64,000 nucleotides of DNA from a virus. The position numbers were made by a program, and so were the translations under genes. Location: positions 1 to 64,000 of IMG/VR virus record IMGVR_UViG_3300042562_001145; one strand, 5' to 3'. Shown one piece after another: positions 1-64,000 of this stretch. The number at the start of each line of letters is the position of its first letter. Positions within the stretch are counted from its first letter, which is position 1. The notes under the pieces were generated by a model. That model was not told the DNA's origin. It did no database searches and saw nothing but the letters and a program-made list of their open reading frames with translations.

Positions 1-365
1 TCTTCTATTTTTTCCTCCTCTATAGCATTAATAACAGCATCTACTTTGTCAGATAAAGAGATTCCGTTTACAAATTCTAAAACGTTTGCATATCCTTTCT
101 CCGATTCAAAACTTTCTTTTAAGTCCTGAATATCCATAAATTTTGGACCATAAAATCTGCTTAACTCATCATTTCTTGCCATGATTAGTTTTATATATTG
201 CGGTATTTTAGATACTAAAGTTGCCTTCATGAACATATTGTTTGAAGGCAACATATTAGCTATATCTTTTACAATATCTTCTGGAGATAGATTTTCTCTC
301 ATCAAAGCCCCTGTCATTTCAACTGTCCAGGTTAAGTGTTCTGGTTTTACTGTACAAAAACTCAT
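1..365 (-). CDS. Hypothetical protein, N-terminal part (runs off the left edge)
   Basis: A reading frame starts with ATG at 365-363 and stays open to the edge of the window, giving about 121 residues that begin MSFCTVKPEHLTWTVEM. Its start codon shares one base with the stop of the upstream giant gene (TAATG overlap), the arrangement expected of translationally coupled genes in one transcript. The visible part is mainly charged and helical, with no signal peptide, membrane segment or motif that I recognise. Position at the distal end of the virion block suggests a structural or virion-associated protein, but that is inference only. Confidence 0.7.
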   Translation of the reverse strand, partial: MSFCTVKPEHLTWTVEMTGALMRENLSPEDIVKDIANMLPSNNMFMKATLVSKIPQYIKLIMARNDELSRFYGPKFMDIQDLKESFESEKGYANVLEFVNGISLSDKVDAVINAIEEEKIE

Positions 366-3300
366 TAGCAAAAAGTTGGTTTGTTATTATTTAGATCTTC
401 TCTTGTTTTTTTACTAGAAGCAGCAATATCTGCATCTGCTTCTGCATTGTGCTTACCTACTACATCCTCTGATGTATCTTTAGTTTCTTGACTTTCATTC
501 TCTACCTCTGTCATTTGTTTTTCTGTTTTACTTGCTTTTGCAGCTGCTTTTTTAGCGGCTTCTCGCTCCAATTGTTCTTTTGTTTTTGCAAAGGTATCAC
601 TTTCTTCGTTATTTTGCAAATTTTCATCAACTATTTCTGTAATAATTTTTTCTGCAGCATTTTTTATGTCCGCTTCTGAAGGTCCATTTTCTGTATCTTC
701 ATAGATTACAACTCTATTAGAGTCAAGGTCTAATACAATTTTTGGAGAAGATAAAGGATTATTGTTTAAGTCGAATGGTACTAGGATGTCTCCTGCTAAA
801 TCCTCCTTTTTAAATCCTGGCTCCATCCAATCCCTTACATCTGCTACTTGTGGTATGCTGTTTAAGTCGTTTAAAGCTTTGGTTAGATCCTCTGAATTGT
901 TACCTTGCTCGTCAAATAAAGTTTCACTTTCTACTCCAGCATAGTGTAATCCGTATTTACTAGGAGATAGGTGGTGTTGCTCTAATAAGTTATTTAACTC
1001 TATAGCTACTTTACCCATGTTATCTCCTGGTTTTACATTTTTTATAAACTCATCACCTAACTTTATATCAGATCTTGTTTTTAATGCAACTGGAAACGCT
1101 ACTAAGTATTCTCCTTGTTTGAATACTATTACTGGAAGATTGCTTCTATTTTTTAACTTGGCTAAGAAATGTGTTTTAATCTTAGTTTCTGTTTTGCCTC
1201 CTTTTAGTATTAATTCTCCTTTGTCATAGTAGCCGTAGTCAACTATCTTTTCAGTAACAGGTTCAAATAACTTTACTTTACCTTCCTCTAGAGTATAATT
1301 TGCTGATCCTAGGAAAATAAATTTTACAGAAGACTCTATATCTAATATGATTTTTGTCTTACCATTTGGATCTATTGCTTTGTCAAAAGCTTGTTGTCTT
1401 ATTAATAAAAATGATGCATTATCTCCTTTTATATCGTAGTTTGCTTTTAGCATCCCTACTCTATTTCCGGCTTTGTCTAAGGTATCAATTTTAATCTGAT
1501 CTCTCAAGTAATTAGCTGCATCAGTGTACTCTTTTGAATCCTTTGCAAACTCTGCTTCTACTTCTCTAAAAGCTTGTATTATTTCTTGATTATAACTGTC
1601 TTCAATATCTACTTCAAATTTTATTATACTTCCTGGTTTTGCATTGTATATCTCTTCTGGAGAATAATTTAAAACATCTCTAAAGTCACTGTCTAATTTA
1701 TGTCCTTCTGCACTTTGTACCTCTAGGTCATAAATGTCTCCATAATTACTTGTGTTTAGTTCCCCTCCTTGTATAAATTTTAGTCTTGCATCATTTAATA
1801 CTTTTTCTGCCTCTGCGTTTTTTAATACAATTTGACCACCTCTAGTTATTCTTACTGTGGCTGTAGCACCGTCCTCAAAAGTTAATAAGAATCTTGCGTT
1901 TAGTTTGCTATTGTTTATAATATCCTCCGCTAAGATTTTTTTATCTGATCCGGGTATTACTTTACCTTTTTCATCAACTTCTGTATAGATAATATCATTT
2001 GTCAAAGTTAAAAGTCTGTCTACTAATCCTGGGAAAGTTAAGTGGGAGATATAAAAACCATTTTTGGCTTTTCTAGCTACTACTTTTTCTACATTTTGTA
2101 AAATCTCACTTCTTCTAACTTCTTTTCCATCTTCATCAACCTTAGGATCTCTCTCTTGATTTACTTTGTGGAAATCTTGTTCTGATGTCTGTGTTGTATC
2201 AACTGGTTCCACTACTCTTTTTGTAAGAATATCTTGTAGTATCATATCTGTGATAGAAACCCCCTCAGAGCTACCATAAGCTTCTAGCAATCTCCAATTA
2301 GCTAATTTTTCATTTAGTTCCTGTAATCGCTTTATTTCGGCTTTTAGTAATGACGGTCTTGTTGTTGGTGTAAGTCTATTCCAAGTATAAGGACTTTTGA
2401 AAGATATAGTTTTATTATCAATCTTTGGATCCTCAATAGCTCTTCTAGCTAAATCTTGAAATTCGTTCATTTCATCTTCAGTCATCATAACTGGGGTATC
2501 CTCACCATAGTACTCAAATAAGTAAGGGCTATTTTTGATTAAGTCTCGAATATACTCACGAATAGTTAATTGCTTTACTTTTTCCGTACCTTCTCTTTTT
2601 ATTTCATCTATTGCATCCTCTTTATCTCTTTCAAGATTTCTTCTTTCAATGTCAATATTTTTAGGGCTTCTAGATTTATCTACTGTTGGGGTTGGTTCTT
2701 TTGCTAATTCCGCAGCAACTCTATCCTTTACCTCTTGTATATTTTTATTTAATTGGTCTATTTGTTCTGGAGAAGCTTTTGGTCCGTCCGGAGAAGCTGA
2801 TGGTTGGATAGGAGTAATAAAGTCTATGGTTGTATTCAACTCTCCCTCAGCTAACCCTGTCCATTTTAAGTCCATGAATCCTCTATCGTCCTCATGTGTT
2901 TTATACTCCTCTTTCTTGTTTCCCACTTCGTTCAACACTTCGGCAATATCTTGGAAGACTTTTACATCATATTGTGTATTGATGTCTTTACCTGATGTTT
3001 TATTAAACCATCCATTTTCACCTTGTCCAAAAAATACGTACCACTTATTACTCTCAACATCTGCTTTAAGGCCTTGTCCTGTAGAGATATAAAAAGGTAC
3101 TAAAATGTCTCCTATTTTAATCTTTACTACTACTCTACCTGTTGCTGTTTTTAAATAGTTGCTAGTTTTTCCGTCCTGTACAAATGGTTCTAAATAACCG
3201 TTGTCAGATAGCCATTGTAGTTTCTCTTCTTTAGTTCCTAGTTTATTTAATTCTTCTTTTACCTTGTCTAGGTCTTTTCCCCAATTTGCCGAAGCTGTTT

Positions 3301-5521
3301 CAGCTATTGGTTCTGTTGTAGTATTGTAAAGCTCATCTATCTTAGCATCATACTCTTCTGTAACTTCTTTTATCCTTTTGTCTTTTTCGGCTTGTATTTC
3401 TTCCTCTGTAGGTGCTGATATTGTATCCCCATTTTCTGGTTCAACTAGACTTTCTTTTTTGTTTATAATATCTTGTACAAATTCTTGTCCTTCAACTACA
3501 TTGGCCGCTTGGTCTATCAATGTACTTGATTCCATACTTTTTTGTAAGCCTTCCAAAAACTCTACGGTAATATCAGTTGGAGTTTTGTCTGAACGTATCT
3601 CTGTTATGATATTTCTTTTTCCTCTAAGTCCTAATTTTGGATCTGAAAGTTGTCTAGATAAATCAGCATATCTTGTGAATGCAGTGATTGACTTACCATA
3701 CTCATTTAATAGTTTTTGTAATTTTAATCCTTTTTGTGGATCAACTTGGCCTAACTGCCCAGCTAGTTCTTTTATTTGGTTTAATGTGTTTATTCTATTT
3801 TTAACAGACTGGCTGCTAATCATGATTTCATCTACATTTTTACCAAATGGATTTTTCATGTTTGCTGTTTTTATTAACAAACTGTAGTCTTTAGTCAAGC
3901 TTTCTATTTGACCTTCAATCTCTTTTATTTGATTTCTAATACTGTCTGTTTTGTTTAGGAATTTTTTTCTTTCTTCCGGCTCAACAGTATTGAACATAGT
4001 TTTTTCTACTTCTTTATACTCTCTTTCTAATGCTTCTCTTTGTCTATCTAGGCTTACAATTTGCTTTTCTTTACCTTTTGCCTCTTTTCTGGTTTCTTTT
4101 CCAGCCTTTAGTAAAATATCCTCAATAGCCAATGCCCCAGACATCTCAGTACCCAGTACTGTTCTTCCAGTTTCCTCTTTTATTGCTGTTAGTAAATCTT
4201 GTGAGAATCCGTGTACTTTCTCTCCTAAAGTTAACTCGTATGCAATAGCATCTTTTATATCCCTAACACCTAAAGTTCCAGCTTTTTCTTGCTCTTCTTT
4301 AGATAAGTTTTTGCCAATATAATACTCAGAAAAGTTTCTATACTTCTCGTATATTTTTGCTGTACTTTTATGCTCTTCTATTAACTTCTCTTTTATATCT
4401 TTGGCACCTTGCTCATCAACACCATAGTCTTTCATTAATACATCGTTTCCAATATTATTAATAGCAACTTCTGTTTGTTTTACTGTTTCATCTAAGTAAT
4501 CTAGATTATGTGCCTGAGAAAGTTGTGCTATAATGGCAGACTGTCTGCTTAGTTCCCCTCCTACGAAATCTCCTTTTTTCTCTGCTGCATTTGCTGCTTC
4601 ATTTGATGCTTGTACTCTGCCTGAATATGCCAAAGTTTCTGCTACCTTATTTGGTGAATAGTAGCTATTATAAAAGTTCTCTAAGTTTTTGTTTTTTTGT
4701 TCTGCTCCGGCTACTTCTCCTTTTAGACTTTTGTATTTGTATAGGTTAGTTCCTGAGCCACTTATCAAACCAATGATCATACCAATACCAATTTCTTCCC
4801 ATCCTTTTTTAGTCCCGTAGGTTTCTGAAAGGCCTTGAGTGAAAGCTGTGGATATATCTAATGTATTTTTTGCATACTTTGGGTCGTATTTAGATTGTAT
4901 CCAACTTTTAGCAGTATTCTGCCCTACTGATTGCATACCCTCTTCAAAAACACCTTCCATTAAAGGGCTTTCTCCAATACCCCAAGCGTACTTAGCTGCT
5001 GTTTGTAGTTTAGTAGCTGTTTTAGCTACCATCTTTCCTTCAATCTCTTCTAGTCCAATACCAAATAGTTTAGAATTAGCCCATTTTGAGCCTCCTGTTA
5101 AAGGGCTTTTTATATCTGCTAATCTACCTATCGTCATCAAGTTACTTGAGCCTACGACAGCTAAATTAAATCCATATAGTGCGTTTGCAGAATCTGTTAA
5201 GTTTTCATCGAAAGCTTTAGTTTCTTCTTCTGTTGGAGGTCTATTATTTTTACTCTCGAAGTCAGATGCAAAACCATCCTTCATCTCTCGTATATAAGTA
5301 CGTGCCTCCATACCAGATTCAAATCCTGCTGAAGTGTACATATACCTAGCTGTATTCAAAAACTCTCCTGCTTTTCCTAGTTTTGTTGCTAATCCTACAG
5401 GTAGCATTTTGTTTGAGTAAGTAAGTAAAGCTGGTTCAGACACCGCAGATTTAGCTTTTGACATTGCTTTGAATGTTTTTGCTATTCCGGCCTCTGCACC
5501 AAAAAGTCTTTCTGCTTGCAT
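365..5521 (-). CDS. Giant virion-associated (cargo or ejection-like) protein, C-terminal 1718 residues
   Basis: This very long charged protein is rich in predicted coiled coil (Lys/Glu-rich stretches over much of residues 260-700) with a Gly/Ile-rich hydrophobic segment near residues 240-255 (IGIGMIIGLISGSG). No enzyme motif was recognised. The first ATG of the open frame is at 5521, but the same frame continues upstream to about 5795 without a start codon and encodes sensible protein there (WYKQAIGLEEGGANFWADK, then an Ala/Gly-rich hydrophobic stretch). The preceding gene at 5743-6213 overlaps this extension. The two are therefore probably one gene of about 1949 codons interrupted by a one-base frameshift. 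Large internal proteins with glycine-rich hydrophobic segments in tail regions of crAss-like and podovirus genomes are often cargo or ejection proteins; that role is inferred from position and composition. Confidence 0.75.
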   Translation of the reverse strand: MQAERLFGAEAGIAKTFKAMSKAKSAVSEPALLTYSNKMLPVGLATKLGKAGEFLNTARYMYTSAGFESGMEARTYIREMKDGFASDFESKNNRPPTEEETKAFDENLTDSANALYGFNLAVVGSSNLMTIGRLADIKSPLTGGSKWANSKLFGIGLEEIEGKMVAKTATKLQTAAKYAWGIGESPLMEGVFEEGMQSVGQNTAKSWIQSKYDPKYAKNTLDISTAFTQGLSETYGTKKGWEEIGIGMIIGLISGSGTNLYKYKSLKGEVAGAEQKNKNLENFYNSYYSPNKVAETLAYSGRVQASNEAANAAEKKGDFVGGELSRQSAIIAQLSQAHNLDYLDETVKQTEVAINNIGNDVLMKDYGVDEQGAKDIKEKLIEEHKSTAKIYEKYRNFSEYYIGKNLSKEEQEKAGTLGVRDIKDAIAYELTLGEKVHGFSQDLLTAIKEETGRTVLGTEMSGALAIEDILLKAGKETRKEAKGKEKQIVSLDRQREALEREYKEVEKTMFNTVEPEERKKFLNKTDSIRNQIKEIEGQIESLTKDYSLLIKTANMKNPFGKNVDEIMISSQSVKNRINTLNQIKELAGQLGQVDPQKGLKLQKLLNEYGKSITAFTRYADLSRQLSDPKLGLRGKRNIITEIRSDKTPTDITVEFLEGLQKSMESSTLIDQAANVVEGQEFVQDIINKKESLVEPENGDTISAPTEEEIQAEKDKRIKEVTEEYDAKIDELYNTTTEPIAETASANWGKDLDKVKEELNKLGTKEEKLQWLSDNGYLEPFVQDGKTSNYLKTATGRVVVKIKIGDILVPFYISTGQGLKADVESNKWYVFFGQGENGWFNKTSGKDINTQYDVKVFQDIAEVLNEVGNKKEEYKTHEDDRGFMDLKWTGLAEGELNTTIDFITPIQPSASPDGPKASPEQIDQLNKNIQEVKDRVAAELAKEPTPTVDKSRSPKNIDIERRNLERDKEDAIDEIKREGTEKVKQLTIREYIRDLIKNSPYLFEYYGEDTPVMMTEDEMNEFQDLARRAIEDPKIDNKTISFKSPYTWNRLTPTTRPSLLKAEIKRLQELNEKLANWRLLEAYGSSEGVSITDMILQDILTKRVVEPVDTTQTSEQDFHKVNQERDPKVDEDGKEVRRSEILQNVEKVVARKAKNGFYISHLTFPGLVDRLLTLTNDIIYTEVDEKGKVIPGSDKKILAEDIINNSKLNARFLLTFEDGATATVRITRGGQIVLKNAEAEKVLNDARLKFIQGGELNTSNYGDIYDLEVQSAEGHKLDSDFRDVLNYSPEEIYNAKPGSIIKFEVDIEDSYNQEIIQAFREVEAEFAKDSKEYTDAANYLRDQIKIDTLDKAGNRVGMLKANYDIKGDNASFLLIRQQAFDKAIDPNGKTKIILDIESSVKFIFLGSANYTLEEGKVKLFEPVTEKIVDYGYYDKGELILKGGKTETKIKTHFLAKLKNRSNLPVIVFKQGEYLVAFPVALKTRSDIKLGDEFIKNVKPGDNMGKVAIELNNLLEQHHLSPSKYGLHYAGVESETLFDEQGNNSEDLTKALNDLNSIPQVADVRDWMEPGFKKEDLAGDILVPFDLNNNPLSSPKIVLDLDSNRVVIYEDTENGPSEADIKNAAEKIITEIVDENLQNNEESDTFAKTKEQLEREAAKKAAAKASKTEKQMTEVENESQETKDTSEDVVGKHNAEADADIAASSKKTREDLNNNKPTFC

Positions 5522-5742
5522 TCCTAATCTTGCACTTACAGTTGCGGTACCTGCACCACCTGTAGCATAACCCCATATTGCTTCTGAGGCAATTGCTGAT
5601 ACAGTAAAAGCTGCTCCTCCTAGAACTTTGTCAGCCCAAAAGTTAGCTCCCCCTTCTTCTAATCCAATTGCTTGTTTATACCAATCTCCACTTTTCTCTG
5701 CTTTTGAGTAGTAGTTTGGTAATTTATAGTCTAATTTTTCGT

Positions 5743-6213
5743 TTAGGTCATCAAGGTAGTTATTAAATTGGTTATCATAAGATGCTCTAAAACAACACCT
5801 ACAGTATTACCTATAATACCTAGTGCAACCTTTCCTGCAAATTTCTCGGCTCCGTGTGCCCACTTTTCTCCTGTTGATTGGTTTTGAGCTGCATATTCTG
5901 CATTATCTCTGCCAACCTTATATTCATCATACCTTCTTATATTTGAGCCATCACGCAGAGTTGCATAGGCATCTTCTACGTCATAGTTTTTTTGAGTGAA
6001 GGATTGTTTTTCAGAACTTTTTAATTCATTTTTAAAAAATAATCCACTATCTGGCTTATAATCACTTCTATGTATACTTTTTAAATCGGGTGTTGTTGGT
6101 GTTACATAACTTGCTCTAATACTATCAGCTACTGCTTGGGTACCTGTAGTATCGGGGGTTGCAGAAAATCCACTTGCTTGGAATCTGCCTATCTCTCTAT
6201 CAATATCTTCCAT
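5743..6213 (-). CDS. N-terminal fragment of the giant virion protein, frame-disrupted
   Basis: This 156-residue frame starts at ATG 6213, three bases after the stop of the 954-residue gene, so the start is well placed in the operon. It begins MEDIDREIGRFQASGF and stays soluble and charged until a short hydrophobic stretch (GIIGNTVGVVLE). It then changes to a low-quality tail (HLMITNLITTLMT) and stops. In the -1 frame the sequence from about 5790 reads on as FRASYDNQFNNYLDDLNEKL into the downstream giant protein. One extra T in the T4 run (AAAA at 5789-5792 on the plus strand) would fuse the frames. I read this as the true N terminus of the downstream gene, separated by a sequencing error, a real mutation or, less likely, recoding. 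Confidence 0.65.
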   Translation of the reverse strand: MEDIDREIGRFQASGFSATPDTTGTQAVADSIRASYVTPTTPDLKSIHRSDYKPDSGLFFKNELKSSEKQSFTQKNYDVEDAYATLRDGSNIRRYDEYKVGRDNAEYAAQNQSTGEKWAHGAEKFAGKVALGIIGNTVGVVLEHLMITNLITTLMT

Positions 6214-6216
6214 TTT

Positions 6217-9081
6217 TTATTTTTTTTCTTGAAACAGTAAGCCTTCTTCTCCTGGGTTTTCTAGTACATACTCCAGTATTGAATTTGTTATTACTACTTG
6301 TGGATAATTTTTAACCATATTTAAAATTTCTGTATCTAAAACTTCGTCATTATTATTAAACTTACCTTGTTTTATTTGGAATCCATTGGCTTTATTGGTT
6401 ATTATTGCACCCCATACTCCATCCATAGGTACTACTTTTAATTCCATATTTTGCATATTGCTAGAAATATTTGATACAAGTTGGTCTATCTTTGGTTGTG
6501 GCATTTTATTTGCTAAGGCAATTGTAAATATTTCTTTTACTCCTTTTTTTGTTAATAAGAGGTCTGGTGAAACTGTAAATTCATCAATCACTGCTTTTGG
6601 TAATTGCTTCATATTCTCATCTGCCTTACCTAATATATTTTTGTTAGTTTGGTCTAAAAAGGCTGGTGTTTTATATGGCAAAATAACTTTATTTGCTCCA
6701 GCTACTCTAGTACTCAAAGCCTCTTGGCCCCTTACAGTATCAATGAACATAGATATTCTCTTATATGCAGAGTCTCCTTTTTCTAGAGTGATTATAGCAG
6801 GTGCTGACTGTGTTTCTACTCCAGCCACTGATCTTAATCCTTTTTTTTGTGTAACTATTATATTTTCCCCTTTCATATAAGCGGTATATGAGCCCTCTTC
6901 TGGTTTAAATGCTGCAGAAAGTTCTCCATTCTTTTGTGAGAACAATCCTGTAAGCACTTTTCTTTCAGCTTCACTAGTAATATTGTATTCTTTACCTGTA
7001 GTGAAGTAAGCTCCTCCTGGCGTACCTCTTTGGTCTTTTACATATTTACCAGCAGATTGTGTTGCTACTGTATTTAAAGACTTTTCTCCCCAATTGAAAA
7101 TATTACCTTCATACAGAGCAGCACTAACATCGTTTGCATCTTTTGTAAGATCTGCAAGTTTTTTTATCTTACTTACATCTCCCTTAATATTATTTTTTAA
7201 GTTTGCCCATCCACCATTATCATTTACAAACTTTGTTATCTCGGCACCTTTTGCTTTAATAGTGTCTGCATGTTTACCGTAGTTTTCTACAGCTCCTGCC
7301 CCTATTCCATACGCTGCTCCTGCTATTCCACCTATTGTGCCGGTAAACCCTGCTAATGGACCCCCTATGGCCCCTGCTGTTGCTCCTAATGCAAACCCTG
7401 CTCCTCCAAACTTTGCCATTTTACCCAGTGTATTTATACCATCTGAAACAGCTCCGTATACCATATCTGTGATATTTGGGTTATTAAGTGCACCTTCTGC
7501 AACTTTTAACTGTCTTATATACTCATCTGAATCTTTATTAAATTCTTCTGTGTACCCCTTTTTTTCAGCTTGTACAACACTTGTCATCAAACTTATTCTT
7601 TTTTCATCTGCTTTTGTTATCTCTTTTGCTTCTGCACCATGAGATATTGCTAACTCTGAACCTACAAAAGCTTCTACAACTGCTGTACCACTTGAATAAT
7701 TTCTAGCCAGTTTTTCTTTACCTGGTATTACCCTAGGTTTTCCATTTTTCCATTCATAGCCTTTTTGGTTTAATCTTGAATTAAATCCATCTCTTTGTAC
7801 TTGGGTTGTAGTACTACTATTATAGGCACTTGCTGCATTTTGCATGATTTTGTTATACTCTGCATTATGATCAGCTTTTGATTGTGAATAATAATCTACA
7901 GTTTCTGGTAAATCTGTAGCGGCCATATCTTGTCCTACATATCCTCCTGTTGATCCAGCTATTGGTTTACCATCTGCTCCTAACCCTCCTGCTGCTTTTG
8001 CTAGTGACTCTCTTTCTTCTCTTGCTTCTTTTCTCTCCGCTAATTCTAATTCTCTTTGTGCATAGTATTGTTCGTCTTTTTTATACTCTACATTTTCTCT
8101 ACCACTTGCTATCTTAGCAATACTGTATTTATAAGCATTTAATTCCAAGAATCCCCCTAATTGTTCTGGATCATCTAGATTAATATTTTTATAAGTGTCT
8201 TCTGAGTCTTGTTTTTCTTTTGTTTTCCTCTCTAATCTACCTTTTGCATCTGCTCTTTCTGCTTCGCTTTTCAAAGTGTTACTTGAATCTGCTGTTAGTT
8301 GTTTTATGTCTATATCAATAGTTTCAATTTCTTCTTTTTTTCTTTGTTCAAAATTAACCTTGGCTGCTGGCATATTATTTTGCACCTTAGCCCAACCGTT
8401 AATTTTAAGTTGGTTTATTACTTTTGAAGATAGCAGCTCTGGCATGTACTGATATATTTCTTCTGGTTTAAGCCCGTTTAATGTTCTTGTTACAAGATTC
8501 CCTGCACCGTCTTTTGTTTGAATAACTTGGTCTCCCTTCAGAGCTTTCAGTTTTGTTAATTCCTCTAAAACCTCTTTATTAATATCTGTATAAGGGGTGT
8601 ATTCTAATCTACCTAAATCATCTCTTTTGCCTGCCATATAATCACTAAGGCCTGATTTATACATAGCGTATGCATCATTTGCTGAGTTATACTCTCCAGG
8701 CTTTTTTGATTTTATCTCGTCTAGCTCGGCATTGTAGCTATATATCTTTTGCGAGTTTGAAATTTGTGTTTTTACCTCATCATCAATAGCTCCTCCAATA
8801 TAGTTTGTTATTTGTCTAGCTACTACATTATCTGTTAAATCTACTTTTGAATTTGCATCTACCATGCTTAATAAGCCTTGTAGTTTATCTCCAAGGTATC
8901 TTTTATCTTTATCTCTAGCTAAAGGTACGCTAGATACTTTTGCTATAAGATCATCAATCTTAGCTAAGTTAACATCAAACTTCTGTTGCATAGCACCTTG
9001 TACAGATGCTATATATTTCGCTTGTTCGTTAGTATCTATTGCGTGACCGTAATTTAACGGGGCTGAATATGCGTTTGCCAT
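6217..9081 (-). CDS. Large tail or ejection-type virion protein with a glycine-zipper segment (954 aa)
   Basis: The protein begins MANAYSAPLNYGHAIDTNEQ; its N-terminal half is charged and helical. A striking Gly/Ala-rich hydrophobic segment lies near residues 554-595 (GAGFALGATAGAIGG and following), with small residues spaced as in glycine zippers that insert into membranes. The C-terminal third appears mixed alpha/beta. No enzymatic motif was seen. It has its own promoter 23 bases upstream and ends three bases before the next gene. The hydrophobic segment within an otherwise soluble giant protein fits a protein stored in the virion and delivered to the host envelope during DNA entry. That function is an inference; the family was not identified. 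Confidence 0.8.
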   Translation of the reverse strand: MANAYSAPLNYGHAIDTNEQAKYIASVQGAMQQKFDVNLAKIDDLIAKVSSVPLARDKDKRYLGDKLQGLLSMVDANSKVDLTDNVVARQITNYIGGAIDDEVKTQISNSQKIYSYNAELDEIKSKKPGEYNSANDAYAMYKSGLSDYMAGKRDDLGRLEYTPYTDINKEVLEELTKLKALKGDQVIQTKDGAGNLVTRTLNGLKPEEIYQYMPELLSSKVINQLKINGWAKVQNNMPAAKVNFEQRKKEEIETIDIDIKQLTADSSNTLKSEAERADAKGRLERKTKEKQDSEDTYKNINLDDPEQLGGFLELNAYKYSIAKIASGRENVEYKKDEQYYAQRELELAERKEAREERESLAKAAGGLGADGKPIAGSTGGYVGQDMAATDLPETVDYYSQSKADHNAEYNKIMQNAASAYNSSTTTQVQRDGFNSRLNQKGYEWKNGKPRVIPGKEKLARNYSSGTAVVEAFVGSELAISHGAEAKEITKADEKRISLMTSVVQAEKKGYTEEFNKDSDEYIRQLKVAEGALNNPNITDMVYGAVSDGINTLGKMAKFGGAGFALGATAGAIGGPLAGFTGTIGGIAGAAYGIGAGAVENYGKHADTIKAKGAEITKFVNDNGGWANLKNNIKGDVSKIKKLADLTKDANDVSAALYEGNIFNWGEKSLNTVATQSAGKYVKDQRGTPGGAYFTTGKEYNITSEAERKVLTGLFSQKNGELSAAFKPEEGSYTAYMKGENIIVTQKKGLRSVAGVETQSAPAIITLEKGDSAYKRISMFIDTVRGQEALSTRVAGANKVILPYKTPAFLDQTNKNILGKADENMKQLPKAVIDEFTVSPDLLLTKKGVKEIFTIALANKMPQPKIDQLVSNISSNMQNMELKVVPMDGVWGAIITNKANGFQIKQGKFNNNDEVLDTEILNMVKNYPQVVITNSILEYVLENPGEEGLLFQEKK

Positions 9082-9103
9082 TTTATTTTCTTAAAATTTT
9101 ATG

Positions 9104-9134
9104 CAAATATACAATCTTTATTTGTTTTCTGCAA
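9104..9134 (-). promoter_or_regulatory. Bacteroidota-type promoter for the 954-residue gene
   Basis: On the minus strand the -7 box TATATTTG is at 9111-9104 and the -33 TTG at 9134-9132, separated by exactly 20 bp. The start codon of the downstream gene lies 23 bases after the box. It sits in the 63-base gap between two genes, so it may let the last three giant genes be expressed apart from the rest. Confidence 0.75.
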
Positions 9135-9144
9135 ATTAATTAAA

Positions 9145-11085
9145 TTATTTCTTTTTAAATCTGCCACCAAATTTTTTCTTAGTCTTAGTGCTACTAGCTT
9201 GAACATTGTCTGGTTCTGCGTTGTTAGCTACATTTCCTACAGGAAGGCCTTTTCGTTTATTTGCTATTTGTTCTGGGGTTAGTCCAGATTCGGCTGCATT
9301 TTTTGCTGCCTGGTTTTGTGAAAAGTCTGTATTGTAGTTTGGTGTGTATCCGTAGCCTGTGTTTTGTACTTGTGGGTTCATAGCATTTCCCCAGTTAGTT
9401 GTGCTAACTGTCTTCCAGTTATTCACTTGGTCTTCAAAGTCTCTATTAAACATATTGTTCAAATCATTTTCATAATTTGCAATACCCCTCATATAAAGTT
9501 CTTGATACTTGCCTGCATTATTGTTTTCAGCATCCTGTTCTCTATCTCCAATTTGGTTATTATAGTCTTCTGCTCTTTCATCTGCTGCTGCGTTATACCT
9601 ATTTGTTTCGGATATAATTTTATTTCTATTAGCAGCGGCATTTCCTGCAAGACCTACTCCTGCTAATGCTAGATCTGAACCTGATAAATTGCTGGACATT
9701 TGATTCATAACCGCTTGATTCATTACATCAGCTTCTTTTAGTGCTTCTGTTGATGATGTGTGCTTAGCCTTTCTTCTATTATATCTAGTCTCAAATTTAA
9801 GAGGTGCTTGTAATGTTGGAAAATTTGGTATTCTTTGTGGCAAACTTAATGTCCCCCATTGTGTACGTTTACCTAGGCTTATAGGTTCTGCTGGTTGTGC
9901 CTCTTTAGCTGGTTCTGCTTCTTTTGCTGGCTCCGTGGTTTCTACCATAGCCTGTAATAATGCGTTGTGGAAAGGCCCTGGTTTGGCATCTGTAGCTAGC
10001 TTTTGTATTTCTGCGTATCTTGCATCTCCAGTAAGACCTTCTAATTGTTTTTGGATATTTGGAGAAAATTTTCCTTTATTGGTAGTTAACCATTCGTCAA
10101 TCTTTTTAGCCTTTTCTTTGTCTAACATACTAGTTTTAACTAGAGGTATCCACTGTCTACTATAATTATCCCCTTGCCAAATAGGATTAGAGCTAACATC
10201 TCTTGGTGTATAAGGTAAGGTATTTACTGTCATAGGTGTCTTAGTAAAATCTTCTCTGCCTGTAGATCTTACTAAAAGGTCTCTATTTTTTTTATACAAC
10301 TGATTGTAGTCATTATACAAATTATCTTTAGTATCTACTGCTCCATCAAGATTGTTATCTCCTTGTATGTATTGATCTCCATTTTGGTACTGTGGTAAAT
10401 TCAATAACTCATGGGCTCTTTCTGGGCTTATACCATGCTTATACGCAAGCTCTTCTACCATTCCTCCAGACTCCATTTTATAGTTTTGCCCTGGCTCTGG
10501 TGTTTTTGTAGCTTCTTGTGCCTCAAACAACATATTAAATAACCCCTCTCTATCTTTTTCTAAAGGTTCTTTTGCTTTAGTAAGTTGGTTTATTTGTTTA
10601 GAGATATACTGTTCGTTTAATTTCTCTGTGTCTTTATGTTTATTGGTCTTCTTTTCTTGCTCCATCAAACCTATGTTTTTTTCTAGGTTATCATTTATTT
10701 CTTGAAGTCCAATTTTTTTAGTGTACTTATCTAATACTTTTGAATACGTATCTGTAGCTTTTACCCCTATGTCAGCTGTCTCTTTTAAATACTTTGCTAG
10801 TGGGATACCAATTTGTAAATGGTTACTAACTATTCTAGTACCGTCTTCAAGTTTTACTGGCATACCTCCGGTTTCATGAGATTTTCCTTTTGCTTTTCTA
10901 ATACCTTGCGAATCTTGGACATATTCTCCTCCTTCAATCTCAGCATTAGGTTCAGCTATTGGTTCCTTAGCATCTAAGGCGAATTGGTATTCGCCTGTTA
11001 ATGCCTTGTTTAAATTTTTCTTCTCTCCACCTTCTGCGAAGAATATGTTTTCAAAAATTTCTTTTGGTATTGCTATAGTTTTCAT
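9145..11085 (-). CDS. Virion-associated protein with double-glycine motifs (646 aa)
   Basis: The sequence starts MKTIAIPKEIFENIFFAEGGEKKN and ends with a basic tail (KKKFGGRFKKK). The N-terminal region contains HETGGMPVKLEDGTRIV, a pattern like the glycine-containing segments found in many phage tape-measure and internal proteins. Coiled coil is likely near residues 115-190. A GG motif preceded by an acidic or small residue recurs (FAEGG, IEGGEYV, ESGGMVEEL), as in the two upstream neighbours. The stretch around GDNNLDGAVDTKDNLYNDYN resembles a dockerin or EF-hand type Asp-rich loop, which is a weak suggestion of calcium binding. The last 150 residues are Asn/Gln-rich. No enzyme is recognised; a structural or cargo role is inferred from its neighbours. 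Confidence 0.75.
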   Translation of the reverse strand: MKTIAIPKEIFENIFFAEGGEKKNLNKALTGEYQFALDAKEPIAEPNAEIEGGEYVQDSQGIRKAKGKSHETGGMPVKLEDGTRIVSNHLQIGIPLAKYLKETADIGVKATDTYSKVLDKYTKKIGLQEINDNLEKNIGLMEQEKKTNKHKDTEKLNEQYISKQINQLTKAKEPLEKDREGLFNMLFEAQEATKTPEPGQNYKMESGGMVEELAYKHGISPERAHELLNLPQYQNGDQYIQGDNNLDGAVDTKDNLYNDYNQLYKKNRDLLVRSTGREDFTKTPMTVNTLPYTPRDVSSNPIWQGDNYSRQWIPLVKTSMLDKEKAKKIDEWLTTNKGKFSPNIQKQLEGLTGDARYAEIQKLATDAKPGPFHNALLQAMVETTEPAKEAEPAKEAQPAEPISLGKRTQWGTLSLPQRIPNFPTLQAPLKFETRYNRRKAKHTSSTEALKEADVMNQAVMNQMSSNLSGSDLALAGVGLAGNAAANRNKIISETNRYNAAADERAEDYNNQIGDREQDAENNNAGKYQELYMRGIANYENDLNNMFNRDFEDQVNNWKTVSTTNWGNAMNPQVQNTGYGYTPNYNTDFSQNQAAKNAAESGLTPEQIANKRKGLPVGNVANNAEPDNVQASSTKTKKKFGGRFKKK

Positions 11086-11104
11086 ATTGCGTTTTTATTG
11101 TAAA

Positions 11105-14035
11105 TTATGAGTACTGTACTTCGTAGTTTCCTGTTTTTTTATTTAAGGTATAGCTTTTTATAGTTTTTCCTTTTAGTACTTCTAAGTATTTACCTCCGGC
11201 TCTCATTTGTGGAGTTCCTTGCTCTGGTGCTTCCATTTCAGTTTCTCCTCCTTGTATTTCTTGCATTATCTCTTGTATAATTTGGATTGCTTGTTCTTGA
11301 GGCATTCCCATTTGAACCAATTGCTCTAAGATCTGTTGTGGATCTGCTCCTTGTTTCAAAGCTTGTTCAACTTGATCTTCAATTTGTTCCATGCTTGGGC
11401 TTTCTCCTTCTGCTCCTTCATCTTCCCCCTCCATTTGTTCGTCCATTGCTTCTCCACCTTCTTGGTAATATCCACCTCTTCTTAATTGTGGTGTGCCTTG
11501 TGGTGCTTGTTGTTGGCCCCCTTGTAATTCTTGCATAGCCATTTGAATCATTTGCTGTGCTTGATCTTGTGGGATGCCCATTTGTACAAGTTGTTGCAAG
11601 ATTTGTTGAGGGTCGGCACCTTGTTGTAATGCTTGGGAGATTTGTTGCATTATTTGTTGCATCTGTTCTTGTTGAGGAACCTCTCCTTGCTCTTCTTGTG
11701 GATTAGGCATTTGTCCTCCCATTTGGTCTTCTTGCGGAGATTGCATTCCTCCTTCTTGGTAGTAGCCTCCGTTATTAAATTCATAGTCTATACCTAGATA
11801 ATTTAAGCCTTTATTAGCGGTTTTTTTCATCATTTCCGGCATTCTTCTAATCGTATTAGGTATACTACTTTGCTCTTCCCTATAAGCTTCTAGGTAATTT
11901 TTTGGTATACCTGTGTTACCACCTCCTACTCTTATCATAGTGCCTCCCTCTGGTATAACTCCTCCTCCATTTATTATTTCTAAAAACTCTTCTGGTGTTT
12001 TATTATATTTTTTTGCTATACTATTTAGTTCTGCTTGTGACATGCCTGAAGTACCACCTTTTTGATAGTAACCACCTAATTCAAATCCTAACTCTTTTAC
12101 TCCAGAAGCTAATTGTCTTGTTCCTGAAGTAATCTGTGCAGGATCATAATACTTATTTAAAGCTACCTTTGGGGCTTTTAAATATTTAAGTGAACCCACT
12201 GTAGCACCTGCTACTAAAGGTGTTCCCACACTACTTATATAAGGCATATATGAATCTTCTTGTTGTGCTCTATATGGTGCTTGGCCTAATTCAGATGCCA
12301 TATTTCCTATATATACTGCTGGATTTACATAGTCATCAAAAAAGTTAGGTTCATTTGATACTCTAAATTTATCTCCTGTAGCTTGAGTTTCTTTAGCTAA
12401 AACTTTTCTCCAATTATCCATTGTGTATGGAATATCTTGGTATTTTATACTTTCGTTTATCCTTGCTTGTCTTTCAGCTGCAATTTCTTTATCTGTTTTT
12501 TCTCTTTTGCCTACTTTCTTTTTTTGATTTATTTCAGCTTTTTTTCCAAGATTATTTTTATCTATTTCTGCACGAAACGCAATTGCTGCTGGTGAATTTG
12601 GATCTATTCCGTAAGCATTTCTTTCTACTGGAACTGAAGCCTTAGGTTGCAATTCTATTTTTTTTCTATTGGCTGTCTTTCTTTTAGGTGCCTCTGTTCT
12701 AAGATTCTCTTTTTTGAATCTTTCGTCTTTAAGTTCTGATAGCAGCTTTATATTGTCTTGAGCTGAACCTGTAGTATATCCTAACTCTTTAGCTTTACTC
12801 CAAGGCATGCCTGTTTTGTGAACCCACATATCTCTTGCTGAACTAGAGTCAAAAGCAGGAGTCTGTTCTTTAGCTGGCTCTACATAGTCTTTTGGTGTTT
12901 CTTCTGCCGTAGCTGATCCTGGTTCTGCTCTTAGTGAGATAGCTCTTTTTTGTTGCTCTGAGTTTACATATTTATCCATAGACTCATTCTCTCCATAAGA
13001 ACCTTCTTCTCCTGGGTATAATCCGGCTTCTTGATACATTGGTAGTTGGTATCCTCCTAATTTAAAGGTGCTAAATCTGCCTCCTCTTTTTAATCCTGTT
13101 GGTTTGTTTTGTCCGGTCATTCCTTCTCTTTGTTTTTGATAATAATCTTGTTTTTGTTGTTGTTGTACGTTTGCTGATCCCATTCCTCCAAGAAATCCTT
13201 TTGCTCCTTCAAATAGTACATTTGCACTATTTGCCACTAAGCCTAATGTGTTTCCCTCTTTGAGTGATTTTCCTGCATTGAATAGGCTATCTTGCATACT
13301 ATATCCACCATAGGGATTATTGAATTGGTACAGTCCAGTTCCTTCTTCAACATCTTTTCTAAGGTTTTTTTGTTTTTCTGTATTCGCCTCTGTATCTTCT
13401 TCTAAGGTCATAGATGCCATAGGTTTAGTTACTGGAGTTGTGACTAGCCCAGCAGGTTGTAGGCCCTCTCCTAATGCTGTTAGTTGTGGTCTTGTATTAT
13501 TGGTAGCTCCGGCTAATGTGGTTGCATCCCCAGTTGGTGCTTGAGGTTGCCCCATTATATTAGTGGCTCCTGCAGTCGTTCCTTGTCCATTAGTTATAGG
13601 TTGCCCAAAAGCATCTAACTCTGCAGTGCCTGCAAGCTGGTACATAGGTAGTTGATAACCTCCATTTGCATGTTTTTGTTCCCACATAGAGTAAGCTATA
13701 GCTACTGCTTGTTGTTGTGGTCTTCCTTCACGTATTAGTTTTGCGATTTTCTCGCTAATCCAACTTTCTTTTGTTCCCCCACTTGCAAATTTTGGTGTTT
13801 CAAAAACAAATGATGCTCCACCAAATTTGTAATCTTGGCCTGGTTGCATCATTATACTGTTTCCTATAGGTCTTCCGTTTTCATCTAGTGGAGTTCCTTG
13901 TACTGGGTAAGGTGTGTTTCTCATAGTAATATTTTCACTTGGTATTATGTTAAATGGATTACTCTCTGTAGAATATCCTGGAGTATATCCTGTGTTATTT
14001 ATAGGATTTGTTTTTCTTGTGTATTTTTTTTGCAT
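11105..14035 (-). CDS. Gln-rich virion protein with duplicated helical module and GG motifs (about 976 aa)
   Basis: I chose the ATG at 14035, two bases after the stop of the upstream gene; an in-frame ATG at 14074 would overlap that gene by 37 bases. The protein is low in complexity and rich in Gln, Gly and Pro. Near residues 92-115 it has the motif KIAKLIREGRPQQQAVAIAY, a short element I associate with several unrelated phage and plasmid proteins, of unknown role. GGYQLPMYQ followed by L/E-A-G occurs twice, and GGYY(Q)-x-GG several times. The C-terminal 270 residues contain two copies of a module built around QGADPQQILxQLVQMGxPQ. These suggest a flexible virion protein, perhaps proteolytically processed or acting as an assembly linker. 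No catalytic motif was seen. Confidence 0.75.
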   Translation of the reverse strand: MQKKYTRKTNPINNTGYTPGYSTESNPFNIIPSENITMRNTPYPVQGTPLDENGRPIGNSIMMQPGQDYKFGGASFVFETPKFASGGTKESWISEKIAKLIREGRPQQQAVAIAYSMWEQKHANGGYQLPMYQLAGTAELDAFGQPITNGQGTTAGATNIMGQPQAPTGDATTLAGATNNTRPQLTALGEGLQPAGLVTTPVTKPMASMTLEEDTEANTEKQKNLRKDVEEGTGLYQFNNPYGGYSMQDSLFNAGKSLKEGNTLGLVANSANVLFEGAKGFLGGMGSANVQQQQKQDYYQKQREGMTGQNKPTGLKRGGRFSTFKLGGYQLPMYQEAGLYPGEEGSYGENESMDKYVNSEQQKRAISLRAEPGSATAEETPKDYVEPAKEQTPAFDSSSARDMWVHKTGMPWSKAKELGYTTGSAQDNIKLLSELKDERFKKENLRTEAPKRKTANRKKIELQPKASVPVERNAYGIDPNSPAAIAFRAEIDKNNLGKKAEINQKKKVGKREKTDKEIAAERQARINESIKYQDIPYTMDNWRKVLAKETQATGDKFRVSNEPNFFDDYVNPAVYIGNMASELGQAPYRAQQEDSYMPYISSVGTPLVAGATVGSLKYLKAPKVALNKYYDPAQITSGTRQLASGVKELGFELGGYYQKGGTSGMSQAELNSIAKKYNKTPEEFLEIINGGGVIPEGGTMIRVGGGNTGIPKNYLEAYREEQSSIPNTIRRMPEMMKKTANKGLNYLGIDYEFNNGGYYQEGGMQSPQEDQMGGQMPNPQEEQGEVPQQEQMQQIMQQISQALQQGADPQQILQQLVQMGIPQDQAQQMIQMAMQELQGGQQQAPQGTPQLRRGGYYQEGGEAMDEQMEGEDEGAEGESPSMEQIEDQVEQALKQGADPQQILEQLVQMGMPQEQAIQIIQEIMQEIQGGETEMEAPEQGTPQMRAGGKYLEVLKGKTIKSYTLNKKTGNYEVQYS
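11248..11635 (-). repeat. Two-copy internal repeat in the Gln-rich virion gene
   Basis: Two similar 119-base segments at 11248-11366 and 11517-11635 (period 269 bases) encode helical modules sharing QGADPQQIL and QLVQMG, and each is followed by GTPQ, an Arg-containing bend and a GG motif. The copies differ at many third positions, so the duplication is old or under protein-level selection. Confidence 0.8.
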
Positions 14036-14037
14036 CA

Positions 14038-17000
14038 CTATATCTTTTTTTGTTTTTCTAAATCTTTTCTCCACTTAAATACATTGGGCTGTGTAAGTAA
14101 TTCATCTGTGGCTGTTTTATATGATTTCTTGTCGTCTGTTACATCAAAAATACTTCCATAATTTAATACTTTATTTGTGTAATCAACATCATAATCTTTA
14201 GCCCAATCACTAATCTTCTTTCCATTTGATACATGCCCTAGTGAACTATTGTATACTGTTATAGCTCTGTAAATTGCATCTTTTTTATTATACCCTTTTT
14301 TCAAGAATCTTTTATAATCAGTTGCTAGTTTGTGCATTGTTGTTAGTGATGCTTTGTCTTCATCATTAAAATTACTTTTTGTAACTCCAATTTCTGTTAA
14401 ATCATCTTCTCCAAAGTTAGTCTCGTACTTTAGTCTACCTGCCCCCTTTGATACTTCATCGCTTTTTAATCCTAGTGCATTTGCTATTGTTGCAATTGCT
14501 GGTTTTACTCCTGTTGTATAATATGCACTAGTTCCATATCCTGTCTCTTGTCCTAATATACCTAGAGTAGCTTTTGCTAATGATTGGTATTCATCATCTC
14601 CAAGATTAAAACTCTTAGAAAAGACTTTTTTATTTTTTGGGTCATTCAGAGGTTTTATAAAACTATTTTGCAATTTTTCTTTTGCTGTAGATGTTATACT
14701 TTTATAGTTTTCTCCATCTAGCAATTTTTCCTTGTTTGGATTTATTTTTATTTTTAAATCGTCTCTAACTACCTTCTTCTCCCCTAAGTTTATCTCTTTG
14801 TAGTCAGGTCTAAAAATACCTCTTACTGCAAATCCTCTCTTCATTCCTCCAGAAACTATTTGACCATCTTTTACTAAATCTCTATACTCTACTCCAGTAT
14901 AGTTTCCAGTTACGTAATTTTTATCGTGTACATTATGTAATACATAATAACTTCCATCTGGATTTACTTTATCTATTAATCCTGTGTGTGTTGTTCCTGT
15001 ACCTGCTGCGTTTGCTTGTTTTTGATAATCACTCAATCCTCCTGTAAACATTGTTACAACATCTCCTGCCTTAACTTCTTTTGATTTGATCTTTGCTCCT
15101 CCAGAGTCAACTATGTTCTTTCCTATTTCCCAAGCATTACCATGTAGGCCTGTTTTTTTAGTCCATTCTTCTCTAGCAACATCTGGTTGTACATTTCTAT
15201 ATAACTCATTCTGCATGTACTCTGAACATTGTGTTTCTGTACAGTTTCCTAATTCTCCTAGTCCTTCTTTTATACTAGCATATCCAGAATCGCTGTTGTG
15301 TTGATTATATTGTGTCATGGCTTTCTTAGTGGCATTACCTAATTTACCATCAATACCATTATTCTCAAATTTACCTTCTGGATTTAAGTTATAACCTTTT
15401 TGTACTAGACTTCTTTGTAGATTTTTTACGTCCTCCTTTGTTTTGTATTTTGATAAGTCTAGACTAATTTCTTTATTTTCAATTGCATCTTCTAGCATTG
15501 ACCTACCATCAATATCTTTTTTTAATTTTCCAATTTCTAGGTCCCTACTTTTTGTATCTGCTGCCGAAATTTTTGACTGTACTGCAGAACTTCTAAGTAT
15601 TTCTTTTCTTAGTCTATCTTCCTCATTTTTAGTGACTGGCATATTAAGTTGTGCTCTGCCTGGTATTATATCCTTTACTGTTGCATTTGGCTGCTCACTA
15701 TACTCTTGTGGCAAACTACTTCTTTTAAATTTCTCTATGTTATCAGGTCTTTTCCAAGATTTGACTACTACTTCTTCTAATTGCCCACCAGGTGATACAT
15801 AAGTTGTATCTTCTCCAGTACCAAAATATATACCTTGCTCTTTCTTTAAATCTGGTCTAAGCTGCATTAGCTGTTCTATCGTTGGTACAGCTCTACTGTC
15901 CTCTTTTAGTCCTGGTATTTTTTTAAGGTTAGGGTTTTCTATATTCTCTCTTACTACTCCTTCTGGTCTTTCTCTATAATCTATAGGTAATTTTTTAGTA
16001 GGATCTATTTCTTGAGCTGCTTCAGTGCTTTCGTATGCTTCTGGCTCTGTCATACCTCCTTCTGCAAAGTATCCTAATCTTGATCTTTGTTTCTTTTTTG
16101 GATTAAACCTTCTTCCTTCAATCTCTCCACCATTCTCATACTTTCTTTTCTGACTTAAATCACTAAGTATTCCTCTTTTTTGTGCTTCTAGTAGTATTTC
16201 TTGTCTTGTTTTATCATTAATAAATGGGATACTTCCCACAGCACTGCCTATAAAATTGTTATATAAATCAGATTTGGTTTCTTTCCATACACTTCCTGGT
16301 TCAATCTCATGTAAAGCTCCCATTACATTAGCTGCTATCATCCCTGTCCCCATAGGAAACTGTGAAGCTACTTTAGCAGCAGATGCCGAGTGTCTTAACG
16401 CATCTAGCCCTCCATTATGTGGCCCCTTAACTCCACTCTTTCTTGCAGTATTTTGTACTGTTTCTTGAAATTCTGTTACTCCCATAGACTTCATTATATC
16501 TTCTTGGAAATCACTTTTTTGAGGTCTTTGGTTTAGTATTATCTTTTTACTACTTAGATTTGGTATATTGTCTCTGGATACTCTTGGTATTCCTTTTTGT
16601 CCACCATCTGGATAACGTGGAGTTATTTTTCTTGTATTGTTAGGACTTTGTTCTGACAATATAGATCCACCATTTAGAAAAGTAGTTTCTGGTAATTGTG
16701 CGTATTGGATAGTCGGCATTTGTTGTTGATCTAATCTATACGCAGAACCGTCAAACTGTGGTGCTTGTTGTGGTTGTTCTCTTTGTGGTGCTTGTTCGGT
16801 GCGTTGTTTCATTTCTTCCATGAAAGCTTGCTCCTGTTGTTTTTTAGCTATTGATGCTTTTGCTGTATCAGCCTCTTGATCTTCTTTTGTTTTTGTGGAA
16901 TCTTTTAATCCTCTATATTGAGAAACTTCTCCAAGTAAAGCTGCTTGTTGTTCTCTACTTAACCCTTCATAACCGGCTCCCATATTATTGTAGTCTTCAC

Positions 17001-17454
17001 CTATGTAATCTACATTCTCATAAGGTTTGCCAGTAAATATCTCATTTGCTGAACCTACCCTTTTTCCTATTGATTGTTTTTTAGCCCACTCTGCCGGTCT
17101 TTCATACTTATTCATGAATATGTTTGTGGCCTCTGTTGGTGTTTTTGCGGATTGTAAATTTGAAAACGTATCTTTATACTCGGGTTGTTGTAATTCGTGG
17201 AGTATATAATCAAGTTGTACGTTTAAATTATTGTAGCTTTTTCCTTGATTTTTTGCGAAGTTTATTAGATTGTCTTTTCTTTCACTATGCCATTGAGCTA
17301 TCCCTACAGAACCTTTATCATCTGCGGTGCCTACTATACTTGTATCTAAACCCGATTCTGCTACAAGGTTTCCTATAATACCTGCTGCTGCAACTGGTGT
17401 TACTCCTTTATTTATTAGATAGTTGTATGCATATTTGCCTTTATCGTTTGCCAT
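14038..17454 (-). CDS. Multidomain tail-associated peptidoglycan hydrolase (1138 aa)
   Basis: Residues 5-130 match the phage tail lysozyme family (Phage_lysozyme2-like): GIIGNLVAESGLDTS carries the catalytic-type Glu and GSVGIAQWHSERKDNL the conserved GIAQW. Residues 335-390 have a His/Asp/Glu cluster (GPHNGGLDALRH, then ALHE) resembling DUF6973-type proteins. Residues 668-720 look like a peptidoglycan-binding helix bundle (NLQRSLVQKGYNL, GKLGNATKKAM). Residues 735-885 resemble a CHAP/NlpC-type cysteine amidase: Cys near 738/743, GDVVTMFTGG, and THTGLIDKVNPDGSYYVLHN with a His near 823. Residues 960-1100 look like a second lysozyme-like domain (GILGQETGYGTS). GG motifs link the domains. The likely job is local cell-wall opening during DNA entry. 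The N-terminal assignment is strong, the cysteine domain good and the last domain tentative. Confidence 0.85.
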   Translation of the reverse strand: MANDKGKYAYNYLINKGVTPVAAAGIIGNLVAESGLDTSIVGTADDKGSVGIAQWHSERKDNLINFAKNQGKSYNNLNVQLDYILHELQQPEYKDTFSNLQSAKTPTEATNIFMNKYERPAEWAKKQSIGKRVGSANEIFTGKPYENVDYIGEDYNNMGAGYEGLSREQQAALLGEVSQYRGLKDSTKTKEDQEADTAKASIAKKQQEQAFMEEMKQRTEQAPQREQPQQAPQFDGSAYRLDQQQMPTIQYAQLPETTFLNGGSILSEQSPNNTRKITPRYPDGGQKGIPRVSRDNIPNLSSKKIILNQRPQKSDFQEDIMKSMGVTEFQETVQNTARKSGVKGPHNGGLDALRHSASAAKVASQFPMGTGMIAANVMGALHEIEPGSVWKETKSDLYNNFIGSAVGSIPFINDKTRQEILLEAQKRGILSDLSQKRKYENGGEIEGRRFNPKKKQRSRLGYFAEGGMTEPEAYESTEAAQEIDPTKKLPIDYRERPEGVVRENIENPNLKKIPGLKEDSRAVPTIEQLMQLRPDLKKEQGIYFGTGEDTTYVSPGGQLEEVVVKSWKRPDNIEKFKRSSLPQEYSEQPNATVKDIIPGRAQLNMPVTKNEEDRLRKEILRSSAVQSKISAADTKSRDLEIGKLKKDIDGRSMLEDAIENKEISLDLSKYKTKEDVKNLQRSLVQKGYNLNPEGKFENNGIDGKLGNATKKAMTQYNQHNSDSGYASIKEGLGELGNCTETQCSEYMQNELYRNVQPDVAREEWTKKTGLHGNAWEIGKNIVDSGGAKIKSKEVKAGDVVTMFTGGLSDYQKQANAAGTGTTHTGLIDKVNPDGSYYVLHNVHDKNYVTGNYTGVEYRDLVKDGQIVSGGMKRGFAVRGIFRPDYKEINLGEKKVVRDDLKIKINPNKEKLLDGENYKSITSTAKEKLQNSFIKPLNDPKNKKVFSKSFNLGDDEYQSLAKATLGILGQETGYGTSAYYTTGVKPAIATIANALGLKSDEVSKGAGRLKYETNFGEDDLTEIGVTKSNFNDEDKASLTTMHKLATDYKRFLKKGYNKKDAIYRAITVYNSSLGHVSNGKKISDWAKDYDVDYTNKVLNYGSIFDVTDDKKSYKTATDELLTQPNVFKWRKDLEKQKKI

Positions 17455-17472
17455 AGTTATATAAAAAATTAA

Positions 17473-17496
17473 GCCCCTAATTTGTAGTTTAGGGGC
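17473..17496 (-). terminator. Intrinsic terminator after the 312-residue gene
   Basis: A perfect 8-bp inverted repeat, GCCCCTAA at 17473-17480 and TTAGGGGC at 17489-17496 with an 8-base loop, is followed on the minus strand by TTAATTTTTT. It lies 43 bases downstream of the stop of the 312-residue gene. Confidence 0.8.
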
Positions 17497-17525
17497 AAAA
17501 GTAGTAAAAATTATTAAGACTACAA
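17496..17525 (-). promoter_or_regulatory. Promoter abutting the terminator, driving the hydrolase gene
   Basis: On the minus strand a -7 box TACTTTTG (17503-17496) has a -33 TTG at 17525-17523 with 19 bp between. The box shares its final base with the first base of the terminator hairpin. Transcription would therefore start inside the hairpin's first arm, so the new transcript would lack a complete terminator stem. Confidence 0.6.
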
Positions 17526-17538
17526 AATTAGTTAAATT

Positions 17539-18477
17539 TTATGCCCTTTGTGATTCGTTTAATGTAAATTTGAGAGTTAGGCTAAATCTACTATCTTTAT
17601 CATAAGACAATCTATTTAAGAACCAATCTCCTTCCATTTTTTTCAATGGATTTATTCCAGTAAACCTAATTATTGCAGGGTTAGTATATTTGCTTATTTG
17701 ATTCTTGTCTTGTAAGATACTTGGGGTATTTGCCGTATTATATTTTACCCTATTAAATATGTAGTCATAAGTAAACTGGAAGTTGTCCTTATTTGTTATC
17801 ATTATATCTTGAGTATTGTTCGCATTTGTTTTTGGGAACTTATTTACATTAGCTAGATTACCGTCTTGTACAACTAAGTTAAGGTCTCCAGAGCATCCTA
17901 CATTATTATATATCATGGATTTATTAAACGTCAGTGTTGGTGTTACTGCAAAATCATATTCGTTTGCATACCTCTTGGCTTCTGTCCACAATTTAACTCC
18001 TTTTAGCTTCTTGGTGCCGTACTCTTCCTTAATTGGGTATTCTATTGTGAATACTTGTTTTTTACCGTAGAAGACCTGATAAGACTTATTAGTAAGTAAG
18101 TGTGACCATAGTCCTAACTCATCTGGATCAGCTGAATTATTTCTACCTGTTTGGAAGTAATTATTGTGATTGATGTAGTAGTTAGGGTAATAGCCATAAA
18201 AACTCATCCAGGTACCTGTTGCTGTTGAAAAAGCGATAGTCCATGATACATCTTCAAAGTGGGTTATGTCTGCAACACTAATATCTTCATAAACTGTCTC
18301 TATTATTAGAGGTTTTATATCTGTACAATCGCACTCTGCGTTACCGTCTGGTAGTGTTACTAGTGTGCATCCTGTAGGGCATCTTACATCTGTTAAAACA
18401 GTGGGGCAGGAGCACATTACTGCTCCGTTATCCCCTGTATATTTTGTACAATCTGTGCTTTGGCAAGTACAATTCAT
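17539..18477 (-). CDS. Tail structural protein, C-terminal part of a crAss-like stabilization/muzzle family (312 aa)
   Basis: The protein begins with a Cys-rich segment of about 55 residues (MNCTCQSTDCTKYTG and further Cys pairs). A beta-rich body follows with the signature GTWMSFYGYYPNYYIN, YFQTGRNN and GLWSHLLTNKSYQVFYGK. As I remember crAss-like tail stabilization (muzzle) proteins, this signature lies close to their C terminus, directly after the sequence that here ends near residue 1860 of the neighbouring giant protein. The gene follows that giant gene by 11 bases. I infer that it is the separated C-terminal part of one ancestral protein. The Cys-rich head resembles the Cys-rich repeats in the giant protein and may pair with them. 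A terminator follows it. Confidence 0.7.
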   Translation of the reverse strand: MNCTCQSTDCTKYTGDNGAVMCSCPTVLTDVRCPTGCTLVTLPDGNAECDCTDIKPLIIETVYEDISVADITHFEDVSWTIAFSTATGTWMSFYGYYPNYYINHNNYFQTGRNNSADPDELGLWSHLLTNKSYQVFYGKKQVFTIEYPIKEEYGTKKLKGVKLWTEAKRYANEYDFAVTPTLTFNKSMIYNNVGCSGDLNLVVQDGNLANVNKFPKTNANNTQDIMITNKDNFQFTYDYIFNRVKYNTANTPSILQDKNQISKYTNPAIIRFTGINPLKKMEGDWFLNRLSYDKDSRFSLTLKFTLNESQRA

Positions 18478-18488
18478 TTCTTATTTTT

Positions 18489-21400
18489 TTATGTTACTAT
18501 TCTTGAAAAGCTTGGTGGTATTTTACTAATCTCTGAATTTACTGGTATAGCTAAATCCGGTTGGAAACTTGTTGTTCCTGCTATTGTAGGTGTTCCTAAT
18601 GCTGTTAGTACAACTGTATTAGATCCAAGTGTTGTAAAATTACCTATAGCTCTAAATGTTACTCCATTTGCGTAAGCTATAAAATCATAAGATCCTATAT
18701 TTGTACCTGATCCTAAACTTGTTACATTAACTGTAGCAGTCTGGGTTACTGGTGTTGCTATAGGAACTCCTACTGCTAAGGTACCTGTTCCTGCACCCCA
18801 AGTTATACTATTTATAATACTTTTACCCCCTGTTGTTTCACTTAATATCTCAGGTGTTGCACTTGGATTACATGGATCTACTACTAATATCTTATTTCCA
18901 ATAACCCCTTTGTATACAGAAATCCCATTTACAAAAAACTGTAATCCTGATACTGAGCTATGTTGATCATAGTATAAAGGTTCTGGAAAGCCTGCTACTG
19001 GTACTGTATTGGTACCTCTCAGTCTAATTTTCAATGTGTCTACTCCAGAAGGTAATCCTTCAACTATAGATGCTATTTCATTTAGTTCGTACTCTACTAT
19101 ACTCTGTCTACTCGATCCTGAATAAGTCTCTGGATAACCAGGTTGGCCGATAGTTGGACTGGTCATTACTTCAGTTCCATTTTCTTGTTGTGGTAAAATG
19201 CTGCCTGGACTATTGTTTAGGTTAACTATACCTACTGATAAACCATTTGTCATAAATTCATATCTTGCTCTAGAGCAACCATGACCAGAAGTAGAACTGG
19301 CACTATCATATAGTAAATTTACAACAGTTTCTGAGCTAAGTATATTGCTAGATATAGTAGTATAGTTACTTAAACTAGGAGTAGTTGATGATAATGTACC
19401 TGTTAAGTTCGTAAAAGTAACAACTATTGGTGTGGCACTATATTTTGTAAAAAATAAGTATTCTTCAGATTTTTGTAATACTAGACCTAAAGTTGTAAAT
19501 GCAGCAGAATGTGCTGTATAAAAATCTGAAACTGTTTGTGTTAATCCTGAACTATTGTAAACCACTGAGTAACTGTTACCTTCTACTATAAAATTGCCTG
19601 TCCCTGATGTTCCAGTCAGTCTTACCGTAGCTTTTGAGGTAGATGTCCTATATTCTTCCAAACCATCGTAAAATACTTTTGCTGTAAGTGTTGCAAGACA
19701 AGCTGTAACTGTTGCTCCTACATTTACTGTGTACTCAAGAGTATTTGTACACCCATTCGGTGCGGTTGCTACTATGTGGTATACTGCTGCCCCTGCTACC
19801 GATGCAGTTAATGTATTAACTATTGTTGTCCCTGAACCTGCTGTTGCTCCTGTCATCGTGCTTGGTGCTGTAACAGTCCATGCAAAAGTTGTTCCGGCTA
19901 CTCCACTGCTAAGTACTATGCTTGTTGATTCTCCACTTTCTATTGTTTGTGGTGTGTTTGGTGTTGCTATTATATCTGGTATTACGTTAACTGTAACTAG
20001 TACTTGTTTTGACTGGCCTACGCATCCACCTGATTCATAAGGTGTTATTGTATACAAAGCTGTCCCTCCTGTTGTTGTGTTTAGTGTTTGAGCTATAGTG
20101 CTTCCTGATCCAGAGCTGGCTCCTGTTACTCCTGTTTGTGCTACTATCCATTGATATGTTACTCCAGGTATGGTGCTTGTAAGAGCTATAGATGTAGTTC
20201 CTCCATTACATAAAGTTTGTGGTGTTGCTATAACATCTGCCGCACACAAACAATCTGCTGGGTAGTCTGTTATTTTTGTACAAGTAAAATCTTCTGCATT
20301 ATATACATGATACGGAGGACATAATTTTTCTGTAGTATAACCAAATACACACTTTTCTAATTCTTCATCATACACATACCCATCTGAACAAGATACTGGG
20401 CTACAAGATGGAGCTACCGTTTTTAATATCTCGTCTACATATTTCTCACAAAGACTTGTAGTTTGGTTATATGAGAATCCTGAAGGGCAATTAGTTGTAG
20501 TTTCCTCATCACAACATTGTGATTTATTATACACAAATCCTCTTCCTTCTATAAACTGTACACAAGGTTTTGGTAAGTAATCTTTTTTAGTCAAAAGAAC
20601 TCTTCTGTGTCTACTATCCCAACCCATTGTTAATCCTACTCCATTATATGGATTGTCTGTATCTACATTAGGTAAAGTTTTCAGTATTTTAAATGGTAAG
20701 TGTTCTTTAAACCAGTTTCTCATTCCACTAGCTTTGCTTCCAGCAGATGTAGATATTTCTTGTATAGCTCCACTATTTGGTGCTAACATTAATACTTGTC
20801 CTCTTTTTGCATCTGCCCAAAAATGACCTGCTTCACAAGATACTTGAGCAAAGTTTTGAGTTCCCCCATATCCTAACTTAGAGTTTACAAAAGATGTACT
20901 TAGTCTTTGAAAGAATGTTTTTCCACCTAGTGTTGCTGCAGTTATTTCTGCCCCTACGTCTATCTTACTATCTACTTTATTATACAATACTGATGTATCT
21001 GTAAATCTGGTTAGTATAGCTTGGCTTTCTACATCTATAATATCTCTAAGCTTTCCATAATTTGTTGGGAACTCAAAAGTATCTAGAGGTCTATAGATTA
21101 GCCAAGGGTCTGATAGCCCTGTTTCATTACTGTCAGGTAAACTGGCTATAATACCATTTGGTTTATCTTGAGCTTTCTCTGCAAATACTTTTTTATAAGT
21201 GTCTGGTAAAGTTCTGTATCTAAGTTCTGGAAATGTTCTTTTTGAGTATGTACTGTTGTATTTATATACATTAGGTTCACGTATGGAAACTACATTCTCT
21301 TGTGTCCATTCTCCTAGATCTCCTACTAAAGGATAAAAGCTATCTTTTTGAGATTTACCTGCGTATCTATATGATGTGTTTATCCTTGTTTCTGTTAAGA

Positions 21401-24400
21401 AACTAGGTACTCCATAGTAATACAAGTAGAACTTTGAAGGTGGTGTAAAATAATTACCTCCTCTAGTTAGAGTATCCATTTGATAATCACTTCTAATCTC
21501 TGGAAAAGTTTTACCTCCTGATGAGAACTCTTTATTCTCTTCATAACTGACATAGAATTTAGGTCTTCTACCTATATTATTATAAAAATAATAGTTATAA
21601 GGTGTCATATTGGCCTGCTTCATGGCTGTAACTAAGAATAGAGATACTTTTCTTTTTAGTGTGTGTCTTGTAATAAATGTGTCTCCTCCAAATATAGATA
21701 GGCAGCTGTCTTGTGGATTTTTTAAATCCCCTCTATAACCTGTACTTAACCATTTTACTGAGCCTATTGTTCCATATTGCGAGGGGTTATAATTTTTTAA
21801 CGCTGCATAAGGTGATGCTATATTTCTGATTATCTCGCTGCTTCTTCCTGAGGTTTTTATATTATTTTCTCCTAGATAGGTTAAGCTGGAATCATTTGTA
21901 TTTTTGTCATAGTTTGTGTAGGTAGGTGGGTATGTTATCGGATTATCCCCAAATGATAAAAATACTGAGTATTCTCTATCAATATTATTTACGTTTAGTT
22001 TCTCTCCCGTAACTTCATTTGTTACTATATACCTTCCATCTTTCATGTACTTCGCTATGTTCAAGGCTCTTAATTTATTACCTTCGTCTAGCCACTTACC
22101 TGAATTACCTAAGGATGCTTGATTTACATAGTTATAAAAGCCATCTGAGAAATAGTAGTATGCGAAGTTATGAGGTGTTCCAAGATCTCTGAATATTTTT
22201 AACCATTGGTATCTATATCTTCCATATTTATAAACTATAGCAGTTGCTGTTTCTAATATTATTGCTGCAGCTGATGCCACTGTTGCTATAATTCCACCTG
22301 CTGGGTTTTGGTTAGATCCTCCTCCAGTAGTTGTTCCTGCGAATGCTATCCAGCCAAAAGAGTAACTTCCAGACCCTGTAGCTGCTATTTCTGCTATTTT
22401 TATTACTGCCTCTGCGGTAACTTCTAATCCGGCTAGTATATCTGCTAATGTATATGCACTATCTGATAATATTACCCATTTTGGATGATCTTTTACTTGG
22501 TCTGCATAACCCCTAGAGTTACCAAACATATAGCTTTGTATGCTTATCTCTGAAGGAAGTCCTACTTTTGAGAACTCTGTTTCCGGAGAATGAAAAGTGT
22601 AATTTCTGTTAGACAATCCAAAAGTTGCCCCTTTTCCTAAATCTTCTCTATCTGTATCTGTTTCAATTCCATCTTCAAAAGGTCTATTTAGTTTATCTAT
22701 AGAGTATGTATTGTATGGGTAATTTGAGTATAGTACATCTTTATCTACGTTTGGGTCTTCTCTGTATTTTCTCATATCATACAGTAATCCTGATGCTACT
22801 ACACTTCTATCTAGCGTTGTGTCTCCTGAAAAAATTTCGTAACTTGTTATCTTGCTTCTGTCTTCTACAGATATTAAGTTGTTATCAACTGCTACATCTA
22901 AGAAAGTATTTATTATATTCTCATCAATAGTTACCCCAATAGGGAATATTACTGTTTGTCCAAATCTTGCCTGTTGTATGTCGTATACAAAAGGTGCTAT
23001 GTTATTATCTGGAAACTTAAAATGTCTAATTTTTCTACACGTGAAATCTGCTACTTTTTTTGTAGTTCCTTCCCAAGACTCTTCTTTAAAAGTATAGTTA
23101 CTGTTTACAACACCATTTGTAAATACTTCTAAGAATTCATTTTTTACTGTTATGGGTAGAGTATTTATTCTACTCTCACTTATTTTTAGTTTTGTCGAGT
23201 CATATAGTTCTGTATTGTCTGGATAACTTTCTGTGCTTTCCCAATATGCAAACTTTCCTTTTTTAAATGGATATGCTTTACAAGATTGTGCTATAGGTTG
23301 TTCAAAACTACAAATTGCTTTATAGGTACATACTTTCTTTAACTCTATTCCGGTCCAAGATATGTCTATTCTGTCGTACTCTATATCTCTTTTAGTTACT
23401 GTATAACATCCATCTGTTGGTGTATTTACAAATACTGTTTTTGGTGAAACTTGAAATGGGTTTGGGTCTATATCTATATTTCTTTGTTTGATTGGTGTAT
23501 CAATTGCTATATAATACTCTTCATTGGCAAACCAAGATGTTGGAGGTGTTGTGGTATGTACTACTCCTAAGACATCTGTTATTTGTATATTACCAGCTAC
23601 TTTTTTAAAATGGTATGAGGCTCCTTTTGTTAAGTCTACTATCTGAGAAAATACTGCTGTTGATGATGTGCATTTCTTGAATACTGAAATTCTAACTGAG
23701 GTTCCATTTGATATGTTTACCTCATCATCTCCGTCTGCATCTCTTTGTTTAGAGATGTCTACTATAAATTCGTCTTTGCTATCAGTGATACCTTTAAACC
23801 AGAGTACATTTTTATGTAGTTTGGTATTATATCCTAATGGTAAATTGGGTACTGTATCTTGTGTACCTAATAGTGGAACTAAGGTGTCACTGATATAATA
23901 ATTATTAAAATTTCCTACTGCGGTATTTTGTAGTGGTTTGTTGTTTGTTGTTATCTCTTTTGGATAATCACAATCTTCGTTTTGAAAATCTGAATCTCTT
24001 CTATATACTTTTAGTGAGTCTCCACTTAATGTGTAACCTAAAGGATTAGTACTGTCTACTAAAGGAGACCCAGTTGCAGTATCTAATCTATATATTGTAC
24101 AACTACTTGGTGCTACAACTCTATTATATTGAGTAGGGAATACTTTAGGTATCTTTTCTACTTTTTCTCCTAAGACTTTACTTACTTCTACTGAACATTC
24201 TATCACTGGGTTATCATAGTTCAACCCTTCCATTACATCGCTTTCTACGCATGTTAATGATGGGTATGTATCTTGTAGGTAAACACAAAGGTTTGTATTA
24301 TTTGTTGTGCCTAGTAATACATCTGGATTTCCTCCTGATAAACATTGATCAATATTATCTTCTATGTAGTTTTCAGTTGTTGAGAATGAGTCTGTTAATG

Positions 24401-26102
24401 CAATAGATAAGGTGTCTGCTGGGATTGGTTGAGGAATAGGTAATTCACATATCCTAGTTATTTCTTCAAATACAGTTTTTGTATCTATTGCGGTATTTCC
24501 TCCTATAGCACAAGGCTCTTGATCTTCTATTGCTGTATTATAATACTGCCATCTATAGATTCTGTCCGTAGATCCGCAAGATGTCTTATTGCTCAAAATG
24601 GATCCTATATCTTTATTGTCTGGATCTTTTGGTAAACCATTAGCTACTACCTCTTCAAAATCGTATACATTGTCTGGATTATCTGGATCTTTTGGTGTTG
24701 GTGTTCTTCCTATAAATGGAAAAAGTGGAGTTTCAAATCCCCCATCTAGTAAGAACCTAATACTAAATGGTACTACTTCCTCTCTATTCCACCCTTTGAA
24801 TTGAGATCCTAAGATTCCATCTTCATATAAATCTTCTTTTGCTATAACTGTTTGCCATTTTAAAAACTGGCCCATAAAGTTTACAACAGGTTGTAGATTT
24901 ATTTCTTTTTTAATAGTTAAACCATACTGAAACAATATATTGTTAGCAGCTGTTAGTCCTTCTGTTCTTTCTATGTGTATGTTATCCCTTATTATGTCTA
25001 ATGCGGTAGTTGGTATTTTATTTTGATGAGTCGTATATAAAACTACATTATCATGTACTGTATGTAATCCCTCTTCAAAGTACCTTTCGGCTCCCTCTAC
25101 ATCTGCTGTTTGAATAACTGCTACTTTGTAGTGTGTGTATCTTTTATCAAGATTTGATACCTGTAGTTTAATAGCATAGTTTGTTAAATCTGCTATTTCT
25201 TTTTGTTCAAGTATTTTATTATTTTGGTCAAATATAGATATTGGTTGAGTGCTTGAGTAATAGGGAGAGATAACTTGTCCAGATGCATCTGCGTATGCAA
25301 TTAAGAACTCGTATGATCCCATAGGTAATCTACCTCCAAGTTCTACAGAACTGGCCTCTATTCTTGGTATTTGAAAAAGTTTAAATACTCTTAGCTCATT
25401 GAAATCTATACATGTTGTAACTAAATCATCTAAGCATGCTACGTTTTGTATATAGTACTCTGCAATGTTTGTAATATCAATATGTCTTGGTGGATTGTAG
25501 TTATCAGTAAAGTAGATATTTTTACCTGTTTTTTCATTTTTGATAACTGTCTTTTTTATAGGGTGATTGACATTAAAATTAAACCCTAACTTTTTATCTT
25601 TATATGTTTGGCTAGTGTAATGATAGCAAGTATTCGTATCCGCATCTAATGCGTAGTCATCTGATAAAAGTGTCACGTACTCTTGTAATGGCACTAGTGG
25701 TTGAATCTTATAAAAATCTTCAAGAGGCATTGCTAATTCTCTAATTGAGTCACACTCTGAGTTACACTGTAGTGTTAAGTCTTGCAAGTCTGATACATTT
25801 TGGTTATTTTCTATATAGCCAAATTCTCCGACTCCTGTGGTTGGATTTACTAAAAAGAAAAAAGTATCATTTGATAAAATATCATTTTGAAAACCTATAA
25901 CAACAAATCCCGGCTTGAATTTGGAAGCCAGGATATTTGATTTTTCATTTGTTAGGTTTAGGCTATTGCCGCCTTCAGTTTCAATATTAGCATTGAACGC
26001 ATGTGTATACTGAGTTTCGTCTAGTTGAGATGGGTGAGTATCCTTCACCATACCAACTCTAGCTAACGATATATTTACTTTGTTGTTTTGGTCTTCTGCC
26101 AT
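18489..26102 (-). CDS. Giant tail (stabilization/muzzle-like) protein with Cys-rich and Ig/PKD-like domains (2537 aa)
   Basis: This is the largest gene in the window. Residues 1 to about 1860 are a beta-rich tail protein starting MAEDQNNKVNISLARVGMVKDTHP and ending with GVGLTMGWDSRHRRVLLTKK, which I associate with the tail stabilization or muzzle protein of crAss-like phages. A hydrophobic Ala/Gly stretch lies near residues 1215-1290. Residues 1861-1955 hold Cys-rich repeats of the form CPSGFSYNQTTSLCE and CPPYHVYNAEDFTC, like small knottin or EGF-type modules. Residues 1950-2135 form two tandem Ig-fold PKD-like domains typical of Bacteroidota surface proteins (VIATPQTLCNGGTTSI; YQWIVA; FAWTVTA). 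Residues 2136-2537 are further beta-rich sequence. The C-terminal 680 residues look inserted or appended, possibly for host-surface binding. Gene order: after the connector-like genes, before its probable split-off part. Confidence 0.8.
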   Translation of the reverse strand: MAEDQNNKVNISLARVGMVKDTHPSQLDETQYTHAFNANIETEGGNSLNLTNEKSNILASKFKPGFVVIGFQNDILSNDTFFFLVNPTTGVGEFGYIENNQNVSDLQDLTLQCNSECDSIRELAMPLEDFYKIQPLVPLQEYVTLLSDDYALDADTNTCYHYTSQTYKDKKLGFNFNVNHPIKKTVIKNEKTGKNIYFTDNYNPPRHIDITNIAEYYIQNVACLDDLVTTCIDFNELRVFKLFQIPRIEASSVELGGRLPMGSYEFLIAYADASGQVISPYYSSTQPISIFDQNNKILEQKEIADLTNYAIKLQVSNLDKRYTHYKVAVIQTADVEGAERYFEEGLHTVHDNVVLYTTHQNKIPTTALDIIRDNIHIERTEGLTAANNILFQYGLTIKKEINLQPVVNFMGQFLKWQTVIAKEDLYEDGILGSQFKGWNREEVVPFSIRFLLDGGFETPLFPFIGRTPTPKDPDNPDNVYDFEEVVANGLPKDPDNKDIGSILSNKTSCGSTDRIYRWQYYNTAIEDQEPCAIGGNTAIDTKTVFEEITRICELPIPQPIPADTLSIALTDSFSTTENYIEDNIDQCLSGGNPDVLLGTTNNTNLCVYLQDTYPSLTCVESDVMEGLNYDNPVIECSVEVSKVLGEKVEKIPKVFPTQYNRVVAPSSCTIYRLDTATGSPLVDSTNPLGYTLSGDSLKVYRRDSDFQNEDCDYPKEITTNNKPLQNTAVGNFNNYYISDTLVPLLGTQDTVPNLPLGYNTKLHKNVLWFKGITDSKDEFIVDISKQRDADGDDEVNISNGTSVRISVFKKCTSSTAVFSQIVDLTKGASYHFKKVAGNIQITDVLGVVHTTTPPTSWFANEEYYIAIDTPIKQRNIDIDPNPFQVSPKTVFVNTPTDGCYTVTKRDIEYDRIDISWTGIELKKVCTYKAICSFEQPIAQSCKAYPFKKGKFAYWESTESYPDNTELYDSTKLKISESRINTLPITVKNEFLEVFTNGVVNSNYTFKEESWEGTTKKVADFTCRKIRHFKFPDNNIAPFVYDIQQARFGQTVIFPIGVTIDENIINTFLDVAVDNNLISVEDRSKITSYEIFSGDTTLDRSVVASGLLYDMRKYREDPNVDKDVLYSNYPYNTYSIDKLNRPFEDGIETDTDREDLGKGATFGLSNRNYTFHSPETEFSKVGLPSEISIQSYMFGNSRGYADQVKDHPKWVILSDSAYTLADILAGLEVTAEAVIKIAEIAATGSGSYSFGWIAFAGTTTGGGSNQNPAGGIIATVASAAAIILETATAIVYKYGRYRYQWLKIFRDLGTPHNFAYYYFSDGFYNYVNQASLGNSGKWLDEGNKLRALNIAKYMKDGRYIVTNEVTGEKLNVNNIDREYSVFLSFGDNPITYPPTYTNYDKNTNDSSLTYLGENNIKTSGRSSEIIRNIASPYAALKNYNPSQYGTIGSVKWLSTGYRGDLKNPQDSCLSIFGGDTFITRHTLKRKVSLFLVTAMKQANMTPYNYYFYNNIGRRPKFYVSYEENKEFSSGGKTFPEIRSDYQMDTLTRGGNYFTPPSKFYLYYYGVPSFLTETRINTSYRYAGKSQKDSFYPLVGDLGEWTQENVVSIREPNVYKYNSTYSKRTFPELRYRTLPDTYKKVFAEKAQDKPNGIIASLPDSNETGLSDPWLIYRPLDTFEFPTNYGKLRDIIDVESQAILTRFTDTSVLYNKVDSKIDVGAEITAATLGGKTFFQRLSTSFVNSKLGYGGTQNFAQVSCEAGHFWADAKRGQVLMLAPNSGAIQEISTSAGSKASGMRNWFKEHLPFKILKTLPNVDTDNPYNGVGLTMGWDSRHRRVLLTKKDYLPKPCVQFIEGRGFVYNKSQCCDEETTTNCPSGFSYNQTTSLCEKYVDEILKTVAPSCSPVSCSDGYVYDEELEKCVFGYTTEKLCPPYHVYNAEDFTCTKITDYPADCLCAADVIATPQTLCNGGTTSIALTSTIPGVTYQWIVAQTGVTGASSGSGSTIAQTLNTTTGGTALYTITPYESGGCVGQSKQVLVTVNVIPDIIATPNTPQTIESGESTSIVLSSGVAGTTFAWTVTAPSTMTGATAGSGTTIVNTLTASVAGAAVYHIVATAPNGCTNTLEYTVNVGATVTACLATLTAKVFYDGLEEYRTSTSKATVRLTGTSGTGNFIVEGNSYSVVYNSSGLTQTVSDFYTAHSAAFTTLGLVLQKSEEYLFFTKYSATPIVVTFTNLTGTLSSTTPSLSNYTTISSNILSSETVVNLLYDSASSTSGHGCSRARYEFMTNGLSVGIVNLNNSPGSILPQQENGTEVMTSPTIGQPGYPETYSGSSRQSIVEYELNEIASIVEGLPSGVDTLKIRLRGTNTVPVAGFPEPLYYDQHSSVSGLQFFVNGISVYKGVIGNKILVVDPCNPSATPEILSETTGGKSIINSITWGAGTGTLAVGVPIATPVTQTATVNVTSLGSGTNIGSYDFIAYANGVTFRAIGNFTTLGSNTVVLTALGTPTIAGTTSFQPDLAIPVNSEISKIPPSFSRIVT

Positions 26103-26113
26103 TAGTTTTTTTA

Positions 26114-26977
26114 TTAGATGTTAGGAAACATTCTTTCAAATCTGTTTGTTTCCGCAATCATTTTTCTTTTAAGTTTTTTATCCCAATTACCTAGTCCTTC
26201 CATTTTGACTTGTGTCATTGCAAGTCCAAAAGTTTCTTTTTCTTTTGCTGATATATACTGTATCTTATTAATCAAGTTTACATCATCATCATTCATCCAC
26301 AAAGCTTCTAATATTCTTCTCTTTGCGTAATAGATTAAGTACTCTTGTAAACTTCTAACATCTGGTATATAAATATCTCCTGTTTCATCTGTAGGCAATG
26401 CGTTGTACTGCATATAAATAAAACCTTGTTTAAAATTTGTTTGAAGATTATTTCCTAAGATGTTTATCTCGTACTTAGATGTTGGGGACAGTTTCTCTCT
26501 CATGTTTTTGCAACCCGGTGCACAGTACTCTTTCTTGAATCCCTTTGTTAATCTCAATACTATTGGTTCTCTATAGTGAACATTTTTGATTGTATCTCGG
26601 TAAAAGATTTTTTCAGAAACTGTTTTGTAACTTTCCTCTTTATGTGACTGCGATTGGTTATCCCATACATAGTTAGTTGTAGTGCTTTGTTTGTACCATT
26701 GTGAGTCTTGAACTAAATCTTTTTGTTCTTCATGTTCTCCTTCCCATCCACCTTGTGTACATTTTACTGCTAAGTGTAGTGTCCAGAAATCTTCTGGTAA
26801 CTCTACTTTTCCATTCTCTACTTCTAATGCCTTCTCTGTTAGTATTGTGATATTGGCACCAAATCTTTTAAGTTCATTTTTGATCCACATGTTCAATGAC
26901 CTGTAATCTATAAGGCCACTCTCATCATACTGTCGTAGATCAGTTAAAATCTCTGCTATTAATTGTTTTCTAGTCAT
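26114..26977 (-). CDS. Connector/ring-like tail protein (287 aa)
   Basis: It begins MTRKQLIAEILTDLRQYDESGLIDYRSLNMWI, a helical N terminus of the kind seen in head-tail connector or tail-tube ring proteins of crAss-like phages. A central beta region contains a Cys pair (CAPGC). Near the C terminus comes IYIPDVRSLQEYLIYYAKRRILEALW, then a basic helical tail. In overall pattern (helix bundle, beta middle, EYLIYY-type helix) it parallels the 221-residue protein at 44663-45328. Neighbours are two further virion-type genes upstream and the giant tail gene 11 bases downstream, consistent with assembly of the neck and tail barrel. Assignment is by context and pattern. Confidence 0.65.
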   Translation of the reverse strand: MTRKQLIAEILTDLRQYDESGLIDYRSLNMWIKNELKRFGANITILTEKALEVENGKVELPEDFWTLHLAVKCTQGGWEGEHEEQKDLVQDSQWYKQSTTTNYVWDNQSQSHKEESYKTVSEKIFYRDTIKNVHYREPIVLRLTKGFKKEYCAPGCKNMREKLSPTSKYEINILGNNLQTNFKQGFIYMQYNALPTDETGDIYIPDVRSLQEYLIYYAKRRILEALWMNDDDVNLINKIQYISAKEKETFGLAMTQVKMEGLGNWDKKLKRKMIAETNRFERMFPNI

Positions 26978-26978
26978 G

Positions 26979-27521
26979 TTATAAGTCGTTGCCTTGTTTT
27001 CTTAATTTGTTATAAAGTAGGGATGCATTAAAGCTATATTTGTTTCCTGCTTTTAGACTGCGGCATAATGCTTGTTTTATCTTAGCTGTAAAACTATAAT
27101 CGAATACCCATGCTTTGAATGAATTATCTTTATCAATGGGTACGTATCCTATGTTGTAAATTGTGTTGTCTGTCTTAGGGTTCATCTCAAGTGCTCCTGT
27201 GGCTCTATTGTGGTAGAGTTTCTTCTTCATTTCTTGTATTATACCAAAGTAGCCCAACCCTTCTAAAAAAACTCCTCCTGGAGCCTCTATTAGCTTTTCT
27301 CCAGCTATCTTATAGAACTGTGATATTATCTTTCCGTGCTCTACATAGTTTTCTACATCCTGCCTATTAAAAAGCTTTGAGTTTTTCATGTAGTGTTGGT
27401 AGGCTTTGTGATCTATTATTGAAAAACTTCCACCTGTACCTTTTATTGTTTGAGTCCTACCCCTAGCTCGAAATTGAAAAGCTTTTGCTGCTTTTGATAC
27501 GGTCTTTTTTTCTACTGTCAA
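26979..27521 (-). CDS. Putative DNA-binding or ring-like structural protein, possible HU/IHF-like element (180 aa)
   Basis: A basic N terminus (KKTVSKAAKAFQFRARGRTQ) is followed near residues 65-95 by ISQFYKIAGEKLIEAPGGVF and GLGYFGI. That resembles the HU/IHF pattern of a helix, then a turn and a GFG-type beta-arm entry. The C-terminal half is basic and helical. It sits between two connector-like genes and is separated from each by a single base. crAss-like phages are known to encode IHF-like proteins near the tail module; whether this is one is uncertain. It could equally be a tail-ring subunit using that fold. Confidence 0.55.
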   Translation of the reverse strand: MTVEKKTVSKAAKAFQFRARGRTQTIKGTGGSFSIIDHKAYQHYMKNSKLFNRQDVENYVEHGKIISQFYKIAGEKLIEAPGGVFLEGLGYFGIIQEMKKKLYHNRATGALEMNPKTDNTIYNIGYVPIDKDNSFKAWVFDYSFTAKIKQALCRSLKAGNKYSFNASLLYNKLRKQGNDL

Positions 27522-27522
27522 G

Positions 27523-28194
27523 TTACTGTTTTTCGTTATTGTTCATGTTTGGATTTTCGTCTGCCGGGATTTGTTTTTTCATACTAATCTCTTTTATCGT
27601 CTCTCCTAATACTGCCTCTTCTAATTTATCTGGTACTATAAACTCATAGTCCCACAAACTTTTGCATTTATCAGAGTTGCAAGAACAGTCTTCTTCAATC
27701 TTGTCCATGTCCATTGTTATCAAGTATAGATTGACTAATTCAATCTCTGAGTCTAGTAAATATAAGTAGCCATCTTTTACATAGTAATAAACATAGTCTG
27801 ATTTCTCAACTCTGTTTTTATCTCTTCTGTATTGTGAAGGTGTAGTTGGTTTAAATTCTCTTTCTTCATCTGCCGTAGTTACCTCTTTTAGTGATCCTCC
27901 ATATCTGCTATAAATAAGCTTTGGTATTTTACATTTGGAACGCATTATAGATCTACATCTTCTAAACTCTAAGATGTCGCATCTTACAACATCAATAGCC
28001 TCCATTTCAAAACAGTCAATTACTGAATATATGTTGTCTTCTCTAAATAAGCTTCGCTCTCCTAATTTTTGTGATACCAAGAAAGTTGACTTTTGTTTTC
28101 CAACATGTAGGATATATCTACGAGAGATCCTATCATCTTTTGATATTGAGTTTAACCCATTTCTTACACGGGATACAAATTCGCTATTTGTCAT
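27523..28194 (-). CDS. Virion neck/tail protein, first gene of the tail operon (223 aa)
   Basis: It starts MTNSEFVSRVRNGLNSISKD, an N-terminal helix pattern I associate with a conserved structural protein of crAss-like phages located beside the tail-barrel genes. The middle is mixed alpha/beta with VEKSDYVYYYVKDGYLYLLDSE, and a Cys cluster (EDCSCNSDKCKSLW) near residue 170 may bind a metal. It is transcribed from its own promoter, with the start codon 21 bases after the -7 box, and it opens the unit that runs through the connector-like genes to the giant tail gene. No enzymatic motif was seen. Confidence 0.65.
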   Translation of the reverse strand: MTNSEFVSRVRNGLNSISKDDRISRRYILHVGKQKSTFLVSQKLGERSLFREDNIYSVIDCFEMEAIDVVRCDILEFRRCRSIMRSKCKIPKLIYSRYGGSLKEVTTADEEREFKPTTPSQYRRDKNRVEKSDYVYYYVKDGYLYLLDSEIELVNLYLITMDMDKIEEDCSCNSDKCKSLWDYEFIVPDKLEEAVLGETIKEISMKKQIPADENPNMNNNEKQ

Positions 28195-28214
28195 CTTTTT
28201 ATAATTTTAAGTTG

Positions 28215-28245
28215 CAAAATTAGTTAAAATTTATAAGGTTTCCAA
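28215..28245 (-). promoter_or_regulatory. Promoter of the tail-barrel operon
   Basis: On the minus strand -7 TAATTTTG (28222-28215) and -33 TTG (28245-28243) are separated by 20 bp. The box is embedded in AACTAATTTTGCA, a longer form that recurs at 17.5 kb (partly) and 49.4 kb. Confidence 0.8.
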
Positions 28246-28252
28246 ATTAGTT

Positions 28253-28281
28253 AAAAAAAAGAAAAGGAGCCGAAGCTCCTT
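28253..28281 (-). terminator. UUCG-loop intrinsic terminator at the end of the adhesin cluster
   Basis: On the minus strand a 7-bp stem AAGGAGC/GCTCCTT closed by a UUCG tetraloop (28281-28264) runs into a T-rich tract (TTCTTTTTTTT). A smaller hairpin AGAGG/CCTCT at 28298-28319 precedes it. Together they separate the fibre cluster from the tail-barrel operon. Confidence 0.9.
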
Positions 28282-28340
28282 CTCACCCAACAGAAAAAGA
28301 GGAAAAACCAAAAACCTCTATCTTTTAATTTTTATTTATT

Positions 28341-29780
28341 TTAGCAACACTGTACATTTGTTATATATCCATCTACGTCTATAGATACAATTGTTCCATT
28401 AACACATGCTGATAATCCCATTGTTGGTTCTATTTTCCAATAGTTTATTGCATTAAGATTACCTTCTGTACCATCAAATACAGCAGTTCCTGTGCTAGTT
28501 GTGAATAATCTATCACCAACTAATACTGTACCTGATGTGTGTACTGCTAAGTAGAAATTACCCACTGTATTTACAGAATAGCCACATGCTAATAATGGAT
28601 TTGTATTTGAATCATCACTTAATCTAACTAACTCTCTGTTTGCTGGGTCTAATGAGTCCCAACAATCTGCATATATTTCTTTAGCAAATACTGTGTCTGC
28701 TGAATCTTTGACAGCAACCCAATAAGTGTTAGTCACTGTTTCAGGATAGCTAACATCTACAGGACCTGGATTAGGTGTTGAACTCCAAGAAGTGTTGGCT
28801 AATGCTAACGCTTCACTTGTAAAAGTATCTGTTGCAGGATAATAAGGTGGCACTCCTCCTGATATATCATCTAACAAAATATTAATTAAATTTGAACCAC
28901 TACATTGTTTATCAATATAAAAGTCTAAGGGTTCTGGAGGACTAGGACTACAGATTGTATATAATGGTTGAGTTAATCCGTTAAGATTATTTGCTATTAT
29001 TTCTGTAGCACAAATTGTAACCATAGTTCCTCCATTAGGTACTGTAACTATTTGTGTTATACCATCACAATCTAAATATTCAACTACGTGACTTGTACCT
29101 GGATTAAGTATTGGTGGATAAACCTCTATATTTAAACAAGATAGTATTTCATCTTGTATTAAACGTACTGACATACCTCCATTTTTTTCAGGTTGTCCAT
29201 AGCCGACACCTTCATAATTATAGAGTAAGTATTTCATCCAAGCTTTTGTAGTATCAAATTCTGTAGAAGTCCACCATTGACCATTTGCCCCTACAGATCC
29301 AAAAGAACCATTTCCTCCTCTAAACCCTCCTGGAAGAGCTGTGAATAATACTTGATCAGTTGCATCTGTATTAGGAGATAACCAGTGGCATAGACCTACT
29401 TCTTTTAGTTTGCCTCCTGCTACTGTGTCTCCTCCTAAACTATCAATTAAAATATCCCACTCTGCATAAGAAGGAACATGATAACCTAAAGGAGCTAATC
29501 CTCCATGTGCAGTATCATTTACTGCATACCAATTATATAGTTTACCATATATAGCATCATTGGCAGGGTTATTATTAATATGACACCAAGCTCCTGTAGT
29601 TAAATTTGACCAATCAGTTTGGTCTGTTACTTGTGGTATAGGATCTCCGTTTCTATAAGTAGTTACGTTTAAGTTACATCCTGTCCATGTTTGCGTACCA
29701 ATAGTTACATCATGATCTACACAATTTATACACTCATCCTCATAGTACAGTGTGTACGCTTTCTTTTTAAATAGTTGCAT
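28341..29780 (-). CDS. Receptor-binding-type protein with FISUMP domain (479 aa)
   Basis: Residues 25-212 match the Fibrobacter succinogenes major paralogous domain (FISUMP): IGTQTWTGCNLNVTTYRNG, GKLYNWYAVND, LGYHVPSYAEWDILIDSLGG, ALPGGFRGGNGSFGSVGANG and WWTSTEFDTTKAW. This fold, found mainly in Bacteroidota and Fibrobacteres surface proteins, is related to C-type lectin/formylglycine-enzyme folds and is used for binding. The rest (residues 215-479) is beta-rich and ends in Cys-Cys. There is no signal peptide, so the protein is a virion component rather than a secreted one. It is the last gene of the adhesin cluster before a strong terminator. A host-surface-binding role is inferred. Confidence 0.85.
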   Translation of the reverse strand: MQLFKKKAYTLYYEDECINCVDHDVTIGTQTWTGCNLNVTTYRNGDPIPQVTDQTDWSNLTTGAWCHINNNPANDAIYGKLYNWYAVNDTAHGGLAPLGYHVPSYAEWDILIDSLGGDTVAGGKLKEVGLCHWLSPNTDATDQVLFTALPGGFRGGNGSFGSVGANGQWWTSTEFDTTKAWMKYLLYNYEGVGYGQPEKNGGMSVRLIQDEILSCLNIEVYPPILNPGTSHVVEYLDCDGITQIVTVPNGGTMVTICATEIIANNLNGLTQPLYTICSPSPPEPLDFYIDKQCSGSNLINILLDDISGGVPPYYPATDTFTSEALALANTSWSSTPNPGPVDVSYPETVTNTYWVAVKDSADTVFAKEIYADCWDSLDPANRELVRLSDDSNTNPLLACGYSVNTVGNFYLAVHTSGTVLVGDRLFTTSTGTAVFDGTEGNLNAINYWKIEPTMGLSACVNGTIVSIDVDGYITNVQCC

Positions 29781-29783
29781 GAT

Positions 29784-31271
29784 TTACGCTTTTATGTTAC
29801 CTCCTAAATAAAAATTACCTGTAATACCTTCTTGCTCTAAATATGCAAAATAATTTATACCTTTTATTTTAGTAGCTCCTAATATTGGAGTCTTAATAGT
29901 AACTCCTAAACTATCTCCAAATTCTACATCTGCAGATCCTTTTTGTATAAAGGCTACTGCAAATTTTGATGGTAATCCATTAGGTATTCTAATAACTACA
30001 GGTACTGTGTTATTATCTATAACTAGTGTATAATTATTATCAGCAGGGGTTAGTAAATACTCTCCACTAGGAAAAGATACAATAGTACGTTGTAAATTAT
30101 TTGCTGTGTAGTCAAGGCCATCAAGGCCATCTGTGCCATTGGTTCCAGGGTTTCCTGTTATTACAATATTAAAGTCGCAGAAATTACCTGATCCAACTAC
30201 TTTGTCAATATTTACATTTATTGAAGATACTGGATTAGTTATTACAGAGCTTACAATACCTTCTAAATAAAGAGAACTACTGTTGTGTATTCTAACTCTA
30301 GTACCTATTTTCCAACCTAAGTTGTATATGGGGCTGCCAAAATTAAGTGTTATAAAACTTCCTACTAAACCTTGAGAAAGATTGATGCATTGTTCAGTGT
30401 ATAACGCCATAATAGAATCTGCTCCATCTAATCCATCTGCTCCATCTAATCCATCTAATCCATCTGCTCCAGCAGGTCCTTGTGCTCCAGTGTCTCCTGG
30501 TATTCCTTGTGGTCCTTGTAAGCCTATTGGTCCTTGTACTCCTGCTATACCTTGAGGCCCTTGTAATCCTATCGGTCCTTGTAATCCTATAGGCCCTGTC
30601 GGTCCTATTGGTCCTATTGGTCCTGTTAAACCTGTTGCTCCTACTGCTCCCGGTAAGCCTTGGGGGCCTATTGATCCTGGTACACCTTGAGGTCCAGGTG
30701 TTCCTGTTAAACCTATTGGTCCTTGAGGTCCTTGATCTCCTTGAGGACCGGGATCTCCTTGAATACCGGGATTTCCTTGAGGTCCTTGATCTCCTTGATC
30801 TCCTGTTAAACCTATTGGTCCTTGAGGTCCCTGATCTCCTTGAGGGCCAGGGTTATTGTTTTGGTTTTCCGTGATAAAATCAGTAAGTTCATTGGAGTTT
30901 ATCCCAAAGACTATTTCTCTAGTATTCTCTGATACTACTAGTGTAACTATTGGGCTTGCAGATACTAGGGATCTAATTTCTCTTCTTCCTAATACGTCTG
31001 TCCCTTTGTATATTTGAGCTCCTGTTCCTACATTTATTAAGGCCAGTGAGTTATCTGCACTTTCTAATGCTGTACAGATATAAGAATCTAGTTGTTGAAT
31101 TAATTCAGTTAGTATTGTTTGTCCTGGTATTCCAGAGCATTCTAAAGTATCTCCTGTATATAGTATGCAATCAGTACTTAGATCTTTTACTGGACAAGAG
31201 CAATCATCTTGTACACATGTCGATGTCTGTTGACATATTGATGTTAGTTGGGTATTACTGCAATCGCACAT
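29784..31271 (-). CDS. Collagen-like tail fibre (495 aa)
   Basis: Residues about 140-285 consist of Gly-X-Y triplets ([27 protein letters not shown]), a collagen-like triple-helix region common in phage fibres. The N-terminal 130 residues are Cys-rich at first ([18 protein letters not shown]) and then include [15 protein letters not shown], likely the attachment part. The C-terminal 190 residues are beta-rich and probably form the distal trimeric head. The gene lies between the coiled-coil small proteins and the FISUMP gene, three bases from the latter. The triplet repeats make the DNA repetitive, so copy-number change by slippage is plausible. Confidence 0.9.
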
Positions 31272-31289
31272 AATTTTGTTTTTTATTTT

Positions 31290-31559
31290 TTAGTAAAATC
31301 CACTTTGTCCACAGCAAGTATCTTGTAGTGTTTGTATTTGTGTCTCTAGTATGCCTATTCTTGCATTGGATGCTTGTAGTGCTGCTACTATATTTTGTAA
31401 TATTACATTCAAACTTGCACCTTCTGGTATATCTAAGTATGATATTCCATCTTCTTTGAATACGCAAGCTGTTGATACATGTTCTCCTTTACAAGGATCT
31501 TCTGTTTGAGTAAATCCGTTACAAGGATTTGTTATGTTAGTTTGGCTGCATGCTGTCAT
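31290..31559 (-). CDS. Small Cys-containing coiled-coil fibre-associated protein (89 aa)
   Basis: I place the start at ATG 31559 (MTACSQTNITNPCNGF), 11 bases after the upstream stop; a longer frame reaches into that gene with poor composition. The C-terminal half, from LNVILQNIVAALQASNARIG to IQTLQDTCC, is an amphipathic helix with heptad spacing and a terminal Cys pair, suitable for trimerisation. The organisation mirrors its 147-residue neighbour. A role as a short fibre or fibre-joining protein is inferred. Confidence 0.65.
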   Translation of the reverse strand: MTACSQTNITNPCNGFTQTEDPCKGEHVSTACVFKEDGISYLDIPEGASLNVILQNIVAALQASNARIGILETQIQTLQDTCCGQSGFY

Positions 31560-31570
31560 GATCGTGGTGT

Positions 31571-32014
31571 TTATGGTGTTGTGTGATTTAATAAATAATC
31601 TAATAGTTGTGCTAGAGTTGTTACTCCTCCTACACAACCGTTGTCTAAACTTGATAAGTCCAGTCCTGTACATTGTGTTATATCTGTATCACAGATTGCT
31701 GTTGTCTTTAGTATATCTACTTCAGCTCTCAGACTGCAAATTTCTTCTTCTAGTTTTAGAACTACATCTTTTATTTTAGTAGCTTGTCCTTGTACAGTAG
31801 GGTATGTTATACAATCTTCTCCTAATGCTTCGATGCTAATATCTGATAATACTCCTTGTAATATTTCATAAATATCTTCTGTAGTTTCCTCTAAAGTAAC
31901 GCAGTTTTCTCCTGCTAAACTAGATATTGTTGGTATTTCTAATTCGTAGTAAATACATGTTGCGTAGTTTTTTTCGGAGCATGTGTTTTTAATTTTGTTT
32001 CCGCAGTTTTTCAT
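31571..32014 (-). CDS. Small coiled-coil fibre-associated protein (147 aa)
   Basis: It begins with several Cys residues (MKNCGNKIKNTCSEKNYATC). A beta-like segment follows (GENCVTLEETTEDIYEILQG), then a heptad-rich helix (IKDVVLKLEEEICSLRAEVD). It shares the Cys-plus-coiled-coil plan with the next gene and with the N terminus of the collagen-like fibre. It may form a stalk or adaptor joining fibres to the tail. No family is recognised. Confidence 0.65.
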   Translation of the reverse strand: MKNCGNKIKNTCSEKNYATCIYYELEIPTISSLAGENCVTLEETTEDIYEILQGVLSDISIEALGEDCITYPTVQGQATKIKDVVLKLEEEICSLRAEVDILKTTAICDTDITQCTGLDLSSLDNGCVGGVTTLAQLLDYLLNHTTP

Positions 32015-32025
32015 TTGTATGTTTT

Positions 32026-33051
32026 TTAAAAAGGTTTATTGTAATAGTATCTAAAATAATTTTCTATTCTTTGCTGAAAAGATTTATCTACATAAGCAGG
32101 TATCATTAATGCTGCTGCAATGTGTGTACCACCAGTCCCAAATACAGCCCCTTTATTTCCTATAAAAATGTTTCTATCTAACATTCTATAAGAACCATCT
32201 CCAAAGTGATCAGAGTTTGTAAAGTTATTTGTAGTGATTGTCTTTTGTTGCTCTACACCATTTACAAAAATATCAATAGGAGAAGTAGAACCTACTCTAT
32301 TATCCCTAGGCATATCATATCTTCTATAGTTACTAAATTGATTGTCTAAAGGTAAAGGTCCACCATCTATTCTTAACTGGCACTTCACTGTTAATATACT
32401 CCAATCAGTTAGCAATCCTACTCCTGCAGTTCCTGTTATACTTGTTACAGATCCTCCTTGTCCTCCTTTGTAATCAAAAGTAATTGAATTATTACTATTT
32501 AATTCTAATAGAATGTCACCAGACCCTGCAAGTGTAGTACTATCTCTTCCATCTAAAATACTTACTGTACTTGTAGGTAGATTAGCTCTACGTATAACAA
32601 ACATGTACGTGAAACCCGTACCACTTGCATAAACATTTGTAGGAGAATTGATAGTACAATACATTTTAGCTAATGTACTACTTTCTAAATATCTGTTTGC
32701 AGTATCTCCAAAATCCATGTAATTTCTTCCCCCTAATCCATTAAGAACCAATGGAGGTCTATAGGTAGTACCTGCATTTTGTCTTATTACATCTTCTACT
32801 TTTTCTAGTATTTGATTAGGAACACTTTCTACTAGATTATAACATGTTTGTACTGAACCTGAATTAAGAAGTACATTAGTAGACTCTGCATTAATATAAA
32901 ATACAGGATTCCTTTTCGGATCTCTAATAGTGGAAGGATTTAGCATGTTTAATCTTTTAGACATTGTATGACCAAACCTTCCTCCATGTAATCCAGAGGA
33001 CAGTCCTGCAGTATTTCCCTGTACTAAACCATTTTCATATCCTCTTTCCAT
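32026..33051 (-). CDS. LamG/concanavalin-like virion adhesin (341 aa)
   Basis: Features of a concanavalin A-like jelly roll are visible: TGFTYMFVIRRAN, NNSITFDYKGG, WSILTVKC, SPIDIFVNGVEQQKTIT and a final helix DKSFQQRIENYFRYYYNKPF, the usual C-terminal pattern in LamG-type phage and Bacteroidota proteins. The N terminus (GLVQGNTAGLSSGLHGGRFGHT) is Gly-rich and flexible. No catalytic residues of glycosidases are evident, so binding is more likely than cleavage. It sits among fibre genes, three bases from the 141-residue gene. Confidence 0.75.
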   Translation of the reverse strand: MERGYENGLVQGNTAGLSSGLHGGRFGHTMSKRLNMLNPSTIRDPKRNPVFYINAESTNVLLNSGSVQTCYNLVESVPNQILEKVEDVIRQNAGTTYRPPLVLNGLGGRNYMDFGDTANRYLESSTLAKMYCTINSPTNVYASGTGFTYMFVIRRANLPTSTVSILDGRDSTTLAGSGDILLELNSNNSITFDYKGGQGGSVTSITGTAGVGLLTDWSILTVKCQLRIDGGPLPLDNQFSNYRRYDMPRDNRVGSTSPIDIFVNGVEQQKTITTNNFTNSDHFGDGSYRMLDRNIFIGNKGAVFGTGGTHIAAALMIPAYVDKSFQQRIENYFRYYYNKPF

Positions 33052-33053
33052 AA

Positions 33054-33479
33054 TTAAGCGTAAGTTTCTCCTATTACAGTAAAATTAGAAACTTTAGCAG
33101 GATTCATAGTCGCATTATATGCAACTCTTATAGACCAGCCAATAGGAATGTTTAAATACAATGCTCCTGATGCATCCCTTTGTTTTACAATTGGTGCCAT
33201 TTGAGTGTTTGTAAATACATCTACAGGTAAAATAGCATTTGTATTACCTGCATTAATAGGTATAGCTAATGTTGTAATTTCCCAGTTGTTAGTCCCATCT
33301 GAAAGATGTATTGCAATATCTCTTGCTGCACTTTCATCAGTCCATATTGATATGCCATAGACTCTTCTAGCATAAACAGCATCTGCTGTTAAAATTGTTT
33401 TAGCCACTGTAGTATCCGCAGATGTAAATACAGTTCCTTGTATAAAAGGTGCACTTGTAAAAGTTAAAGTTGTTGCCAT
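33054..33479 (-). CDS. Small beta-sandwich virion protein (141 aa)
   Basis: This Thr/Ala-rich beta protein starts MATTLTFTSAPFIQGTVFTS and contains ISIWTDESAARDIAIHLSDG and IPIGWSIRVAYNATMNPAKV. The composition is typical of a phage decoration or fibre-tip domain. It has neither Cys residues nor a signal peptide. It lies between a 57-residue protein and the LamG-like adhesin with single-base spacing, so it is probably co-translated with them. No precise family is assigned. Confidence 0.65.
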   Translation of the reverse strand: MATTLTFTSAPFIQGTVFTSADTTVAKTILTADAVYARRVYGISIWTDESAARDIAIHLSDGTNNWEITTLAIPINAGNTNAILPVDVFTNTQMAPIVKQRDASGALYLNIPIGWSIRVAYNATMNPAKVSNFTVIGETYA

Positions 33480-33480
33480 G

Positions 33481-33654
33481 TTATTCTATGTTTATATTAG
33501 TATTATCTTGTTCTTCATCTATTTCAATCCACATGCTTATATCTCCTTCTAAAGGAGCAAAGATTTCTTTTGCTACTACATCTCCATTTGTAAGCATCTT
33601 TCCTTCATCTGCAGTAACATGTATGTAGTATCCAGGTATTGTTTCTATTGTCAT
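33481..33654 (-). CDS. Small acidic protein of the fibre cluster (57 aa)
   Basis: I prefer ATG 33654 (MTIETIPGYYIHVTADEG), 11 bases after the upstream stop; an in-frame ATG at 33681 overlaps that gene. The sequence continues with LTNGDVVAKEIFAPL and MWIEIDEE. This pattern of a short beta protein ending with W-x-E-I-x-E-E appears in many small genes next to phage fibre genes. A role in fibre assembly is possible but unproven. Confidence 0.6.
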   Translation of the reverse strand: MTIETIPGYYIHVTADEGKMLTNGDVVAKEIFAPLEGDISMWIEIDEEQDNTNINIE

Positions 33655-33665
33655 AATATTTGTTT

Positions 33666-35147
33666 TTAAACTACTGTCCAACCTTTTGCAGTTGCTATTG
33701 CTATTTCAGGAGCTGTTAATGCTGCTCTTCCAGGATTGTTGGTTACTGTTATTGTTTGTCCTGTAGGGCTTGAAGTCCCTAAATTTGTAAATATAGTAAC
33801 TATACTAGCTTGACTTAATGACCTACCATTATAAGAGTGAGTTTTTGTTGCTCCGTAAACAAGGCTTCTACTTAGTGTAGTATTACCATCAATCCAAGTT
33901 GTAAAATTAGCCGCTAATACTAAAGGTACATTAATTGCAGGAAGTTCTCTTAAATTCCAACAGTTATTAAATGTTTGACTTAGTGTAGTTACATTAGCTG
34001 TATTTAAGGCAGGTAAGTACATTATGTTATTACAACCATTAAACATACCAGTTAAGTTAGTTGCAGATACCATATTAAACAAAGGAACATCTGTTAAAAG
34101 ATTACAACTAGCAAACATAGAAGTAAAGTTTTGACCTAGTTCAGTATTAAACTGAGGTACACTTTTTAGTGAACGACATGTGTTAAACATACTAGTAAAG
34201 TCAATTCCTTTACTTGTATCAAATAATGCCACTTTTTCTAATGCCGTACATTGAAAAAACATACTTGTAAAGTTAGTAACATTTGAAGTGTTAAATGCAG
34301 GAGTTTCAATTAAACTATAACAGTTAGCAAATAAACTTGATACTGAAGTTCCCAATACAAAAGCAGGTACTGTTTCTAAAGAAACGCATCCATCAAACAT
34401 AGAACTAACACTTGTTGTACTTGCTAAGTTATAATTAGGTACTACTTTTAAAGAGTAACAGTTTTGAAACATAGCCACAGTGTTTGTAGCTGAACTTGTG
34501 TCAAAAAAAGGTGCTTCTTCTAAAGCATAGCAGTTACTAAACATATTGTTAAATGCGGTTCTTCCTGTCATTTCTGAAGGCTCTATATATACTGATCTCA
34601 AATTATATAAGTTTGAAAATAAGTTCTGTGGATTCTGTGCACCTAATTCACGAATTACAATCTTTTCTAATCTTGCATATCTTATTATGTTACTTCCACC
34701 ACCCCAGGTAACTATTCCATTTGGAGCTCTTATATCAAACTCTAACCACCCAGGTGAGTAAGATTTATTTAATGTTGCATTTAGAGTACCAAAAACTACT
34801 GATGTTAAATTCTGACCTGCCTGTGGTGTTATCCTTACAAGTGCTTGTCTAAATCCTTTACTTGTTAATGTTCCTGATGGCAATGAAGCAAAGGTATGTT
34901 GATAAGATGCAGTTGTTCCACTAGCATAATTCACTGGAGCAGTTCCATCTCCCCAATCTACAGTGTAATTACCTTGACAGTTAAATGCAACGTAATTTCC
35001 ACCATCATCATAAACAGCCATTAATCCAATAACTTCTTGAGCATCTGGAGTTGGCATTGCTAACCAATCTGCAGGTCTTTCATAAGGTGTAGCAGAAGAA
35101 TTAGATCCTCCACTTCCCATAGGTAATTTAAAACTTCCTACTGCCAT
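33666..35147 (-). CDS. PKD plus BspA/DUF285-type leucine-rich-repeat adhesin (493 aa)
   Basis: Residues about 40-115 carry a PKD-like signature (GNYTVDWGDGTAPVNY and TASYQHTF). Residues about 190-430 are about nine repeats of roughly 23 residues with the consensus MFxxCxxLxxxPxFxTSxxT, the BspA/DUF285 surface-repeat type found in bacterial surface proteins (Bacteroidota, Mycoplasma). The N-terminal 35 residues (VGSFKLPMGSGGSNSS) look like an attachment segment. No signal peptide is present, so it belongs to the virion. It shares one base with the preceding 102-residue gene. The repeats give tandem DNA similarity that could expand or contract. A host-binding function is inferred. Confidence 0.85.
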   Translation of the reverse strand: MAVGSFKLPMGSGGSNSSATPYERPADWLAMPTPDAQEVIGLMAVYDDGGNYVAFNCQGNYTVDWGDGTAPVNYASGTTASYQHTFASLPSGTLTSKGFRQALVRITPQAGQNLTSVVFGTLNATLNKSYSPGWLEFDIRAPNGIVTWGGGSNIIRYARLEKIVIRELGAQNPQNLFSNLYNLRSVYIEPSEMTGRTAFNNMFSNCYALEEAPFFDTSSATNTVAMFQNCYSLKVVPNYNLASTTSVSSMFDGCVSLETVPAFVLGTSVSSLFANCYSLIETPAFNTSNVTNFTSMFFQCTALEKVALFDTSKGIDFTSMFNTCRSLKSVPQFNTELGQNFTSMFASCNLLTDVPLFNMVSATNLTGMFNGCNNIMYLPALNTANVTTLSQTFNNCWNLRELPAINVPLVLAANFTTWIDGNTTLSRSLVYGATKTHSYNGRSLSQASIVTIFTNLGTSSPTGQTITVTNNPGRAALTAPEIAIATAKGWTVV

Positions 35148-35455
35148 TAGTTAAAAATATTTATGGTTACTATTATATTTGTTGTTGGTAGATTAGTAGC
35201 ATACAATTTAACACTTCCTATACTACTTAAAGTAGATGGCATTATATCAGCAGCTTTTACTACAGCTATGCTCACATTAGCAGGTATTACATCAACAATA
35301 CTTGTACTTAATATACTAGGATTTGAATAAGTGTACTCATACAAACCTGATGCAAAAATCCATCCAGCTATTGTTAATGTTACAGGAGTTACTTGTAATA
35401 CATCAACTAGTCCATCTTGTAATTGATCTTTTGGTAATTTTTTTAGTCCATCCAT
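35147..35455 (-). CDS. Small fibre-cluster protein (102 aa)
   Basis: It starts MDGLKKLPKDQLQDGLVDVL, a segment like the attachment ends of Bacteroidota phage fibre proteins. A beta-rich Thr/Ile/Val body follows (LTIAGWIFASGLYEYTY, TTNIIVTINIFN). Start and stop codons each overlap a neighbour by one base, so translational coupling is expected. It probably binds the fibre base or tip; no family is recognised. Confidence 0.65.
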   Translation of the reverse strand: MDGLKKLPKDQLQDGLVDVLQVTPVTLTIAGWIFASGLYEYTYSNPSILSTSIVDVIPANVSIAVVKAADIMPSTLSSIGSVKLYATNLPTTNIIVTINIFN

Positions 35456-38400
35456 TATGTGTTATACATTAAAGTTATTTTTGTTGCATTTACAATATTA
35501 ATATCTGGAGTTGCATTTGCTATAAGAGTGTCCACTTGAGCTTTAGTATAATAATCTAAAATACCAGGGGCAGTCTCTCCATAAACAATATTTACACTAT
35601 CAGGAATACCACCTATAATTTGAAGAGTATTTAGTATTGTAAGAACATTTGTTGTTATTGAGTATTGAGAACTGTTTAACTCCTGACCATTAACAAATAC
35701 ACCATAGGTATATGAAGGGTTTGCTAATAGTGTAAAATTTTGCGAACCTGAATAAGTAAACTCCTGTCTTCTTAAAGGTGTTGATGCTCCAGCTCCAGTT
35801 GGATATGCGACTTGTTTTACATTACCTGAAGAATCTCTAACAAGTACAAAGTCAGAAGTTGAACCTGTAGCTGGTGTAGTTTGTATTAATAATTGTCCAT
35901 TTGCCTTTACTGTAAATTTTCTTGAAACAGAACTAAAATCTACACCTGTTAGTATACTTACATCATTATTATCAGTAGAACCTACAAAAACTTCTTCTGT
36001 TCCTAACAATCCTCCTTTTCCTGCAAGTAATGGTACAAAGTAATTAGGACCAAACTTTGCTACATATATATTTTTTATATATGAACTTGAATCTATACCG
36101 ACTCCAAGGTTAACAACTGCAGAGTTACCTGTATTAGTATTTAAAGCTGTATAACCAACACTTCCATTAAAATTTTTATTAAAATAGAATCCATTAGATG
36201 CAGCATCCGCAGGTCTTAATCTACTTCCAATATTAACATCTACAGTCACTGCTGTAAGAAGTTGAGCAGGATTAAATCCTAATATACCTTCAATAGTATT
36301 TGTTTTCCATAATGAAGTTGCAGCATCATAATACAAAGTATGTTTGTCAGCAAGAGTGCCATTAATAAAAACATTATGGAGCTCATCGAGCTCATATCCG
36401 TTAGTAATTCTGTAAACAATTCTTCCTAAAGAAGGGTGTGTTCTTGCTACTACTCCTATAAATACAGCATGGTTAGGTGCTTGTGGTTTAATTCTAGTTA
36501 CATATCCTGCATTGTTAGGATCTAACCAAAGAACATCTCCATCTAGTAGAACATCATTAGTAAAAGGAAAAGGTGCTCCATTTGCAGCATTTCTAGTATC
36601 TAGTGTATGTATAGTACCTAACATTGCAACAGTACCATCTGAGGTTGTAGCTATATCAGATAACACAACTCCAAAAGTTCCTGAAGAAGTTGCCTCTGCA
36701 TTGGCTTGAGCTTTATAAGCATTTGGTCTAAACCCTGTAGAACCATTCAAATAAACAATTGTTCCTTTTCTTAATATGTCAGACACAGAAGGATTTCTTA
36801 CTATTACAGGAACTGTTTCAGCAAAGTCTACAATACCATCATTGTCAATGTCATAAGTAGATGTTTGCATATCTCCTGTACCAACTACAATAGTTTGATT
36901 TTCCCATTGAGAAGTAGTAAGGTTATATTGTAATAATTGACCATTAAGAGGAGATGTTACAGTTACATCTGTAAGTTCATCTATGCTTGAAATAGCATTT
37001 GAAATTTGAATATAAACAGAGCCACTCCATCTGTATGATTTGTTAGCTAGTAAGTCAACATAAATCTTTCCTGTTTCTGGGACAATAGGTGTTGTAAGAC
37101 CTGCATTAGAATAAAATGTTGGTGCATTATAGTAACCTTCAATAACATCATCTACATAAGATGGCAATTGAGAACTTGGTACTTTGCCTGCAACTAAATC
37201 AGCTTTTGTATCTAAATCAGTAGTTACTGCTAGTGTACCATTTTTATTAGGTAAGTATAATATTCTATCTTCAGTTAATACAGAAGGCAATACTAATGCT
37301 ACATTTCCACTACCATCTGCAGAAGTTTCTCTTAATTCAAAAGAACCTCCATATCTAAGTGTACCACTTTGTAGAATTGAAAAAATACCAAGCTTTGCTA
37401 AATAAGCAGCACTATCTGGTATGTCTGCTGAGTTTACAATTAGTCCACTTTCAGATATTATTTCTGTTGTTGTTACATTACCTATTGTAGTTACATCTTG
37501 TAAATCTTGATTACCAGCTATTTGTAATTCCCAAACTGCAGCATCATCTGTATTATCAGTACAAACATATAAGGTACCATCATCTAAAAGCCATCTAGAT
37601 CCAACTATAAAACCTTGTGAAATATCATTGTAATTATTGGGTATTGTTGTAAAATTGTGTGATACTTCTCTAACAGTAGTTCCACCATCGCCCATTACAT
37701 AAAGCCTTCCAGCTTCCCATTTCAACTCATAACCTACTGCACAAATTTGAGCAATACCTTTTGAACCCCCATAACCAGCATCAATAGTTCCTTCTTTTAA
37801 TCTAGAGCCATTGTTCATATATACTCCTGCTCCAGTTCCAAATTGAATATCATTGTCAGTAGTATTTCCAATATCAGTTACACCTTGCAGATTTTGAGTA
37901 CCTCCTGCAATTAACTCAGAAAAAGTAATAGGTGTAGTTCCAATTATTGATATAGATGGAGTATAATAATTCATATAGTATCTATTACCATATAAAGTAC
38001 ATGCCTCATTATTTATTTTCCACTCTCTAGTATTCTTGTTTAAAGAAGAGTAGGTTGTTGTGATCCTTCTTAATTTCCAAGGTTGTGTAGCACTACCATT
38101 TTGAATTATTTCATAATCACCATTTTGTTTATTATCTGCTTGATCTTTAACTAAAATTTTTCTATTTGGGTTAGTAAAAGAGTTAGATACATTTACACCA
38201 TTGATAACTCCTAATGGCCCATTAACAGTGGCAGTTAAGTAGGATGTTGTTGGATTTAATGTGAAAATTCCACCTGGAGTTGGAGGAGGAAACTCATCCA
38301 TATAAGTACAACTAGGTAATGGTGCACTAGTAACAGTGTCCATGTGTACTACAGGCATTGTAACTACTTGTGTAGGTGGTACGTAGTTTATTTCATAGAC

Positions 38401-39264
38401 TACTTCTGTATCACCAATTACATCAATATTATTTTGTTGTAAAAAGAATCTGTTTTCATTTACTCCACTTAGTATATTTACTTGAGAAGGATATAATTCG
38501 CCAGGTTCATTTGCATAATCAACTCTAGTTAAAACCCATGGTTCTGGTGTACATCCACTTAAATAATCAGAAAGACTACAACCTTCTTGTGTAACAATAT
38601 ATACACCATTATGAGGTCTATTACTAGGAGTACCTGATTCAAAATCACCAATATTTTCATCTTTTACTAAAAGAGTCATACCTACAAGCATAGGGGCTTG
38701 TGCACCTCCTACTATACCTTTTAATTTTGAGTTAGTAGCAGCTGTTATTGTAGCACCTATTCCATCATCTAATGGTCCATTATAATAAGTTGAGGAGGGC
38801 AATTCGTTACTAGTTGCATAGTCAGCAAACATTACTGGAGAATCCCCTCCTGGTGTAGGCGGTGTAACACTTGATGTGTAACTAATCCACACTCCATTTG
38901 CTTTTTGATAAAACTTTTCTCCTGTTACTGTATTGTACCAATCACTCCCAAGAGGGAATCCTCCTGCAACATTATTAGTAGAAACAGGATCTACTGCTGA
39001 ATAAGTAGTAAGTTTGTCCCATGCTTCATTTTTTCTTACATACTGAGAGCCATCATCAGGAGCTTCAGAAATATAGTTGGCATCATTAACTAATAATGAT
39101 ACATCATCTCCTGCTTGTAAGTAATTATCATCATCTTCAAAATATTGAGATAATAGTTCAATCTCTGAAGGAACTATATTTGATAGATCTCCTTTTCCTC
39201 TTCCTTTAAGGGAGAATACTTTAAAGTTTATAAAATTAGGTGTTATTACAAAACTTCCTGCCAT
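35455..39264 (-). CDS. Long tail fibre (1269 aa)
   Basis: The N terminus (MAGSFVITPNFINFKVFSLK) probably anchors to the tail. Residues about 145-460 contain two related domains with phage-fibre signatures for shaft repeats (VGMTLLVKDENIGDFESG with GVYIVTQ; RKILVKDQADNKQNGDYEII). Near residue 680 is YLPNKNGTLAVTTDL, a widespread fibre element. Near residues 1170-1255 is FTYSGSQNFTL with YGVFVNGQELNSSQY and a final YYTKAQVDTLI, again typical. There is no chaperone (S74-type) autocleavage domain. It is the largest fibre gene and begins 17 bases after the 246-residue gene. Confidence 0.85.
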   Translation of the reverse strand: MAGSFVITPNFINFKVFSLKGRGKGDLSNIVPSEIELLSQYFEDDDNYLQAGDDVSLLVNDANYISEAPDDGSQYVRKNEAWDKLTTYSAVDPVSTNNVAGGFPLGSDWYNTVTGEKFYQKANGVWISYTSSVTPPTPGGDSPVMFADYATSNELPSSTYYNGPLDDGIGATITAATNSKLKGIVGGAQAPMLVGMTLLVKDENIGDFESGTPSNRPHNGVYIVTQEGCSLSDYLSGCTPEPWVLTRVDYANEPGELYPSQVNILSGVNENRFFLQQNNIDVIGDTEVVYEINYVPPTQVVTMPVVHMDTVTSAPLPSCTYMDEFPPPTPGGIFTLNPTTSYLTATVNGPLGVINGVNVSNSFTNPNRKILVKDQADNKQNGDYEIIQNGSATQPWKLRRITTTYSSLNKNTREWKINNEACTLYGNRYYMNYYTPSISIIGTTPITFSELIAGGTQNLQGVTDIGNTTDNDIQFGTGAGVYMNNGSRLKEGTIDAGYGGSKGIAQICAVGYELKWEAGRLYVMGDGGTTVREVSHNFTTIPNNYNDISQGFIVGSRWLLDDGTLYVCTDNTDDAAVWELQIAGNQDLQDVTTIGNVTTTEIISESGLIVNSADIPDSAAYLAKLGIFSILQSGTLRYGGSFELRETSADGSGNVALVLPSVLTEDRILYLPNKNGTLAVTTDLDTKADLVAGKVPSSQLPSYVDDVIEGYYNAPTFYSNAGLTTPIVPETGKIYVDLLANKSYRWSGSVYIQISNAISSIDELTDVTVTSPLNGQLLQYNLTTSQWENQTIVVGTGDMQTSTYDIDNDGIVDFAETVPVIVRNPSVSDILRKGTIVYLNGSTGFRPNAYKAQANAEATSSGTFGVVLSDIATTSDGTVAMLGTIHTLDTRNAANGAPFPFTNDVLLDGDVLWLDPNNAGYVTRIKPQAPNHAVFIGVVARTHPSLGRIVYRITNGYELDELHNVFINGTLADKHTLYYDAATSLWKTNTIEGILGFNPAQLLTAVTVDVNIGSRLRPADAASNGFYFNKNFNGSVGYTALNTNTGNSAVVNLGVGIDSSSYIKNIYVAKFGPNYFVPLLAGKGGLLGTEEVFVGSTDNNDVSILTGVDFSSVSRKFTVKANGQLLIQTTPATGSTSDFVLVRDSSGNVKQVAYPTGAGASTPLRRQEFTYSGSQNFTLLANPSYTYGVFVNGQELNSSQYSITTNVLTILNTLQIIGGIPDSVNIVYGETAPGILDYYTKAQVDTLIANATPDINIVNATKITLMYNT

Positions 39265-39281
39265 GATTTTTATATTTTAAA

Positions 39282-40022
39282 TTAACTTATACTTTCGCAA
39301 GTTCTAATTGTAATTTTTGAATTACTATCTATTTTGTAATAACACTGAGAAGTAGGAGATCCCCATTGATACACGTATTTTAAATTTTCATCTTCGGGGT
39401 AAAATGGAAATGACCCTTGGTTATCTAAGTACACATTTGCTCCTACATCTACAAGTATGTTTCCATTATTATTTGTACCACTTGTTGCATAAAATGTTTT
39501 CATAATAGGCGTACTTGGTAAAAATCCTGTTATACCAACTTCATACATTGTAAAAGCAAACAAATCTAATTTTATTTTAAACAAAGGAATCTCATCCTCT
39601 GCTATAGTTATCCCTTGATTTTGTACCCAATTTGCGATCTGTGTTTCTGTAACTTCTCTTAATGTTACTGCACCTAACTCTTCTAGTGTAGGGTAGAAGT
39701 ACACTACTTTATTATCTTGATTATTTTGTAAATATAACTTACCATCAACTGTAGATAGTGTTATAATATTTCCGTTTTCGGTACTTAAAAATGTTGATAT
39801 ATTTACTACTGGATTTTGTGTAGTTCCTGTTACCCCTGTTCCTGTTACTGTTGTTGTGGAACCTCCTGGTCCTTGTAAGTCAACTAATGGTAATGGGACT
39901 CCACATACATCTGTTACGTATGTTGTAACTGCTGTAGCTCCATCTGCCACTACAAAATATATAGAGTTTGGTTCAGGTTGACTAGGGAGTACTTTTACTT
40001 TAAAATGTTTTATTTCTATCAT
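39282..40022 (-). CDS. Fibre-base-like virion protein (246 aa)
   Basis: It starts MIEIKHFKVKVLPSQPEPNS followed by IYFVVADG, an N-terminal pattern common in phage fibre-attachment proteins. VTGTGVTGTTQNPVVNIST then resembles the repeated collar segments of baseplate-upper proteins. The C-terminal half is beta-rich with two Cys residues. It precedes the long tail fibre, so an adaptor between tail and fibre is plausible. Confidence 0.65.
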   Translation of the reverse strand: MIEIKHFKVKVLPSQPEPNSIYFVVADGATAVTTYVTDVCGVPLPLVDLQGPGGSTTTVTGTGVTGTTQNPVVNISTFLSTENGNIITLSTVDGKLYLQNNQDNKVVYFYPTLEELGAVTLREVTETQIANWVQNQGITIAEDEIPLFKIKLDLFAFTMYEVGITGFLPSTPIMKTFYATSGTNNNGNILVDVGANVYLDNQGSFPFYPEDENLKYVYQWGSPTSQCYYKIDSNSKITIRTCESIS

Positions 40023-40023
40023 G

Positions 40024-40365
40024 TTACCATTCTACTTTACTCCATTCGCAGTGTTCATCTGCTGAATCGGATATGTTACTTATGTTTGGGTATATCCCAC
40101 AAAGATTTTTTATTTTTACACTTGTATTACAATCCCCTATTTCTCCAGCTATTTTTTTATTCACCCAATCTATTAGTTCGCACTCATCTGTGCATAATAT
40201 ACTGTGGAATAATTGAGCATGTCTTACTTTATTTTTATCAACATCTTCCCCTATACCAAATTTTTTATTCAGGTAATATTGGTCTGCTAATTTTAAAAGG
40301 TTAGATTCTGCCTTATCATAATAACCTTCTTGGGTTAAGTATAAGTAATTTTCTTGTCCAGCCAT
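40024..40365 (-). CDS. Hypothetical tail-cluster protein (113 aa)
   Basis: This helical N-terminal region (QEGYYDKAESNLLKLADQYYLNKKFGIG) is followed by five Cys residues (LCTDECELI, GDCNTS, NLCGIY, EHCEW). It stands one base from each neighbour. Together with the 182-residue protein it seems to form a two-gene unit, since both have Asp/Lys-rich helices and paired Cys. No function is recognised. Confidence 0.55.
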   Translation of the reverse strand: MAGQENYLYLTQEGYYDKAESNLLKLADQYYLNKKFGIGEDVDKNKVRHAQLFHSILCTDECELIDWVNKKIAGEIGDCNTSVKIKNLCGIYPNISNISDSADEHCEWSKVEW

Positions 40366-40366
40366 T

Positions 40367-40915
40367 TTATATACAGTCTTTACAATCAGCTAATCCTCTT
40401 AGTAGATCTTTTGCTCCTTGCAAGAACCTGTCTGCTTTTACAAAGTCTCCAAGTTTAGCATGTGCTTTAGCTACTTTTATTAACCAATCAATGTCATAAA
40501 TTTTATCTCTAAATTCTTTATCCTTCTTAGAATACTCGAACCCATGTTTTACTACTATTTTTGATAGCTCTAATTCTGTTCTATCTGTTTTAAGGTAGTA
40601 TCTTGTTTTATCTAAACCTTCAAACTTACCTTTTACTGTTATTGTGTAGATACCATCCGGTAATTCTCCATAAGTTTCTTTTATGCAATCTCCTTGTAAA
40701 CAAGTGATACCAAGGTTATGGCTATTGAAAGAATTTATAGCATCTTTCTTATATGAAAATACTAATGGTTTTGTAGATCCTGGCAAGGTTACCTCTATAA
40801 TTGCTGGTTCATTTTGTAAATACACCCAGTCACTATTATCTCCTATCCAAAGTGTTTGTACAGTAGATTGTATTACATCAAAATCTATTTTTATTTCTCC
40901 TACTATTTGTGACAT
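40367..40915 (-). CDS. Hypothetical beta-plus-helical virion-type protein (182 aa)
   Basis: Residues 1-110 look like a beta-sandwich (EIKIDFDVIQSTVQTLWIGD, ELPDGIYTITVKGKFEGLD). Residues 125-182 are helical with a repeat-like LIKVAKAHAKLGDFVKADRF and end in CKDC. The arrangement of a binding sandwich and a TPR-like helix pair suggests an assembly or tail protein. The family is not identified. Confidence 0.55.
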   Translation of the reverse strand: MSQIVGEIKIDFDVIQSTVQTLWIGDNSDWVYLQNEPAIIEVTLPGSTKPLVFSYKKDAINSFNSHNLGITCLQGDCIKETYGELPDGIYTITVKGKFEGLDKTRYYLKTDRTELELSKIVVKHGFEYSKKDKEFRDKIYDIDWLIKVAKAHAKLGDFVKADRFLQGAKDLLRGLADCKDCI

Positions 40916-40935
40916 GGTTTGCTTTTATTTTGTTA

Positions 40936-41412
40936 TTAGAATAGCTTGTATTGCAATAATATTCCCCAGGTATGCCTTGCATCAGTTCTTATTAAATAAG
41001 TGGCTCCAAGGCTCCATTTTTGGTACTCTGCTAATACGTTAGTAAATACGGAAGGTTGTGCTTGTCTTAGTTCATTTGTTCTAATACCAAAGTAGCTATG
41101 TATCTCAATCTTTTTTGGCTTATCTAGTAATTTATTCTGTGTATCTATGAACTTAGATTGTTGTAATATTATGCTATCTTTTATAGATACTTGATATTCT
41201 AATTTATCTGTTATTTTTTTAAAATTTTCTATTCTAGATTCTTGTTCTTTTACTACAAGGTTGCAAGAGTCGTATTTTACTAATTCTATTGCTGCTAGTC
41301 TTGCTTCTTTTTCAGTAAGTATTATTACTTTATTTTTTATCTGAGTAGCGGTCTGTGAAAAAGTGTTGTAGCTTAGTAATAGACATGCTATCAATAACAA
41401 TAATCTTTTCAT
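40936..41412 (-). CDS. Outer-membrane spanin-like protein with signal peptide, coiled coil and terminal beta-strands (158 aa)
   Basis: The N terminus MKRLLLLIACLLLSYNTFSQT is a clear Sec signal peptide of Bacteroidota type, cleaved after Ser-Gln or nearby. The only Cys in it (residue 10) lies inside the hydrophobic core, not at a usable lipobox. Residues 25-100 are heptad-rich helix. Residues 103-158 appear to hold about four beta-strands (IEIHSYFGIR, SVFTNVLAEYQKW, WSLGATYLIR, WGILLQYKLF) ending in Phe, the usual outer-membrane barrel signal. The gene overlaps the end of the inner spanin-like gene by 83 bases, like Rz/Rz1. It probably links peptidoglycan-spanning helices to the outer membrane during lysis. 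The beta-anchor is a prediction by eye. Confidence 0.65.
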   Translation of the reverse strand: MKRLLLLIACLLLSYNTFSQTATQIKNKVIILTEKEARLAAIELVKYDSCNLVVKEQESRIENFKKITDKLEYQVSIKDSIILQQSKFIDTQNKLLDKPKKIEIHSYFGIRTNELRQAQPSVFTNVLAEYQKWSLGATYLIRTDARHTWGILLQYKLF

Positions 41413-41662
41413 ATTCTGTTTTTCTTATTATTTTAATTCTGTCTACTATTTTAGCATCTTGATTTTTTAAACTGTCTATTATTTTACTATTTTCGTAGCT
41501 TTTTTTATTTAGTTTAGTTATCTCGATTTCTAATTTTTTAGATTCTTCTACTAGTTTATTTCTATCATTTTGGTAGATTAGTGTAGTTGCTATGAATAAA
41601 AGTATTAGTAATAAACTAAACCATTGCTTCTTAAAAAATTCTATTATGTTAAAAATTATCAT
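41330..41662 (-). CDS. Inner-membrane spanin-like protein (110 aa)
   Basis: One N-terminal transmembrane helix (WFSLLLILLFIATTLIYQ, residues 14-31) is followed by a long charged coiled coil (NKLVEESKKLEIEITKLNKK and onward). This is the architecture of an inner-membrane spanin (Rz type), with the C terminus in the periplasm. It shares one base with the endolysin stop region and overlaps the next gene by 83 bases in a different frame. It is expected to join the outer partner and fuse the membranes at lysis. The family assignment is by architecture, not by sequence similarity. Confidence 0.7.
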   Translation of the reverse strand: MIIFNIIEFFKKQWFSLLLILLFIATTLIYQNDRNKLVEESKKLEIEITKLNKKSYENSKIIDSLKNQDAKIVDRIKIIRKTEYEKIIVIDSMSITKLQHFFTDRYSDKK

Positions 41663-42126
41663 TAGTTTTTAATTTGAAAGTGCATCCAATCATAATCTTT
41701 TTCTCTACCAAGAGATTCAAAACCGTGTTTGTAAAATATATCAATCATTGGCTTATATTCAGGTCTAGCAAATCTTGCTGTCTTTGATGTTTCTTTTAGT
41801 GTGTTCCTAGCTGGATCTAAATCTATAGCTATTCCCCAAGAGTGCATTGACCATGAGGTTCCACCTCTCATTTTTCTATAATTAAAGCATCCTCCAAAAA
41901 GATCTATCCCAAGTTCTTTTATTTTGTCTTTGCCATAGTGGGCCAATATGTCTTTTAGTACACTGGATAATCTAGTTGCTATATCTTTATGGCAACTTAT
42001 TTTATTTACTTCTGTACTTATTTCCCAAGCTAATCTCATTGGAAAAGGTAGTGGTATTGTTACTAAATACCCTTTGCCAGTTTCGTTTGGTACTCCGTAT
42101 TTTTTAGTTATTTGTTGTGTAGTCAT
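41662..42126 (-). CDS. M15-family endolysin (154 aa)
   Basis: The zinc-binding signature of M15 peptidases is present: SWSMHSWGIAIDLDP near residues 90-104 (SxHxxGxAxD form) and DYDWMHFQ near residues 145-152 supplying the final His. Such enzymes cleave the D,D or L-Ala-D-Glu peptide bonds of peptidoglycan. No signal peptide is present, so export would rely on the adjacent holin. The gene is one base from the holin and overlaps the spanin start, giving a compact lysis cassette. Confidence 0.9.
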   Translation of the reverse strand: MTTQQITKKYGVPNETGKGYLVTIPLPFPMRLAWEISTEVNKISCHKDIATRLSSVLKDILAHYGKDKIKELGIDLFGGCFNYRKMRGGTSWSMHSWGIAIDLDPARNTLKETSKTARFARPEYKPMIDIFYKHGFESLGREKDYDWMHFQIKN

Positions 42127-42127
42127 A

Positions 42128-42556
42128 TTATTTTAAGACATCTATATCGTCTTTTATTTCTTTACTTCTTTGTAAAAACTTTTTTAACATTTTAAAAACG
42201 TCTACATTAAAAGCTTCTTCAAAATTTTCCTTTATGCTAACTGATTCAATAAAAATTAATATTATTGTTACCGTTTTTGTAAAAAGAAATGGTATTGAAA
42301 ACCATATTTTAAAAAATTCTCCTAATAAGTAATTATCAATAGTGAATATTAATAGTACTGCTGCTTGGTATAATACAAACTTTGAGACTATATTGCTCAA
42401 TTTTCTAGAAGTTATCTTTTCACCTAATTTTATCGCTTTTGAAATACCAAAAATTGTATCTAATGCTATTGCTGTTCCTACTGAAATTATCAGTCCTTGT
42501 ATTGGTGCAAAAAATAATAGAAGGGTTGTTAAAAAGTATACGATGTAAGTCTTCAT
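42128..42556 (-). CDS. Phage holin (142 aa)
   Basis: Three or four hydrophobic segments are seen (YFLTTLLLFFAPIQGLIIS; SVGTAIALDTIFG; FVLYQAAVLLIFTI; FTKTVTIILIFIESV). A basic loop (KLGEKITSRKLSN) and the ESVSIKENFEEAF tail match the phage_holin_4 (toxin-secretion/lysis holin) family. The C terminus is charged (KKFLQRSKEIKDDIDVLK). It opens the lysis cassette directly downstream of a terminator, so it should be reached by readthrough or from a promoter I did not find. Confidence 0.85.
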   Translation of the reverse strand: MKTYIVYFLTTLLLFFAPIQGLIISVGTAIALDTIFGISKAIKLGEKITSRKLSNIVSKFVLYQAAVLLIFTIDNYLLGEFFKIWFSIPFLFTKTVTIILIFIESVSIKENFEEAFNVDVFKMLKKFLQRSKEIKDDIDVLK

Positions 42557-42584
42557 TTATTTTAAGGTTAGGTATGAGATAAAA

Positions 42585-42611
42585 AAAGGAGGAGTGTTTT
42601 GCTCCTCCTTT
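42585..42611 (-). terminator. Intrinsic terminator between the 666-residue gene and the lysis cassette
   Basis: A perfect 10-bp stem AAAGGAGGAG/CTCCTCCTTT with a 7-base loop is followed on the minus strand by TTTT and an AT-rich tract. Fourteen bases separate it from the stop of the 666-residue gene. Confidence 0.85.
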
Positions 42612-42624
42612 TAAATTTCTATTC

Positions 42625-44625
42625 TTAGAATCCTGCAGATACTGTTGCAAGTCCTGCTGCTGTAGCTAACAAGTTAATTTGCGTTTGTACAGCTGCATGC
42701 TTTCCAACTTCTGCTAAGAAGTGGTAGTCGAAGTTTTCAACTACTTCTCCTGAGAAAGATTGTGCAAATCTGTTTGTTCTAACTCTAACAACATAATCAA
42801 CATATTGAGCAAGAGGTTTCAAGTGTGACTCTTGTCCTAATACCAATTTACCGAAGTTGTTTCCTGACAATCTCTGACGATTTTCAAAGTATACTCTAGT
42901 ACGCTCTTCTAAGTCATAAAATTGTGCTCCTACTGCTTCTGGCTCTGTAGCGATAGAAAGTAATTTTACTCTGAATCTACCGTTAGATCCCATTTTGAAT
43001 GATTCAGAAACTAGTCCTGGAGCTTGATTCGCAATAGATAATCTAGTTGAGCTATAAACGAATGGTAATTCGTCTCTGTATTCTTCTGAACCTGCTAAGA
43101 TATTTACTTTACCTTTCAAATGGATACCCATTTTTGCTGTTCCGCTATAAGTTGTAGGTTTTGCTACCCAGTGAATTCCACCGAATGATGCTGGTGCTTC
43201 TGTTACAAACAAGTCTCTCAATAATGGAGAACATTCTTCACATACTACGTTTGAAGTAACTTCTGCTCTATACACTGTTTGACATGCTCCTGTTGTAGCT
43301 GTTCCAGTGTTTGTCAATGCTCCTACAGTTGCTGTAAAAGTATTTGCCGCTCCTAAAGCTACTGGTGCAAATCCTTCAGCTAAATCTGTAAATAAAATAA
43401 CACCTGAGCTTGGGTTTGTTACTACGGCTCCTGTTGCTGCTAAGATTGCTGCTGCATTTGCAGAGAACCATGCTGTTACTGTAGCTGCCATACTTGTTGC
43501 ATAAGCTTGTGTGTAAGTTACTCCACCTACAGCGATACTGAAGAAACCTGAAGCACCTACTGTAGCTGTAACTGATTGTGTCCAGTTTTCGCTTGCGGTA
43601 TCAACTAAGATATTCAATTCTGGGTAAGCTGCTTTTACTGCTGCTAATTTATTACTACCACATTCGTCATCTTTCAATTGTAATGTGTAAGTTTTTTGTA
43701 TTGCAGAACATGTTGTTCCTGCAACCCAAGCAATTGTTGAGCTAGTTGCTGTAATTTCTGGAATACCATCACAGTTAGCATCTGCTAAAGCTGCTACTGC
43801 TAATGAGTAAGCTGCTGGAGCTCCTCCTCCATTGATGATAACATACACAGAAGTTCCTGAAGCTGCTGTTCCTGGTAAGTAAGATTCTCTTTTTACATTC
43901 AATGTTGGATACTGTGCTTGTACTAATCCTAGTGCAGAGTTGTTTCCATTATCTTTTACTGTAAGTCTGTAAAAAGTACTTGGTACATCATTCAATTGTA
44001 AAGCTGCTAGTGAAGCGTTTTCACTGTTTACTGGAGTGATGTCGATGTAGTTTAAGATTGATACTCCTCCTACTAGAGTTACATTTTGTAAACGTTTTAC
44101 TCCTTCTTCAACAATTTGGTGCATTGTAAATGTACCTGTGTTTGGTGCTTCAAGATAAAGTTTTACTGTAACTTTTGCTTCTGGGTACCCTAACATTCCA
44201 ATAGCTTCTCCAGCTAAAGTAATATCAATTACCTCATTATCTCCATTAGCCATTACTAATGCAGAACTAGCATTAATACCATCGTATCCGATGATAAATT
44301 CGTCAACAGATACTCCCATTTTAGGTGCGTTAACTTTAATATCAACAATCTCAGAAATCTTGAAAGGTACTGTAGAGTAAGCTTTGTTTGATTGAGAACG
44401 AGTTGGTGTTAAAGGTGCGATACCTAATCTTAGTTCGTATAATCTGTTTCTGTCTGCTGCCGGTGTTGCGATAGTACTGGTTACTGCCATACCTAAAGCG
44501 GTTGCTGGAGCTCCTTTATCTACAATACCCAACTGACCTTTAGCTAGTCTAGTAGACGAGCCTGCAGTCATTACCGAACCTTCGTTGGTAACAAATGCTA
44601 ATGTTTGTGGTGCGTGTGATGCCAT
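42625..44625 (-). CDS. Major virion structural protein with internal repeats (666 aa)
   Basis: This Ala/Thr/Val-rich beta protein has uniform codon use, like the capsid gene, which suggests high expression. Residues 1-200 and 470-666 form the outer parts (VPFKISEIVDIKVNAPKMG; RVRTNRFAQSFSGEVVENFDYHF). Residues 210-470 contain three related units starting near 213, 312 and 450 (FYRLTVKDNGNNSALG; TYTLQLKDDECGSNKLA; VYRAEVTSNVVCEECS), the first two followed by YPxLN. The repeats look like an inserted spoke or Ig-like module. No catalytic motif was seen. Position after the capsid genes and before a strong terminator fits a head-decoration or tail-tube protein; I cannot tell which. Confidence 0.7.
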   Translation of the reverse strand: MASHAPQTLAFVTNEGSVMTAGSSTRLAKGQLGIVDKGAPATALGMAVTSTIATPAADRNRLYELRLGIAPLTPTRSQSNKAYSTVPFKISEIVDIKVNAPKMGVSVDEFIIGYDGINASSALVMANGDNEVIDITLAGEAIGMLGYPEAKVTVKLYLEAPNTGTFTMHQIVEEGVKRLQNVTLVGGVSILNYIDITPVNSENASLAALQLNDVPSTFYRLTVKDNGNNSALGLVQAQYPTLNVKRESYLPGTAASGTSVYVIINGGGAPAAYSLAVAALADANCDGIPEITATSSTIAWVAGTTCSAIQKTYTLQLKDDECGSNKLAAVKAAYPELNILVDTASENWTQSVTATVGASGFFSIAVGGVTYTQAYATSMAATVTAWFSANAAAILAATGAVVTNPSSGVILFTDLAEGFAPVALGAANTFTATVGALTNTGTATTGACQTVYRAEVTSNVVCEECSPLLRDLFVTEAPASFGGIHWVAKPTTYSGTAKMGIHLKGKVNILAGSEEYRDELPFVYSSTRLSIANQAPGLVSESFKMGSNGRFRVKLLSIATEPEAVGAQFYDLEERTRVYFENRQRLSGNNFGKLVLGQESHLKPLAQYVDYVVRVRTNRFAQSFSGEVVENFDYHFLAEVGKHAAVQTQINLLATAAGLATVSAGF

Positions 44626-44662
44626 TTTTAATCTTAATTTTAGTTATTATTTATTTTAATTT

Positions 44663-45328
44663 TTATAATTCTTGTGTTGCTCTTAATCTATCAATCTGGT
44701 ATTTGGGATTTTCTACATTTACTTCAAACTCACTAGATGCCATTGATATAATTCTATCTGTAAATAAATCATCAAACTCTGGGTTCACTGTACTGTCGAA
44801 TTCACTTTCCGGATCATCTTCAATCGTTAGTCTTATTTGTACTGGGTATCTGTAGTAAGTAAGATATAGGTTATCGTGTGTGAAGTTCTCTTTATATGCA
44901 TAGATATTATCTGCTGCCATTGAGAAAGGTGCTTCTCTTGCTATAAAGGATGGTTTGTTGAATTCATCTTGTAGAATTTCTGTTTTATTGTCATCTTTTA
45001 TATCGAAGAGGTTTATTTTAATACCGCTGCAGTTTTTATTTGATGCTTTAGAATAAACAGAAGAAAAACTAAAAAAATCTTGTGGTATTTTAAAGACATC
45101 TGCGTAGTCGGTTGATGCCTCTCTTATAATCTTTTTGTTTGGTACTAGTATATTTTGGATGTATACATAATCATCTGTACCTTTTTTATTGAGCACAAAC
45201 TCAATCATTTTATTTTGTGCTTCATTAAATATTACTATAAATCTACCCCTATCTATTCCTATCTTTGAACTCTCAAAGGTTTCGTTTATTTTGATTTGGA
45301 ATTTTATAAAAGCTTGTTCTGTAGTCAT
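44663..45328 (-). CDS. Head-tail connector/adaptor-like protein (221 aa)
   Basis: Helical N terminus (FIKFQIKINETFESSKIGID, RFIVIFNEAQNKMIEFVL), beta centre (NLYLTYYRYPVQIRLTIEDD) and helical end (DDLFTDRIISMASSEFEV). This plan resembles connector or tail-tubular proteins, including the 287-residue neighbour class at 26.1-27.0 kb. It is placed between a hairpin and the 666-residue gene. The function is inferred from context and pattern. Confidence 0.65.
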   Translation of the reverse strand: MTTEQAFIKFQIKINETFESSKIGIDRGRFIVIFNEAQNKMIEFVLNKKGTDDYVYIQNILVPNKKIIREASTDYADVFKIPQDFFSFSSVYSKASNKNCSGIKINLFDIKDDNKTEILQDEFNKPSFIAREAPFSMAADNIYAYKENFTHDNLYLTYYRYPVQIRLTIEDDPESEFDSTVNPEFDDLFTDRIISMASSEFEVNVENPKYQIDRLRATQEL

Positions 45329-45345
45329 ACTTTATTTTAATAAGG

Positions 45346-45366
45346 GGGAGTTTTTATTTCCCCCAT
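45346..45366 (-). terminator. Intercistronic hairpin, possible partial terminator
   Basis: GGGGGA at 45346-45351 pairs with TCCCCC at 45361-45366 over a 9-base AT loop, in the 48-base gap between two head genes. On the minus strand it is followed by TTATTAAAATAAAG, a weak U tract. It may attenuate transcription or stabilise mRNA ends. Confidence 0.5.
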
Positions 45367-45376
45367 TAGTAAGTTT

Positions 45377-46363
45377 CTATTCTATAAGAGTGGCAAATAT
45401 TTGCTTCATCTCTTGGTCTTCTTTTACTTTTCTAGCAGCATTTTTCCAGCCACTTTCTACAAAGACATCATCCATCCAGATCTCTCCTTTTTTGTACTTA
45501 ACTTTACCTCTTACATAAAGCTCTTTCAGTTTAGAATGTATATAGATTTCTTCTGCACCTTCCTCTGTTTGGAACTTATCTACTGTATCAATAAATAACT
45601 TATCGTTCTGGAATTTATCCTCTTTTGAACTCATGAAGTTACCAAAAACTGTGTATAGTACTGCATCATCTGATGAACTTGCTGCACTGATCCCTAAATA
45701 ATCTAGTACTTGTAATAGTCCAGATTTATCTGTATTCAATAAGTTGTAGAACAATGCTGATGCTTTTGCTTTTCTCATTTCTTTTTCGGCTTCTCTGCTT
45801 ACTGAGCTGTCTTTGTCAACAATACAGTACATTGAAATTGGCTGCTTAAATTCTGGATGAGATTCCATTTCTTTAGGTGTAACCCTTTTGTGTAGTAGTA
45901 ATAGGAAAAGTCTTAATAGATCTTCTGTTTTTGATGTGTCAAATAGTTTCCCTCTATGACATTCAATTCTGAATTTATCCCAAAAAAGATTATTCTTTGG
46001 TGTGTGATCTAATATATTCTCTCCTTTTTCTTCCTCTAAAGGTAAAACGATGTTTTTCCTTAGTGAGGTTAGTGCTAATGATCTAGCATCTGGGTCAGTA
46101 ATTGCTCTAATTAAAGCGTTTGATGTTGGGTATAATCCCGTATCCCAAAGTCCTCTATCTTCATCGTAGATTGCTCCAGGGAACGTGTCTACCACCATAT
46201 CACTTAAAACTTTTGTTGTATTAAACTCTTTAAAACCTTCTGGTGCTGAAGTGTCTAATTTTTCTTTTATCTCGTAGAGAGTATCTTTTTTTATTTCAAA
46301 ATCATAGATCTTTAAAATGACTCTGCTCTCATCTTTTGGTGTAATTTTTTTAGCTATTGCCAT
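45377..46363 (-). CDS. Hypothetical head-region protein (328 aa)
   Basis: The protein is charged and helical (EIKKDTLYEIKEKLDTSAPE; DLLRLFLLLLHKRVTPKEME). Its C-terminal part has a beta segment (AEEIYIHSKLKELYVRGKVK; WMDDVFVESGWK). There are two Cys residues and no catalytic motif. It has its own promoter with a 90-base leader. Location between the capsid gene and the connector gene suggests a head-associated protein; no family was identified. Confidence 0.6.
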   Translation of the reverse strand: MAIAKKITPKDESRVILKIYDFEIKKDTLYEIKEKLDTSAPEGFKEFNTTKVLSDMVVDTFPGAIYDEDRGLWDTGLYPTSNALIRAITDPDARSLALTSLRKNIVLPLEEEKGENILDHTPKNNLFWDKFRIECHRGKLFDTSKTEDLLRLFLLLLHKRVTPKEMESHPEFKQPISMYCIVDKDSSVSREAEKEMRKAKASALFYNLLNTDKSGLLQVLDYLGISAASSSDDAVLYTVFGNFMSSKEDKFQNDKLFIDTVDKFQTEEGAEEIYIHSKLKELYVRGKVKYKKGEIWMDDVFVESGWKNAARKVKEDQEMKQIFATLIE

Positions 46364-46452
46364 GTTTTGTTGTTTTGGTTAACGCTCTTCTTTCTCTGTT
46401 GTTGGGATTGTAATATAATTTTGCGGAATCTTGTTGGTTTAATTCCAGTGTG

Positions 46453-46483
46453 CAAAATTACAAATTGTTTTTGGTAAAACCAA
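46453..46483 (-). promoter_or_regulatory. Promoter downstream of the capsid gene
   Basis: On the minus strand -7 TAATTTTG (46460-46453) and -33 TTG (46483-46481) are separated by exactly 20 bp. The next start codon is 90 bases after the box, the longest leader in the window, so this 5' leader may hold a control element. I see no strong hairpin in it. Confidence 0.75.
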
Positions 46484-46498
46484 ATATGTTAAATATCC

Positions 46499-46522
46499 TA
46501 CCCCACCGATTAAGATGGGGTA
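46499..46522 (-). terminator. Hairpin after the capsid gene
   Basis: TACCCCA (46499-46505) and TGGGGTA (46516-46522) form a 7-bp stem with a 10-base loop, 18 bases after the capsid stop. The following minus-strand bases (GGATATTTAAC) are not a good U tract, so partial termination or 3'-end protection of the capsid mRNA is more likely than a full stop. Confidence 0.55.
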
Positions 46523-46540
46523 AGCTATTTTTAACAATTA

Positions 46541-48235
46541 TTAGTTAAATCCTTTTCTCGCTGCTTCGTCTAATTCAATCATTACGAAACGAGTTAAATC
46601 TCTAACGTGAATATCTGCAATGTTAAACGCCCAGAACTCTTGTCCGATTTGTTTCATTGAAGACATAATATCTCCTGCTTTTCTGTAGTCATAACGACCA
46701 TTAGTAGTACCCCAGTAAGTCATCTCACCTTGTGGTTTTACTAAATAGATGTTAGCTCCAGAGTTTCCTCCTTCAACTAAAGTTGCACCTTTTGGTAAAG
46801 CTTTGTTGTTAGAGTATTGTTGATCATCTACATCCCAGATTACCATTGAGTAAGCAGTTGGTGACAAGTTTTCTGGGTGGAAACCACCTGCTAAACGGTC
46901 AACACCTTCCATCATGTTTAGTGATGTATCTTCTTCTACTTCAATATTTCCAATACCTGGAATAAATACTTTAGTAAAACGAATTGGTACATACTCTAAG
47001 TTGAATGGGTCATTACCACGTACTGGGTTTGGGATTGTTCTATCATTTCCTAGGAAGTTGTTCAATGAAGCATTTTGTGCGTTCACTTCATCAGAGAAGA
47101 TTGATAAAACATTTGCATAAGCGTATTTACCACATTTGAATTTCAAACGTCTTTCAACATCTTGTTTGAATGGGTTAACACGGAATACGTATTCAGCAGA
47201 CTCTTTTAAGTGATCACGGGTGATTCCACCTGGACGACCATATTTTACAAGTTTACCTCTACGCAATTGGTGCCATAAACCTTCGTTTAATCTAGCAACA
47301 CCGTTTGAATCACGAACTGTAGCAGCACGTTGGAACAAAAGTTTTTGAGCAGTTAAACGCTCTAATTCTCTCATTGTCAAGAACTCCATAGTAGCTCCAA
47401 TTCTAGCTGTTTTCAAGTCTGGCATTTTCTTACCATTCTTAACAGTCATATTAGCTAAGATAGCATACTCATTTCCTTCAAACTCTGATTGAAGTTTGTC
47501 CAAATATCCTTTTGATTGAGCATCTGCTCCAGAAAAAGATTTTGAATCAGCCATACCTGTGATGTATGCTTCAACCCCTGATGCAGAACCTAAACGGAAT
47601 TCACATCTCATTGTACCAACTGTGTCTGGCATATCAAAGTGAGAGAAGTTAGTTCCTCTTTCTCCTAAGATTGCATGACCAACTTTAAAGTACTGGATCC
47701 CTTTTGCTAAGTTTGAAGCAAGGTACCAAGTATTTTTGTCATTATCTGCCAATTTAACTGTGTGTTCCCAACCTTCACCTACTGCTACAACTGGAGATTC
47801 ACCAGATACAATAATTTGTTGTCCGTAATACTTGTTGTTTGTCAAAACATCTCCTGTTGTGTAGGCTTTGTTTAATACAATTTTAAATGTACCACCATCA
47901 ACACCTGGATAAGCTTGGCTAGATGTGTCACGAGTTGTGTAGCAACCTTTGTACTCCTCTACTGGAATATCATAGGTAAAACCACCGTCCCAACCGTTTA
48001 CTTCTAGGATAGCTTTGTTTTGCAATAATTCTCTAAGAATACCGTAGCTTCTTACAGCTTGTTTTCCCCATAAATTCATCAAACCTAAGTGATGTTTATT
48101 TGGGTCTTCTTTATACCATGAGTACAAAGATGGTAAGTCCTGTGCACCATTGATAGAAGATACTGTCTTCTTGTCGGTGAACATTATTACTTGGTCTCCG
48201 TTCACAATGAAAGGAATGTTCTGATTTGTTACCAT
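46541..48235 (-). CDS. Probable major capsid protein (564 aa)
   Basis: This is called major capsid from its position directly after the scaffold-like gene in the order terminase, portal, scaffold, capsid. It is also supported by its composition (balanced, few Lys runs, two Cys pairs spread apart) and by codon use that is more uniform and richer in C-ending codons than its neighbours, as expected for the most abundant protein. The sequence has long strand-and-loop stretches typical of HK97-type capsids (DGGTFKIVLNKAYTTGD; EYVPIRFTKVFIPGIGNIEV; MREL helix near residue 290). Flanking hairpins may stabilise its message. I have no direct sequence match, so the call rests on context. Confidence 0.75.
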   Translation of the reverse strand: MVTNQNIPFIVNGDQVIMFTDKKTVSSINGAQDLPSLYSWYKEDPNKHHLGLMNLWGKQAVRSYGILRELLQNKAILEVNGWDGGFTYDIPVEEYKGCYTTRDTSSQAYPGVDGGTFKIVLNKAYTTGDVLTNNKYYGQQIIVSGESPVVAVGEGWEHTVKLADNDKNTWYLASNLAKGIQYFKVGHAILGERGTNFSHFDMPDTVGTMRCEFRLGSASGVEAYITGMADSKSFSGADAQSKGYLDKLQSEFEGNEYAILANMTVKNGKKMPDLKTARIGATMEFLTMRELERLTAQKLLFQRAATVRDSNGVARLNEGLWHQLRRGKLVKYGRPGGITRDHLKESAEYVFRVNPFKQDVERRLKFKCGKYAYANVLSIFSDEVNAQNASLNNFLGNDRTIPNPVRGNDPFNLEYVPIRFTKVFIPGIGNIEVEEDTSLNMMEGVDRLAGGFHPENLSPTAYSMVIWDVDDQQYSNNKALPKGATLVEGGNSGANIYLVKPQGEMTYWGTTNGRYDYRKAGDIMSSMKQIGQEFWAFNIADIHVRDLTRFVMIELDEAARKGFN

Positions 48236-48264
48236 TTTTTAATTAATTTAATTTATTGTTTTTA

Positions 48265-49395
48265 TTAGTCGAAATTCAATGTTTCAAACGGAGTGATAGG
48301 AGATGTATCCTCTTTCTTCTGTTTGTCTACTCTTGTTGTATCTTGTACGATCTTAATTCTTTTTAGGGTATCTAAGTGTACGTCTTTTTTTGTTGATGCG
48401 GTTGCTTTTTTAAGGTAGTTTTCTTTATCTAACATAAAGTATAACAGGTCTTTTGCCTTCTTTGGATCACTCATCCATTCATCATAGATAGTATCAATCT
48501 CAAAGTCACCACTCTTATTAAGCTTTGTGGCCACATCTACAAATTTTTTGGATAAATTTTCTGTCAATCCATCTTGCTTAAATTCTGCTGCAAGTGTTTT
48601 TCTGTAGTCTTTTATTCTTTCTTGCTCTCCAGCTTTCTCTGCAAGTATTTCTTTTTCTCTATTTTTTAGATTATCGTAGAATTGATTTCTTTGATATTCT
48701 ACAATCTTCTGAGCTTTTACATCAACGCTTAAATCTTCTTTTGCTGCTCTAACTAAGGCTGCGGATTCTTTAGGGCTGTGTCCTAATGCGTTTTGATAAT
48801 ACCAAGCAAGTACTTGTTCGTTGTGAGCATCATCATCTACATCGTATCCTTGGAATGGTACTTGTAGTGCTTCTGGGTTTTGGAATAATGCTTTCGCTAA
48901 TTCTAGATCCCCTTCTTTAACAATATTGATTAGTCGTTTTTTTACTTCGTCTAAACCATCTACTGATACATATTTCTCTTTAAACTCAACCTCTTGTTGT
49001 GTCTTAATTTCTTTTTCTAAAGTTTTGTATGTCTCTTTATCAATTGAATCTAGTTCAGAAAGTTTTACTTCTTTACCATCTTCTGTTTCGACAAGCATAT
49101 CTTCCCATTCTCCAGATTCTAGTTTTTCTTTGATTATACCTAGGTAAGTTGAATCTCCGTTATCAAATGATATTTTTGTTTCAACCTCTTTTGGTTCCTC
49201 TTTACTTTTATTCTTTTCTAAGTTTGGAGTGGCTCCTAGATCTTTTGCCTTATCCTCTTCTTCATCATCCTCTTCGTTAGTTGTTATAACTACTTCTGGA
49301 TCTTCTTTTTTTTGTCCATCATCTTCTAAAGAAAAGTTATTGAATTCCAATAACTCGTCAAATGATAACTCCTGTTGGTTTTGTTCTGTTTTCAT
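48265..49395 (-). CDS. Scaffolding-type protein (376 aa)
   Basis: The N-terminal 75 residues are extremely acidic (EDDGQKKEDPEVVITTNEED, DEEEDKAKD), and the rest is mostly helix with coiled-coil character (KIVEYQRNQFYDNLKNREKE). This composition and a place between portal and capsid genes are the hallmarks of capsid scaffold proteins. No protease motif (Ser/His) is recognisable. The start codon follows a promoter box by only nine bases. It ends 29 bases before the capsid gene start. Confidence 0.75.
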   Translation of the reverse strand: MKTEQNQQELSFDELLEFNNFSLEDDGQKKEDPEVVITTNEEDDEEEDKAKDLGATPNLEKNKSKEEPKEVETKISFDNGDSTYLGIIKEKLESGEWEDMLVETEDGKEVKLSELDSIDKETYKTLEKEIKTQQEVEFKEKYVSVDGLDEVKKRLINIVKEGDLELAKALFQNPEALQVPFQGYDVDDDAHNEQVLAWYYQNALGHSPKESAALVRAAKEDLSVDVKAQKIVEYQRNQFYDNLKNREKEILAEKAGEQERIKDYRKTLAAEFKQDGLTENLSKKFVDVATKLNKSGDFEIDTIYDEWMSDPKKAKDLLYFMLDKENYLKKATASTKKDVHLDTLKRIKIVQDTTRVDKQKKEDTSPITPFETLNFD

Positions 49396-49403
49396 TTTCG
49401 GTG

Positions 49404-49433
49404 CAAAATTAGTAAACTTTTTTAAGAATGCAA
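49404..49433 (-). promoter_or_regulatory. Promoter almost abutting the scaffold start codon
   Basis: On the minus strand -7 TAATTTTG (49411-49404) and -33 TTG (49433-49431) are separated by 19 bp. The -33 element overlaps a second TAATTTTG at 49438-49431 that has no TTG at the right distance. The start codon is nine bases beyond the box, so the transcript would be nearly leaderless. Confidence 0.65.
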
Positions 49434-49501
49434 AATTAGTTAAAAGTCTGCATTCTCTTGGTTTCTGTTGTTAAATTATTTTTAATGTAATCTGTTAATG
49501 T

Positions 49502-52279
49502 TTAATTTTTGTTAATCTCAGCAATATATCTATCATTTGATAGTTTTCTATCTTTATGATCTAGCTCTTTTAATTTTAGCTCTAAGTCTTTACTCATAGA
49601 GTTTAGTTTAATATTGTCTTGGTCTTTTTGTATTTCTAGCTTCTTTTGTCCAAGCTCTATATCGCTATTTGTTTTTAATTCTTTTAGTGCCATGTCAGCT
49701 TGCTTGCTGATATTGTCAAAGGAAGCCTTATTAGCATCCTTATCTGCAGCTCGTCCTTGTGCTTGTATTTCTTCTTGCATAATTCTAGCTTCCCTATCCT
49801 TTTGGTTTTGGTCTGCTTCCCAAGCTCTGTCTTTATCTTTTTCAGCTGCTGCTCCTTGTATCTGTTTGTCTGCAAGTTCTTGTTCGTGTGCTCTTTGAGC
49901 ATCTGTTTCTTTTTGTTTCTCTGCTCGGCCTCTTCTACCAATAGTAACTAATTCTGTTACTGTATCAGCTGAGAATAACTCTGCATAATCAAGTAAGTCA
50001 CTTCCTAATGTATTCATGTTTAGTAACGCTTGTTTCATCGTTTCTAATTCTCTACGTTTTTTAGGATCATTTATTGGGAATACACCAAGTCTTCTTAGTG
50101 GGAAATCTGGGTCAGATAGATTAATAAAACTCTTATCTCCATCTGAATTTGAAAATACAAAGTCTACATCCAAGTATTCCTTTTGGCAGTACTGTGCAAC
50201 TGCTAGGTGCAGTTCCATTGACTTTCTTCTTGCTACAGACATAGTATTGAAAATATCTGCTGTCTGCATGTAAGAAGCTTCTGTACCTTGTTTTACTCCT
50301 GTTGCTGTTTCGTATACGCTTGGCTGTCCAATTCTCTGTGGTGTAATACCAATCTGTTCCAGGGCTTTCTTCATGTAATACTCTGAAAGTTCCATTCTAC
50401 TTCTGATTTGTTTATCAAAAGAGATGTCTTGCACCATAAAAGTATTCATCTGTGGATTTGCTCCACCCATGTTTTGTTTTGTGGTATCTAATGGTACTAG
50501 TCCAATATCTTTTGCGTGATCTCTCAGTTTTTCAAGAGACTCTTCAATTGTACCATAGTCTTTGTATTCAGATGGCAAGAAATTAATATCAAATAAGAAG
50601 AACATACCAATTTCTTTTTCTAGTAAGTTAAATATTTGATTTAAGCAAATGTTATATCCTACTTGATATGGTCTTAATTTTTGTGCTATTGAATTAGATA
50701 TTACTCCGGATATTGGTATCTTTACATCAAAGATATTAGACTCTCCTCTAATTTGGTAAGGTAATGGCTCTACTCCTAGATATAAATTTTCTGTCAAGAA
50801 TGAGTTACCGGCATTTATTTTAATACCTTTCCAGATTTCTGGAGCAAAAAACTCATACATTGTGTCTTTTTCAAGATTTTTTTGTATGTCTGTTAAGGCT
50901 TTTGTACTTACTTTTTTTATGTTATTGTCTTTGATAAATTCCGGTAGAATATCATCTGTTACTATTGCTGTGTCTTCATATCCCTGTTCTGTAGTGTAAT
51001 TTAGAAACCACATTCTTTTCCAGCTTCTCCAATAACCTTCTGTTACTTGTAGTAAATCTTTTCTTACTGTAATGTCATCTCTTTGGTATCCACTATACTT
51101 GTACCCTAAGTGGTTCTGATTTTGCATTGGGCTCAACCAGTTAGGTACTCTCTCTTGCCCGTTTGGTGTGTCTACTAATACTTCTCCCATTGGTATATCC
51201 AAGGCATCTTGTATCTGTAAACCTAAATCGTAGTTGTAGTAATTATGAAATGGTATAGTCTGAACTTGTCCGAACATACCATTATCCATCTCTTGCTTCC
51301 AGTTATGTACTGCAGAGGTAGCTCCGGCATTTCCTATCGTTCCATAGTTTGTATTGATCTTCTTTACTTCATCTGGTGTTAATAGATGTGCGTATCTTTT
51401 GATAATGTCTGATGGTGCTATGTAGAAAACTCTACCTGCATACTCTCCATCTTGCGGATACTCTGCAATAACATCTCTTGAGAAAAAAGTTTCCAATGGA
51501 GACCATCTTTCTGGTTTATAATGATCGTAGCCAATATAGTAGTGTCTAAAGTATCTTCCTGTAAGAACATAGTCTTCCATTTCTTGTTTATCCAACTTGT
51601 CCATATAGAATCTTTGTTGGTCTTTTTCAATGGTATGTTCGGCCCATTCCGCTGCCTTAGTCTTCCAATCTTTCATCTCTTTTTCAATCTGTGCAGGTGA
51701 TATTATCTTGGCTTTTTCAGCTTCGATCATTTGCATATATTGTTGACGTTCTTCTTCAGATTTGAAATCTTGTTTTTTTGTATCTACTCCAGATTGCATT
51801 AGGGATAGCTCTAGTTCTTTACTAAAAGTATCCATGGCGTACTGCTGTACTTTTTTTGTACGTTCTCTTATATATTCATTTTGTGAGATGTCATCTATAC
51901 AGTCAACTTTAAAATCGTCTTTCTGCTCTAACCACTCCCCTACAAGTTGTCTTGTTATGATGCCAATAAAATCATAGTGTTTTACGAAAGTAGGTATTCC
52001 TACTTCATCTCCTAATTCTCTTACTCTATTTAGAACTTGGTTGTCTGGTTCATAGTCTGAATAAACTAATCTACCTTCCAACATCTTATACAAATCTCTA
52101 AATTTAATATTCTCTGCTAGTTGGGATATACCTATTGATTCTAGGGCATCCATACACTTTTTTTTCCATTCAGGCTTCTCTTTTATAGAATCCTTTACGG
52201 TTTGTGTTGGTAGCGAGTGTGTTGTTGAAACAGATGTCCCTACTCCGTTATAGTAACTATGTAAATTATGACCGTCCAT
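49502..52279 (-). CDS. Portal protein (925 aa)
   Basis: It lies directly downstream of the large terminase and shows portal-like composition. The N-terminal third includes KHYDFIGIITRQLVGEWLEQ, a segment I associate with crAss-like portals, followed by helical stem and wing regions. Residues about 770-925 are a very Lys/Glu/Gln-rich coiled coil (AAEKDKDRAWEADQNQKDRE), probably the C-terminal barrel entering the head. At 925 residues it is longer than most portals (500-700). It has a promoter 19 bases upstream of its start. The ring acts as DNA gate and head-tail connector. Confidence 0.85.
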   Translation of the reverse strand: MDGHNLHSYYNGVGTSVSTTHSLPTQTVKDSIKEKPEWKKKCMDALESIGISQLAENIKFRDLYKMLEGRLVYSDYEPDNQVLNRVRELGDEVGIPTFVKHYDFIGIITRQLVGEWLEQKDDFKVDCIDDISQNEYIRERTKKVQQYAMDTFSKELELSLMQSGVDTKKQDFKSEEERQQYMQMIEAEKAKIISPAQIEKEMKDWKTKAAEWAEHTIEKDQQRFYMDKLDKQEMEDYVLTGRYFRHYYIGYDHYKPERWSPLETFFSRDVIAEYPQDGEYAGRVFYIAPSDIIKRYAHLLTPDEVKKINTNYGTIGNAGATSAVHNWKQEMDNGMFGQVQTIPFHNYYNYDLGLQIQDALDIPMGEVLVDTPNGQERVPNWLSPMQNQNHLGYKYSGYQRDDITVRKDLLQVTEGYWRSWKRMWFLNYTTEQGYEDTAIVTDDILPEFIKDNNIKKVSTKALTDIQKNLEKDTMYEFFAPEIWKGIKINAGNSFLTENLYLGVEPLPYQIRGESNIFDVKIPISGVISNSIAQKLRPYQVGYNICLNQIFNLLEKEIGMFFLFDINFLPSEYKDYGTIEESLEKLRDHAKDIGLVPLDTTKQNMGGANPQMNTFMVQDISFDKQIRSRMELSEYYMKKALEQIGITPQRIGQPSVYETATGVKQGTEASYMQTADIFNTMSVARRKSMELHLAVAQYCQKEYLDVDFVFSNSDGDKSFINLSDPDFPLRRLGVFPINDPKKRRELETMKQALLNMNTLGSDLLDYAELFSADTVTELVTIGRRGRAEKQKETDAQRAHEQELADKQIQGAAAEKDKDRAWEADQNQKDREARIMQEEIQAQGRAADKDANKASFDNISKQADMALKELKTNSDIELGQKKLEIQKDQDNIKLNSMSKDLELKLKELDHKDRKLSNDRYIAEINKN

Positions 52280-52297
52280 ATTTTGTTTTTAAAACAG

Positions 52298-52328
52298 CAA
52301 AGATACTGATTTTATTTATACCTGCCAA
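52298..52328 (-). promoter_or_regulatory. Promoter of the portal gene
   Basis: On the minus strand -7 TATCTTTG (52305-52298) and -33 TTG (52328-52326), spacing 20 bp, lie in the 61-base gap after the terminase gene. The leader is about 13-15 bases. Confidence 0.85.
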
Positions 52329-52340
52329 ATTCGTTAAAAA

Positions 52341-55100
52341 TTAGTAATGTTTTCTAGATGTACTTGATGAACCATAAAGTCTTTCTGCCATACTTCTTGT
52401 AGGTTTTTTCTTTTGGTTCTCATCTATTTTTGGCTTCCTATTTATAGCTGTTGGTAACATATAGTTGTTGAACAGATAAAACTCATACCCAAGACATGAC
52501 ATAAAAGAAGTCATTCTATCAACGTTATTGTCTTTCTTGAATGAGATCATCTCGTCAAGTAGTCCAATGTCATTTATCATCTGAACTCCCAGTATAGTCT
52601 TTTCATTTCCGTCCTCATCTTTTATGATAAACTCTTGTCTAGCATAGTTTTTTAATAACCCAAATAAAAATCTAATATTCTCTGGGGTTGGTGCCCATCC
52701 GTATCGTCTCTTTCCTTGCGATCTCTGAGTCATATCTGACTTAAAGTCCATAGATTCCACTAACCATAAATCAGTGCCTCTTTTCCTATCTAAATACTCT
52801 TTAAAGCCCATATCGGCATTCTCCATAAATACCTTAGCATTAAATGCTTGCATCATTAGAAAAATTTGTCTGTATAACTTATTGTGTGGGTCCGGCCTTG
52901 ATGCTATTGATGCTACTATTCTTCCGCACCATTTATCCATCCCTATATTAACTTTATATATGTGAAATGATCCAACAGAATCGGTTCCTGATTCTTCTTG
53001 CTTATAATCATCAAATCCTCCTACATACAAATACTCTACTGGTTTTTCTCCTGGTAATTCTTCATATAGTACAATAGGTGCATCTACGAACCCTCCTGGG
53101 TGTGGGTACTCTGCTAAAGGTTTATTGTTGAGTTCATAGAAAATTCTACCGTTACTATCTTGCATCAATGTAACACTCTTTCCAACCTCTCCTGATTCTA
53201 TTAAATAATCTCTGTGTCTCTTTGCTTCTAGTGCTGGGAATGGGTTGTCTTCTGATGACATAAAACAATCTTCAGGATCAAGTGGATACTGTACTCTTTT
53301 TTGTTGCTCTAATAGCTGTCCTTTTGAGCCTCCTATCTTCTTGGCATTCTCTACAACTTCCTTCAACATCTTTGTATTATTTTCCCAGTCTGTTGTGTGT
53401 ATAGTTATTTTATCCAACTCATCGGCATCGTCTAAATTTAAAAATCTAGAGAAAGCTTTCTTTTGTTTTATAAATCCAACTTCGTATGCCATTTGTCCTG
53501 GAAAGAATGTTGCAAATTTTCTTCTCTTCCAAGTAATGTGATCTGGATCAATTCTATTTTCTAATAGATCCCAATTCATTGGTAGTAAATCATAGGCTTC
53601 AGGGTTTGATAGTACATCAATTGCATCTTTTGATAAATCTGCTTCTCCACCGGTTCCTGCCAATACTGTAACACACTTAAATCCATAAGGTGTTTTGAAT
53701 GATGGAAGTGCAGCAAGGTATGGTTTTAAAAATGCGTACTTACCTATCTCATCGTATATTGAAACAGATGGTGCTAAACCAGCTGTCTTCTGTGTTTTAG
53801 ATTTGGCTCCTGATTCAAGATTCTGTACGATAAGTGTAGAAAAGATAATAGGATTTGATGCATCTTCCTTTATTCCAAAGGTTGTTTCTCCATTATCCCA
53901 TTCTTGTTTTAAAATATCAATCTGTAACGGCCTATCAATATAAGTCATTGAAGTTTTAATCTTACTCGTCAATGCATTTATATCAGAAGAGCTTCCTCCA
54001 ATTACTGACCCAAATGAGTTAAATTTAGTGATTGTTCTCCAGTGTGCTAACGATGCAAGCATTACCGATTTACCAAAACGTCTAGTTCCATACATAAGTA
54101 AGGCTTTTGAATAGAAGTTTGGATTTTCAGTATTTACAGATAGCATTAAGTTCTCAGCAAAGAACCATTCATTATCTCGTAAGTCTGGTTGAATATTTGG
54201 CTCACTGCCATCAGTTTGTATGATAGGTGTTCTGAAAAAGTTTAGGTGAAAATACAACCATGGATGCATATTGTAACCATTAATATTTATACCATTTTTT
54301 ATCTTATTGATCTCTTCTGACCAAAATTGTATTGCCACTGGATCTTGATCAAAGAAGTGTTTATTTGGATTCCATTTTGGAATATCTCTTGGATTCATAT
54401 TTACAAACATCTCTTTTGATGTCCTCAATGACCAATCAACAGGTACCCTATCTATAATCTCTTTTACATCTTCTCTTATTAATGCTAGAGGTTCTCTCAT
54501 AATTAGAGATGCCTTTTTATCGTTGAAGAATTTTATATTGGCACTATCTAGTTCATTTGTAATATTTAGTTTTGATAATCTCTCCTGTATTTTTATTTTT
54601 TCATTAAACACTAAATCTTGGAATACAATCTCATAAGATTTGTACTCTACTTCTTCTTGTGTCTCAGCTTCTTGTGTTAAGGCATCCATATTATACTTTA
54701 AGTATTCATCACACTTTTTTATATGGAGGTCAATTATCTCTACGGTTTCATTTATAAATTCTTGCCTCTTTTCTAACCCTCTATCACTATCTGATTCTAG
54801 TATGAACACAGAAAGCCTACCAAGTATAGACATGGTAAGCTCGTTTTCCTGTTTAAATAAAGCCTCTTTGGTTTTTTTGGAAGTTTCATTGAAAGATCTT
54901 ATTTCTTTTTCAAGATTTTTTAATTCTCTCTCTTTGTTATCTAGATCAACTTCTTGTAATGATAGTACTTGTTCTGCAAAACTTTGCATACCAGATTCGT
55001 ACTTTTTGTTGTCATTCCAGAAGTTGCTTTCAATTACTTTTTTGTTCCTTTTAAAATACTCTTTGTGACTCTTTATAAAACTATCAATATAGTCTGACAT
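52341..55100 (-). CDS. terL: Large terminase subunit (919 aa)
   Basis: The ATPase P-loop is at about residues 338-346 (YGTRRFGKS), and the Walker B-like strand ends VSIYDEIGK near residue 450, with the Asp-Glu pair expected in terminases. The C-terminal nuclease (RNase H-like) region begins with YVGGFDDYKQEESGTDSVGS (first acidic pair) and continues to FMENADMGFKEYLDRKRG and a later Asp-rich end (MINDIGLLDEMISFKKDN). A 330-residue N-terminal extension rich in coiled coil is unusual. Function: ATP-driven packaging of genome DNA into the prohead and cutting at headful or site. It is followed by its partner, the portal gene. Confidence 0.92.
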   Translation of the reverse strand: MSDYIDSFIKSHKEYFKRNKKVIESNFWNDNKKYESGMQSFAEQVLSLQEVDLDNKERELKNLEKEIRSFNETSKKTKEALFKQENELTMSILGRLSVFILESDSDRGLEKRQEFINETVEIIDLHIKKCDEYLKYNMDALTQEAETQEEVEYKSYEIVFQDLVFNEKIKIQERLSKLNITNELDSANIKFFNDKKASLIMREPLALIREDVKEIIDRVPVDWSLRTSKEMFVNMNPRDIPKWNPNKHFFDQDPVAIQFWSEEINKIKNGININGYNMHPWLYFHLNFFRTPIIQTDGSEPNIQPDLRDNEWFFAENLMLSVNTENPNFYSKALLMYGTRRFGKSVMLASLAHWRTITKFNSFGSVIGGSSSDINALTSKIKTSMTYIDRPLQIDILKQEWDNGETTFGIKEDASNPIIFSTLIVQNLESGAKSKTQKTAGLAPSVSIYDEIGKYAFLKPYLAALPSFKTPYGFKCVTVLAGTGGEADLSKDAIDVLSNPEAYDLLPMNWDLLENRIDPDHITWKRRKFATFFPGQMAYEVGFIKQKKAFSRFLNLDDADELDKITIHTTDWENNTKMLKEVVENAKKIGGSKGQLLEQQKRVQYPLDPEDCFMSSEDNPFPALEAKRHRDYLIESGEVGKSVTLMQDSNGRIFYELNNKPLAEYPHPGGFVDAPIVLYEELPGEKPVEYLYVGGFDDYKQEESGTDSVGSFHIYKVNIGMDKWCGRIVASIASRPDPHNKLYRQIFLMMQAFNAKVFMENADMGFKEYLDRKRGTDLWLVESMDFKSDMTQRSQGKRRYGWAPTPENIRFLFGLLKNYARQEFIIKDEDGNEKTILGVQMINDIGLLDEMISFKKDNNVDRMTSFMSCLGYEFYLFNNYMLPTAINRKPKIDENQKKKPTRSMAERLYGSSSTSRKHY

Positions 55101-55537
55101 TAGTTTTTCATTTTGTCAAGAAAGCCTTTGAAGAAGTCGCTTTCTAAAAACTCCTTTCTTGATTTTTCTTGTAGCCCAACTTCTGTTTCTACAATTTGCC
55201 CCTTCTCTACCATAAAGACTCTTTTTGGGGCCCAGGTTTTCATACTTTGGTAGAAGTCGCTAACCTCTTTATCTAAATCGTCTTTTGAGAACTCAAGGTA
55301 AGTCTCTATATTTGAAACTAACTTAAAGAATAATATTTGTAAATCTTTATTATATAGCAAAGTGTCTACATATAAGTGGACCAATACATCTTGTACTTCT
55401 TCTACAGATTTACCCTCTACCATTTCTTTAACAGTAGATTTTTTTTCTGTGACTGCTTTATTTTTCTCTTTTACAATCTCGTCAAATTCTTTGTACTCTT
55501 TGTATAAAGAATTAATCTTTTGTTTTAGATTTTCCAT
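55100..55537 (-). CDS. Hypothetical coiled-coil protein upstream of terminase (145 aa)
   Basis: The protein is highly charged and mostly helical (INSLYKEYKEFDEIVKEKNK; VSNIETYLEFSKDDLDKEVS) with no Cys and no catalytic motif. It overlaps the terminase start by one base. A small terminase subunit is a reasonable guess from position and helical nature, but I see no helix-turn-helix. Confidence 0.6.
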   Translation of the reverse strand: MENLKQKINSLYKEYKEFDEIVKEKNKAVTEKKSTVKEMVEGKSVEEVQDVLVHLYVDTLLYNKDLQILFFKLVSNIETYLEFSKDDLDKEVSDFYQSMKTWAPKRVFMVEKGQIVETEVGLQEKSRKEFLESDFFKGFLDKMKN

Positions 55538-55731
55538 TAGTTTTCTTTTTCTTGTTCTGTTGTTTTTTCTATAGCAGAGAATATCTCTTCATCTGATAGT
55601 GTCAACAAATCAGATATTGTTTTTGCATCAGTTAGTCTTAGTGCACTGTATAAAAGTTCACCTAATGTGTAGTTTGGAAACTCTTTTGAGAATCCTTGTA
55701 ACTCTCTAATTGCATTGTTTTTAAAATTCAT
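55537..55731 (-). CDS. Small hypothetical protein (64 aa)
   Basis: This short acidic helical protein has LGELLYSALRLTDAKTISDL and LLTLSDEEIFSAIEKTTEQE. It overlaps the next gene by one base and follows the DUF1573-like gene directly. It looks like an adaptor or regulatory peptide; no family is recognised. Confidence 0.6.
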   Translation of the reverse strand: MNFKNNAIRELQGFSKEFPNYTLGELLYSALRLTDAKTISDLLTLSDEEIFSAIEKTTEQEKEN

Positions 55732-56052
55732 CTACGCTAGTATTGTACCTCTTAAATTAAAGGTGATTGTTAATTGTTTGTTTTCTGTAGTTATTACTTT
55801 TTCTATGACATGTTGGTTTATAACACCAATTTTTTTGTTATCATACACAATTTTTAAGTTAAACCCACCTTGTGGTAAAAGTTCAACTGTTGGCATTGTG
55901 CATCCACATGATTTAGATACTGCCGCATGGTTTACGTCCTGAAAGTTAATTACTACTTCTGTATCCGATCCTTTTTTTATTGTTCCGAAGTCAATATTAT
56001 ATACTTCGTTTTTTACTACTTCTTGTAGATTTTTACTGCTTGTAATTTGCAT
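55732..56052 (-). CDS. DUF1573-family protein (106 aa)
   Basis: The family signature is clear: IDFGTIKKGSDTEVVINFQD, then SKSCGCTMPTVELLPQGGFN with the conserved SCGCT, followed by KIVYDNKKIGVINQHVIEKV and a final beta-strand set. DUF1573 domains are Ig-like (ASPM-SPD-2-Hydin type) and occur mostly in Bacteroidota surface or periplasmic proteins. Here it lacks a signal peptide and stands alone next to packaging genes, so it is probably cytoplasmic or part of the virion. The function is unknown. Confidence 0.85.
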   Translation of the reverse strand: MQITSSKNLQEVVKNEVYNIDFGTIKKGSDTEVVINFQDVNHAAVSKSCGCTMPTVELLPQGGFNLKIVYDNKKIGVINQHVIEKVITTENKQLTITFNLRGTILA

Positions 56053-56057
56053 TTTTA

Positions 56058-56369
56058 TTAGTTTAAATTATTCCATTTATCTAGTGGGCACATATTTTCT
56101 GGATCTTGTTGGGAGCTTTTGAATACTAGATTACATCCGCATGATGTACATATAGAATCATCAGTAACACTAACTCTCATAAAAAAGTTCAAAATCTTAT
56201 TAATCCTTATTTTAAAAGTATCCAGTAATGTTAGTTGATCTTTGTTATCTGAATTTAGTGGGCATTCTTTACATACACTTAGTCTCTTTTTTTGCTGCTC
56301 TGTTAGATTACCGTTGTGCTCTGCTCTGCTTTTTATTGCAAGGTATGCAATCTTAAAAATATTTCTCAT
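56058..56369 (-). CDS. Zinc-ribbon-like small protein (103 aa)
   Basis: Cys residues group as CKECP near residue 34, then ICTSCGCNLVFKSS near residue 75 and a final CPLDKW. The pattern of C-x2-C-G-C and CPxxKW at the end is one I have seen in small conserved proteins of Bacteroidota phages, and a metal ribbon is likely. The N-terminal half is basic and helical. It overlaps the 153-residue gene by 17 bases. Confidence 0.7.
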   Translation of the reverse strand: MRNIFKIAYLAIKSRAEHNGNLTEQQKKRLSVCKECPLNSDNKDQLTLLDTFKIRINKILNFFMRVSVTDDSICTSCGCNLVFKSSQQDPENMCPLDKWNNLN

Positions 56370-56814
56370 GATCTTCGTTATGTTTTTGTTCTAATATTTT
56401 CCAATTTTTGTAAAAAGATGTTAGGATATTCCTGGGAGCTTCTCCAAATAAACTGTATGTAAGAGTACTTACCATTGGTCTATTAAAGTTTTTTAAGCTA
56501 TTCTTTCCTTCTTTGTTGGCTATACTAAGAAGGTAGTTTAATTTACTTCTTATAAATCCAATCTTATCAACACTATTACTTCTAGCTGCCTGACATCTTC
56601 CAAGGTAATAGTTAAATAACATCTTCCCAAAATTAGGAAAATTTATAACAACAATATCACTATTTTTTAATACTGATGATTTAATATAACTATTGTTTTG
56701 TTTTATAATATCAGCCAAAAGTGCTTTATCTTTACCTGTTTTGGCTGCTAATATTTCGATAATATCCTCTGTGAAATATATTGTCTTAGGTTTCTTTTTG
56801 GAAGAGTAGGACAT
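56353..56814 (-). CDS. HU/IHF-like DNA-binding protein (153 aa)
   Basis: Residues 15-70 parallel HU proteins: DIIEILAAKTGKDKALLADI (helix-turn-helix pair like HU helices 1 and 2), then IVVINFPNFGKMLFN in place of the usual V-x-L-x-GFGxF. The rest is basic and helical (RCQAARSNSVDKIGFIRSKL). crAss-like phages are known to encode HU/IHF-type proteins. It could shape DNA for packaging or replication. The similarity is by eye, without a search. Confidence 0.5.
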   Translation of the reverse strand: MSYSSKKKPKTIYFTEDIIEILAAKTGKDKALLADIIKQNNSYIKSSVLKNSDIVVINFPNFGKMLFNYYLGRCQAARSNSVDKIGFIRSKLNYLLSIANKEGKNSLKNFNRPMVSTLTYSLFGEAPRNILTSFYKNWKILEQKHNEDHEKYF

Positions 56815-57145
56815 AAATTTCTTTTTTATTTGTTATGAAACTCTCTCTAATACTATTCATATCTTGGGATAATTTGCTCATCCTTTGATTATTTGGATGT
56901 GTTACTAAGTAACCTTTTTCCCTCAAATGGACATCTGCTACTCGGATGTCTCCATCTTTTTTATCAGTATCTTCTTTTATAAACTCTTTTGTGTCCTTAC
57001 TATATCCATTTCTTATATAGTAAATTAAGATCAATCTTTCAAAATTTCTAAGTGGTTTATCTTGTGATATTGAGTAAACTCTTAGTATCTTGTCAATTAT
57101 ATCAATCTCGTTTTTATACTTGCTTCTTAATGTTGGAAAATTCAC
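56786..57145 (-). CDS. Putative winged-helix-like regulator (119 aa)
   Basis: This is a compact basic-helical protein (IIDKILRVYSISQDKPLRNF; RLILIYYIRNGYSKDTKEFI). A segment VADVHLREKGYLVTHPNNQR has the spacing of a recognition helix followed by a wing hairpin. It follows its own strong promoter by 18 bases and overlaps the next gene by 29 bases. A regulator of the late block is plausible but the evidence is only architectural. Confidence 0.5.
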   Translation of the reverse strand: MNFPTLRSKYKNEIDIIDKILRVYSISQDKPLRNFERLILIYYIRNGYSKDTKEFIKEDTDKKDGDIRVADVHLREKGYLVTHPNNQRMSKLSQDMNSIRESFITNKKEIYVLLFQKET

Positions 57146-57162
57146 TATCTATATTTTTTTTG

Positions 57163-57193
57163 CAAAGATATAAATAATATTTGAATACTACAA
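57163..57193 (-). promoter_or_regulatory. Promoter for the 119-residue gene
   Basis: On the minus strand -7 TATCTTTG (57170-57163) and -33 TTG (57193-57191) are separated by 20 bp, in the gap between two small genes. Leader of about 12-14 bases. Confidence 0.85.
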
Positions 57194-57213
57194 CATAATT
57201 AACAATTATTTAA

Positions 57214-57495
57214 CTAGAAGTCTTTTATCTCTTTTATATTCTTTATCATAGGCTGGAATCTGAATGTATTAAAAAAGAAAGATTCTAGCATTCTTGCTAT
57301 TATTCTGATTGTCATTGGACTATTCATTTGGTACAGCCTGTACAAATCAAAAGTTAGATTACTGATGTAATCATCGTTTGCATCTAGATAAGATGTTGAA
57401 ATAACTTTCTCCGAAATATCTTCCCAGACTAGATCGTAGAATTCTTCGTATGTTAATTCCTGAAAATCGGAATATGTAAAATCTTTTGTTGACAT
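57214..57495 (-). CDS. Hypothetical acidic protein, first gene of the minus-strand block (93 aa)
   Basis: This acidic, aromatic-rich helical protein (FTYSDFQELTYEEFYDLVWE; LTFDLYRLYQMNSPMTIRII) has no Cys. It is the first gene leftwards from the divergent control region with its own promoter. Early position and acidic character suggest a regulator or host-interacting protein, but nothing in the sequence proves it. Confidence 0.6.
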   Translation of the reverse strand: MSTKDFTYSDFQELTYEEFYDLVWEDISEKVISTSYLDANDDYISNLTFDLYRLYQMNSPMTIRIIARMLESFFFNTFRFQPMIKNIKEIKDF

Positions 57496-57519
57496 TATTA
57501 TATGGTTTTATTATTTGTG

Positions 57520-57550
57520 CAAAGATACAAATTATATTTAACTAAACCAA
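57520..57550 (-). promoter_or_regulatory. Leftward promoter of the divergent control region
   Basis: On the minus strand -7 TATCTTTG (57527-57520) and -33 TTG (57550-57548) are spaced 20 bp. The start codon lies 25 bases after the box. Confidence 0.85.
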
Positions 57551-57576
57551 AAATGTTAAATAAATAATTAACTAAT

Positions 57577-57607
57577 TTGGATAATATTATTTTTATTTGT
57601 AAATTTG
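57577..57607 (+). promoter_or_regulatory. Upstream rightward promoter of the control region
   Basis: -33 TTG at 57577-57579 and -7 TAAATTTG at 57600-57607, spacing 20 bp. It reads into the second promoter and the structured RNA region. Confidence 0.7.
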
Positions 57608-57628
57608 CAAAAATAAATTACAAATGTC

Positions 57629-57659
57629 TTGCATAAGTAATATATTTGTTGTAATTTTG
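57629..57659 (+). promoter_or_regulatory. Second rightward promoter, directly before the structured RNA
   Basis: -33 TTG at 57629-57631 and -7 TAATTTTG at 57652-57659, spacing 20 bp. No open reading frame begins within 400 bases downstream, so the transcript starting near 57665 is untranslated at its 5' end. Confidence 0.8.
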
Positions 57660-57664
57660 CAGAC

Positions 57665-57810
57665 TTAAATAATATAATAGCGTGAGGCTACCTGAAAAGG
57701 TTCACGTTGCGGTGTAAAAACCTAAGCTAAATGGAAGAGGGCATTACTTTTGTAATGAAGACCGCCAGAGCATGGCTGTTTTATGATTTCAGCCAACGTT
57801 ACGCAAGTAG
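57665..57810 (+). ncRNA. Candidate structured non-coding RNA
   Basis: Within 146 bases after the promoter several stems can be drawn. A GNRA-capped hairpin with a 4-base bulge is at 57681-57706 (CGTGA and ACCT pairing around GAAA with AGGT and TCACG). CGGT (57710-57713) pairs with ACCG (57761-57764) around a 6-bp hairpin CATTAC/GTAATG (57742-57757). A 6-bp hairpin TGGCTG/CAGCCA is at 57773-57795. ACGTTG (57704-57709) can pair with CAACGT (57794-57799) to close a three-way junction, in competition with parts of two other stems; a GCGTGA/TTACGC outer stem is a further alternative. No start codon with a plausible frame is present, and the base composition is less AT-rich than the flanks. I do not recognise the family. 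It might be a regulatory RNA, a riboswitch-like leader of the helicase gene or a ribozyme. Confidence 0.6.
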
Positions 57811-58073
57811 TTAATTAAGTAAATAATATTGACGAATAAGCAATAGGTCTTTCAGTAACAAAACAAAAAATCTACAGTTGGTCTTTGGATTCGGTGTTTT
57901 TCCGCAACTGGTTCTCCTTCTTCTTTTACTTTAATTAGTAAGAGGGGGAGGGGGGTGTTCTTCCACTAGCCACCAGTAGCACCATAGAAGAGCTGTCAAA
58001 ACCACACCAGCCTCAAGAAAACAGCAAAACCTAAAAATAAAAGCAATTATCTCTGAAATAAACGGTTAACCCC
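57811..58073. other. Gene-free leader region with two hairpins before the helicase promoter
   Basis: No plausible coding frame was found. A hairpin CAGTTG/CAACTG at 57875-57910 is followed directly by a long one: 57911-57930 (pyrimidine-rich) can pair with 57937-57956 (purine-rich) over 20 continuous pairs including G-U, closed by TTAATT. The G-rich arm (AGAGGGGGAGGGGGGT) could form G-quadruplex or triplex structures in DNA. The rest, to 58073, is A-rich with no recognised motif. Origin, terminator of the upstream RNA or packaging signal are all possible. Confidence 0.45.
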
Positions 58074-58104
58074 TTGTATATATGGAATATAATTTGTACC
58101 TTTG
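58074..58104 (+). promoter_or_regulatory. Promoter of the helicase gene
   Basis: -33 TTG at 58074-58076 and -7 TACCTTTG at 58097-58104, spacing 20 bp. The box itself contains an in-frame TTG (58102) that could be mistaken for a start codon; the ATG at 58123 lies 19 bases beyond the box and is the better start. Confidence 0.9.
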
Positions 58105-58122
58105 CAAAAAGATAACAGTAAT

Positions 58123-59508
58123 ATGTATAAATTAAGAAATTACCAGAGCGACTCAGTGCTAAAAGGCGTGGAGATATTAAACAGTACTACTTCTAGAAGA
58201 GAGCTACTAGTATTGCCAACTGGTGCAGGTAAGTCAATTGTAATTGCAGAAATAGTAAAACAAATATCAGATCCTGTAGTAGTATTACAGCCATCAAAAG
58301 AATTACTCGAACAGAACTATCAAAAGTTTATTAATGTTGGAGGAGAAGCTACAATATACTCTGCATCTGCCGGAATTAAAGAAATCAGTCACGTGACCTT
58401 TGCAACAATAGGGTCTATAAAAAAAGAAGTAGAAAATCTAAAAAAGCTAGGAAAAGTAAAAGTTATTATTGACGAAGCACATATAGGTGTAAAATCAGAT
58501 TCACAATTACGTAATTTTTTAAAAGACCTAGGAGTAAAAAATACTCTAGGTTTGACAGCAACACCTTTTATATTGGCTAGCTCTATGAATGGTGCCGAAC
58601 TAAAGATGTTAACAAAGATTAAAGGTAAGCTTTTTACAAATATTGCATACGTACATCAGATAGGTAATATGTTAGAAGACGGCCATTGGACACCTATAGA
58701 TTATAAAATAATCCAACAGGACGATGATTTTTTAGAAGTTAATTCCTCAGGCTCTGATTATACAGAAGACAGTATGAGACGTTTCTACGAAGGAAATGAT
58801 TTACAGACACAGATTGTAGACAATATTAATAACTGTCTGTCTAATGGATCAAAATCCATACTGGTGTTTGTCCCTACAATACAAGAAGCTGATCAAATTA
58901 GTAAAAAGATACCTGGTGCACAATCAGTAAGTTCATTGACACCAAAAAAAGAAAGGGACACAATAATTAACTCTTTCAAAAATAGAGATACACATGTAGT
59001 TATAAATGTAGGAATCTTGACAACTGGCTTTGATTACCCAGAACTAGATACAATCATACTTGGTAGATCAACAATGTCTTTTGCTTTATATTATCAAATG
59101 GTAGGTAGAGGTGTTAGAATACATGACAATAAAACAAAAACTGAAGTTATTGACCTTAGTGAAAATTTTAGTAGATTTGGAAAAGTTGAAGAATTTACCA
59201 TAGAATTTTTAGAAGGGTATGGCTGGGGATTGTTTAAAGGAGAAAGTTTAATAAGCAACTATCCTATAGAAGCCAAGCATAGACCACAGAAAAAGAATCT
59301 TATAAAGAAACCAACTCCAAACATTGCCACAACAGTTAGCACAGTAGGAGAAAGCAAGATGCCATTTGGTAAGTTTAAAGATAAAACTATTGCCAATGTT
59401 TATAAAGAGGATAAGAACTATTTAGTTTGGGTGTATGAGAACGTAAAATTCTACCCAAATCAAAAATGGCTGAAGTCTGAAATTGGAACTATGTTAAAGG
59501 TTTCTTAA
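58123..59508 (+). CDS. SF2 DEAH-type DNA helicase with ExoX-like C-terminal domain (461 aa)
   Basis: Start chosen at ATG 58123 because the upstream TTG lies in the promoter. Motif I is LPTGAGKS (residues 31-38), motif II IIDEAH (115-120), motif III LTATP (about 145), and motif VI QMVGRGVR (about 325) follows TTGFDYPELDTIIL, typical of SF2 helicases related to RadD and type III restriction helicases. The last 60 residues (SKMPFGKFKDKTIANVY and YLVWVYENV) match the small ExoX-type C-terminal domain found on several phage nucleases and helicases. The likely role is unwinding or annealing of DNA in replication or recombination. It is followed by recA after a second promoter. Confidence 0.9.
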   Translation: MYKLRNYQSDSVLKGVEILNSTTSRRELLVLPTGAGKSIVIAEIVKQISDPVVVLQPSKELLEQNYQKFINVGGEATIYSASAGIKEISHVTFATIGSIKKEVENLKKLGKVKVIIDEAHIGVKSDSQLRNFLKDLGVKNTLGLTATPFILASSMNGAELKMLTKIKGKLFTNIAYVHQIGNMLEDGHWTPIDYKIIQQDDDFLEVNSSGSDYTEDSMRRFYEGNDLQTQIVDNINNCLSNGSKSILVFVPTIQEADQISKKIPGAQSVSSLTPKKERDTIINSFKNRDTHVVINVGILTTGFDYPELDTIILGRSTMSFALYYQMVGRGVRIHDNKTKTEVIDLSENFSRFGKVEEFTIEFLEGYGWGLFKGESLISNYPIEAKHRPQKKNLIKKPTPNIATTVSTVGESKMPFGKFKDKTIANVYKEDKNYLVWVYENVKFYPNQKWLKSEIGTMLKVS

Positions 59509-59512
59509 ATAG

Positions 59513-59543
59513 TTGTATAATAAAAAAAGAATTTGTACCTTTG
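59513..59543 (+). promoter_or_regulatory. Promoter of recA
   Basis: -33 TTG at 59513-59515, -7 TACCTTTG at 59536-59543, spacing 20 bp. The open frame could be extended to that TTG, but it lies in the promoter, so the ATG at 59564 is the start. Confidence 0.9.
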
Positions 59544-59563
59544 TAAAAAATAATAAGATAAAT

Positions 59564-60547
59564 ATGGCAGAAGAAAAAGACACTTTGTTAGATGTACTAG
59601 CAAGTATGGATAAAAGATTTGGTAAAGGAGCAGTTATTGTAGGTGATACCGTTATACAGACTGAGCGACAAGGTACCGGATCACTAGGGGTTGACATTAT
59701 TACTGGCGGTGGATATGGAAAAGGAAGAATGGTTGAGATCTATGGACCAGAGAGTTCTGGAAAAACAACTCTTTGTATCCACACAATGATACAAGCACAA
59801 AAAGATAATCCTGAGAAAAGAGTAGCTTTTATTGATGCCGAACATGCATTCGATAGAAAGTATGCTGAACATTTAGGATTAGATATGTCACAAGTTATTA
59901 TCTCACAACCAGACAGTGGTGAACAAGCCTTAGAGATTGCGGAAGCTTTGATTGGATCAGGAAAAATTTCAGTATGTGTCATTGACTCAGTCGCAGCCCT
60001 TACACCAAAAGCAGAAATTGAAGGTGAGATGGGAGATTCTAAAATGGGTCTTCACGCAAGACTTATGTCACAAGCTTGTAGAAAACTAACAGGAGTTGTT
60101 AGCAAAACAAATACTGTACTACTTTGGACAAATCAAATAAGAATGAAAATTGGAGTGATGTTTGGTAGCCCAGAAACAGTTCCTGGAGGAGAAGCTCTCA
60201 AATTTTATGCATCAACTAGAATTGATATTCGCAAGTCTAAAGGAGATGATGACAAAGATGGAAACAGGGTTAATAGCCATGTCACTTTGAAGACTATCAA
60301 AAATAAGCTAGCAGCACCTTTCCAAGTTACTAAATTTGATATTATTTTTGGAGAAGGTATCGACAAAGCTAGTGAGATATTAGCTATAGGTGAGGATATT
60401 GGTATTATCAAAAAAGGAGGTTCATGGTTTAGCTATGGCGACACTAAATTAGGACAAGGAGCCAGTAATGTAAAAGATCTTTTGAGAGATAATCCAGAAC
60501 TATCTGATGAAATTGAATTAAAGATTAGGCAACACTTCAATATCTAA
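59564..60547 (+). CDS. recA: RecA recombinase (327 aa)
   Basis: Full-length RecA core: [10 protein letters not shown] near residue 18, Walker A GPESSGKT (61-68), [20 protein letters not shown] (Walker B region), then [20 protein letters not shown] followed by [18 protein letters not shown], covering loops L1 and L2. It is slightly shorter than Escherichia coli RecA (352 residues), ending soon after the C-terminal domain without a long acidic tail. It binds single-stranded DNA and ATP for strand exchange, probably in replication-linked recombination. Neighbours are the SF2 helicase, a nuclease and SSB, a coherent recombination set. Phage origin rather than recent host capture is suggested by AT-rich codon use like that of its neighbours. 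Confidence 0.95.
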
Positions 60548-60549
60548 TT

Positions 60550-61011
60550 ATGGCAGTACATGGTTGGATATACCAAGGTCACGATATTAATAGCATAACA
60601 GACATGCATAGACATTTCCCCAAAGTTTGGGGATTTGTTTATCAATTAAAATTATGTAAGAAGGGGACCAACACGGTGGAGTTTGAGTACATAGGAAAAA
60701 AGAATGTGTATACAAAAAGAAAAAGAGTATTCGGAAAGAAAGAAACAGAGGCTCTTGGAGATAAGCGTAAGAAGAATTATGAACATATCATAAAGGAGGG
60801 TGATTGGAAAAGCTATGTTTCTAGTAATAAATTTATAAAAGCTAACTATACAAAGTTTGATATTTTTAGAGAGATCTTGATGTTCTCTGGTAATGATAAT
60901 GACTTGACTTATAAGGAAGCAAAAGAAATTATATGCTCAGGAGCACTAGAAGATTGTAGATTTTTAAACGATGGAGTATCCATTCGTAGATTTGGTAAAA
61001 AAGTAATTTAA
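60550..61011 (+). CDS. GIY-YIG-like nuclease (153 aa)
   Basis: Near residues 28-55 the pattern GFVYQLKLCKKGTN, then FEYIGKKNVYTKRKRVF corresponds to the GIY and YIG strands with the following basic helix (the first strand reads GFVY rather than GIY). Later segments WKSYVSSNKFIKANY, FREILMFSGNDNDLTYKEAK and an Asn-containing FLND match the accessory helices of phage GIY-YIG endonucleases of the YIGKK type. A catalytic-type Glu lies in YKEAKE. It starts two bases after recA, so it is co-translated. It may be a structure-specific or homing-type nuclease. Confidence in the fold is good, in the substrate low. Confidence 0.7.
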   Translation: MAVHGWIYQGHDINSITDMHRHFPKVWGFVYQLKLCKKGTNTVEFEYIGKKNVYTKRKRVFGKKETEALGDKRKKNYEHIIKEGDWKSYVSSNKFIKANYTKFDIFREILMFSGNDNDLTYKEAKEIICSGALEDCRFLNDGVSIRRFGKKVI

Positions 61012-61015
61012 AAAA

Positions 61016-61047
61016 TTAGGTATAATGAAAAAATTGTTGTATCTTTG
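61016..61047 (+). promoter_or_regulatory. Weak promoter before the PhoH-like gene
   Basis: -7 TATCTTTG at 61040-61047 is good, but the -33 is only TTA at 61016-61018 (21 bp spacing). The ATG of the next gene is 21 bases after the box. Confidence 0.6.
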
Positions 61048-61067
61048 CAAAGAATTAAAATAAGCGT

Positions 61068-61715
61068 ATGAAAGAGCCCAATAGAGTTAGGAAATCGGAG
61101 ATTAAATATCAGGTTACATTAAACGAAGAGCAAAAAGAAGCCAAGCAACTCATAATTGACAATCAAATTGTTATTGTTACAGGCAGGGCAGGTAGTGGTA
61201 AATCATTGATATGTGCTCAAACAGCATTAGATTTCTTGATGAAAAAACAATGCGAACACATATTAGTAACAAGAGCTGCTGTTGAAGTAGGAGCATCTTT
61301 AGGGTTTTTGCCAGGAGATTTGAAAGATAAGTTTGACCCATACTTGGAAGCGTTTCAAGAAAACTTAGCCAAGTGCTATGATAGCGTTAAAATTCTAGAG
61401 CTTATTAAACTAAGCAAGATCAAAGCCTTACCTGTGCAGTTTATTAGAGGAAAGACAGTAGATGATGTTCTTGTTGTTGAAGAGGCCCAGAACCTTACTA
61501 AAGCAGAGATGCTAGCTATCTTGACTAGACTAGGTAAAACCGGAAAGATCATCATAAACGGTGATAATGAACAAAAGGATATTCGTGACGAATACAATGG
61601 GTTGTCTTATGTGATTGAGTTGTCTAAAAAGATTGAAGAAATCAAATGGATAAAGCTTAAAACAAATCACCGATCAGATATTGTTGGAAAAATATTAGAC
61701 TACGAGTACAATTAA
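61068..61715 (+). CDS. PhoH-like ATPase (215 aa)
   Basis: Walker A is TGRAGSGKS (about residues 39-47). Then ILVTRAAVEVGASLGFLPGD and Walker B VLVVEEAQNLTKAEM, followed by LTRLGKTGKIIINGDNEQKD, all typical of PhoH family proteins. PhoH proteins are RNA/DNA-linked P-loop ATPases, some with helicase-nuclease partners; in phages they are often found near replication genes. No nuclease domain is fused here. It is preceded by a promoter of its own. Confidence 0.9.
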   Translation: MKEPNRVRKSEIKYQVTLNEEQKEAKQLIIDNQIVIVTGRAGSGKSLICAQTALDFLMKKQCEHILVTRAAVEVGASLGFLPGDLKDKFDPYLEAFQENLAKCYDSVKILELIKLSKIKALPVQFIRGKTVDDVLVVEEAQNLTKAEMLAILTRLGKTGKIIINGDNEQKDIRDEYNGLSYVIELSKKIEEIKWIKLKTNHRSDIVGKILDYEYN

Positions 61716-61728
61716 ATTAAAAAATATT

Positions 61729-61758
61729 TTGCAGATCCAATTATTTGTTGTACCTTTG
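61729..61758 (+). promoter_or_regulatory. Promoter of the 196-residue gene and ssb
   Basis: -33 TTG at 61729-61731, -7 TACCTTTG at 61751-61758, spacing 19 bp. The start codon at 61779 is 21 bases after the box. Confidence 0.85.
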
Positions 61759-61778
61759 CAAAGAATTAAAAAAGAAGC

Positions 61779-62369
61779 ATGAGCGAAAGAGTAGGAATTA
61801 AGTATTACCTAAATGGTGATCAAGTAGAAAAAGATAGTATTAATTGGGGTGTCGATCATACGATTAGAGTTATAGGGGATTGTGCCTATGTAACAACAAA
61901 GGTACCAGGTTTTTTAGCCACCCGTCATAAAGCTAAATCGGAGCAAGACTTACACACAAACACAAAAGAAAAAATAGTGACGGATGATTTTATTACCGTT
62001 ACAGTTGTGACCTCTAGGGTAAAGGAGACAGTAAAGACTAAGCTTATAGAGGCGACAAAAAAAGCTAAGATTCGCCCAAAGAAGAAAGACTCTTTAGGAA
62101 ATACTCCAGAGTTTTATAAGGAGCTTGGGATAGACCCACCTGAAGACTTTAAAGAAGATCTCGAAAGTGAGATCTTTGAAATCAGAAAAAGTGACTACGA
62201 AATAGATGAGAAAAACTCCAAGATTAGGCATAAACTAATTGAGTTCATGGTTGATAATGAGGATTTTGGAAGCACCTTATACGTAGGTAAAGATTTCACA
62301 GTAACAGTAAAAGAAACAGTTGAAGAAGTAGAAAGTAAAATTAAAAAAAGTAAAAATGGCGTTAAGTAA
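61779..62369 (+). CDS. Hypothetical basic protein coupled to ssb (196 aa)
   Basis: The N-terminal 85 residues look beta-rich (VGIKYYLNGDQVEKDSINWG; DHTIRVIGDCAYVTTKVPGF). A basic helix (TKLIEATKKAKIRPKKKDSL) and an acidic helix region follow, and the end is KIKKSKNGVK. It overlaps the SSB gene start by 14 bases in another frame. It may act with SSB in DNA replication; no family is recognised. Confidence 0.65.
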   Translation: MSERVGIKYYLNGDQVEKDSINWGVDHTIRVIGDCAYVTTKVPGFLATRHKAKSEQDLHTNTKEKIVTDDFITVTVVTSRVKETVKTKLIEATKKAKIRPKKKDSLGNTPEFYKELGIDPPEDFKEDLESEIFEIRKSDYEIDEKNSKIRHKLIEFMVDNEDFGSTLYVGKDFTVTVKETVEEVESKIKKSKNGVK

Positions 62370-63096
62370 AAATTATTTGCAGTTAGAGTTTGGTTCAGGG
62401 AAATTTTTTGAATACTCTAAAGAGGAGAAAGATGGTTATGTAAAACATACCTCAACAAAAGGAAATGTTAGTTGGAGAAAGTATGCTGACGAAGGTGTTA
62501 CAGGAACACTAGAATCTGTATCAATCTACGATGGCAAATTTGGCCAACAGATTTCCCTAAACATCAGAGAAGGAGAAGAGATCTACTATGTACCGATTGA
62601 CATATATGACCAATCAAAACAAGTGGACAATACTTATGCAGAGAGTTTGATTAAGTTGTTGCCTCAACTTGAAAAAGGGCAGAACATTACAATTACAGGT
62701 TACAATTTTAAGCCAGATGACAGCCCATATTCAAGGATTGGTATTTCGGTAAAAGTTAGTGGTGAGAAATTAAAATCTAATATCATAAACAGTTACTACA
62801 ACAAAAAAGGAGAATTGATTCCGGGAGATATTCCACCAATTATTTGGGTAGAAAAATTAGGAAAGAAAAAACCATCGGCAGCATCTATTGAAGCAAAAGA
62901 TGAATATCTTTTAGACTTACTTGTCCAACATGAAGCTAGACTAACTTGGAAAAAAGAAGATAACAACACTGAATCAGCTAGAGCAGAGGCCCCTAAGGAG
63001 GCAAAACCAACACCTACCCCTACAGCAGAGGAAGCTTTTGGAACTCCAGAATTACCGAGCACTACCGATGATGAAGATGATGATTTACCATTTTAA
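62356..63096 (+). CDS. ssb: Single-stranded-DNA-binding protein (246 aa)
   Basis: The C-terminal 60 residues change from Pro/Ala/Glu-rich linker to the acidic tail ending DDEDDDLPF, the partner-binding tip of SSB proteins. The N-terminal 190 residues have OB-fold-like strands (GTLESVSIYDGKFGQQISLN, EEIYYVPIDIYDQ, GQNITITGYNFKPDD). Together this is a phage SSB, not the bacterial Ssb type. It would coat single strands for the helicase and RecA. It overlaps the upstream gene and is followed 23 bases later by a small gene. Confidence 0.85.
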   Translation: MALSKNYLQLEFGSGKFFEYSKEEKDGYVKHTSTKGNVSWRKYADEGVTGTLESVSIYDGKFGQQISLNIREGEEIYYVPIDIYDQSKQVDNTYAESLIKLLPQLEKGQNITITGYNFKPDDSPYSRIGISVKVSGEKLKSNIINSYYNKKGELIPGDIPPIIWVEKLGKKKPSAASIEAKDEYLLDLLVQHEARLTWKKEDNNTESARAEAPKEAKPTPTPTAEEAFGTPELPSTTDDEDDDLPF

Positions 63097-63119
63097 TAAT
63101 AACTAACAATAATAGACAA

Positions 63120-63545
63120 ATGCAAGAAGAAGTAAAAAACCCATTAGAATACGGATACTTAGGAGACGAGAGAGTAGAGATGACAGCAAAAGAATTTATG
63201 CAATTAAAAAATGCTGTTGAACAAGGAATCAATGCAACATTAGAGAGCTTTCTACCAGAGGTTCTAAGATATGTAAACAGAGAAACATCAGAGATTGTAT
63301 TAGATCCTTCACAAGAAGATATTGCAGCAGGAAAAGTTGTTACAGTAACCGATAGAGAGGCAACGTTTAACCCAGCCAATGTGAAGTATCACTATAACAC
63401 AAAGTTATCACCAGATATGATAAAAGGACAGCAATTAATCATGGAGATTCATGAAAGAAATGTTGAAACCGGTGTTGCTAAGAGTATCGCAGAATTGGAA
63501 GCATTAAGTGCTGCTAATACCCCAGCAAATGGAGGACAAGAATAA
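63120..63545 (+). CDS. Hypothetical replication-module protein (141 aa)
   Basis: The protein is acidic and helical (MTAKEFMQLKNAVEQGINAT; FLPEVLRYVNRETSEIVLDP) with a beta segment (VVTVTDREATFNPANVKYHY) and an Ala-rich end. No motif is recognised. Its stop overlaps the next gene's start by 17 bases, so it is translated in the same operon as SSB. Confidence 0.65.
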   Translation: MQEEVKNPLEYGYLGDERVEMTAKEFMQLKNAVEQGINATLESFLPEVLRYVNRETSEIVLDPSQEDIAAGKVVTVTDREATFNPANVKYHYNTKLSPDMIKGQQLIMEIHERNVETGVAKSIAELEALSAANTPANGGQE

Positions 63546-63852
63546 AGAAATACTTGAAGCAGTTGCGATACAAAGATTAAAACTGGCCAAGAAAGCATTA
63601 GGAGGGATATGTACTTATCTCTCCTTTTCAACTGAAAAATCACTTAATCCCGAAACAGGAAATGTAGAATCATACGAAGCTTTTAATGCGGTTATGAGAA
63701 ATGATGCAGGAGGTAAGGATAGAGTTATTATTGGTATTGGAAAACCTATACATGAATTAGAGACAGGGGATTTTGAAGACCTTATTATTAACTTAATGAC
63801 AAAAGCTTATGCAGGAGAGGGAGATAGTGAAACAACAGTACCTGGCATTTAA
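63529..63852 (+). CDS. Hypothetical protein (107 aa)
   Basis: ATG 63529 chosen over an upstream GTG at 63508; both are inside the preceding gene. The sequence runs MEDKNKEILEAVAIQRLKLA, then a small beta set with GKDRVIIGIGKPIHELETGD and DFEDLIINLMTKAY. The composition suggests a globular soluble protein. It overlaps the next short gene by 26 bases. Function unknown. Confidence 0.6.
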   Translation: MEDKNKEILEAVAIQRLKLAKKALGGICTYLSFSTEKSLNPETGNVESYEAFNAVMRNDAGGKDRVIIGIGKPIHELETGDFEDLIINLMTKAYAGEGDSETTVPGI

Positions 63853-63982
63853 AGAAAGCGGAGATTTAAAAATGTTGTTCCCAGGAATGTCTGGAGACTG
63901 GGAGAAAGATAAAAAAAGATTCACCCTAATATGGGAAGATAGCCAAAGATTACTAGACGAGGCAGAAAAAGATGATTACTAA
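63827..63982 (+). CDS. Short hypothetical protein (51 aa), GTG start
   Basis: A GTG at 63827 opens a frame of 52 codons to TAA at 63980-63982. The translation (KQQYLAFKESGDLKMLFPGM, SGDWEKDKKRFTLIWEDSQR) has balanced composition and a pattern (GDL-x2-LFPG-x3-GDWEKDK) I have seen in short proteins of other phages. Internal ATGs exist but would remove the conserved part. The overlap with the upstream gene supports a coupled start. Confidence 0.6.
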   Translation: MKQQYLAFKESGDLKMLFPGMSGDWEKDKKRFTLIWEDSQRLLDEAEKDDY

Positions 63983-64000
63983 AAAGAAACAAAAATGTTA
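63972..64000 (+). CDS. Possible start of a further gene at the right edge
   Basis: An ATG at 63972 inside the end of the previous frame begins MITKKKQKC and is cut by the window edge. The overlap is of the same kind as at the preceding junctions, but nine codons are not enough to prove a gene. Confidence 0.3.

Follow-up and report, generated by a model that had tools for sequence, protein, structure and literature searches.

The window, the 64,000-nt stretch of virus DNA analysed here (positions 1-64,000 of IMG/VR record IMGVR_UViG_3300042562_001145), comes from a phage that is kin to Cellulophaga phi17:2 (Lightbulbvirus) and to csAssE-Sib, with a terminase identity of 34-36%. Between a leftward gene for a 93-aa protein and a rightward gene for an SF2 helicase it almost certainly harbors a conserved non-coding RNA gene of ~300 nt that represents a new family (Table 1). 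The 5' end of this gene was placed from its promoter and the 3' end from the point where conservation stops. In the close relatives the leftward genes encode proteins of 153, 119 and 93 aa, in this order, RNA and helicase come next in the rightward direction, and where the contig reaches further the helicase is followed, also rightward, by genes for RecA, a GIY-YIG protein and PhoH. The three leftward genes, which span 56353-57495 in the window, are present in all close relatives; those of 93 and 119 aa correspond to phrog_38534 and phrog_34285 and that of 153 aa to none.

Table 1. Predicted features of the RNA locus, in window coordinates
Feature	Position	Strand	Description and basis
Divergent 93-aa gene	57214-57495	-	phrog_38534; synteny
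Upstream promoter	57577-57607	+	Bacteroidota type, TTG-N20-TAAATTTG
Second tandem promoter	57629-57659	+	TTG-N20-TAATTTTG; predicted to start transcription near 57666
Non-coding RNA	57666-57960	+	15 homologues; alignments A1, A3, A6
P1	57679-57708	+	57679-57684/57703-57708 and 57690-57693/57698-57701; GAAA loop; conserved GGCUA internal loop
P2	57711-57722	+	local GGU/ACC hairpin; paired in 13 of 13 members that have it
P3	57732-57767	+	UGG/CCA, GG/CC (GR/YC) and CAUUAC/GUAAUG around the invariant core AAUGGAAGAG...CGCCAGAG
P4	57774-57794	+	GGCUG/CAGCC; both-sided changes in 3 of 5 pairs; pairing in 100% of cells
P8	57798-57859	+	long-range helix 57798-57802/57855-57859, encloses P5
P5	57810-57833	+	57810-57815/57828-57833; loop UAAnUAAAUAA; both-sided changes in 5 of 6 pairs
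A-rich single strand	57859-57874	+	conserved, consensus AAACAAAAAAUCUA; near invariant even in L197 and L227
P6	57875-57910	+	CAGUUG/CAACUG with invariant GGAUUCGGUGUUUUUCC loop; three pairs covary via CG, UA and AU types
P7	57912-57955	+	long pyrimidine/purine hairpin of ~20 pairs; pairing in ~80% of cells, with covariation of the spacer pairs
G-tract strand	57944-57955	+	invariant, GGGGGAGGGGGG; family form G5-N1-3-G5-7; UGUU follows
Helicase promoter	58074-58104	+	separate promoter; conserved in nearly all members, +348 to +515 relative to the RNA start
SF2 (ResIII/DEAD) helicase gene	58123-59508	+	next gene after the RNA; Pfam, PHROGs, synteny

Fifteen distinct RNA sequences were recovered from IMG/VR contigs by a helicase search combined with exact scans and were scored with nhmmer (the window type, L002, L003, L005, L007, L013, L015, L017, L029, L035, L055, L056, L063, L197 and L227). 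Two of these, L197 and L227, are divergent members that were first picked up by pattern, and an nhmmer profile built without them still matches both (1e-13 and 2e-17). The covariance model R1, which describes the 5' domain, gives 108-184 bits for 15 of 15 members, scores that add no independent support because the model was trained on the same sequences, and it finds exactly one copy per record in nine of nine phage records. All homologues are located directly 5' of the same SF2 helicase and share its orientation, and this RNA-helicase pair is the constant of the locus across relatives; in L247, which shares its contig with L197, it is the opposite strand that carries the 93-aa gene. When frames were compared across the homologues, no coding frame was found to be conserved over the RNA. 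Over the core of the ~400 bases first described as lacking a plausible frame, the only AUG-led frame is 27 aa long and ends differently in homologues. A coding reading from AUGGAAGAG was rejected, as the corresponding frames in homologues range from 7 to 110 aa in differing phases and none is conserved.

Comparison of the members indicates that natural selection maintains the precise folded shape of the RNA across 15 or more related viruses with Bacteroidota-type hosts. The 5' domain contains the helices P1-P5. The GNRA-capped hairpin reported at its start corresponds to P1 and covaries strongly, with changes on both sides in 8 of 10 pairs and 100% of cells paired. P2 is missing from the two most divergent members, and L063 carries a GC to AU change in it. 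Within P3, the core of which was located by exact scans, every pair of the inner helix covaries. The nested hairpin of the preliminary description is retained as far as CATTAC/GTAATG inside P3 is concerned but not in its proposed conserved partner GCGGT/ACCGC; in the corrected nesting GGU pairs locally with ACC to form P2, and the closing pairs of P3 are UGG/CCA and GR/YC. The third hairpin is P4, for which the double-sided changes and complete pairing listed in Table 1 bear out the original assignment. P5 and P8 are additions to the earlier fold. P8, which was brought out by a search for stacked covarying columns together with inspection, occurs as GUUAC/GUAAC, ACCAC/GUGGU, ACUAC/GUAGU and GUUAU/AUAAC, with both-sided changes in four of five pairs and 15 double-change cells compared to 4.1 in shuffles. 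In L007 and L029, and only in these, an insertion of ~13 nt with GAAGGAAGAAGGGGTTrG separates P5 from the 3' strand of P8. A closing stem ACGTTG/CAACGT, on which a switch-like behavior of the RNA had been proposed, is present in the window sequence, where it overlaps P1, but in relatives it is disrupted at several positions; the switch-like reading that rests on it is therefore not supported.

In a plain MAFFT alignment that was not fitted to structure (A3), 23 of the 34 pairs of P1-P5 show changes on both sides. The helices contain 73 double-change cells compared to 19 in shuffles (0/500) and 94.8% of their cells are paired compared to 33-50% in slid controls, a contrast that is in part expected because the structure was read off the same sequences. 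The model-fitted alignment of the 5' domain has 97% of cells paired, 24 pairs with changes on both sides and 83 double-change cells. For the 3' domain, formed by P6 and P7, the corresponding count is 30 double-change cells compared to 15 in shuffles; the two helices beat the shuffles on cells and on score and, by a smaller margin, on two stricter measures (25/500 and 48/500). Covarying pairs, the support that had been called for, are hence present above shuffled and slid controls, and as judged from the alignments the covariation is decisive for a structured RNA. Fold energy by itself is insufficient to settle the matter, z being -1.7 when the first 150 nt are folded and -5.6 when 305 nt are.

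The two further hairpins noted downstream, P6 and the ~20-pair P7, are kept and covary in relatives. In P7 nine G positions never vary in 14 sequences while their partners drift (C 52, U 52, A 16, G 6), which argues that the G strand is itself a target of selection, in addition to the pairing. A conserved G-rich tract at the 3' end of the transcript is seen by sequence in 14 of the 15 members, the exception being L197, which is without G5-N-G5. No intrinsic terminator was called at P7, where the tail is UGUUNU and contains no U tract; ~60-120 nt of poorly conserved sequence follow. Several unpaired patches are nearly invariant, namely AAUGGAAGAG, CGCCAGAG, GUAG, UAAAUAAAUAA, AAACAAAAAA and GGAUUCGGUGUUUUUCC. 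Conservation is 80% in unpaired and 77% in paired columns, and 27 unpaired columns are invariant. Such conservation of unpaired columns is as expected of a surface that would be recognised by a partner.

The Bacteroidota promoter consensus comprises TAnnTTTG at -7 and TTTG near -33 (PMC7366714). Two rightward promoters had been recognised in the window; both are present, follow the pattern TTG-N20-TAnnTTTG and recur 52 nt apart in most relatives. In particular, most of the 17 records scanned have the upstream promoter at -98 to -95 relative to P1, and nearly all members have the -7 box of the second promoter at about -23 to -17. The 115 bases 5' of P1 contain 17 promoter matches in 13 members, whereas 0.2 would be expected and the maximum over 200 shuffles is 2. 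In G007, the phage that carries L227, no promoter directly precedes the RNA, which instead follows a tRNA array and a second structured RNA. On two contigs (L245, that of L007, and L246, that of L029) the helicase promoter is reduced to its -7 box. Given the later promoter dedicated to the helicase in nearly all members, the RNA is probably in the main a stand-alone gene and less likely a helicase leader, and the promoters together with the absent coding frame argue for such a stand-alone RNA gene. The leftward promoter at 57514-57538 and the rightward one at 58086-58110 are near-identical (AATATAATTTGTAyCTTTGCA) and form 25-nt inverted repeats ~550 nt apart.

In G007, and also at L314, an array of 18 tRNAs stands directly before the RNA and helicase, an arrangement like that of Lightbulbvirus. 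Just upstream, at L227:4959-5071 and at ~3270-3388 of L111 (phi17:2), lies a second, different RNA-like element with a closing stem (GUCAAGAA/UUCUUGAC; GCUGAG/CUCAGC), an interleaved stem (CCCACC/GGUGGG; ACCUACC/GGUAGGU) and a T run at its end. By eye it resembles a pseudoknot built into a terminator and occurs in two phage lineages; the fold z in L227 is only -1.4. At the equivalent place before the helicase, phi17:2 (L111, ~3395-3960) and phi4:1 carry a mostly non-coding stretch of ~550 nt that appears structured; it opens with a GAAA-capped hairpin, and R1 detects no homology in it.

A covariance search of Rfam 15 gave no match at gathering score in the window and only tRNAs in related loci, and at a permissive E-value the best window match had E=3.5 and L227 had nothing at E<=1. 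The unmatched families include ROOL, GOLLD, tmRNA, 6S, RNase P, riboswitches and the known ribozymes, and neither ARAGORN nor Rfam found a tRNA or tmRNA at the RNA locus. The suggestion that this is a candidate new phage RNA belonging to no established family is thus upheld by the homologues with compensatory changes and by the Rfam 15 result. By blastn the RNA has no match in known phages and plasmids, and R1 finds none in Cellulophaga phi17:2, phi4:1 or Chryseobacterium MA9V-1. In phi17:2 the model stays blank even with filters off, and the GAAA hairpin there was set aside as a resemblance only; a match in csAssE-Sib (E=0.7) is at chance level. Distant phage helicases (L248-L258, L290 and L299) leave no room for the RNA, as coding reaches to within ~100 nt or less of the gene. 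A search of 296 sampled Bacteroidota genomes with R1 gave no match, which, with strict filters and no positive control, is weak evidence of absence, and pattern matches in bacterial genomes were judged to be chance. A retron msr-msd or DGR template was rejected, as the PF00078 reverse transcriptase is absent from the records of seven relatives, several of them partial. An antisense RNA against phage mRNAs was likewise rejected: complementary 12-15-mers are scattered, differ between phages and give no consistent target. In searches of open-licence full texts no description of this RNA family was found, and no report of RNA genes besides tRNAs was found for the kin of phi17:2 and csAssE-Sib.

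The explanation that we favor, with a probability of about 0.5, is an independent phage gene for a ~300-nt structured RNA that acts in trans via protein binding, and the trans-acting reading of the preliminary description would fit. Host RNA polymerase would transcribe the RNA early from the two tandem promoters, the transcript would fold through P1-P4, then P8 around P5, then P6 and P7, and it would end near the G-tract hairpin. The folded RNA may serve as a scaffold or decoy in trans for at least one host or phage protein, with the invariant unpaired patches listed above as the putative contact surface. The constant position immediately 5' of the helicase makes a cis role possible and counts against action in trans, and the absence of an adjacent RNA promoter in G007 and of a U-tract terminator counts against a stand-alone trans RNA.

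An unlikely alternative takes the RNA to be a pre-primer that acts in cis. The G5-N-G5 of the folded transcript would hold an RNA:DNA hybrid with the C-rich template, as a plain hybrid or a hybrid G-quadruplex, and the RNA would be cut and prime synthesis at a phage origin. The missing U tract and the nine invariant Gs, faced by C or U equally often as though the G strand were selected, favor this, as do helicase and RecA as the next genes and cumulative GC-skew minima within ~0.5 kb of the RNA in G001, G002, G003 and G005. The skew, however, does not hold up as proof of an origin, because in G007, the one member in which strand switch and RNA are apart, the minimum is found at the switch and 5.3 kb away from the RNA. 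Phi17:2, in which no RNA was detected, likewise has its minimum at the switch and far from the helicase. The minimum coincides with the RNA only in members whose strand switch does so as well, and the skew is thus explained by coding direction. Furthermore, L197 does not have the motif, and no iterons or origin repeats lie near the RNA, the repeats beside it being the promoters, for which an iteron origin was discarded. ColE1 RNAII and mitochondrial CSBII pre-primers are likewise transcribed from a promoter and end at a G-rich tract, and the R-loop priming mechanism has been described (PMC6317783). In contrast to these, one divergent member of the present family lacks G tracts, and the conserved fold is far more elaborate than the CSBII transcript. 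The G strand GGGGGAGGGGGG of the window is similar to CSBII in its two-tract form. We know of no ColE1- or CSBII-like replication start in this phage group; if the pre-primer were correct, a structured RNA from tandem host promoters would lock its two-tract G strand onto the template and prime replication.

Quite unlikely, and entertained because of the RNA-helicase linkage alone, is a cis-acting leader of the helicase operon, that is, an attenuator, an antiterminator resembling HK022 put or a protein-sensing element read through from the tandem promoters. The RNA is co-directional with the helicase and directly 5' of it even where the upstream genes all differ, and P7 could serve as a terminator-like stem. 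Against this stand the separate Bacteroidota promoter between RNA and helicase start in nearly every member, the lack of conservation of the alternative stem ACGTTG/CAACGT and the poorly conserved stretch after P7. The leader function suggested at the outset is accordingly weakened by the helicase's own promoter 348-515 nt further on, while the strict linkage leaves room for a cis role. HK022 put and other cis antiterminators are structured RNAs just 3' of an early phage promoter; HK022 put has two stem-loops in ~65 nt, in contrast to the eight helices over 300 nt and the separate downstream promoter found here. Very improbable is a stable RNA of the type associated with tRNA arrays (ROOL, GOLLD, the T4 stable RNAs), abundant, processed, possibly self-assembling and without direct regulation. 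In G007 the RNA is the last element of the 18-tRNA array, and ROOL and GOLLD in phages are often near tRNA islands (PMC12286853), but most members have no tRNA array nearby and the family matches neither ROOL nor GOLLD in Rfam.

ROOL and GOLLD are structured non-coding RNAs of phages and prophages, some of them beside tRNA arrays, whose function is unknown (PMC12286853). The present RNA is like them a phage structured non-coding RNA without assigned function, in G007 beside a tRNA array, and differs in its length (~300 instead of 600-900 nt), its helices, its helicase linkage and its tandem promoters. It also resembles the candidate RNAs of comparative genomics (PMC2864571, PMC8040213), which show covariation in metagenomic homologues and have no assigned function; the present family was not found in Rfam 15. 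The RNA constitutes a well-supported family outside Rfam that joins the small number of phage RNAs known to be structured and non-coding, and its alignment and covariance model can be used now to annotate other phages. The fixed pairing with the helicase and the invariant G strand make both a trans-acting RNP and R-loop priming testable.
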